32,474 nt of DNA from Candidatus Zixiibacteriota bacterium (GTDB lineage Bacteria; Zixibacteria; MSB-5A5; GN15; JAAZOE01): contig DAOUTW010000053.1 of the NCBI GenBank assembly GCA_030668485.1, positions 1-32,474 on the forward strand, given 5' to 3'. Within the stretch, counting starts at the first letter, position 1. Each line of letters begins with the position of its first letter. The position numbers were made by a program, and so were the translations under genes. Below the pieces are notes generated by a model. That model saw only the letters and a program-made list of their open reading frames with translations, ran no database searches and was not told the origin of the DNA. This document shows positions 1 through 32,474 of this stretch, piece by piece.

Positions 1-48
1 CCGTCTCAACTCCCTCATACTCATCCTGATAATGTCCTCTCCGACCAT
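1..48 (-). CDS. ISNCY-like transposase, N-terminal fragment cut by window edge
   Basis: Only the first 16 codons are in the window, reading MVGEDIIRMSMRELRR from an ATG at 48. The pattern (G-E-D-I-I then M-S-x-x-E-L-R-R) resembles the first residues of ISNCY-type DDE transposases as I recall them; this is recognition from memory and not a search. A GGGGAGG ribosome binding site lies just upstream of the ATG. The flank at 90-131 carries terminal repeats typical of such elements, which supports the call. The rest of the gene lies outside the window, so whether it is intact is unknown. Confidence 0.6.
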   Translation of the reverse strand, partial: MVGEDIIRMSMRELRR

Positions 49-89
49 AATCCTCCCCAATTCTTTGAGGATTATTATAGCCTCTCAAC

Positions 90-131
90 AGGACATTTCT
101 ACTTTGCTCTTTTAGGACATTATCACTTTGC
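90..131. repeat. Subterminal direct repeats of the IS element
   Basis: Two 18-bp copies at 90-107 and 114-131 differ at only two positions and are spaced by about two helical turns. They are probably transposase binding sites. Confidence 0.6.
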
Positions 132-227
132 GGGAACAGATATTTCTGCATCAACGGTCTTTTCAAAAAATCGTCCACCTTGACCTTCAACTGATTTTCG
201 GCCTTTAGACCGGATATAACCCGGTTT

Positions 228-271
228 AAAAAAACCGCCGGAATCACTCGCCCGAGCGATTACGCGGCGGT
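228..271 (-). terminator. Terminator of the sigma/toastrack operon
   Basis: Read on the minus strand, ACCGCCG (265-271) pairs with CGGCGGT (234-240). An inner stem AATCGCTC/GAGTGATT (one G-U pair) extends the hairpin, and a run of seven T follows (228-234). It lies about 50 bp after the stop codon of the toastrack gene, so it ends the minus-strand operon. Confidence 0.8.
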
Positions 272-318
272 ATAAATCATCTACGGCTGCCAAGCCCTAT
301 GGTTTGAACCATATCAGT

Positions 319-1437
319 TTATTCCAGCACCCTTTTCACCCGCCGAAGGGGCTGAATTTCAGGGAGTTCAGGCAGTTCTGGCAAATCATCAAGCTCCAAC
401 AGAGCCGGTAATGAGGGAAGTGCAGGCAAAGCCGCAATTGCCGGAATTGCCGGAATCGCCGGAATCGCAGGGATTGCAGGCAATTGAAAACCGGATAACA
501 TATCACCGTGATGGATATGCCCGAATTCAATCCCGTGGCGCGCTTTCGATCTGGCGGTCAGTATCGTGCCCGAACCGTCTGCCCAGCCGATAATAACCTT
601 ACCGATTCCGAGGTCCAGATCGATTTCGAGACCATAATCGGCATCGTCAAAATCTTCAGTCTCATATACGCCGTCATCGACCTCTTCCAGATCCGAACCT
701 TTGATTCTCAGTGAATTGAGCCAGCTCTCGTCACATTCAATCCTGACCGGAAAATCTTTGGGGATTTCGATCCGCGCCTCACCGACACCGATATCAATCC
801 GGGCCGTGTGGAACCCTTCTTTAAGGCCGTCGAAATTGAGGACGAATTCTCCGGCTCCCCCGTCGAACCTCATGTCATCGAAATTGGCATATCCCAAGCC
901 GAATATTTCCAGATCTCCCGCTCCGGCATCGATATTGAGACGACGCATTTTCTCCGGATTCGGTCGGTCAAAGACGATTCGGCATTCGGCTGCACCGATA
1001 TCGAGCTCAAAGCTTTCCATCGCCAAGCCGGAAAAATCAAAATCGCTGTCGGTAAAGCCGATGTCGAGATTCACATCCCAGAGATAATCACGCGACAGGG
1101 AAACATCCCATTCACAATCGTCGCTATCAAGGTCCATACGTCGCGAGACTTTTTCGGAGAAAAGAAAGATATCAGCCGAGGAGTTCTTCTTGTCATATTC
1201 TACGTCCACCTCCACCCGGTCGGCATCATAACGAGCTTCGCTGGTAAACAAATCTCCGTCGTCATGTGATGATATTTTCAGATGAGCGACTCCGATATCG
1301 GATTCGAGGTTAACTTTTTTAACATCGGAATCGGCGGGGATGTTTTTCTCCAGCGATTCCATATCCCTGGCACCGACTGTGCCACAGAAAGCAAACATTA
1401 CCGCCAATGATACAATAATAACCAATCGGCCCTTCAT
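319..1437 (-). CDS. Secreted toastrack (DUF2154/LiaF-like) protein with Pro-Ala-Ile repeat tail
   Basis: This is a 372-residue protein with a clear signal peptide (about residues 1-23, ending F-C-G-T-V-G-A). The middle is acidic and beta-rich. Repeated L-D-I-G-x-G/A-x-x-x-I/F strands, such as DIGVGEARIEIPKDFP, are characteristic of the toast_rack/DUF2154 fold found in LiaF and PspC-type envelope-stress proteins. The C-terminus is unusual: five P-A-I triplets, then P-A-L and P-E-L triplets, then a basic end (RRVKRVLE). It is the last gene of the ECF sigma operon, 33 bp after the bactofilin-like gene and just before a terminator. A role in envelope sensing or stabilisation is inferred from fold and context. 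There is no lipobox or sorting signal, so its anchoring is unknown. Confidence 0.7.
   Translation of the reverse strand: MKGRLVIIVSLAVMFAFCGTVGARDMESLEKNIPADSDVKKVNLESDIGVAHLKISSHDDGDLFTSEARYDADRVEVDVEYDKKNSSADIFLFSEKVSRRMDLDSDDCEWDVSLSRDYLWDVNLDIGFTDSDFDFSGLAMESFELDIGAAECRIVFDRPNPEKMRRLNIDAGAGDLEIFGLGYANFDDMRFDGGAGEFVLNFDGLKEGFHTARIDIGVGEARIEIPKDFPVRIECDESWLNSLRIKGSDLEEVDDGVYETEDFDDADYGLEIDLDLGIGKVIIGWADGSGTILTARSKARHGIEFGHIHHGDMLSGFQLPAIPAIPAIPAIPAIAALPALPSLPALLELDDLPELPELPEIQPLRRVKRVLE
431..484 (-). repeat. Six tandem 9-bp units encoding the Pro-Ala-Ile repeats
   Basis: Six 9-bp units (GCCGGAATT, GCCGGAATC and variants) run back to back in frame with the toastrack gene. The units are near identical at the DNA level, which suggests recent slippage expansion or contraction. 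Confidence 0.8.
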
Positions 1438-1469
1438 TGCATACCTGCCGTTCTAAAAGGTTTAGCTGT

Positions 1470-2729
1470 TTATTTATTAGACGGGTTTTTCCCCTCATCG
1501 GTTGCATTTCCCGATCGAGGAGATGGGGGCGGCACCGGCGGCGGCGGTGCAATTACTTGAGGTATAACGGGATCCGATTGTGGTGGAGGCGGCGGCTGAA
1601 TCGGCGGCGCCGGGCGCGGTTCGGGCGGAGTCGGGCTCGGTTCCGGAGCCGTACCAGCCGGTTTGGGGCGGGTCCCGAAACGAGTCGATGCGACGGCGCC
1701 GAGGCCGATGGTAATGACTGCGAAAACTACCACCAAGTAAATAATGGCAAAAAACAGATCCAATCCGCCGGCGCCGATAGCGGACGAGAAATTCGCCAGC
1801 AGGCGGAGGACAGCAATCGCCAACACGCCGATAATGCTTTTGATGTATATCGATTTCTCCTGCCAGCCGAAAATCGGGGCAAGCATTTTTCCGATATAGA
1901 TCGTGGTGGCGATATAACCCAGGAGGAAGGCGGCTATCAGCGCAAAGGGGAAAATCAAAAGCGCAACCGGTATCCCGATGATCGTGATTACAAGCAACAC
2001 AAAAATCGGTATTATCGAAAACCAGGCCAGAATGCCCCAGAAAAATGTTTTGATGACCTCGCGCTCAATACGAGCCACAATGCGCGCCAGATGATTGGGG
2101 AACAGCGCGATGGAAATAATGCATAGAAACATCAAAAAGGCGGTAAAAATAATACCCATGAAATTGGGAAAGAAACCGGTTACTTTCGGAATCCCGATTC
2201 CGAGCGTCTGCGGGAAGGCAACCTCGGTGTACTGGCCGAGAATCCGGCCGCCCCGTTCGCGGATTATCTCCCGGGCGATCACATCGCCTCGAACCTCGCC
2301 GGTTCCCTCAATGGTTACAGTACGATAGCCAAAAACATTACCGATCACCAGACCTTTGATAGTAATATCTTTTCCGCTGGTAACCGAGCCTTCAATCCGC
2401 TCGTCGAGTTCGACGACCACCTCGCTGAATATTTCAGTTATGTCACCGTCGTAGATATCGGTACATCTGATCTCCGGCGGAAGAACAATATCATCGGGGC
2501 CGTAATCTTGATTTTCACCTTCATCGGAAAGACCGGACCCGCTGTCATATTCATCTCGCGGTACGAATTCCCCCTGCTCGGAATCATAAATCCATTCCTG
2601 GCCGCTGGAATCGACGGCAACGGTCTCGCCTGCCGAATAATCAATCTTGACAAAATGGTGTTCCTGCATATCCTGGGCCATAGCCGCAGTCGCAAGGAGA
2701 CAGACCATTATGTACAAGAATTTTCGCAT
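1470..2729 (-). CDS. Bactofilin-like polymer-forming domain fused to a multi-pass membrane domain
   Basis: The 419-residue product begins with a signal peptide (MRKFLYIMVCLLATAAMA). A right-handed beta-helix-like polymer-forming segment follows at about residues 95-170, with repeated G-S-V, G-N-V, G-D-V turns (I-E-G-S-V, V-I-G-N-V-F-G, E-V-R-G-D-V) as in bactofilins. Four or five hydrophobic membrane segments follow (about 180-345). The tail of about 70 residues is very rich in proline (for example PPPPPQ and PPPPVPPPSP). The gene sits 23 bp after the DUF4097 gene and before the toastrack gene in the sigma operon. It probably forms a membrane-anchored scaffold in the envelope; function is inferred. 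The proline tail looks like a spacer or a docking arm. Confidence 0.7.
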   Translation of the reverse strand: MRKFLYIMVCLLATAAMAQDMQEHHFVKIDYSAGETVAVDSSGQEWIYDSEQGEFVPRDEYDSGSGLSDEGENQDYGPDDIVLPPEIRCTDIYDGDITEIFSEVVVELDERIEGSVTSGKDITIKGLVIGNVFGYRTVTIEGTGEVRGDVIAREIIRERGGRILGQYTEVAFPQTLGIGIPKVTGFFPNFMGIIFTAFLMFLCIISIALFPNHLARIVARIEREVIKTFFWGILAWFSIIPIFVLLVITIIGIPVALLIFPFALIAAFLLGYIATTIYIGKMLAPIFGWQEKSIYIKSIIGVLAIAVLRLLANFSSAIGAGGLDLFFAIIYLVVVFAVITIGLGAVASTRFGTRPKPAGTAPEPSPTPPEPRPAPPIQPPPPPQSDPVIPQVIAPPPPVPPPSPRSGNATDEGKNPSNK

Positions 2730-2752
2730 ATCGCCTTTCGGTTAGGAGCCGT

Positions 2753-3826
2753 CTAGTATTCGCTCAGCGTTATATCACCGGTGGTTGTCACCAGCGTTAT
2801 TTTCGGCCCGCCGTTGCCGAAGGTCCCGGAAATTCTCGTCCGGGAAAAGGCATCGATGGCGATCGGTATCTGAGTATCGATCTCGCACGATCCGGCCTCA
2901 AGCCGCACCTCGCCACCGGAAGCCTCTGGTACAATAAAACGTATAGATCCTGAAACTGTTTCGACAAAATAATCTTTGGACGAATTCAATTCCGTCGTGA
3001 TCTCGATATCGCCCGACTCGGTGGAGACATCCAGGGCTCCGAAATCCTGATCGATTTTCACACTAGCCGAGGTCGATTTGATCCTAATATCCCCCTCGAT
3101 GAACTTGACATCAATCTCGCCGCCGCTTTGCGTCATGATTAAATCGCCGACGAGGTATTCGCCGACAGCCTTGCCGTTCCGGTTGCGAACCTCGAAATCG
3201 CCGCTGAGCGAGAAGAAGGAGAGGTCGGCACCATTGGCCTTGAGATAAACCTTCCCCTCGATATCATTCAGGTCGACCGACCCGGACGAAGTCACGACGG
3301 TAACATCTCCCCCGATGTCCCTGACATCGATTGAACCGATGTCGCCGGATACATCAAGACGGCCTCGAATACCTGAGACCTCGATATCCCCCTGCGGATT
3401 GTAAATATCGACATTGCAATCGGCCGGAACGGAGATGATAAAATCGACCGATCCGTGCGACGTTTCGCTGCCGCGACCGAGAAGTTTTTGCCAGAATGAG
3501 GGCGACCGATGCTGGATTTTGAGGTAGCGCGGCTCTATCGAAAAATGGCCGTTGGCATCGCCAATATTGATCTGGACATGATCGGCGATAAACTCGGCTT
3601 CCTCTTCGCTCTCGGCATAAATATTTTTCACCGCATCGATTTGCAGTTTATCATCGGTATTGGTGATCATCTTAACGGCGCCATTGGGATTGTTGATCGA
3701 TATTTCGAGCCCCGGCTCGACCCGGATAATTTTCTGATATTCATAACGATAAATTTTGCCCCCGGACGCCGCCGTTGACAAAAAAAGAATCGTCACAAAA
3801 AATATGACGAATCGCCTTGAAACCAC
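2753..3826 (-). CDS. DUF4097-family beta-helix protein, secreted
   Basis: The 357-residue protein starts at a GTG (3826) that has TAGGAG eight bases upstream; this ribosome site overlaps the stop of the sigma gene, implying translational coupling. A signal peptide covers residues 1-22. The body consists of repeating short strands typical of DUF4097 (putative adhesin fold): G-D-I-E-V-S-G, G-S-V-D-L-N-D, G-D-I-R-I-K-S, G-D-I-E-I-T, and it ends with T-T-G-D-I-T-L-S-E-Y. DUF4097 genes next to ECF sigma factors are common, where they are thought to act in envelope stress. The exact role is unknown. No membrane segment follows the signal peptide, so the protein is probably periplasmic or surface exposed. 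Confidence 0.75.
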   Translation of the reverse strand: MVSRRFVIFFVTILFLSTAASGGKIYRYEYQKIIRVEPGLEISINNPNGAVKMITNTDDKLQIDAVKNIYAESEEEAEFIADHVQINIGDANGHFSIEPRYLKIQHRSPSFWQKLLGRGSETSHGSVDFIISVPADCNVDIYNPQGDIEVSGIRGRLDVSGDIGSIDVRDIGGDVTVVTSSGSVDLNDIEGKVYLKANGADLSFFSLSGDFEVRNRNGKAVGEYLVGDLIMTQSGGEIDVKFIEGDIRIKSTSASVKIDQDFGALDVSTESGDIEITTELNSSKDYFVETVSGSIRFIVPEASGGEVRLEAGSCEIDTQIPIAIDAFSRTRISGTFGNGGPKITLVTTTGDITLSEY

Positions 3827-3837
3827 CTCAAAATCTC

Positions 3838-4404
3838 CTACCGTATTCCCCGTAACCTCTTCTTGAGAAGCTCACGGGCGCGAAAAATGCGGGCTTTAAC
3901 CGTTCCGACCGGCAAATCGAGTTCATTGGCTATCTCTTCGTACGATTTTTCTTCCTTATGGCGAGCGACTATTACCCGGCGATACTTCTCGGGTAATGAA
4001 TTGATCGCCTCTTCAATTGAGACGGCTCTTTCACGGCGGACCATCTCCTGTTCCGGATGATGCGTATAATCGGCGACCTCTATCGTCACTTCGCCGTCTG
4101 CGGTCTTGATCGGATTATCCAGTGACAACGCTTGAATCCGTTTCTTACGCAAATGATCAATTGAAGAATTGGCCGCAATCTTGTAGAGCCAGGTCGAAAA
4201 CCGGTATTCGGAACGATATGATTTCAAAGAACTGAACGCTTTCATGAAGGTTTCCTGGACCAGGTCATTGGCTATTTCTTTGTCCCGCACGATACGGAAA
4301 ACAATATGAAAAACCGATCCTTGATGTCTGGTCACCAGACCCTTGAAAGCCCTTTGGTCGCCTTTGAGGGCATTCTCTATAAGTTTATCGTCATCTTCAG
4401 GCAA
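3838..4404 (-). CDS. ECF (RpoE-like) RNA polymerase sigma factor
   Basis: The open frame extends to an ATG at 4467, but that ATG overlaps the -10 box of a good promoter (4466-4494) and has no ribosome site. I therefore prefer the in-frame TTG at 4404, which has AAAGGG seven bases upstream and gives 188 residues, the usual ECF size. Region 2 is clear (D-L-V-Q-E-T-F-M-K-A-F, then F-S-T-W-L-Y-K-I-A-A-N), as is region 4 (L-P-E-K-Y-R-R-V-I, then an HTH with S-Y-E-E-I-A-N-E-L-D-L-P-V-G-T-V-K-A-R-I-F-R-A-R). It is the first gene of the envelope operon. No anti-sigma gene with a zinc-finger or typical TM domain follows, so how its activity is held back is not obvious. Confidence 0.9.
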   Translation of the reverse strand: MPEDDDKLIENALKGDQRAFKGLVTRHQGSVFHIVFRIVRDKEIANDLVQETFMKAFSSLKSYRSEYRFSTWLYKIAANSSIDHLRKKRIQALSLDNPIKTADGEVTIEVADYTHHPEQEMVRRERAVSIEEAINSLPEKYRRVIVARHKEEKSYEEIANELDLPVGTVKARIFRARELLKKRLRGIR

Positions 4405-4465
4405 ACTTTTGCCCTTTACTTTAATTACGACCAGCAGTCGAGTTGGTTTCGTCCTAACGACTTGC

Positions 4466-4494
4466 ATAATACCGATTTGACATTAAAAAAACAA
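4466..4494 (-). promoter_or_regulatory. Sigma-70-type promoter of the ECF sigma operon
   Basis: On the minus strand the -35 box TTGTTT (4489-4494) and -10 box TATTAT (4466-4471) are separated by exactly 17 bp. Transcription would begin near 4459, downstream of the first possible ATG, which supports the later TTG start. Confidence 0.65.
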
Positions 4495-4536
4495 TAGAAA
4501 ACTGGCGGCGGTCCAGAAGCTGAAAAAGGGCTATTT

Positions 4537-4884
4537 CTAATCGTCTTCTTTTAGCTCATCCCACAGATCATAGGCGCGACGGAGGTGGGGAATGGTTATC
4601 GATCCGCCAACCACCAGGGCCACCGCCATAGTCTCATCCATCTCGGCGTCGCTAATCCCCGCCTCGCGGCACTGGATCAGATGATAAGAAATACAATCAT
4701 CGCAACGCAGAACAGTCGAGGCAACCAGCCCCAGCAATTCCTTGGTTTTGACGTCGAGCGCACCGTCGCGGTAGGTGGCGCTGTCGATACCGAAAAAGCG
4801 CTTGATATTGATATTTTCACGGTCGAGTATTTTTTTGTTGAGGGCTTCCCGTGTTTTGCGGAATTGTTCTACCTTGTCACCCAT
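4537..4884 (-). CDS. Carboxymuconolactone decarboxylase/AhpD-like protein
   Basis: The product has 115 residues, the usual size of single-domain CMD/AhpD-like proteins. The redox motif C-x-x-C-x-x-x-H is complete (C61, C64, H68 in CDDCISYH), which in AhpD relatives supports a thiol-disulfide or peroxide-linked activity rather than decarboxylation. The ATG at 4884 has GGAGAG close upstream. The gene stands alone between the sigma operon and an outer-membrane protein gene, on the same strand. The substrate cannot be told from sequence. Confidence 0.85.
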   Translation of the reverse strand: MGDKVEQFRKTREALNKKILDRENINIKRFFGIDSATYRDGALDVKTKELLGLVASTVLRCDDCISYHLIQCREAGISDAEMDETMAVALVVGGSITIPHLRRAYDLWDELKEDD

Positions 4885-4947
4885 GTTCTCTCCAATGAGG
4901 TTCTGACCCCAGAGTTTTGTCTATTTTCATTCGCCAAGCGAAATCTA

Positions 4948-5718
4948 TTATTTAAGCGTAAACGCCCAGCCAACCGAGAATCCACCTTCGAAATCGCCCT
5001 GAGCCGATCCCAGTCGAAAAGCAAATTCCGGCCGTCCGAACTCTTTCATATCATGACTTACACCCAGATAGAAACCGGTCTGATCGTAAAAACCAAGTGA
5101 TAATCCGGAGGTGAAATGCCAGTCGGGTACGCTGCCATAACCTAAGCCGAACAAAAAGTAACCGTAACGGGAAACAATCGGTACCCCTTCATAAAGGGAC
5201 ACGATGCCATAAATCGATGAAAGCGATCCGAGTCGTACATGACCGGAAAGATTATTTCTATGATATCGAAAATCTATTTTCGGATCGATATCATAGTGAT
5301 CTTCAAAAATTTCACGGTAAAAGGCATTTCCCACCCGCGGACCGAGGTTCCGAACCAGGCCGATTCCGGCCCCGAAAACCTGTTTCTCCACCGATACATA
5401 TGGATTTATATAGCCGTGTTCGAGAGAATGGCCGTACTTGGTGCCGGGCTTAATCCCGGCGCTCAGATGACCGCCGCGGATACCGAAAATCACATCATCT
5501 TTCAGAGAGGGCCGGAATTCCAGGGCGCCCCCGATATCGGAATAGTCGTTGGAAAGATATTCGGGTGGATTGTTGCACGATTTGATAACGGTGCTGTATT
5601 GTCCGGTGCCGCCCCCAAGGCGGAACCAGATGCTCGATGAGTCATTGGGATCGGCATAATAACTGATCGGAAGGACAAGAATGAGGCACCAGCAGAAAAC
5701 GTTTTTGAAGTTTCGCAT
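4948..5718 (-). CDS. Putative small outer-membrane beta-barrel protein
   Basis: I do not recognise a named family. The 256-residue protein has a signal peptide (about residues 1-22, C-W-C-L-I-L-V-L-P-I-S-Y-Y-A). The rest is rich in Gly, Tyr and Phe with alternating strands (for example Y-G-Y-F-L-F-G-L-G-Y-G-S and G-F-S-V-G-W-A-F-T-L-K at the C-terminus), as in outer-membrane barrels. A promoter with a 17-bp spacer lies directly upstream (5762-5790), so it is probably transcribed on its own. Function is unknown. Confidence 0.55.
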   Translation of the reverse strand: MRNFKNVFCWCLILVLPISYYADPNDSSSIWFRLGGGTGQYSTVIKSCNNPPEYLSNDYSDIGGALEFRPSLKDDVIFGIRGGHLSAGIKPGTKYGHSLEHGYINPYVSVEKQVFGAGIGLVRNLGPRVGNAFYREIFEDHYDIDPKIDFRYHRNNLSGHVRLGSLSSIYGIVSLYEGVPIVSRYGYFLFGLGYGSVPDWHFTSGLSLGFYDQTGFYLGVSHDMKEFGRPEFAFRLGSAQGDFEGGFSVGWAFTLK

Positions 5719-5761
5719 ATTTCCTCTTCACCCGGGAAAAAGTTTTTTATTCCTATTCTTC

Positions 5762-5790
5762 ATAATATGCGATCCGCCGGGGCAGGCCAA
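5762..5790 (-). promoter_or_regulatory. Promoter of the putative outer-membrane protein gene
   Basis: On the minus strand TTGGCC (5785-5790) and TATTAT (5762-5767) are 17 bp apart, about 45 bp before the start codon at 5718. The -35 overlaps the palindrome CCAATATTGG. Confidence 0.5.
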
Positions 5791-5807
5791 TATTGGGATA
5801 ATGTTAT

Positions 5808-6878
5808 TTATTTGCTCTGGGCTAATTCATCCTTGAGAAAATCGATCGCCTTCACCGGTGTCGGATCGACTTTGTTCAATATCGCAAGATAAAGGCTGGT
5901 GAAGTCCCCGAATTGAATCAAAGAGATCATCCGCTCCAGCCGATTGCTGCCTTCCGATTCGACCTCGATCACGGTGACATTTTCTTTTTCAATCATCGCT
6001 TTCACGACATCCATCCGGGCCTTGACCCGAGGATTATCATCGGTGTCTCTCAGGACAACCACTCGCAAATAATCTCTGAAGGGATTGATAACCTTCCAGC
6101 CGACCAGCTCGTTATGATTGAATTCCGGGAATTGATTGGCAAAGGCAAGCATTTTGGCATTTTCGCAGATCTGCCCTTTCATTCGAGTTGCCACCGCATC
6201 GGTCAACTCGGGGCCGGAATAGATAATCGGAATGCGGCCATAAAGCTGCATCGCCAACTGCTTGGCGCGGTTGTCATCGGACGGCGTCTCGGAGGAAAAT
6301 ACCTGCATCCGCTTTTCAAGTAATTGAGCCGTCGCCTCAAAATGTTCCGAGTCATAGGGAGAGAGTCCGATCGCCCTAAAAAACAGCATCAGCGGCACAA
6401 ACGAATATCCCAGCGCGGCGCGAGGTTGCAGACCGGTCGGCAATGTTGCCATCGGAAGAGAATGCTCCCGGCAAATTTGCCCCAGACGTCCGCCGGTAGT
6501 AAGAGCGAACAGGCGGCACTTCCTATCAAGCGCCTCCCCCACGGCGGTCAGCGTTTCTTCGGTTGTTCCTGAATACGAAGAGGCAATAACCAGCGTATCG
6601 TCATCGGCGAAAGCCGGCAGGTGGTAATTGCGGCAGATATACATCGGGCACGGCAGGCTGTCGCTGAGGAGCGAGCGCACCAAATCGCCGCCGATGGCGG
6701 AGCCACCCATACCGCACAATACTATATTTTTTATCCCTTTATAATCCGCCGCCTTGACTTCAACAGCTTTGCCGATCTCAATGGCGCGGCGGAACTGATC
6801 GGGAAATTCGACGATAGCCCGGTACATTCCTTCCGGATCGAGTTTTTTAATTCCCTCGATGTTGTCAAGACTACTCAC
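5808..6878 (-). CDS. Bifunctional phosphoglucose/phosphomannose isomerase
   Basis: The 356-residue protein matches the SIS-domain isomerases that interconvert fructose 6-phosphate with glucose 6-phosphate and mannose 6-phosphate. The first sugar-isomerase domain shows GMGGSAIGGD at residues 56-65 and the phosphate-binding SSYSGTTEET at 100-109. The late motif with F-N-H-N-E-L-V-G-W contains the family's catalytic Glu/His region. Translation starts at a GTG that overlaps the ptsI stop (GTGA), so it is coupled to ptsI. Its place behind ptsH/ptsI ties it to early sugar metabolism in the cytoplasm. Confidence 0.9.
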   Translation of the reverse strand: MSSLDNIEGIKKLDPEGMYRAIVEFPDQFRRAIEIGKAVEVKAADYKGIKNIVLCGMGGSAIGGDLVRSLLSDSLPCPMYICRNYHLPAFADDDTLVIASSYSGTTEETLTAVGEALDRKCRLFALTTGGRLGQICREHSLPMATLPTGLQPRAALGYSFVPLMLFFRAIGLSPYDSEHFEATAQLLEKRMQVFSSETPSDDNRAKQLAMQLYGRIPIIYSGPELTDAVATRMKGQICENAKMLAFANQFPEFNHNELVGWKVINPFRDYLRVVVLRDTDDNPRVKARMDVVKAMIEKENVTVIEVESEGSNRLERMISLIQFGDFTSLYLAILNKVDPTPVKAIDFLKDELAQSK

Positions 6879-8650
6879 CGTATCCAGCTTCCTTTTTTCT
6901 GTTGCTTAATATAATCGTATGCCTCACGAAAAGCCCGCGACACTTTTTCGGTCGTGGTCAGCCGCATAACCCGCGAGGCAAATCTCTTCGCCTCTATAGA
7001 ATTGATGCGCGAAATCCAATCGGCCACCCCCGGCAGAAGAGTCGGATTCATCGACAGTTCATCAACCCCCAGGCCGATGAAAAACGGCGCCATTTCTTTA
7101 TTGCCGGCCATTTCTCCGCATATCGTAACCGGTATACCATTATCATGCGCGGCCAGCACCGCCATCTGGATCAGTTTCAAAACCGAAGGATGGGCCGAAT
7201 TGTAATATTTCGACACCCGATGATTGGAACGATCGGCAGCCATGGTATACTGTACCAGGTCATTGGTACCGATTGAGAAGAAATCGACCAATTCGGCCAG
7301 ATAATCGGCCGACAATGCTGCCGACGGCACCTCAATCATGACGCCGATCGGAATATCTTCGTCAAACTGTATCTTGGAACGTCTCAACTCCCGCTTTATC
7401 TTCTCAATCAGTTTCATGGATGCGATGATTTCAGAGGCATCCGACACCATCGGCATCAGGATTCTGATATTGCCACTGGCCGATGCGCGCAACATTGCCC
7501 GCAACTGGCTCCGAAACAACTCCGTGGCATCGAGGGCGACCCGGATACCGCGCCATCCCAGGGCCGGATTATCCTCACGTATTTTCCCCAGATGGTCGGA
7601 GTACTTATCCCCGCCCAAATCGAAGGTGCGTAGCGTTACCGGCAGGGGATGAAATTTTTCCGCGATCCGCGAATAAATCAGGTATTGTTCCTCCTCATCG
7701 GGAAATACCTGTTTGGCAAAATAGAGAAACTCGGTACGGTACAACCCGACCCCGACACCGAGCCGGATGAGATGATCGTCGAACGGGCCCGGAATTTCAA
7801 GGTTGGCGCCCAGTTTTATAGGCCGCCCGTCAACGCAAACCGGCGTGATCGAACGTGCCTGGCGGAGGACATTTAGTGGCTGCGATTGTTTCTGAGCTCG
7901 AATCCGGCGGTAATTGCGGCGTGTTTCGAGATCGGGATTAATTATCACATCGCCCTTGTTGCCGTCTATGATTACCGGTGTTCCGGTGGTCAGTTGCTCC
8001 CCGACGCTGAAGTCACCCATAGCCGCCGGAATCCCCAGCGACCTGATTACCAGTCCCATATGAGAGGCGGGACCGCCTTCTTCGGTCAAAAATCCGACCA
8101 CATTCCGTTTGGCATAGGCCATCACCTGACCGGGACTGAATATCCGCCCGACCAGAATCGTCGGCCGGTTGAAACCGTTTTCATCGTCCTGGCCAACCCC
8201 CAGCATCAATGACAGAACCCGCTCGGATACCGCCCGAATATCATGAATCATCTGCCGCAAATAAAGATCATCGGATTTTTCCAGACGATCAATAGTATCG
8301 CCCAGCGTTTCCTGATAGGCGTATTCGGCGTTTATCCGCTCCTTGCTGATACGCTGGATAACCGATTCGAGAAACTCCTCATCGGAAGCGATCATTATCT
8401 GGGCGTCGAAAATATTGGCGCCGGAATCGCCAATCGCCCGGGCCGCCTTGTTTCTGGTTGTTCTCAATTCCTCGACGGTCGTTTGTGAAGCGTTCCTGAG
8501 ACGTGCGATCTCATTTTTAACCCGGCCGGCGGGAATACTGCGCCGAACAACGTGAAAGGCATGGTCGCGGATGACCTGCGCTTCGCCCATAGCGATTCCC
8601 CTCGATACGGGGATCGACTTGACTTTAATATTCTCCTTGGATCCTCTCAT
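6875..8650 (-). CDS. ptsI: PTS enzyme I (phosphoenolpyruvate-protein phosphotransferase)
   Basis: At 591 residues the product has normal enzyme I length. It transfers phosphate from PEP to HPr. The phosphorylated histidine is in G-G-P-A-S-H-M (H197), a slight variant of the usual GGRTSH. The C-terminal PEP-binding barrel shows the R-T-E-F-L-Y motif, the M-I-E-V-P-S-A segment and the catalytic cysteine in T-I-C-G-E-M-A-G-N. The gene follows ptsH by 73 bp and overlaps the isomerase gene by 4 bp. No sugar-specific EII gene is in the window, so the pair may serve regulation or an EII encoded elsewhere. Confidence 0.93.
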   Translation of the reverse strand: MRGSKENIKVKSIPVSRGIAMGEAQVIRDHAFHVVRRSIPAGRVKNEIARLRNASQTTVEELRTTRNKAARAIGDSGANIFDAQIMIASDEEFLESVIQRISKERINAEYAYQETLGDTIDRLEKSDDLYLRQMIHDIRAVSERVLSLMLGVGQDDENGFNRPTILVGRIFSPGQVMAYAKRNVVGFLTEEGGPASHMGLVIRSLGIPAAMGDFSVGEQLTTGTPVIIDGNKGDVIINPDLETRRNYRRIRAQKQSQPLNVLRQARSITPVCVDGRPIKLGANLEIPGPFDDHLIRLGVGVGLYRTEFLYFAKQVFPDEEEQYLIYSRIAEKFHPLPVTLRTFDLGGDKYSDHLGKIREDNPALGWRGIRVALDATELFRSQLRAMLRASASGNIRILMPMVSDASEIIASMKLIEKIKRELRRSKIQFDEDIPIGVMIEVPSAALSADYLAELVDFFSIGTNDLVQYTMAADRSNHRVSKYYNSAHPSVLKLIQMAVLAAHDNGIPVTICGEMAGNKEMAPFFIGLGVDELSMNPTLLPGVADWISRINSIEAKRFASRVMRLTTTEKVSRAFREAYDYIKQQKKGSWIR

Positions 8651-8723
8651 ATTCGACTATTCTTTCGATCACTTCGTCAATGTACGTCAAGGCGCCATAA
8701 CAGTTCTTGCCGGCGCCCGAATT

Positions 8724-8993
8724 TTAGTATGCTTCGCGGAACCGGGTCTTGAACAAACGGGCTATTTCCCGGACCGCCTCTTTTTCATCCGGGCCATCCA
8801 CCCGCAAAATTAATTCGGTCCCGCATTCGGCGGCAAGAGCCATAACGCCCAGCATTGACTTGACGTTAATCGTCATGGTCCCTTTCGACAGGTGAATCTC
8901 CGACTCAAATTTCGAGGCGGTCTGGACTACCATGGCGGAAGGCCGGGCATGAAGGCCCAACTTATTGGTCACCGTAACTGTCTTCTCTATCAT
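8724..8993 (-). CDS. ptsH: PTS phosphocarrier protein HPr
   Basis: The product is an 89-residue HPr. The active histidine is H15 in G-L-H-A-R-P-S-A. Residue S46 lies in V-K-S-M-L-G-V-M, the regulatory serine site that HPr kinase uses in many bacteria, so dual regulation by HprK is possible; no hprK gene is in the window. The gene starts one base after the dprA stop codon and precedes ptsI, forming a tight unit. The protein acts in the cytoplasm as the phosphate shuttle from enzyme I. Confidence 0.93.
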   Translation of the reverse strand: MIEKTVTVTNKLGLHARPSAMVVQTASKFESEIHLSKGTMTINVKSMLGVMALAAECGTELILRVDGPDEKEAVREIARLFKTRFREAY

Positions 8994-8994
8994 G

Positions 8995-10104
8995 TCAAAT
9001 CGCGATGAATCGTTTACCCGACAACTGCCTGATCAGACCACGCAACTCCAAACTCAACAGGTATGAAGCGACGTCACTGACCGTCAGCCGGCATTCCCGC
9101 ACCAGGTTGTCGATCTGTTTCGGAGTTTCCGACAAGTGCTCAAACACCAGGCTCTCGCCCTCAGTCAGATCTTCTCCGGTTATCTTTCGGGGGCCAATAT
9201 AATCATTTTTCAACGCCGGCAATACTGAAAAGATATCTTCAACCGAGGTTAAAACATTTGCCCCCGATTTAATCAAATCGTTGGTTCCGGAAGACAGTTT
9301 TGAGGAAAGATTGCCCGGAACGGCAAAAAGCTTTCTATTCTGTGATAGCGCAAGATCGGCCGTCAACAAGGCGCCGGATTTTTCGCCCGCCTCGACGACA
9401 ATCACCCCTTGCGATAACCCGGCAATTATACGGTTGCGGCGAGGGAAGTTACCCGGATTTGGTTTGGTACCGGGGTAAAATTCGGAAATTACAGCTCCCT
9501 GCCCGGCAATTTTGTTGTACAACTTTTTATTATTGTGGGGATAGATGACATCAATTCCCGATCCCAGGACCGCGATAGTCCGACCACCCGCTTCCAGAGC
9601 GGCCCAATGAGATGTGGAATCGACCCCGATCGCCATCCCCGATACGATGGTTACCCCGTGCCGGCTCAGTTCTCCGGCGATTCTGGCCGCGGTTGCGCGA
9701 CCATAATCGGTAGCGTTGCGTGACCCGACAATGGCGATTGAACGGTCATCGTCGGCAATCAATTCGCCCTTGTGGAAGAAAAAGGGCGGAGCATCGTAAA
9801 GCTGTCTGAGCTGCATAGGATAATCGGGATCGACCAGAGTGGTGATGCCGCAATCGTTTTTATCAGCCCAGTCGACCAAACGAGCGCCAAAATCGAGGTC
9901 AAGCTTCTGCTTGATCAATGACGCAATTTCGGCTCCGATCCCGGGGATAGACTCTAAGTGCTGCCTGTCCCATCTGAGGATGTCCAGAGGATCATCCGCC
10001 TTAGCCAGCATGATTTTGATTCTGACCGGGCCGATCTTGCCGACCGCCGCCAGGGCCAGAATCAGAGTCGTAATTTCAGTATTGCTCGATTTCATCGGTT
10101 CCAT
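8995..10104 (-). CDS. dprA: DNA-processing protein DprA
   Basis: DprA loads RecA on incoming single-stranded DNA in transformation. The Rossmann-like core shows G-S-R-N-A-T, then G-M-A-I-G-V-D-S-T-S-H, V-L-G-S-G-I-D-V-I-Y-P and F-P-R-R-N-R-I-I-A-G-L-S, all diagnostic. An N-terminal helix-hairpin-helix-like segment (I-P-G-I-G) and a C-terminal winged-helix domain are present. The frame opens at 10143, but I take the ATG at 10104 (MEPMKSSN), giving 369 residues and a 29-bp overlap with the end of obg; an ATG at 10095 is also possible. Confidence 0.92.
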   Translation of the reverse strand: MEPMKSSNTEITTLILALAAVGKIGPVRIKIMLAKADDPLDILRWDRQHLESIPGIGAEIASLIKQKLDLDFGARLVDWADKNDCGITTLVDPDYPMQLRQLYDAPPFFFHKGELIADDDRSIAIVGSRNATDYGRATAARIAGELSRHGVTIVSGMAIGVDSTSHWAALEAGGRTIAVLGSGIDVIYPHNNKKLYNKIAGQGAVISEFYPGTKPNPGNFPRRNRIIAGLSQGVIVVEAGEKSGALLTADLALSQNRKLFAVPGNLSSKLSSGTNDLIKSGANVLTSVEDIFSVLPALKNDYIGPRKITGEDLTEGESLVFEHLSETPKQIDNLVRECRLTVSDVASYLLSLELRGLIRQLSGKRFIAI

Positions 10105-11068
10105 CCAGGGCCTGCTGAAGACGGTTGAGGAGGCTGTCAACACCGTCTCCCGTGACCGCCGATATAAGTAGATAGTCCGGGTAGTCTATTTTCATCTTTT
10201 CCACTATATCACCGTCGATAATATCGGTTTTATTAATTACCCGCACGATTTTCCGATCGACCAGATCGGGATCGAATTTTTTCAACTCGCCATAAAGTTT
10301 ATCGAAAGTCTCTTTCACCTTCTCTTCGAAACCATCGACAATGAAAAGCAGAACGGCGGTGCGCTGGATATGCCTGAGGAACTGGTATCCCAGACCCTTT
10401 CCCTCACTGGCCCCCTCGATTATTCCCGGGATATCGGCCATGACAAATGATTGAAAATCGCGCAGCCGGACAATTCCGAGGTTGGGCACCAGGGTCGTGA
10501 ACGGATAATCGGCGATTTTGGGACGAGCCGCCGAGACTCGGGATAGCAATGTCGATTTTCCGGCATTGGGATAACCGACCAGGCCAACATCGGCCAGGAG
10601 TTTCAACTCCAGAGTCAGTTTTAACCGTTCTCCCGCGCGACCCGGCGTCGCCTGTCTCGGGGTTTGATTGGTCGAAGATTTGAAATGATCGTTCCCCTTG
10701 CCGCCTCGTCCGCCGGAGGCAAGAATCGCCTCCATACCATTTTCATCGAGGTCGGCGATCACGCGGTCGGTTTCGATATCCTTGATTATGGTTCCGACCG
10801 GCACCTTAAGAGACACAATGTTTCCGCCACGGCCGGTTTTCAGCCCCCCGCCACCGGGTTGTCCGTTCTCCGCCTTATACTTGCGACGATATCGAAAATC
10901 GAGCAGGGTCGTGATATTCGCGTCGGCTTTGGCGATAATATTCCCGCCGCGGCCTCCGTCACCGCCATCAGGACCGCCTTTGGCAATAAATTTTTCGCGA
11001 CGGAAAGATATACGCCCATCGCCGCCTCTCCCAGCCTGAACATCTATTTCAACATAGTCGATAAACAT
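10076..11068 (-). CDS. obgE: Obg family GTPase (ObgE/CgtA)
   Basis: The 330-residue protein has the glycine-rich Obg fold (residues 1-158), with many G-G-x-G-G turns, followed by the G domain. G1 is G-Y-P-N-A-G-K-S (165-172), G2 is in Y-P-F-T-T-L, G3 is D-I-P-G (212-215), G4 is N-K-T-D (279-282) and G5 is S-A-V-T-G (303-307). It lacks a long C-terminal extension. Obg acts in large ribosomal subunit assembly and stress signalling. It heads the obg-dprA-ptsH-ptsI-isomerase run; its usual neighbours rplU/rpmA are not here. Confidence 0.94.
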   Translation of the reverse strand: MFIDYVEIDVQAGRGGDGRISFRREKFIAKGGPDGGDGGRGGNIIAKADANITTLLDFRYRRKYKAENGQPGGGGLKTGRGGNIVSLKVPVGTIIKDIETDRVIADLDENGMEAILASGGRGGKGNDHFKSSTNQTPRQATPGRAGERLKLTLELKLLADVGLVGYPNAGKSTLLSRVSAARPKIADYPFTTLVPNLGIVRLRDFQSFVMADIPGIIEGASEGKGLGYQFLRHIQRTAVLLFIVDGFEEKVKETFDKLYGELKKFDPDLVDRKIVRVINKTDIIDGDIVEKMKIDYPDYLLISAVTGDGVDSLLNRLQQALDGTDEIEQY

Positions 11069-11308
11069 CTCAAACCTTTTCTAATATTGCGACCAGTTTG
11101 CTTTTCGCCCCCGTCCCTGCCATACTAATACGCTGTAGGTCGAAAATTCTCCGGCTCGGGCAGAGAAATAATTACATTCTCCAAAACAAGCCCTGCCTGG
11201 CCGGGGCTGTATGTCAAATATATAGATATTAGATTTGAAATCCATCATTTTTTTGTACCGCAACCTCGCATAAATTCTTAGATTAACCCCTGTAACTAAG
11301 GAGTTGAT

Positions 11309-11668
11309 ATGAAATCGATTATTACGGCCTTGTGCTTTACATGCCTTTTCATGGCCTTATTCTTGTCTTGCGGCCAGCGCGAAGAAGTCTCAAAAAGCGC
11401 AATTCTATCCGGGAGGGTGACCGACACCGACACCACCATTTATCTTGCCGGCGTCAAAGTATTTGAAAAATCCCACGCCAAACTGAGCACCGTCACCGAC
11501 TCGGCCGGTTATTTCCGGCTTGATGGAGTGATGTTTGAGGAACACAATATTTATTTTGAACGGGATGACTACGAAACAGACACCCTCTGGTTCGAATATA
11601 CCGGTCATTTTGACCGTCCGGTCGTGACACATCATATCACGATGACACCGATCGCTGAAGAGCAGTAA
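11309..11668 (+). CDS. Small lipoprotein with a carboxypeptidase-regulatory-like domain
   Basis: The 119-residue product begins with a lipoprotein signal ending in L-F-L-S-C (Cys at about residue 21). The mature part is one beta-sandwich of the CarboxypepD_reg type: S-G-R-V-T-D-T-D near the start, then the hallmark T-V-T-D-S-A-G-Y-F-R-L-D-G-V. AAGGAG lies six bases before the ATG. It is probably a small periplasmic lipoprotein; its partner is unknown. It stands alone, reading away from obg. Confidence 0.7.
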   Translation: MKSIITALCFTCLFMALFLSCGQREEVSKSAILSGRVTDTDTTIYLAGVKVFEKSHAKLSTVTDSAGYFRLDGVMFEEHNIYFERDDYETDTLWFEYTGHFDRPVVTHHITMTPIAEEQ

Positions 11669-11731
11669 GCGCTCGCCCCTGTCGCGGCTATAAATAATAT
11701 CACCCTGGTCAACCGGTTTGTGTAAAATATA

Positions 11732-11760
11732 TTGACAAACGGAACATTTGCCTATAAACA
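11732..11760 (+). promoter_or_regulatory. Promoter of the ArsR operon
   Basis: The perfect -35 TTGACA (11732-11737) is followed by TATAAA (11753-11758, 15-bp gap) or TAAACA (11755-11760, 17-bp gap). The -10 region lies inside an 18-bp motif (11747-11764) that recurs before the next gene, so repressor binding here would block transcription. Confidence 0.6.
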
Positions 11761-11764
11761 TATG
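11747..11764 (+). promoter_or_regulatory. Candidate ArsR operator, copy 1
   Basis: TTTGCCTATAAACATATG lies over the arsR -10 region. Copy 2 (12177-12194) matches at 16 of 18 positions. AT-rich ATA/TAT sites near the -10 are usual operators for ArsR/SmtB repressors; the assignment is inference. Confidence 0.45.
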
Positions 11765-11771
11765 GTTATAT

Positions 11772-12140
11772 ATGGATATGAAAGGTAAAAAGAGATCGGG
11801 ATCGCCCGCGATGGTCGCCTGCTCGATGGACGAAAAGGCATACAGCAAATATTTCAAGGCCTTCGGCGACCCCTCACGCCTGCGGATTCTCTGGCTGTTA
11901 TCCAGCGGAGAAATGACCGTCAACGAAATTGTCGCGGCTATGGACCTGTCCCAGCCGACCATAAGCCGGCACTTGGCGGTTTTGCGGGAAGCTGAAATTG
12001 TAGCCGACCGCCGCGACGGTCAGCGCGTTTTTTACAGCCTTAGAAAGGAAGTCGTGGACGAATGTTGTTCTGGTTTCTGCGACTGCCTGACGATTTCCTT
12101 CTCAAAAGGTAAAAAAGGCGGAAAAAATAAGAAAAAATGA
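11772..12140 (+). CDS. ArsR/SmtB-family metalloregulator with C-terminal Cys cluster
   Basis: This winged-helix repressor has the ArsR core F-G-D-P-S-R-L-R-I-L and the recognition helix L-S-Q-P-T-I-S-R-H-L-A-V-L-R. From the ATG at 11772 it is 122 residues; the frame opens at a TTG at 11748, and ATGs at 11778 and 11811 are alternatives. The promoter places the transcript start near 11767, so the leader would be very short. The canonical alpha-3 CxC site of ArsR is absent. Instead four cysteines lie near the C-terminus (C98, C99, C103, C105 in ECCSGFCDC), recalling ArsR variants that bind arsenite or another soft metal through C-terminal cysteines. A Lys-rich tail follows. It heads an operon-like unit with two tiny Cys-rich ORFs. 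Confidence 0.88.
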   Translation: MDMKGKKRSGSPAMVACSMDEKAYSKYFKAFGDPSRLRILWLLSSGEMTVNEIVAAMDLSQPTISRHLAVLREAEIVADRRDGQRVFYSLRKEVVDECCSGFCDCLTISFSKGKKGGKNKKK

Positions 12141-12176
12141 AAAAAATGCTTTTTTTTGGAAACATTTATAGACATA

Positions 12177-12194
12177 TTTGCATATATACATATG
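12177..12194 (+). promoter_or_regulatory. Candidate ArsR operator, copy 2
   Basis: TTTGCATATATACATATG lies 32 bp before the start of the 54-residue Cys-rich ORF and is a 16/18 match to the site over the arsR promoter. It implies that the small gene can be controlled separately. Confidence 0.45.
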
Positions 12195-12225
12195 TAGATA
12201 ACAACCTATAGATGGAGGAAAGACC

Positions 12226-12390
12226 ATGGATAAGAAACAGACACGGATCGACATCACCGAAACCGAGAACGGGTTTCAGGTTGAGGTCACAGGGAAAAGT
12301 CTTGCGGATTTATGTTCCTGCTGCTGCGTTGCCGGTTTTGCCGGTAAGGACATCTCCGCCTGCTGCCCCCCGGCTGAGGAGAAGAAGTAA
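12226..12390 (+). CDS. Tiny Cys-rich protein, possible metal-binding partner of ArsR
   Basis: This 54-residue ORF starts at an ATG with GGAGGAAAG just upstream. The first 28 residues look like a small beta hairpin (I-D-I-T-E-T-E-N-G-F-Q-V-E-V-T-G). Six cysteines follow: C30, C32, C33, C34 in CSCCC, and C46, C47, then P-P and an E-E-K-K tail. There is no signal peptide, so it should be cytoplasmic. The CSCCC and CC clusters, the position 85 bp after a Cys-rich ArsR regulator, and the shared upstream motif suggest a metallothionein-like or metal-chaperone role. I do not recognise the family; function is inferred from composition and context only. Confidence 0.7.
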   Translation: MDKKQTRIDITETENGFQVEVTGKSLADLCSCCCVAGFAGKDISACCPPAEEKK

Positions 12391-12454
12391 ACCGGATTAT
12401 CTGCCATAACCGGCGGGATTACTTTTGAATTGGACTTTTTACAAGGAGGCTGAA

Positions 12455-12505
12455 ATGAGGCGCTATTCTGTTCCCCGTACGGCTCATTGCTGCTCCGGCG
12501 CATAA
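12455..12505 (+). CDS. Possible 16-residue micropeptide MRRYSVPRTAHCCSGA
   Basis: A near-perfect ribosome site (AAGGAGG) lies six bases before this ATG, one of the strongest in the window, yet the frame stops after 16 codons. The peptide ends H-C-C-S-G-A, echoing C-C-S-G in the ArsR tail encoded upstream. It lies 64 bp after the 54-residue Cys-rich ORF and before the operon terminator. It may be a real metal-binding micropeptide or a leader peptide. No gene follows on this strand, so classical attenuation of a downstream gene is unlikely. Confidence rests on the ribosome site alone. Confidence 0.4.
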   Translation: MRRYSVPRTAHCCSGA

Positions 12506-12578
12506 GGCCGGTCCCGGGCAAGACCCTAAACTGCCCCGCACCGCCTGCCGGAGACAAATCGATTCAGCAGGCAAATCA

Positions 12579-12606
12579 AACCCGGGACTGGCCCCGGGTT
12601 ATTTTT
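12579..12606 (+). terminator. Terminator of the ArsR/Cys-rich operon
   Basis: AACCCGGG (12579-12586) pairs with CCCGGGTT (12593-12600) around a six-base loop, followed by ATTTTT. It closes the operon just before the convergent HTH gene. Confidence 0.8.
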
Positions 12607-12616
12607 ACGGCCCATT

Positions 12617-12838
12617 CTACTCACCATTTACATCGTCAAACCCTTCACTGGCCTTCCAGCGGTCGATGACATCTAAGAACTTCTCATCGATATGGGATAT
12701 AAACCACTGGTCAATTATTGACTTCCGGAAGCGCCATTCCTTCCCCAACTTGGCAGCCGGGATTTTCTTCTCCTGGGCCCAGGTATAAATCGTCTGCGGT
12801 TTCAGTTTCAGATATGCGGCGACTTCCTCAAGCGTCAT
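12617..12838 (-). CDS. Small HTH DNA-binding protein (excisionase/HTH_17-like)
   Basis: The frame is open to 12955, but the ATG at 12838 (MTLEEVAAYLKLKPQTIYTW) starts exactly at the HTH domain and lies four bases after the stop of the membrane-protein gene. It yields 73 residues. The pattern M-T-L-E-E-V-A-A-Y-L-x-V/L-x-x-x-T-I-Y-x-W, then I-P-A-A-K-L-G-K-E-W-R-F-R-K-S-I-I-D-Q-W, is diagnostic of MerR-like winged HTH proteins of the excisionase/HTH_17 group. Such proteins are common outside phages as small regulators. Its tight coupling to the membrane protein suggests a shared role. Phased repeats at 13701-13740 are a possible target. Confidence 0.8.
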   Translation of the reverse strand: MTLEEVAAYLKLKPQTIYTWAQEKKIPAAKLGKEWRFRKSIIDQWFISHIDEKFLDVIDRWKASEGFDDVNGE

Positions 12839-12842
12839 AATA

Positions 12843-13634
12843 TCAGTTTTCACCGGCTGTATCCTCGCGGTTGAACAGTTCCAGCAGTGAATCCTGAGCC
12901 GCTCGATGCTGCTCATAATTGAGTTCATGAATCGACGGCTGCCGTTCCGGCTCAATCAGTTGTTTGGCCGAGTAGATCAGAGCCGCGTAGAAATTGCCTT
13001 CATAATCGCGGAATAATTCAAACGGCCGATCGCGGTCTCCCAGAAAAGGCCGGAAATTCCAGGCCAGTTGAATCCCGATAAAAACCAAGATAATGACCCA
13101 GAAGCGGAAAATCACTACTCCGATTTGAGGATAAACATTTTTCTTCTCGCATGAATACTTAAGAGCATCGACGATCGTCTTCATCCCGAATAGTCCCGAC
13201 AGGATAAAAATCAGGATATGCAATAGCTGCAAGAAATAATAATTACTGCCAGTCAAAAGGAAAATCAGGATAATCGGAGAAAATGAAACCATGATCGCGG
13301 TAGTCAATACAAATCCGGACAGGATGATCGAAATCATCTGGTAGACTTTAAGCCGCGATCCCAGGATGAACTGGATAATAAAAAAGGCCGGAAAGCAGAT
13401 CAAAAGCGTCAGCGAAAACAGCACCGAAATTTTCAGTCCGGCGACAATCGCCTGGGCAAAGCTGTGGTAACTGCCCATCATTATGCCGTATAGAAACGCC
13501 AGCAGACTCAGCAGCAAATGCTGGTTGATAATCCTCCGCCCGGCACCCTCTTCCCCCGTGATTTTCCTGAAAAATTCTTCGGTATTATTAAGCGAGGGGA
13601 AATATTCAAACGAGAACAGTTTTGAGTTTCCCAT
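12843..13634 (-). CDS. Multi-pass membrane protein of unknown function
   Basis: I do not recognise a specific family; it resembles Yip1-type membrane proteins only in general shape. The 263-residue protein has five or six hydrophobic helices (about residues 38-58, 64-92, 100-125, 130-152, 170-190) and a soluble, charged C-terminal region of about 65 residues containing E-P-E-R-Q-P-S-I-H-E-L-N. The small HTH gene starts just after its stop, so the two are likely one operon. Four 10-bp AT-rich repeats precede it. Confidence 0.6.
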   Translation of the reverse strand: MGNSKLFSFEYFPSLNNTEEFFRKITGEEGAGRRIINQHLLLSLLAFLYGIMMGSYHSFAQAIVAGLKISVLFSLTLLICFPAFFIIQFILGSRLKVYQMISIILSGFVLTTAIMVSFSPIILIFLLTGSNYYFLQLLHILIFILSGLFGMKTIVDALKYSCEKKNVYPQIGVVIFRFWVIILVFIGIQLAWNFRPFLGDRDRPFELFRDYEGNFYAALIYSAKQLIEPERQPSIHELNYEQHRAAQDSLLELFNREDTAGEN

Positions 13635-13700
13635 AACCTACCACTCCGGATTTAAGGTTGGTCTACCTCCAAAATCGGTAAATTTCCTCATTTGTCAAGT

Positions 13701-13740
13701 GTTTATTACTGTTTATTACTGTTTTTTATTGTTTATTAAA
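13701..13740. repeat. Four 10-bp helically phased repeats
   Basis: Four consecutive 10-bp units, GTTTATTACT, GTTTATTACT, GTTTTTTATT and GTTTATTAAA, begin exactly one helical turn apart. They lie 67 bp upstream of the membrane-protein start on the minus strand and could be a cooperative binding array or a bent-DNA element. Confidence 0.8.
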
Positions 13741-13876
13741 GCTAATCTACGCATCAAGAGGATGGGTGGCTTCTGATCAGACAGATTTTTGGGGCACGGG
13801 GTGGTCCGTCGCCCACGGGAATCACATACTCACTGCAGGCGGTGAGGCACCCCAATTTCCAGATGTAAGGGAAATT

Positions 13877-13912
13877 CTACTTCTTAAAATAATCCGCCAA
13901 CGTCTTGCGAAT
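13877..13912 (-). pseudogene. Decayed duplicate of the cdaA 3' end
   Basis: This 36-bp stretch matches the last 36 bp of cdaA (14579-14614) at 29 positions, in the same orientation. Read on the minus strand it still encodes I-R-K-T-L-A-D-Y-F-K-K-stop, against L-R-D-T-L-T-D-Y-F-K-K-stop in cdaA. The homology does not visibly extend into the rest of cdaA. It may be an old attachment-site-like duplication or a remnant of a rearrangement. Confidence 0.6.
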
Positions 13913-13989
13913 CCGGGACGAATGTCCCGGCCACCTGCCGCTATTTTCCGGTCTTTTGGGTGGCATTAATTGTGAGTCAATTCGCAAGA
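13903..13989. repeat. Nested inverted repeats, three-way-junction shape
   Basis: TCTTGCGAAT (13903-13912) pairs perfectly with ATTCGCAAGA (13980-13989). Inside it are the hairpin CCGGGAC/GTCCCGG with a GAAT loop (13913-13930) and a weaker stem CCACC/GGTGG (13931-13935 with 13959-13963). It overlaps the cdaA duplicate and could be a REP-like dispersed element. Confidence 0.5.
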
Positions 13990-14009
13990 AACACCCAATA
14001 AGAATTTAC

Positions 14010-14038
14010 TTGACACAATAATGTTCGGAGACTATTTT
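14010..14038 (+). promoter_or_regulatory. Promoter of the secreted eight-Cys peptide gene
   Basis: Perfect -35 TTGACA (14010-14015), a 17-bp spacer and -10 TATTTT (14033-14038). The start site near 14045 leaves a leader of about 135 nt that contains a 7-bp hairpin (14118-14136) and the palindrome CTGAATTCAG. Confidence 0.65.
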
Positions 14039-14179
14039 CTTGTAGGCATCATCATTAGAATAATTACCGGGCTGCCCTTAACGATATCATTTAGTTGCTG
14101 AATTCAGTTGTGTTTACCCCTATCTTTTCGGTAGGGATGGAAACGAGTCCAATATCTTCATGGAAGGAGGTGAAATTCG

Positions 14180-14380
14180 ATGAGGAGGAAATTAACCGCG
14201 ATCTGTCTGTGTTTGTTTATCGCGATCTTTGCTTTCAGCGTCGGCTTTACTATCACGGCGCAGACGGCTGAGGCCACGCCACCTTGCTTGAAATGCCCTA
14301 ATTGTCCGCCCGGGGCCTGTTATGTCCTGTGCGACGGATGTTGCATCAGCATACGTGGTCACCTGGCGTGCTTGTATTAG
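14180..14380 (+). CDS. Small secreted eight-cysteine peptide, type 1
   Basis: The 66-residue ORF has AAGGAGG upstream of its ATG. A signal peptide (about residues 1-31, hydrophobic core then A-Q-T-A-E-A) leaves a mature peptide of about 35 residues with eight cysteines: PPCLKCPNC, GAC, LCDGCC and LAC. An even number of cysteines in a short secreted peptide suggests disulfide bonds or metal binding. Its leader (S-V-G-F-T-I-T-A-x-x-A-x-A-T-P-P) resembles that of the peptide encoded at 29206-29505, which also has eight cysteines. Family and function are unknown. It has its own promoter and a strong hairpin after it. Confidence 0.7.
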   Translation: MRRKLTAICLCLFIAIFAFSVGFTITAQTAEATPPCLKCPNCPPGACYVLCDGCCISIRGHLACLY

Positions 14381-14405
14381 CCGGGAAACACTCGCTATTT
14401 ACATC

Positions 14406-14441
14406 TAATAACCCTATGTGCCTCTGCACATAGGGTTATTA
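14406..14441. terminator. Perfect 16-bp stem hairpin between convergent genes
   Basis: TAATAACCCTATGTGC (14406-14421) and GCACATAGGGTTATTA (14426-14441) form a perfect 16-bp stem with a CTCT loop. It lies 26 bp after the secreted peptide gene. There is no U run on either strand, so it may be a stabilising 3' end, a factor site or a weak bidirectional terminator. Confidence 0.5.
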
Positions 14442-14578
14442 GTCAAGAATCTGTATTGCCGGTGGCCATAAACATGTAGTCAGATCGAAGCCTCGTGATT
14501 TCGACATTAGTTAAGCCGGGGTGTCAGGAGCGTGTTGCGCTTGGCGTTTTACCTACGGGACTTCGCGGTCCAGAATGT

Positions 14579-15340
14579 TTACTTCTTAAAATAATCCGTC
14601 AAAGTATCGCGGAGTTCGGCGCGGTCGATGTTGCGATTCAATAATCCCTGGAAGGCAATCGATATTTCCCCGGTCTCCTCGGAGACGATAACTGCAATAG
14701 CGTCCGATTCTTCCGAGACACCGATCCCGGCTTTGTGCCGCATACCATACAATTTGCGATAGCGAGGATTCTTGGTCAGAGGCAATGTACAGGCCGCCGC
14801 CGAAATAAATTCACCGGAAATAATAACCGCGCCATCATGCAACGGCGTGTAGGGAGTAAATAAGGTAGTGATGACCTCAGCCGATAATTGGGCGCCGAGG
14901 TTTTTGCCGGTTTCAATGAAATTCTTCAAGCCCACCGACCGCTCGATAACCATCAGGCCGCCATATTTGAGTTCGGACAGGCGGATCGCCGCCCGGCTGA
15001 CCTCTTCGATCGCCTTGGTCCCCTCAAACCGCCCGACCATTTTGAATATTTTGGAATGGCCCATCTGAGCCAGCATTCCGCGCAGTTCCGGCTGAAAAAT
15101 AATCACCAGGACGATAAAACCGACCGTGGCCAGGTTGGAAAACAACCACATCAAGCCTTCCAACTGAAACCAGAAAGCGACAAAAGCCAGAGTAAAGACC
15201 AGCACCAGCCCGGTAATCATCTGGGCCGAACGGGTCCCTTTCATCAGGGACAATAATTTGTAAATGATGTAGGCGACAATCAGGATGTCGACTAAGTCGA
15301 CCAGTCGGAAATTTATGAAACCGAGTGAAAAAAGATCCAC
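14579..15340 (-). CDS. cdaA: Diadenylate cyclase CdaA/DacA
   Basis: The 253-residue protein makes cyclic di-AMP from two ATP. Three hydrophobic N-terminal helices (about 12-32, 40-60, 66-86) anchor it, and the DAC domain follows. The catalytic D-G-A motif is at residues 169-171. The second motif reads G-M-R-H-K (R201-H202-K203), where most CdaA proteins have G-T-R-H-R; this is a conservative but notable change. It is the last gene of the tilS operon, one base after folP. Linkage of folP and cdaA is known in several phyla. Confidence 0.92.
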   Translation of the reverse strand: MDLFSLGFINFRLVDLVDILIVAYIIYKLLSLMKGTRSAQMITGLVLVFTLAFVAFWFQLEGLMWLFSNLATVGFIVLVIIFQPELRGMLAQMGHSKIFKMVGRFEGTKAIEEVSRAAIRLSELKYGGLMVIERSVGLKNFIETGKNLGAQLSAEVITTLFTPYTPLHDGAVIISGEFISAAACTLPLTKNPRYRKLYGMRHKAGIGVSEESDAIAVIVSEETGEISIAFQGLLNRNIDRAELRDTLTDYFKK

Positions 15341-16174
15341 CTAAACCTCACGAACCGCCGCAGCCATTGCCACCGCCTGTTTGGTTTGCGCTACATCATG
15401 AACCCGAACAATATCGGCCCCGTTCTGAACCGCCATCGAAGCCACCGCCACCGATCCCTCAAGCCGCTTGTCCGTATCCATCCCTGTCAATTCGCCGATA
15501 AATCGTTTCCGCGAGGCTCCGACCAAAAGCGGCCGGCCGAATTTCTTAAAGGCATCAAGATGCTTGATCAGCATCAGATTATCGACCGTCCGTTTGCCGA
15601 AACCGATTCCCACATCGAGGATAATCTTACTGTTGTCGATCCCCCGCGACACGGCATAATCGATCCGCCCGGAAAAATAATCGACGACCTCCTTTATAAC
15701 ATCGTCATAATGAGGATCATCCTGCATCGTTTTCGGATTGCCCCGGATATGCATCAGCACTACCGGGCATCCATGCCGGGCAGCGACCTCGGCCATTTCG
15801 GAGTCGAAAGCCAGCGCCGATATATCGTTAATAATATTTGCGCCCGCTGTCAATGCTTTTTCCGCCACCGCCGCCTTGGTGGTGTCGATTGAAAGAGGAA
15901 TATCAGAAAAAGATCGAATATTTTCAATTACCGGAATAACCCGCTCAAGTTCCGCCTCCAGGGTCACCGGGTCGGAACCGGGACGGCTCGATTCGCCGCC
16001 TATATCGATAATATCGGCTCCCTCGTCAATCATGCGACGAGCCGAGTTGATAGCTTTTTCGGTGGTATCGGATCGATCGGCAAATGAGTCGGGGGTGCAA
16101 TTGACAATCCCCATAACCTGAGGGCGGGTAAAATCAAGTTTTCTGCCGTCGGTTAAGGTGATGGTGTCGATCAT
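15341..16174 (-). CDS. folP: Dihydropteroate synthase
   Basis: The 277-residue enzyme joins p-aminobenzoate to the pterin diphosphate in folate synthesis. Signature motifs are M-G-I-V-N-C-T-P-D-S-F (residues 21-31) and G-A-D-I-I-D-I-G-G-E-S-S-R-P-G, then S-I-D-T-T-K and N-D-I-S-A-L. Late in the protein G-A-S-R-K-R-F-I-G and the final V-H-D-V motif are present. It lies between folE and cdaA in the operon and so works with FolE in the same pathway. Confidence 0.95.
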   Translation of the reverse strand: MIDTITLTDGRKLDFTRPQVMGIVNCTPDSFADRSDTTEKAINSARRMIDEGADIIDIGGESSRPGSDPVTLEAELERVIPVIENIRSFSDIPLSIDTTKAAVAEKALTAGANIINDISALAFDSEMAEVAARHGCPVVLMHIRGNPKTMQDDPHYDDVIKEVVDYFSGRIDYAVSRGIDNSKIILDVGIGFGKRTVDNLMLIKHLDAFKKFGRPLLVGASRKRFIGELTGMDTDKRLEGSVAVASMAVQNGADIVRVHDVAQTKQAVAMAAAVREV

Positions 16175-16220
16175 GCCGTTCCCCGGTAATAAGACTATTT
16201 ACTAAACACTTCCAATTTTT

Positions 16221-16856
16221 TTATTTCGGCCCCTTGATAAGAGCGAAAGCCTCGGCCCGCGTTGCTTCTTTACGCAGGCAACCTCTGATAGCCGAGGTGA
16301 TCGTTCGCGAACCCGGTTTTTTGATTCCCCTCATCGTCAGGCAGAGATGTTCTGCCTCGGTCACGATCAAAACGCCTTTCGGCTTGATTATATTCTTGAT
16401 AATGTTGGCCGCTTCGGAGGTCAAAACTTCCTGGGTCGTCGGCCGGCTGGCCAGCATTTCAATCACCCGCACCAGATGCGAAAAACCGGTGATCTTGTTA
16501 TTACCCGGAATATAGGCAATATGCGCTTTACCGAAAAATGGCAGGAGATGATGTTCGCACATCGAATAAAAGGAAATGTCCCGGATGATAATCAATTCGT
16601 CGCGGTTCTCTGCGGTATATAGAGTAACTTCCTTTTTGGGATCCTGATTCAGACCTGAAAAGGCTTCTTCGTAGAAATCGGCTACTCGTTGCGGGGTCTT
16701 GAGCAGTCCCTCACGTTCGGCGTCCTCGCCGATCCCTTCCAGGATCAGCCGGACACCGTCAATTATTTTTTTCTTATCAATCGGTTTGGGGCGTTTTTTC
16801 CGTGATTGATTCCGCTTTGTCGTCCTCGTCGATGATATCGTCGATTTCGCTGCCAT
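16221..16856 (-). CDS. folE: GTP cyclohydrolase I
   Basis: The 211-residue enzyme opens the folate pathway by turning GTP into dihydroneopterin triphosphate. The zinc-binding C-E-H-H is at residues 100-103, the second zinc cysteine C172 is in E-H-L-C-L, and the R-x-T-T-Q-E-V-L-T loop is complete. The ATG at 16856 has AAGGA nine bases upstream and overlaps the end of ftsH by 80 bp. The first 30 residues are a basic, Ser/Lys-rich extension translated from the second frame of the ftsH 3' end. Confidence 0.94.
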   Translation of the reverse strand: MAAKSTISSTRTTKRNQSRKKRPKPIDKKKIIDGVRLILEGIGEDAEREGLLKTPQRVADFYEEAFSGLNQDPKKEVTLYTAENRDELIIIRDISFYSMCEHHLLPFFGKAHIAYIPGNNKITGFSHLVRVIEMLASRPTTQEVLTSEAANIIKNIIKPKGVLIVTEAEHLCLTMRGIKKPGSRTITSAIRGCLRKEATRAEAFALIKGPK

Positions 16857-18753
16857 CGAGTATTTCCTTTTCGAGCAGAGCCTTGGCCAATTTGTGCAAT
16901 TTATCCAGATTTTTGCTCAGCAATTCAGTCGCGGTATCCTCCGCCTCAATGATAAAACGCTTAATTTCGGCGTCGATCAACTGAGCCGTCGCTTCGGAAT
17001 AATCGCGATGCTCCTGTATTTCGCGCCCGAGGAAAATATGCTCGCGCTTGGAACCGAATCCCAACGGACCGATTTTATCGGACATACCCCAGTTACACAC
17101 CATCTTGCGCGCCAGAGCCGTGGCCTGTTCGATATCGTTTCCGGCGCCGGTTGTTAAATGACTGAAAACGAGCTTCTCCGCCACACGACCACCCATGGTA
17201 TAAACCAGCCGGGCTCTCATATATCTTCTTGTATAAGTATGCTTTTCATCTACAGGCAGATAATGAGTGAGACCAAGAGCCATGCCGCGAGGCACTATGG
17301 TCACCTTGTGAACCGGATCGGCATCAGGTACCAGTTTGCCCAGGAGGGCGTGACCGCTCTCATGGTATGAGGTCATATTCTTTTCTTCGTCGGAAATCAC
17401 CAGCGATCTCCGCTCGGCGCCCATCATCACCTTATCCTTGGCATCTTCAAAATCGACCATCTCAACCGAGTCTTTGTCATGGCGGGCTGCCAGCAAAGCC
17501 GCCTCATTAACCAGGTTGGCTATATCGGCTCCCGAAAGACCGGGTGTGCCGCGTGCCATAACCTTGAGATCGACATTGTCGGACAGCTTCACCTTCTTGG
17601 TATGCACCTTGAAAATACCTTCGCGCCCTCGAACGTCAGGGATATCGACCACGATTTGCCGGTCAAACCGTCCGGGACGAAGCAAAGCCGGATCGAGGAC
17701 ATCGGGCCGGTTGGTCGCCGCCAAAAGAATAACTCCCTCATTCGACTCAAAACCGTCCATTTCTACCAGCAACTGATTCAAAGTCTGTTCGCGTTCATCA
17801 TGACCGCCGCCGAGTCCGGCGCCACGATGGCGCCCCACAGCATCGATTTCATCGATGAAAATAATACAGGGCGCGTTTTTCTTCCCCTGATCGAATAGAT
17901 CGCGAACGCGCGAGGCGCCGACACCGACAAACATTTCGACAAAATCGGAACCGGACATCGAGAAAAACGGTACCCCCGCTTCACCGGCTACGGCTCGCGC
18001 GAGAAGAGTTTTCCCTGTACCGGGGGCCCCCAGAAGCAGAGCACCCTTGGGGATTTTGCCACCCAGTTTCTGAAATTTCCCGGGGTCTTTCAAGAAATCA
18101 ATGATTTCGGATAACTCTTCCTTTGCCTCATCGGCTCCGGCTACATCGGTAAAAGTGACCTTGGGGCGTTCATCGGTCACAAGCTTAGCGCGGCTTTTGC
18201 CGAAGGAGAAAATCCCCTTGGGACCGCCGCCTCCACCGCCCTGCATCTGGCGCAGCATGAACAACCAGACGAAAATCAAAATAGCCCAGGGGGCTATCGA
18301 GAGCATTATCCCGCCCCAGCTAAACCCCTCTTCTCTGGCATCGATCGAAACATCGGCCTCGGTCAGTTTCTTGAGCAGTTCAGGATCTTCAAATACAATT
18401 CTTGTCGTAAATTTCCGATATTTCCCCGACCCTGTCGCACCTGCGACCACTGTTTCTTCCGTGAAACGACCGTTTATACTTTTATCCACGAACTCGACCG
18501 AGGCGACTTTGCCCTGGTCAAGGTAGCGCAGGAATTCCGAGTACTTGACAACCGCGCTATCGACGCCGGTTTCACTGAATACATTATATATGACAACCAT
18601 CGCCAAAACGATGACCAGCCAAAATACCAGCGAACGTCCCGAACTTTTCCAGGGCATGCCGTCTTTTTTGTCCTTGTCACCCTGTGGTGATTTCCCCCGT
18701 TTACCCTGATTATCTCTATGCGGCATCCGATTCAATTTCATTGAGGCGCCCAT
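16777..18753 (-). CDS. ftsH: ATP-dependent zinc metalloprotease FtsH
   Basis: This 658-residue membrane protease degrades misfolded membrane and regulatory proteins. Two TM helices (about 41-60 and 147-168) flank a periplasmic domain. The AAA domain has Walker A G-A-P-G-T-G-K-T (242-249), Walker B with D-E-I-D (301-304) and the second region of homology R-P-G-R-F-D. The zinc site is H-E-S-G-H (464-468). The acidic C-terminus (D-D-I-I-D-E-D-D) overlaps folE. ATG at 18753; an ATG at 18741 is also possible. Confidence 0.96.
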
Positions 18754-18773
18754 TAAGTACTACTCCTAATATT

Positions 18774-19322
18774 CTAGCTATTTTCAATCACCTTGCCGAT
18801 AAACGGCAGGTTGCGATACATCTGGCCGTGATCAAGGCCGTATCCGATCACAAAATCGTTTTGGATCTCAAAACCGGCGTATTTTATATCTATTTCAAGT
18901 TCTCGTCGACCTCGCTTGTCCAGTAGTGTAACAATCTCGATACTGGCCGGTTCCATGCTTTTAATCGTCCCGATAATCGATTGCGCCGTACGGCCGGTAT
19001 CGACCACCCCTTCCACCAGCAGAACATGGCGGTTCTTGAGAGAAACATCGGGACCGCCCGACAGTTTCAACTCTCCCGGATCGACCCCTTCACCGTAACT
19101 GTGAGCCGAAATAAATTCAATTTCGGACGCGACCGATATCGCTCGTACCAGGTCGGCCATAAAAACGAAGCATCCCTTCAGGACGCCCAGAAGCAGCGGA
19201 TTTTTGTCAATGTAATCGTTCGATATCCGACTGCCCAATTCCCGCACCTGATCCTCAATACGGTCCTGCGGGAACAATAGTTCGAATGTGTGAGCCCGAA
19301 GCTCAGTCTTTTCCGATTTCAA
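18774..19322 (-). CDS. hpt: Hypoxanthine phosphoribosyltransferase
   Basis: The 182-residue enzyme salvages hypoxanthine or guanine with PRPP. The PRPP-binding motif reads V-E-G-V-V-D-T-G-R-T, a slight variant of the usual V-E-D-I-I-D-T-G-x-T; the N-terminal L-G-V-L-K-G-C-F-V-F and the C-terminal F-V-I-G-Y-G-L-D motifs are standard. It overlaps the end of tilS by 20 bp, the classic tilS-hpt-ftsH order seen in many bacteria. Confidence 0.92.
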   Translation of the reverse strand: MKSEKTELRAHTFELLFPQDRIEDQVRELGSRISNDYIDKNPLLLGVLKGCFVFMADLVRAISVASEIEFISAHSYGEGVDPGELKLSGGPDVSLKNRHVLLVEGVVDTGRTAQSIIGTIKSMEPASIEIVTLLDKRGRRELEIDIKYAGFEIQNDFVIGYGLDHGQMYRNLPFIGKVIENS

Positions 19323-20682
19323 CTTTAAGAATCTTTCCCGTGTCTTGTTCCACCCTCACTCGATGGTCGATTTCCAGTCCCGCCAGCCAGACAATTCCCT
19401 GTCCGTCGTACAGAACCGGCAATTCATCGCGGAGAGGTCGGGGATATTTCCGATCGGTCAGAAAGTCGCCGACTTTCTTAGAACCGGGCCGTCCGAAGGG
19501 ATGAAACCGTGCACCCGGCTCTATGCCGGACAGGAATAGTGCTCCCTGAAGTTTCCCCGTATCGATATAGGCAATCTTGCCTTGCCCGGTCTCTATCTCC
19601 TTTACATCTATTTTATCGACATATTCAAAGCAGATACAGACCCGCGGATAATCCAACCTGCATTTCCCCGGAAGCGTGACCTCCTGCCTACCGATTTCAG
19701 CCCCGGGTCGGTACACATAAAGGCTCTCACCCGCAAGCTCGGCACTGAATCCCTCCCGGATCGAAACGCGGGTTTGCCGCTTTCCGTCGATCAGCTTTGT
19801 CAGCCGGTCGATTTCGGCAAACTCCATGTCGATAAATCCGGCTTCAGCCAGTATCTTAAATACCAGCCGCCGCTTAAGCCATACATCATACTCCAATTTA
19901 TTGGTCAAATCAAGCCTTATCTTGCCGCCGGGAGTTAATGAAACGGTTTTATCATAGATAACCGAGGTCATATTCCCCAGGAACTTCTCCTCGTCGGCAA
20001 TTATCTCCGAAAACCGGATTATATTATCAACCGCCGCCTCCGTGACCTCTCTTTTCATCACCGGAATTATTTTGCGGCGAATCCGGTTGCGGGTGAATTT
20101 GCGGCTCAAATTGGACCGGTCGATCATGTACTTCAGGCCGTGCTCTTCGAGGTAATCGGCGATTTCCAGGCGAGAAATGTCGAATAGCGGCCTGATTATT
20201 TTGCCCCTCTGCGGCGGCATCCCCGTCACCCCCATCCGCCCGGAACCTCTCAGCATATTGAACAGAATCGTCTCCGCCCGGTCATCCCGGTGATGCCCGA
20301 CTGCGATTCTGGTAAAATTCTGATCGGATGCGATTCTGTCGAGTGTTCTATAGCGATAAACCCGCGCCGTTTCTTCGATTCCGGTTTTGTCGTTTTTCGA
20401 TAAATTGGGAATATCGATTTCTTCGTATGAAAACGGGATCAGGTAATTCAGGCAAAACTCTTTGCAAAAGCGGGCTTCCCGTTTGGCCGCCCTTGGCCTG
20501 AGTTTATGGTCGATATAGACGGCGGCGAGTTTGAATTCGAATTCATTTTGGAGGCTGTGGAGAATATGCAGCAACGCCACCGAATCCGGTCCCCCGGAGA
20601 AGGCCACCAGCACCTTATCCCCTTCAGCAATCAGCGCCTGCCGATCGATGGTGTTAATGACTTTTTTAACGATATCATCCAT
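19303..20682 (-). CDS. tilS: tRNA(Ile)-lysidine synthetase
   Basis: The 459-residue enzyme puts lysine on C34 of tRNA-Ile2, so AUA is read as Ile. The PP-loop ATP motif S-G-G-P-D-S is at residues 29-34. The N-domain shows V-G-H-H-R-D-D-R-A-E-T (here an H-R-D-D form), and the G-R-M-G-V-T-G-M and R-P-L segments are present. A substrate-specificity domain and C-terminal domain follow, which matches the longer E. coli-type form. It heads the operon. Confidence 0.93.
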   Translation of the reverse strand: MDDIVKKVINTIDRQALIAEGDKVLVAFSGGPDSVALLHILHSLQNEFEFKLAAVYIDHKLRPRAAKREARFCKEFCLNYLIPFSYEEIDIPNLSKNDKTGIEETARVYRYRTLDRIASDQNFTRIAVGHHRDDRAETILFNMLRGSGRMGVTGMPPQRGKIIRPLFDISRLEIADYLEEHGLKYMIDRSNLSRKFTRNRIRRKIIPVMKREVTEAAVDNIIRFSEIIADEEKFLGNMTSVIYDKTVSLTPGGKIRLDLTNKLEYDVWLKRRLVFKILAEAGFIDMEFAEIDRLTKLIDGKRQTRVSIREGFSAELAGESLYVYRPGAEIGRQEVTLPGKCRLDYPRVCICFEYVDKIDVKEIETGQGKIAYIDTGKLQGALFLSGIEPGARFHPFGRPGSKKVGDFLTDRKYPRPLRDELPVLYDGQGIVWLAGLEIDHRVRVEQDTGKILKVEIGKD

Positions 20683-20686
20683 ATAT

Positions 20687-20745
20687 GTTACTCGTAGGGC
20701 AGGATCCGCCAGTTACTAGTAGGGCAGGATCCGTGCGATCCTGCC
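20687..20745. repeat. Short direct repeats and REP-like hairpin upstream of tilS
   Basis: Two 22-bp copies (20687-20708 and 20712-20733) differ at one base and are 25 bp apart. The second copy leads into a hairpin GGCAGGATC/GATCCTGCC (20723-20745). It looks like a dispersed palindromic element, and it lies between two divergent operons. Confidence 0.6.
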
Positions 20746-20855
20746 AGATTGATTGTATCCGTGCCATACACAATATAAGACAAACCATTACGAGATTGAA
20801 ATCTAAATTAGCCAAAAACAGGCCTTTGCCTGCGGATTATTATTTTTTCCGATTC

Positions 20856-20873
20856 TTGACTGTTGACAGTCAA
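20856..20873 (+). promoter_or_regulatory. Inverted repeat in the promoter region of the POT transporter
   Basis: TTGACTG-TTGA-CAGTCAA is a perfect 7-bp inverted repeat. Its first half doubles as a -35-like TTGACT with TACTTT 17 bp downstream. It may be an operator, 51 bp before the start codon. Confidence 0.4.
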
Positions 20874-20923
20874 TTCCCTACTTTATTGGTCATACATACT
20901 GACCTCTACACAAAGGACATGAT

Positions 20924-22486
20924 TTGGCGCAGGGTGTGAGTTCTCCGACCAAAACTAAACAGGAAGGGATGTTCGCCCAACTGGCCGGGTTCCAAAGAGC
21001 CTACTGGATGGTCAACATCATGGAAATGATCGAACGGCTCGCCTATTACGGCGTCCGTGTCGTCATCCCGATCTATATCGCTCAGGCCGATGAGATCGGC
21101 GGCCTCCTGTTTACCCAGACCCAAAAAGGATTTATCTTCCTCTGGTGGGCGCTGGTACAATCGATCGTGCCGTTTTTATCCGGCGGCTTTGCCGACCGCT
21201 ACGGCTACAAGAAAACCATCGCCTTCTCCATCACCATCAAGATCATCGGCTACATGATGATGGCGACTCAGCGGGAATTCATACCGTTTCTGCTTGGCTG
21301 CTGCGTCCTCGCCGCCGGCACGGCTATCTTCAAGCCGGGCGTGCAGGGCACCCTGGTCCGCACGCTGAATAAAGATAATTCCTCGGTGGGATGGGGCACC
21401 TTCTATATGCTGGTCAATATCGGTGGCTTCCTCGGACCGCCGCTAGCCCATTTCATGTACGGCATCTCCTGGCCTGCGGTATTTTACGGCTGCGCCGTTA
21501 TCGTTTCGATCAACTACCTGATGCTGTTCACCTATAAGGAAGTCCCTGCCGGGGGCAACCAGACCGGCGGCGTCGGCAAAATCATCAAAACCACCGTCAA
21601 AAATATTCTCTTCCGGCCACGCCTGACCGTCTTCATCCTCATCATGTCCGGCTTCTGGCTGATGTTCATGCAACTGTTCGATATGCTGCCGAACTTCATC
21701 GTCGACTGGGTCGATTCCTCCAACATTGTCGCCATGTTTAATCTGCCGTCATGGATGACAGTCGAAACCGCTCGCGGCACCATGATCACCCAGGAATGGC
21801 TGATCAATGCCAATGCCGGCCTGATCATCCTCTTCGTTATCTTAGTCTCATGGCTGGTCTCCCGAATGCGGCGCGTCCATTCGATTATGTTCGGAATTGC
21901 GCTGTCATCGGTCGGACTCATCCTTGCCGGATATTCGATGGCCGGATATATCTGTATCCTCGGAATCCTCTGTTTCTCAGTCGGTGAAATGATGTCGTCG
22001 CCCAAGATGAACGAATACCTCGGAGTCATCGCTCCGGAGGGTGAAAAGGCGCTTTATATGGGGTATGCCAATATCCCTCTGGCCATCGGCTGGGCCTACG
22101 GATCGTTCCTCGGCGGCACGATCTATGACGACGCCGGCGATAAGGCCAACCTCGCCATCCGCTACATGGCCGACAAACTCGATATCACCACCGGGACAGC
22201 CTGGGATGCGATGACCAGCCTGCAGGCAACTGTCGGCGATAAGGTCGCCGAAAGTATTCAGGCCCTGGCACAGTTTAATGGCATTATCGAGGGCGTCGCT
22301 CGCCCCGATGCGATGACCCGTTTGCAGGAAGTGATGGGCATCAATGCCCTTGATGCAACCAAACTGCTCTGGGATACCTATACCCCGCATACGCTGTGGT
22401 ATCCATTCGCGGCCATCGGATTTTGCTCCGCCATCGGAATCTTCTTCTATTCGATATGGGTCAAAAAATACGAGAAGGGGATCTAA
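20924..22486 (+). CDS. Proton-dependent oligopeptide transporter (POT/PTR2)
   Basis: The 520-residue protein imports di- or tripeptides with protons across the inner membrane. The E-x-x-E-R motif that couples proton movement is at residues 34-38 (E-M-I-E-R, then L-A-Y-Y-G), and the PTR2 signature lies in F-Y-M-L-V-N-I-G-G-F-L-G-P. Translation starts at a TTG with AAAGGA six bases upstream; an ATG at 20969 is possible. A soluble-looking insert of about 90 residues (around residues 405-495) precedes the last membrane helix, which is unusual for the family. Its substrates cannot be told. Confidence 0.85.
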   Translation: MAQGVSSPTKTKQEGMFAQLAGFQRAYWMVNIMEMIERLAYYGVRVVIPIYIAQADEIGGLLFTQTQKGFIFLWWALVQSIVPFLSGGFADRYGYKKTIAFSITIKIIGYMMMATQREFIPFLLGCCVLAAGTAIFKPGVQGTLVRTLNKDNSSVGWGTFYMLVNIGGFLGPPLAHFMYGISWPAVFYGCAVIVSINYLMLFTYKEVPAGGNQTGGVGKIIKTTVKNILFRPRLTVFILIMSGFWLMFMQLFDMLPNFIVDWVDSSNIVAMFNLPSWMTVETARGTMITQEWLINANAGLIILFVILVSWLVSRMRRVHSIMFGIALSSVGLILAGYSMAGYICILGILCFSVGEMMSSPKMNEYLGVIAPEGEKALYMGYANIPLAIGWAYGSFLGGTIYDDAGDKANLAIRYMADKLDITTGTAWDAMTSLQATVGDKVAESIQALAQFNGIIEGVARPDAMTRLQEVMGINALDATKLLWDTYTPHTLWYPFAAIGFCSAIGIFFYSIWVKKYEKGI

Positions 22487-22504
22487 ATAAGCACACGATA
22501 CAAT

Positions 22505-22541
22505 CAGGCTCTCCGCCCCGGCGGGGAGCCTGAATTTTTTT
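22505..22541 (+). terminator. Terminator of the POT transporter gene
   Basis: CAGGCTC (22505-22511) pairs with GAGCCTG (22526-22532), with an inner CCGC/GCGG stem, followed by seven T (22535-22541). Confidence 0.9.
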
Positions 22542-23556
22542 ATTCACTTCCCATCAACGAGCTTTCATACAAATTCACAAGTTGCTCCGAGCGCGAATGA
22601 AGTGACATCACTGTCTTCAGGGTGGAACTGACTTCTTTTGCACCCAGCGATTTGTCCTCATCATCGAACTGATCGCCGACCGATCGCCGCATATTATACT
22701 CGATCCATTCCAACCAGTTGCCAATGATACCGAGGAATGCCGCTTTAGCATCCGTTTCAGGTGCCTTGCGAACGCTTTTGTACCCGCGAATAAATGATGC
22801 GAATGCATCCAATCCTTCATCGGTTTTCGCCATGCCGCTCCAGTTGAGAGCCATATCGAACAGTTCCATGGCCGGGTTGGTCATTCCGGCCGCTTCCCAG
22901 TCAATTATCAGCGGTTTATTGTCGTCGGTCCAGAGAACATTCTTCTGATCCATATCCCGGTGGCTTATCAGCGTTTCCGAACTCAGAGTATTTGTGGCGT
23001 GAGAATATTCGGAACTCAAAACGATTATTTCGGAAATTACTTTTTCAAAATCCATTATCCATGAGGCGCTTTTTTCGCGAGCCTGTTTCAACAAATCATG
23101 CCAGTGCTTCTCATCAAAGCCTGTAAAAGCAGGCCGATCCAATCCTTCTATTTCAGGCTGATACTGATGCAGGGCGGCAATAATGGCGCCAATTTTGAAA
23201 TTACGGTTGGGATCAATCGACCCGACCACAGCCGGTACGCCATCGAACCACTTATAGATCATAACCGTATCATGACCGCATTTGTGAAGCGGTGAACCAT
23301 TATGCACTATGGCAGGTATGGCCGGGATGCCTTGACTTGCATATGCCGATGCTATTTTTTCGGATAAGATATAAATGTCTTCTATATTGGGCCTTGACAT
23401 TATTTCGGGGTTGAGGTGTTTGACAGCATACAATCCCGATTCGGTGGTCACCCGCCACATCCGGTGCAGCAGCCCGCCGCTGACCTTCTCCGGCCCGACC
23501 ACCACGCGACCGAGTTTAAGATTATCAAATAGAGTCTGCAGTTGGTCGTTTTGCAT
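22540..23556 (-). CDS. Aminoglycoside phosphotransferase-fold (APH) kinase-like protein
   Basis: The 338-residue protein has the APH/choline-kinase catalytic signature: H-R-D-M-D-Q-K-N (H199, D201, N206) followed by I-I-D-W-E-A-A-G (D219). The N-lobe contains A-V-K-H-L (lysine near residue 46). The family phosphorylates small molecules such as aminoglycosides, choline or homoserine. The substrate is not clear and resistance is not implied. The gene is alone, convergent with the POT transporter, and uses its own upstream region. Confidence 0.8.
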   Translation of the reverse strand: MQNDQLQTLFDNLKLGRVVVGPEKVSGGLLHRMWRVTTESGLYAVKHLNPEIMSRPNIEDIYILSEKIASAYASQGIPAIPAIVHNGSPLHKCGHDTVMIYKWFDGVPAVVGSIDPNRNFKIGAIIAALHQYQPEIEGLDRPAFTGFDEKHWHDLLKQAREKSASWIMDFEKVISEIIVLSSEYSHATNTLSSETLISHRDMDQKNVLWTDDNKPLIIDWEAAGMTNPAMELFDMALNWSGMAKTDEGLDAFASFIRGYKSVRKAPETDAKAAFLGIIGNWLEWIEYNMRRSVGDQFDDEDKSLGAKEVSSTLKTVMSLHSRSEQLVNLYESSLMGSE

Positions 23557-23820
23557 GCCGCCTGCTGTTTCCCTTCAGGATTGGATCATAAATATGTCAT
23601 ATGATTTCATCGATGAATTTACCGACCGCCACCAGCTTTGTCAATTCTTTTCGCGAACTCGGCGTCTCCCCCTCCGCCCAACTGAAACTTCCCTCAATCC
23701 CCACCGTATGAAAAACTGATGCAACCGGCAATTAAGACATACGAGATTATCCAATATCGAGAATCATCGATTTATCCCCCATAAATCTTAATGATGATCG
23801 CCGCCTGAAAGGTAGATACC

Positions 23821-26055
23821 ATGCCAAAAAAGAATTTCATCGTTGTCGCTCTTCTTTCCATAACCCTGATCGGTCTCGAAATGGTCTGGACGCGGATATT
23901 TTCGGCCGAATTTTTCTACACCTTCGCCTTCCTAACCCTTTCGCTGGCGGTGATGGGCCTGGGAATGGGCGCCCTCGCTCTGCGCCTTTTCCGTTTTCTT
24001 GAAAACGACTGGAACCTCGGCCTCATGCTGGCCATGACCGGTCTGGCCGCCCTGGTCGGCCCGCCGGTGGTGCTCAAACTGGGCTTGAAATTCTCTTTAC
24101 TGTTTTCCGGATGGGCGATGATCGGTAAATTTATCGCAGCGGTATTCATCCTCAGTTCTTCCTTTTTCTTCGGCGGCATCGCCCTGGCGATGCTGTTCAA
24201 AAAAAACTGCCTCGATATGCCGCGCCTCTATATGGCCGACTTGATCGGGGCCGGAATCGGTGTCTTCATCGCGATGTTGTTTATGAACTGGTTCTCGACG
24301 CCCTCAGCGACCTTCATTATCGCCATCCCGGTCCTGCTGGCTTCCCTGATAGCCGGTCAACGCTGGTTCAAGACGGTACCGTTACTCCTCGTCGTCAGCG
24401 CTGTCGTCCTGAGTACTATGGGCCCCTCGTTATTGCACGTCGAACGGGAAGAACGAGCCCCGGTTATTTATCGCCATTGGGATGCCATGGGATTGGTCAA
24501 AATCTATGATTTTGCCGAAGACCACCGCGGCCTTAATATCGATCATATCGCCAACTCACCTGTCTATGGCTTCGATGGCAACTGGGACCGGCCCGATTCA
24601 TTGCGCTTCCAATTCGGTATCCCGGTCGATTACCTGATCAAACAATTCGATTCCTGCACCTTCCTCTCTCTCGGCGCCGGCGGCGGTGTCGATGTCCTGC
24701 AGGCCCTGCAGGAAGGGGCAACCGAAATCCATGCCGTCGAAATCAATCCCCATGTCAATAAATTGATGCTCGATGGTGAACTGGCCGAATTCACCGGCAA
24801 TATATATCATGATCCCAGGGTAAAAGTTGTGACCGATGATGCCCGCACTTATGTCCGTAGCCATAAAAATAAGTTCGATGTCATCTATTCCCTCAGTTCC
24901 AATACCTTTGCCGCCGTCGCTTCGGGATCGTTCGCCCTCGCGGAAAACTATCTCTTTACCACCGAGGCGTTCGAGGATTACTGGCAGGCGATGACCGACT
25001 CCGGATTCATGATGATGGAACATCAGTTTTATATGCCGCGTCTGGTCGGCGAGGTGATGACGGCTCTGGAAAACCAGGGCGTCGAGGATATCACCTCTCA
25101 TTTTGCGATTTACGACCTGCCCCAATTAAGACGCAAAATGGTTTTGCTGTCCAAACGCCCCCTCACTGACACCCTGCGCTATCATGCCATCATCGACCTC
25201 ACCCCGGAAGTCTACGAATACATTCATCTGCTCTACCCCGCGCCCGACTCGCTGGCCGACAATTTGATCAACCGAATTGTTCAAAACGGATGGCAGCATG
25301 AAGCCGATACTGCGATGATTGACATTTCACCCTGCACCGATGACCGCCCCTTCGTCGCCCAGATGGGCTTATGGAAAAATTTTCAATGGGATAGACTGGA
25401 ACGGGTTCTCCCTTATGAATTTTACGGCTTTCCCCTTTCAAAGATTATCATCATCGTCATCCTGCTCATCATGGCCGGTATCGTCATCCCCCTAAATCTG
25501 ATCCCCTACCTGAAACGAGGTGACAAACTCCGGGCTGTCCCCTGGCTCTATTTCTTCACCATCGGTATGGCCTTCATGATCGTCGAGGTAGTCCTGATTC
25601 AGAAATACACCTTTTTTGTCGGGCCATCGGTATACAGCATCGCCACCATTCTGCTCACTCTGCTGATCGCCTCCGGAGTCGGGTCCCGATTCAGCAATAA
25701 AGTCAGCGACCTCGCCGCTTTCGGCGGGGTAATCGTCTGGCTGCTTCTCGATATCCTGGTTTTCAAACATATTATCTACGGCCTGACCGGTTTGACCATG
25801 CTGCCGCGGATACTGATTACCGCTTTGCTGATCTTCCCTCTGGGATTTTTTATGGGGATGCCGTTCCCCAAGGGAGCTTTGCGAGTGAAATGGCTGATCG
25901 ACTGGGGTTTTGCCGTCAACGGAGCCGCCTCGGTTGTCGGTTCTGCGGCAATAATTCTTATTTCGGTTTCTTATGGGTTTACCGTCGCATTGTTGATCGG
26001 CGCCGGATTGTACCTGGCCGCCTTTATCCTGATGGCTGCCAAAAAAGCCTGGTAA
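23821..26055 (+). CDS. Membrane-fused spermidine synthase-like protein
   Basis: The 744-residue protein has about seven N-terminal TM helices (residues 1-205), then a soluble SAM-binding domain of the spermidine synthase fold, then about six to seven TM helices (540-744). The SAM motif is F-L-S-L-G-A-G-G-G-V-D-V-L (from about residue 281), followed by V-E-I-N-P, the D-D-A-R-T-Y and Y-S-L-S-S-N segments. Proteins of this shape are annotated as fused MFS/spermidine synthase in several environmental phyla; whether any makes a polyamine is uncertain. The ATG has AAAGG upstream. It stands alone. Confidence 0.7.
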   Translation: MPKKNFIVVALLSITLIGLEMVWTRIFSAEFFYTFAFLTLSLAVMGLGMGALALRLFRFLENDWNLGLMLAMTGLAALVGPPVVLKLGLKFSLLFSGWAMIGKFIAAVFILSSSFFFGGIALAMLFKKNCLDMPRLYMADLIGAGIGVFIAMLFMNWFSTPSATFIIAIPVLLASLIAGQRWFKTVPLLLVVSAVVLSTMGPSLLHVEREERAPVIYRHWDAMGLVKIYDFAEDHRGLNIDHIANSPVYGFDGNWDRPDSLRFQFGIPVDYLIKQFDSCTFLSLGAGGGVDVLQALQEGATEIHAVEINPHVNKLMLDGELAEFTGNIYHDPRVKVVTDDARTYVRSHKNKFDVIYSLSSNTFAAVASGSFALAENYLFTTEAFEDYWQAMTDSGFMMMEHQFYMPRLVGEVMTALENQGVEDITSHFAIYDLPQLRRKMVLLSKRPLTDTLRYHAIIDLTPEVYEYIHLLYPAPDSLADNLINRIVQNGWQHEADTAMIDISPCTDDRPFVAQMGLWKNFQWDRLERVLPYEFYGFPLSKIIIIVILLIMAGIVIPLNLIPYLKRGDKLRAVPWLYFFTIGMAFMIVEVVLIQKYTFFVGPSVYSIATILLTLLIASGVGSRFSNKVSDLAAFGGVIVWLLLDILVFKHIIYGLTGLTMLPRILITALLIFPLGFFMGMPFPKGALRVKWLIDWGFAVNGAASVVGSAAIILISVSYGFTVALLIGAGLYLAAFILMAAKKAW

Positions 26056-26320
26056 GAAATGTTCGACGTATCAGGCCTTGGCTTTTGAAAGCAAAACCGG
26101 GAATCGTTGATAACTTTCGATTCCCGATAAAAAAAACCCGACGATGAGAGCACAAACACCGCCGGGAGCCCCGTTTTTGTTTATTCTATAGGATGCTGAA
26201 AAGGTCCGAACCCTGGTTGTCAATACCAAGAGACAATCCGCATACAGGATAATAATAGTCATAGAATACCAAATTGTCAAGTTTATTGATCATCGCTTAT
26301 TCAATAATGAAATATGGAGC

Positions 26321-26420
26321 AAAAAAAAGTGCCTGAACCGGCTTAGATGGCGTTGTGCTCTCGTATTAATCAAGTAATATCACGCCACCCTTGGGGGGAA
26401 ACCCGATCAGGCACTGCTGT
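26321..26420 (-). ncRNA. Candidate structured small RNA, about 100 nt
   Basis: Read on the minus strand, a promoter with a 17-bp spacer (26427-26455) is followed by a transcript start near 26420 and a perfect 9-bp outer stem AGTGCCTGA/TCAGGCACT (26407-26415 with 26328-26336). Inside are TGGCGT/ACGCCA (26382-26387 with 26348-26353) and TATTA/TAATA (26375-26379 with 26364-26368). The outer stem runs straight into U8 (26321-26328), a clean terminator end. It encodes no ORF of note. It is not tRNA-like: there is no T-loop or anticodon arm. It does not match the motifs of SRP RNA, 5S, tmRNA or RNase P. Identity is unknown. Confidence 0.6.
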
Positions 26421-26426
26421 GGCACA

Positions 26427-26455
26427 AATATAAGGGGGTTTTATCCCAAAGGCAA
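26427..26455 (-). promoter_or_regulatory. Promoter of the candidate small RNA
   Basis: TTGCCT (26450-26455), a 17-bp spacer, and TATATT (26427-26432) on the minus strand. The start would fall about seven bases later, exactly before the RNA's outer stem. Confidence 0.65.
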
Positions 26456-26478
26456 GAAGGTATTTTAAGGTACGTATA

Positions 26479-26495
26479 GGGTATAAGCCATACCC
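26479..26495. promoter_or_regulatory. Inverted repeat, possible operator
   Basis: GGGTAT-AAGCC-ATACCC is a perfect 6-bp inverted repeat. It lies about 24 bp upstream of the small RNA's -35 box and downstream of the PAS-LuxR stop codon. It could be a binding site for that LuxR-type regulator, but this is a guess. Confidence 0.35.
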
Positions 26496-26551
26496 CTTAC
26501 TTCATTCCAGGTAAGGCTCCCGAGGCAGTTGATTCCGCCATTTCCCATAAC

Positions 26552-28996
26552 TCATTCCAGCGATTTCAAATATGAGGCCAGATTGGTCTGACTGTTGGAA
26601 AGCCCCAGTTTCTTACGAATTCTCGTTCTCTGTTTCAGAACAGTCTGAGCCGAAGTATTGAGGGTCGTGGCGATCTCCTTGCTGCTCAATCCGCTCCTGA
26701 CCATATTGCATATTTCAAGTTCCCGTGGCGTCAACTGGGCCGATTTCAATTCCAGAGTACTCATCAGGGGCGAGGTAATATCGTCAAGACTGCTCTGAAG
26801 CAAATCGACATAAGTCCTGCCGGCCGGCGCAACTTTACTCTCCAGCGATTTAAGAATCGGTAGTACTATTCGATTGATATTCGACTGGATATCTGAGGCC
26901 ATCTGCTTTTTACCCTCTTCGATTTGATCGAGCACCTCGCGCATGGCGATGTTCTTTTGATTGAGTAGTTCCCTCTCCACCTCCAGAGCCTCATTTGCTT
27001 CAGCCAGTTCCCTGGTCCGTCGTTCGACGCGGGTTTCCAGTTCAGAATGGGCTTTTTTTAAGGCATTCTCCGCATTCTTCCTTTCAGTAAGATCCTCGGT
27101 ATGAACCACAACATGATTCGGAGGAGTATACACATAATGAACGATTAAATGCTTATTCTCGCCGGTAGATATAAACTTGTAAGTCATCTCTCGTGTATGG
27201 CTGATCTTCTCCTTGAGACAGCGTGACATATCATCCACCACCCCTGGCAAATGAGCATACATTTCGGAGGCATTGGAACCCAGATAATCCTTAATAAGGC
27301 CTTTGGTAATGGTATGGGCCGCCTTATTACATTCCACCAATACAAAATCGTTCTTGCCGAATTCCCAGGTGTAGGTAGGTATCGGCAAGTATTCAAATTG
27401 ACGCCGATAACGTTCTTCACTTTCTCTCAGGGCTTTGTCGGCCTCCCGGCGATGGGTAATATCGATGGCGATAATCAGCGCCGCCACCGTTTTGCGGTTC
27501 CCTGCTCGATAAGGATGAATATTGACATCGAACCATCTCTTCTTGCCGCCGATAATTGTTTGAACCTCTTCTCTGAAATTGATCTCTTTATCAATCACTT
27601 TGCGGATATTTTTCAACTGTCTTGCGGCCGATTTTGGAGGAAAATATTCTGCCTGATTCATGCCCACCATATCGCTCGATTTCATCCCCATCGAGCGAGC
27701 CGTGCTTTCATTGACAAAAAGGAAAACACCGTCGTGATCGACGAGGGAAATATCGGCCTGAACATTTTCCACCAGCAATCGATATCTCTCTTCACTGGCG
27801 CTCAATGCCTCCCGGGCTTTTTTTCGCTTGGTGATGTCGGTATTTGTCCCGACCATTCTCAAAGAGGTACCATCGGGGGCAAAAGTTACGACTTTCCCCC
27901 GGCCCAAAACCCATATATAGTCGCCCGATTTGGCGCGCAGTCGATATTCTAATTCAAAACCATCCTTTTTTTGCCTTACTGTATCTTTCAATACCTTGAA
28001 CACATTTTCACGATCGTCTGGATGAACTATCTTTGCCCACTCTTCTTGATCCGGAGGCATTTCATCCGGGGCATATCCCAGCATGGTGGCATGTCGGGGA
28101 TTTCTGTAAACGTGATTGGTCACCATATTCCAATCCCATAAGGCATCCTCCGTGGATTCCATGGCAAGGCGGAAGGTTTCTTCACTATGCTGCAAGGCCT
28201 CATCCGATATTCTCTGATTGGTAACATCATGGGCAATAAGCATGGCGGCGACGGTTTTGCCGTCAGTACTCGTATAGGGCTGAAGGTTTACAAGGTACCA
28301 TTTCCGTTGGTTATTAACGATCAACATTGTCTCTTCGACAAATTCCGTATTTTCGTCAATCACTTTGCGGATATTTTCCATTTGCGGATCGGCGATTTCC
28401 TTGGGGAACACGTCCCATTGATTTTTTCCAATAATCTCATCGGCCGTCATCCCCAGGGCCTCGGCGCCGATACGGTTGAGAAACAGAAACACTCCATCAT
28501 GATCGATGACGGCAATAGTGGCCGACACATTTTCCACCAGCAATCGATATTTTTCCTCGCTGGCTGCCAGAGCTTCCCGGTTCTCAATCACCTCCGTGAC
28601 ATCTCTGATAGTCGTCAATATACGGGTTGTCTTATCGCCCTGCTTGAGAGGAATTTTCCTGACTTCAGCGATTATCTCCCGATCCCCTACATTGATTGGA
28701 CTACTCTTTTTATATTTGGATTTTCCCTTCTGTAATACCTCCCGGTATTCATTGATTACAGATTTTGTCAAAAAGGGAAAAACTTCCTTGATATTCCGGC
28801 CGATAATTTCTTTGTGCCCAATTTCCGTTCCCTTAAACATCCTGACCAACTGTCTGTTGGCATAGACAATCTGTAAATCGGAATCGACGACATGAATGCC
28901 GAGACCAATCGACTCAAGGGTCGTAGCGTCAGGTGACCCCAACATATCAACGATGTTCCTGTCGAATGATGCTGTTTTCCCGCTTTTCTTGCTCAT
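26552..28996 (-). CDS. Multi-PAS transcriptional regulator with LuxR-type HTH
   Basis: The 814-residue protein has five PAS domains (about residues 22-135, 147-265, 272-395, 400-520, 527-640), then a coiled coil (about 640-700), and a C-terminal LuxR HTH (L-T-P-R-E-L-E-I-C-N-M-V-R-S-G-L-S-S-K-E-I-A-T-T-L-N-T-S). No histidine kinase, receiver or GGDEF domain is present, so it should bind DNA directly and be controlled by ligands of its PAS domains. PAS 2 and PAS 4 are near copies (both Y-R-L-L-V-E-N-V with D-H-D-G-V-F-L-F), an internal duplication with a 23-nt identical block. There is no membrane segment. A candidate small RNA gene follows it, a possible target. Confidence 0.85.
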   Translation of the reverse strand: MSKKSGKTASFDRNIVDMLGSPDATTLESIGLGIHVVDSDLQIVYANRQLVRMFKGTEIGHKEIIGRNIKEVFPFLTKSVINEYREVLQKGKSKYKKSSPINVGDREIIAEVRKIPLKQGDKTTRILTTIRDVTEVIENREALAASEEKYRLLVENVSATIAVIDHDGVFLFLNRIGAEALGMTADEIIGKNQWDVFPKEIADPQMENIRKVIDENTEFVEETMLIVNNQRKWYLVNLQPYTSTDGKTVAAMLIAHDVTNQRISDEALQHSEETFRLAMESTEDALWDWNMVTNHVYRNPRHATMLGYAPDEMPPDQEEWAKIVHPDDRENVFKVLKDTVRQKKDGFELEYRLRAKSGDYIWVLGRGKVVTFAPDGTSLRMVGTNTDITKRKKAREALSASEERYRLLVENVQADISLVDHDGVFLFVNESTARSMGMKSSDMVGMNQAEYFPPKSAARQLKNIRKVIDKEINFREEVQTIIGGKKRWFDVNIHPYRAGNRKTVAALIIAIDITHRREADKALRESEERYRRQFEYLPIPTYTWEFGKNDFVLVECNKAAHTITKGLIKDYLGSNASEMYAHLPGVVDDMSRCLKEKISHTREMTYKFISTGENKHLIVHYVYTPPNHVVVHTEDLTERKNAENALKKAHSELETRVERRTRELAEANEALEVERELLNQKNIAMREVLDQIEEGKKQMASDIQSNINRIVLPILKSLESKVAPAGRTYVDLLQSSLDDITSPLMSTLELKSAQLTPRELEICNMVRSGLSSKEIATTLNTSAQTVLKQRTRIRKKLGLSNSQTNLASYLKSLE
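27763..28550 (-). repeat. Identical 23-bp block in two PAS modules
   Basis: The same 23 bp occur at 27763-27785 and 28528-28550, inside PAS 4 and PAS 2 of the LuxR-type regulator. This points to a fairly recent module duplication or gene conversion. Confidence 0.8.
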
Positions 28997-29124
28997 AAGG
29001 CACCTTATTATAAAAAAGGCTGCGGCAACTATTTACTCTATTAAACTAAGCCCGACTTCGCCGGCACACAAGTGATTTATCAATCCAATCCCAATGGTAA
29101 AATGCTACTTATTCCTGCCGGGGC

Positions 29125-29155
29125 AAAAAAAACCGCCTATTTGACATAGGCGGTT
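29125..29155 (-). terminator. Terminator of the second secreted peptide gene
   Basis: On the minus strand AACCGCCTAT and ATAGGCGGTT form a 10-bp stem with a five-base loop, followed by T8. It follows the stop codon at 29206 by about 50 bp. Confidence 0.9.
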
Positions 29156-29205
29156 CGCATGTACCCTCCCGATAATCGGAGGATCTTCTCTTTTATGTAG
29201 CTAAA

Positions 29206-29505
29206 TTACTGTGCCTGCCCGCACCAGAGCGTGCACCCATAGGGGTTCCCGCCGCCGGGCGGCAGCCCCATACAGGAACAACCAATATTATCTTCGTACA
29301 GGCAGCCCGAAGCGGAATATACTCCCAGCCCATTATTCGGTGCCGGACAGCACTGGCCCATAACCACTTCAACATCCCAGGGCGCACACTTGGGTAACAG
29401 CGGCGGATCCGCAAGACCGGCGGTAGCCGACACATTAAAACCAACAGTGATCCCGATCACGAAAACAAACGTCAATATCAGGCTTACGATATGTTTGATT
29501 CCCAT
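29206..29505 (-). CDS. Small secreted eight-cysteine protein, type 2
   Basis: The 99-residue ORF has GGAAGGAG upstream of its ATG. A signal peptide (about residues 1-32; core I-V-S-L-I-L-T-F-V-F-V-I-G-I) precedes a mature domain of about 67 residues with eight cysteines (K-C-A, Q-C-C-P, G-C-L-Y, G-C-S-C, Y-G-C, L-W-C-G) and many Gly and Pro. The leader end V-G-F-N-V-S-A-x-A-x-x-A-D-P-P resembles that of the peptide encoded at 14180-14380. It is flanked by its own terminator. Family and function are unknown. Confidence 0.7.
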   Translation of the reverse strand: MGIKHIVSLILTFVFVIGITVGFNVSATAGLADPPLLPKCAPWDVEVVMGQCCPAPNNGLGVYSASGCLYEDNIGCSCMGLPPGGGNPYGCTLWCGQAQ

Positions 29506-29805
29506 TCGTCACACTCCTTCCTTGGATTCATACCTCAGTTATTAGGTCCTTCGAGGGTACATTGGCGCTATTATTTGTAAATGCTAGCGTTATCATGCCC
29601 GTCAATTTCATCTGACCACCAGAGCCGGCTGCCTTTTTTTGGGTCGCAAAGTTGTGAATTTGATGCCTGTATCTAATGTATAATATCCGCCGGCAGAAGA
29701 TACAATAACATTCTCATCAATTTTGCTTTTGAAATCGATAAATGACGGCTGAGGGAAAATTAATATTCCGCCGGGGCGGGAATTCCGCCCCGACTCGCTA
29801 ATACT
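29506..29805. other. Intergenic region with a possible coding remnant
   Basis: On the minus strand the frame after the DUF5916 stop (29806) stays open for 65 codons to a TGA at 29608-29610 and reads like protein (for example G-G-Y-Y-T-L-D-T-G-I-K-F). It has no start or ribosome site of its own. The GC-rich hairpin 29773-29791 lies within it, as does the upstream region of the secreted peptide gene. Confidence 0.35.
29773..29791 (-). terminator. GC-rich hairpin after the DUF5916 gene
   Basis: GGGGCGG (29773-29779) and CCGCCCC (29785-29791) pair around a five-base loop just after the stop codon at 29806. The T content that follows on the minus strand is moderate (AATATTAATTTT), so it is a plausible but imperfect terminator. 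Confidence 0.55.
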
Positions 29806-32154
29806 TTATAGTTGGAATAGATATTGTAACTTCATGAAAAACTGCCGCGCCCCCAGCCGGACTTGGTCATAACTCGGGTCACCATCTTTAACCAGGGCAT
29901 TTTTATCCGCATTGAGGCCGTATACCCGTTGATAATCATAAGTCGTCCCCACATAAAGAAGCGAAAAAGGACTTAACCTGTACGTCAGCAGAGGATCGAA
30001 ATTCCACGTCTCGGAGAAATCGTTGTACTCCACCACCAGCCGCAGCGACAGTTCTTTGGTAAACTGCAGATTCGTCCTCGACCGCACCAGAAAACCTTTG
30101 AACAGTATCCGACTGCTGTCGGCATGCCGGCTTTGCACGAACGTGTAGGAGTTTTCCATCAGCATCCGTTTAATCGGTCGCAAGTCGAGCCATCCGTTAA
30201 AATGAGTCTCCATCCCCATCACCTCATCATCACGCGCGATCCGATGGCCGTAATTGCCCGAGACGCCAAAACCGACCATGTGGCTGGGGAAGGTATGCCC
30301 CCCGAGATAAACATTCCATATCTCATCATACTGTTTCCCTCGGTAGTTTTCGCCGCTGGCCATTGCCGAACCGTAAAATTTTGTCTGAGCTTCCCGCAAT
30401 TGCACATCGCACTCCAGCATGACCCATTCATCTTTCGGCTTGCAGCCGGTATTCCAAATCCGGGCAATAAAGATTTCCGGTTCAATATGCTGAATGATCC
30501 CCTCGTCGAAACGGAAGGCATAAACCGCCATAATACTTGCCTGCTGCCGGTTATTTTGTCGCTCCCGGCCGTTCTCGGTTCGAAAAGTCTCACTCATCTG
30601 AGAAACCCGCCCGCTGAAAAATGCATTGCGAGCATCATAATCCAGAAGCGCGATAAAAGCATTTCCCCAGAAATTCTCACCGTCGAATGCCGCCGTATGT
30701 TCTCCGTCAAACTTATCATACAGGTAGGTGGTATCGCCTGGATACATCATGGTAATCGTGGTATCATCCGGCTCATCGGTATAACTGGCGACCGATTGCA
30801 TCCTGAAATTCAAGCTCTTGGTGAAACGTATCGCTCCATCCAGGCTGAACGTCGATCCCGATCCCCCTCCTTCATATTGCCGATCGGTCACCAGCGCCCC
30901 GACCTGCGAATTCTCACCGAAGGTCTGGCGAACACGAAAAATATTATTATAGCTTTTCCCTGCCGAGAGCGCCGGAGAACTGCCTTCCTCAAACGGCAGC
31001 ACGACCGGGCTGTTCTCATCATGCGCCCCGAGATATGACAGACTGGTCCGACCCAGGCGAGCCGTCATCTTGGCGGCGAACGTGGGATCGTTGATAGTCC
31101 GCGTATGAACCACGCTAAACAATGTCCGGAACAGGTCGCTCCCCTCCTGGAAAAAAGGTCGCTTCTCCGGAAACGACAAAGCCGTGGTATTATTGACATC
31201 GATCTGGCCGGCGTCAGCTTCCACCTGGCTGAAATCGGGGTTGAATGATGCCTCGACCGTCACATCGGAACTGATCGAATACTTGGCGTTGAGCGACAAC
31301 TCGCCATCGGGATCCTGATTTTCGAAAGTGACCGGACGGGTCGAATCGGCTCGGTATTCACCGGTCACCATCTCCCCCGATTGATACCCGACAAACGCCG
31401 GCATAATCTCGATACCTTTGCCCGGTTTAACATTTTCGATACCGGTGATCGTCCCCCATTGACACGGCCAGCATGATTCGGCCCGGTCATAAGCCGACCA
31501 TGAGATACTGTAATGCGTATCGCGATAATGATGCCGCCAGAATTCCACGCGCCAGGTCTGCTTTTCCTTATCCGGAAAACGCAGACTCGAAAACGGGATC
31601 GCAATCTCGACCTGGTAACCGGAATCGGTAATCTGCCCCGCCGACTCCCAGATCAGGTCGTATTTCGAATCTTCCCCGTAACCGCTGGTCCAGATCGCAT
31701 CGGCCTGAATCCCGTACGGATTCACATTCAAGATATAAGCCCATGAGGCGTCGCCGTAGGTCTCGAAAAAGAAGCCAATATTATCGTCCATGCCTATCCG
31801 GTCCCGCTCGCAATATGAAGCCCGGAGATCCTCCGGATTATCAAAACAGAAAACGGCGATATAAAAATTTTCATCGTCATAAGTCAGCAGCCCCCGAGTA
31901 TCGACCGGCGGTTTGATCTGGTCGCCGGGAGAGTTTTCCACGAAATTATCGGCTACCGCCGCACCCTGCCATCCGGCATCATCAATCCGACCGTCGATTT
32001 TGATCTCCCCCGCGGCCCGGCTGATATGCAGCGACTTGTTATAGACCGGAGTAAAATCATCCTCAGCCGATGCTGCCGCATACAGCAATAGTAAAAGCGC
32101 GAAAGAATAGATGAATAATTGTCTGGTTGTTGATTCCTTTGCCTGCATGCTCAC
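29806..32154 (-). CDS. CBM9-like/DUF5916 outer-membrane protein
   Basis: The 782-residue protein has a signal peptide (about residues 1-30). The first domain (about 40-230) is a carbohydrate-binding family 9-like sandwich, with I-K-I-D-G-R-I-D-D-A-G-W and L-T-Y-D-D-E-N-F-Y-I-A-V. A DUF5916-type C-terminal beta-barrel follows, with F-F-Q-E-G-S-D-L-F, typical of the family, and a final Q-Y-L-F-Q-L. Proteins like this are common in FCB-group bacteria and are thought to act at the outer membrane, but no substrate is proven. A TTGACA promoter lies upstream. Confidence 0.8.
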   Translation of the reverse strand: MSMQAKESTTRQLFIYSFALLLLLYAAASAEDDFTPVYNKSLHISRAAGEIKIDGRIDDAGWQGAAVADNFVENSPGDQIKPPVDTRGLLTYDDENFYIAVFCFDNPEDLRASYCERDRIGMDDNIGFFFETYGDASWAYILNVNPYGIQADAIWTSGYGEDSKYDLIWESAGQITDSGYQVEIAIPFSSLRFPDKEKQTWRVEFWRHHYRDTHYSISWSAYDRAESCWPCQWGTITGIENVKPGKGIEIMPAFVGYQSGEMVTGEYRADSTRPVTFENQDPDGELSLNAKYSISSDVTVEASFNPDFSQVEADAGQIDVNNTTALSFPEKRPFFQEGSDLFRTLFSVVHTRTINDPTFAAKMTARLGRTSLSYLGAHDENSPVVLPFEEGSSPALSAGKSYNNIFRVRQTFGENSQVGALVTDRQYEGGGSGSTFSLDGAIRFTKSLNFRMQSVASYTDEPDDTTITMMYPGDTTYLYDKFDGEHTAAFDGENFWGNAFIALLDYDARNAFFSGRVSQMSETFRTENGRERQNNRQQASIMAVYAFRFDEGIIQHIEPEIFIARIWNTGCKPKDEWVMLECDVQLREAQTKFYGSAMASGENYRGKQYDEIWNVYLGGHTFPSHMVGFGVSGNYGHRIARDDEVMGMETHFNGWLDLRPIKRMLMENSYTFVQSRHADSSRILFKGFLVRSRTNLQFTKELSLRLVVEYNDFSETWNFDPLLTYRLSPFSLLYVGTTYDYQRVYGLNADKNALVKDGDPSYDQVRLGARQFFMKLQYLFQL

Positions 32155-32474
32155 TAACCTCCACCTTCATTTTACGGCCCGGTTGCCGGACCGCTTACTC
32201 TCCCATTTCCAATACTAATATGACGATAAATCACCGCCAAAGGTTCACAAGATATTGATTTATGCTATTTTGTCAAACGGTAGTTGGATCGTGCCCCCCA
32301 TAGCTTTTGACCTGTTGCCCCACCATCACTCATCGTCATCGCGGGCATAATGACCAAAAAGTGTTGGTAAAGGGGTCATTTTTTACATAAATGGAAGTAC
32401 CAGAGGAAGTAATTATCTCTCATCCTCCGATGAAGACCCCGGTGTTGACGATAACGCATTTTCAGACGACTGAA
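32155..32474. other. Right-edge intergenic region
   Basis: No supported gene. It contains the DUF5916 promoter and an inverted repeat AATGACC/GGTCATT (32349-32355 with 32374-32380) followed by T6, which could be a terminator or a mobile-element end. A short open frame from 32391 runs off the window and is unsupported. Confidence 0.4.
32249..32276 (-). promoter_or_regulatory. Promoter of the DUF5916 gene
   Basis: On the minus strand, TTGACA (32271-32276) and TATCTT (32249-32254) are separated by 16 bp, about 95 bp before the ATG at 32154. Confidence 0.5.

Follow-up and report, generated by a model that had tools for sequence, protein, structure and literature searches.

In the 32,474-nt stretch of Candidatus Zixiibacteriota DNA analysed here (the window), a short arsR unit ends in a 16-residue micropeptide ORF joined to an H-type RNA pseudoknot, a pair suggestive of an RNA-peptide device that seems not to have been described. 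We give roughly even chances to the claim that this device is common to bacteria and phages, with the two-thiol peptide being read against the knot 8 nt downstream and placed here under arsenite-type control, the knot belonging to a class of post-stop RNAs found throughout phages but not listed in Rfam, and the micropeptide to a family that is likewise phage-wide and too short for annotation. The unit comprises the following features.

11732..11780 (+): arsR promoter/operator region, with TTGACA at 11732-11737, TATAAA at 11753-11758 and the operator-like CATATGGTTATATATGGATATG at 11759-11780
11772..12140 (+): arsR, 122 aa from ATG 11772, with C-terminal CCSGFCDC (Pfam HTH_5, NCBIfam HTH_metalloreg)
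12150..12200 (+): T-run then GGAAACATTTATAGACATATTTGCATATATACATATG, a probable second ArsR-controlled promoter, aligned in most relatives
12226..12390 (+): P54, a 54-aa protein with 6 Cys in an optional slot, with about 20 relatives in the phylum
12443..12449 (+): Shine-Dalgarno sequence AAGGAGG of the micropeptide, read from the sequence; an SD-like sequence also occurs in relatives
12455..12505 (+): micropeptide ORF MRRYSVPRTAHCCSGA, stop TAA, found at 47 loci in 45 genomes and also in phages
12511..12536 (+): H-type pseudoknot GUCCCGGGCAAGACCCUAAACUGCCC, with S1 formed by 12511-12513/12522-12524 and S2 by 12516-12520/12532-12536, conserved in the phylum and covarying in phages
12579..12606 (+): intrinsic terminator, a hairpin at 12579-12600 plus a T tail

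The original prediction had described a regulator with a C-terminal Cys cluster, a 54-residue ORF with CSCCC and CC clusters, a 16-residue ORF with a near-perfect ribosome site just 5' of it and a good terminator, and all of these were present where it had placed them. As it had also claimed, the unit contains no transporter, reductase or methyltransferase, and it has neither the efflux pump nor the arsenate reductase or ArsM that would mark it as a resistance operon of the ars type. Its reading of the unit as metal-sensing and metal-buffering, with Cys-rich micro-proteins as the only other products, held in part: the sensing side was supported by the Cys site of the regulator and by the operator-like repeats that most loci have at both promoters, and purifying selection acts on the small Cys-rich protein encoded by the middle gene. 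It was not supported as the whole story, since the Cys-rich protein is missing in 12/37 loci. The most conserved part, the pseudoknot, had been overlooked. A comparison of flanks between loci found no conserved neighbour genes around the relatives' units; in a single relative, L008, an arsM-like ORF lies directly 3' of the unit by inspection. Just 5' of the window's arsR, at 11309-11668 (+), is a lipoprotein-like ORF that weakly matches CarboxypepD_reg.

The window ArsR is a winged-helix protein of the ArsR/SmtB family (HTH_5, 1e-17; NF033788, HTH_metalloreg, 5.8e-29), with alternative starts at TTG 11748 and at the ATGs 11811 and 11826. Near its C-terminus it carries the three Cys ligands (CCxxxxxC) of the AfArsR-type (Type 2) As(III) sensors, and CCx5C was found at this place in 30/39 relatives. 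AfArsR of Acidithiobacillus ferrooxidans has the Type 2 As(III) site CCHGTRDC (PMC11868830, PMC11212059). The two proteins share the ArsR/SmtB fold and an adjacent Cys pair with a third Cys six residues on, whereas the window motif has an extra Cys and the regulated unit holds none of the classical genes named above. From these ligands we infer that the window ArsR responds to arsenite. Another ArsR class, ending in CFPCC, occurs in 4-6 arsR loci, and the inducer there may therefore differ. TATATA-type 6-mers and TTGACA were strongly enriched 5' of arsR in the 39 relatives, with an operator role predicted from sequence. Between arsR and the next gene, most loci contain a T-run and a similar AT-rich repeat (30/39 by a loose pattern), and the sole match to this second repeat in the window's own genome is 12156-12193. 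Two loci depart from the usual layout: L074 has only an ArsR fragment upstream of the micropeptide, and in L075:3461-4009 the ArsR frame runs without a stop into the micropeptide, a possible ArsR-micropeptide fusion.

The original prediction had staked itself on the pairing of the 54-residue ORF with arsR and on purifying selection, and both were borne out. About 21 P54 relatives, at E values up to about 1e-3, were found among 132 genomes of the phylum; an ArsR 58-74% identical lies directly upstream in 20/21 loci (the exception is L012), and the pN/pS of 0.49 indicates purifying selection. In the AlphaFold2 model residues 6-23 form a beta-hairpin and the Cys tail is disordered, and comparison with the PDB gave no useful relative. 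P54 and 19 relatives matched nothing in Pfam below E 0.04, and P54 itself matched no NCBIfam model and no metallothionein family model. As with bacterial metallothioneins and SmtA-type operons, P54 is a small Cys-rich protein beside an ArsR/SmtB regulator, but it differs from them in its lack of a Pfam or NCBIfam match, in having only 6 Cys and in being optional. Among 37 loci, the slot between arsR and the micropeptide held a small ORF of 3-9 Cys in 25 (P54 or unrelated) and a gap without such an ORF in 7, and the micropeptide followed arsR directly in 5. The slot is thus an optional place for small Cys-rich proteins, of which P54 is one, and where P54 is missing another small Cys-containing ORF often fills it. 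Two P54 relatives, L093 (G086) and L099 (G123), stand without a detected micropeptide and pseudoknot, and L093 also without ArsR at its locus. Elsewhere in the window, at 29206-29505 (-), a 99-aa ORF with a signal-like N-terminus contains many cysteines (CCPAP..CSC..CTLWC).

Downstream of P54 in its relatives we found a conserved tiny ORF and then, at a fixed distance, the motif GTCCCGGGYANGACNNNAAACTGCCC. At ≤2 mismatches this motif was present in 36 genomes, compared with no match for the reversed control pattern, and the micropeptide accompanied every match except L035, a chance match in G015 with no micropeptide. A combined pattern added eight loci, seven with ArsR just upstream and the eighth cut by a contig end, and raised the count to 45/132 genomes of the phylum (47 loci) with a micro-ORF M..RF.[I/V]PR.AHC..G(C) behind an ArsR gene. 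The micropeptide is under peptide-level selection with synonymous codon changes: its pN/pS was 0.345 (codons 2-16, 39 loci), whereas the other frames gave 1.05 and 1.10; P7, R8, A10, C12 and G15 are invariant although their codons vary. Each peptide carries two thiols, Cys12 together with either Cys13 (13 loci) or Cys16 (26 loci) and never both (39/39). The constant product of the units is this two-thiol ORF joined to the pseudoknot. Selenocysteine was ruled out (the Cys codons are free of UGA), and a coding role of the pseudoknot motif in another frame was rejected on inspection, with stops in each frame across 39 loci. An antiterminator in which UCCCGGG would pair with CCCGGG terminators was likewise rejected, as the two showed no covariation on inspection (L096, L101).

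We defined a phage post-stop pseudoknot class by an S1 of 3 bp, an S2 of 4-5 bp, a loop NNNAAAC and CC after S1. The window knot has this fold but a different arrangement, its stop lying 5 nt before the knot and so outside the stop position of the class. The exact host form was found in 14 viral-contig stretches without ArsR, and patterns with one stem pair left free returned at least 120 viral stretches each. Among the matches listed, the two free positions were complementary in nearly every case: free pair 7-25 was AT (97), GC (44), GT (1) or CG (1), and free pair 8-24 was GC (75), AT (26), TA (24), CG (9) or GT (2). With S1 left free (positions 1-3 and 12-14), 196 of 199 phage instances still formed all 3 bp of the helix, and did so with many different sequences. 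Both S1 and S2 are supported by covariation in the phage instances. A structural scan of viral pieces revealed 558 pseudoknots compared with none in reversed sequences, a number that gives no prevalence because the pieces were fetched for holding such motifs.

In viral loci L102-L115 and L143-L584, the 26-nt H-type pseudoknots lie 6-20 nt after stops, often several per phage and on one strand. The genes 5' of sampled phage knots encode thymidylate synthase, DNA polymerase, Hsp20 and unknowns, and knots also lie behind tRNAs and hairpins. Annotated phages with a knot just 3' of genes include Roseobacter phage SIO1 (behind ribonucleotide reductase), the cyanophages S-RIM4 and S-EIVl, mycobacteriophage Labelle, Moorella phage MTATph1 and a microvirus; no knot is present in lambda or T7. 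In host genomes of the phylum, the pattern searches met the pseudoknot essentially only in arsR units. No Rfam covariance model matched the knot, a 26-nt pseudoknot being a weak target for such models, and no description was found in a literature search that did not extend to the 2017 catalogue of 224 RNA motifs, where the knot could be described. One phage contig carries three pseudoknot-like elements within about 230 nt (L114:750-990, minus strand).

The micropeptide also recurs in phages. A degenerate peptide pattern matched 29 viral stretches compared with about 3-4 expected by our own estimate, many of them free-standing ORFs of 16-23 codons ending AHCxxGC*, and a second pattern matched 53 viral stretches, from which 38 distinct matches were read. 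Many of these micropeptides lie upstream of a large ORF, a putative terminase. A tblastn search of INPHARED and PLSDB with a 20-aa peptide gave no match and was underpowered. In the T4-like phage contig L626 (8060-8170), which lacks ArsR and matches phage primase and clamp loader, a micropeptide and a pseudoknot stand at exactly 8 nt, and both knot stems are changed in sequence but paired (S1 GCC/GGC). Phage micropeptides are otherwise mostly without a pseudoknot and most phage pseudoknots without a micropeptide, so the two can work apart. Because both recur in phages without ArsR, metal buffering is unlikely as their basic function, and we argue from the phage copies that what the cassette basically does is not arsenic-specific. 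Free-standing copies RF[MT][IVL]PR.AHC..GC* of 16-23 codons in L602-L624 and L666-L698 appear to be unannotated and often have a convergent gene close behind them. The TGACTA after phage micropeptides was considered as a readthrough signal and rejected on inspection, CTA being the convergent gene's own stop where such a gene is present.

The position of the ORF end relative to the knot differed sharply between arsR units and phages. The distance from codon 16 to the start of the pseudoknot was 8 nt in 38/39 arsR loci, even though the spacer itself varies in sequence. The stop lay 0-5 nt before the knot in 6 loci, overlapped it or lay inside it in 32 and lay beyond it in 1, and in 0/39 was it 6 nt or more before the knot. 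In phage instances with an ORF, by contrast, the stop was at least 6 nt upstream of the knot in 435/444 (6-7 nt in 175/444) and ≤5 nt upstream in only 9 (Fisher P 3.5e-49, only indicative, as the sequences are related). A ribosome finishing the conserved peptide in an arsR unit must therefore meet the knot, and this encounter forced by ORF geometry is the main evidence for coupling, although part of the fixed 8-nt spacing could be due to common descent. Readthrough as the phage function was rejected; the next in-frame stop is unconserved, at a median of 11 codons.

Our best reading, which we place slightly below even chances, is that the unit would encode arsenite-inducible thiol micro-proteins together with a translation-coupled RNA device. 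With no inducer, ArsR would keep the promoters repressed until it was released by arsenite or an ion of similar thiophilic character, which the Cys-rich protein would buffer. The micropeptide and pseudoknot would act as one translation-coupled device, in which a ribosome just done with M..RF.IPR.AHC..G would meet the knot at a recoding-type spacing (recoding pseudoknots use about 5-9 nt) and either pause, as on an arrest peptide, or unfold the knot. Translation of the two-thiol peptide may thereby determine how stable the mRNA end is or what becomes of it. Conservation and spacing are what speak for an arrest peptide, and the knot may act by pausing, stabilising or insulating. Against a coupled device, there is no downstream gene that a stalled ribosome would obviously control.

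A plain metal-sensing and buffering operon, with metallothionein-like micro-proteins under ArsR control, the micropeptide as a further thiol ligand and an RNA structure of no consequence, would agree with the As(III)-type site, with the selection on P54 and recurrence of Cys-rich ORFs in the middle slot, and with the two invariant thiols; we nevertheless consider it improbable, since the middle ORF is absent in 12/37 loci, phages have the micropeptide and the pseudoknot but no ArsR with them, and the rigid spacing to a covarying pseudoknot is left unexplained. We judge it just as improbable that the knot is a stabiliser or insulator of the mRNA 3' end, as it probably is in phages, with the micropeptide an independent small effector and the overlap merely saving space. 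The phage knots, which follow the stops of unrelated genes as well as tRNAs and hairpins, and whose sharp 6-nt lower limit looks like avoidance of a terminating ribosome, suit such a role; in the arsR units, however, the ORF end overlaps the knot in 33/39 loci, so that a terminating ribosome would unfold it, and 23/39 have a terminator-like hairpin further down as well (compared with 24/390 control stretches). That the unit is a domesticated phage cassette directed against phages, either a decoy for a knot-binding phage factor or a captured phage regulatory peptide under ArsR control, is very unlikely, as the cassette always stands with ArsR, and of two classes, among unconserved neighbour genes, even though both parts occur in phages (once together with identical spacing) and host-genome knots are nearly confined to arsR units.

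The coupled device we favour resembles several known RNA systems in part. In the odc1 motif of alphaproteobacteria, an uORF with a pseudoknot lies upstream of the gene that it controls (PMC8632094). The likeness lies in the combination of a very short peptide ORF with a pseudoknot, whereas the ORF and knot described here end the operon and the sequences are unrelated. The L17 downstream element and other 3'-UTR RNA motifs are structured RNAs just 3' of a coding region (PMC2864571). The knot shares this position but differs from them in structure and matches no Rfam family. The pair also shares with viral recoding (frameshift or readthrough) pseudoknots, which lie 6-8 nt from the A-site codon, the H-type fold, the A-rich third loop and that same distance, but there is no conserved extension after the phage stops and no slippery site was noticed.

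If correct, these results would add a class of RNA elements, widespread in phages yet absent from Rfam, whose covariation is seen at the level of base pairs; a family of micropeptides much too short for gene finders to call; and an operon that has a metalloregulator but none of the classical resistance genes. With so rigid a spacing between peptide and pseudoknot, a translation-coupled mechanism can be tested directly, and the knot is carried by isolated phages (Roseobacter phage SIO1, Synechococcus phage S-EIVl and Moorella phage MTATph1).
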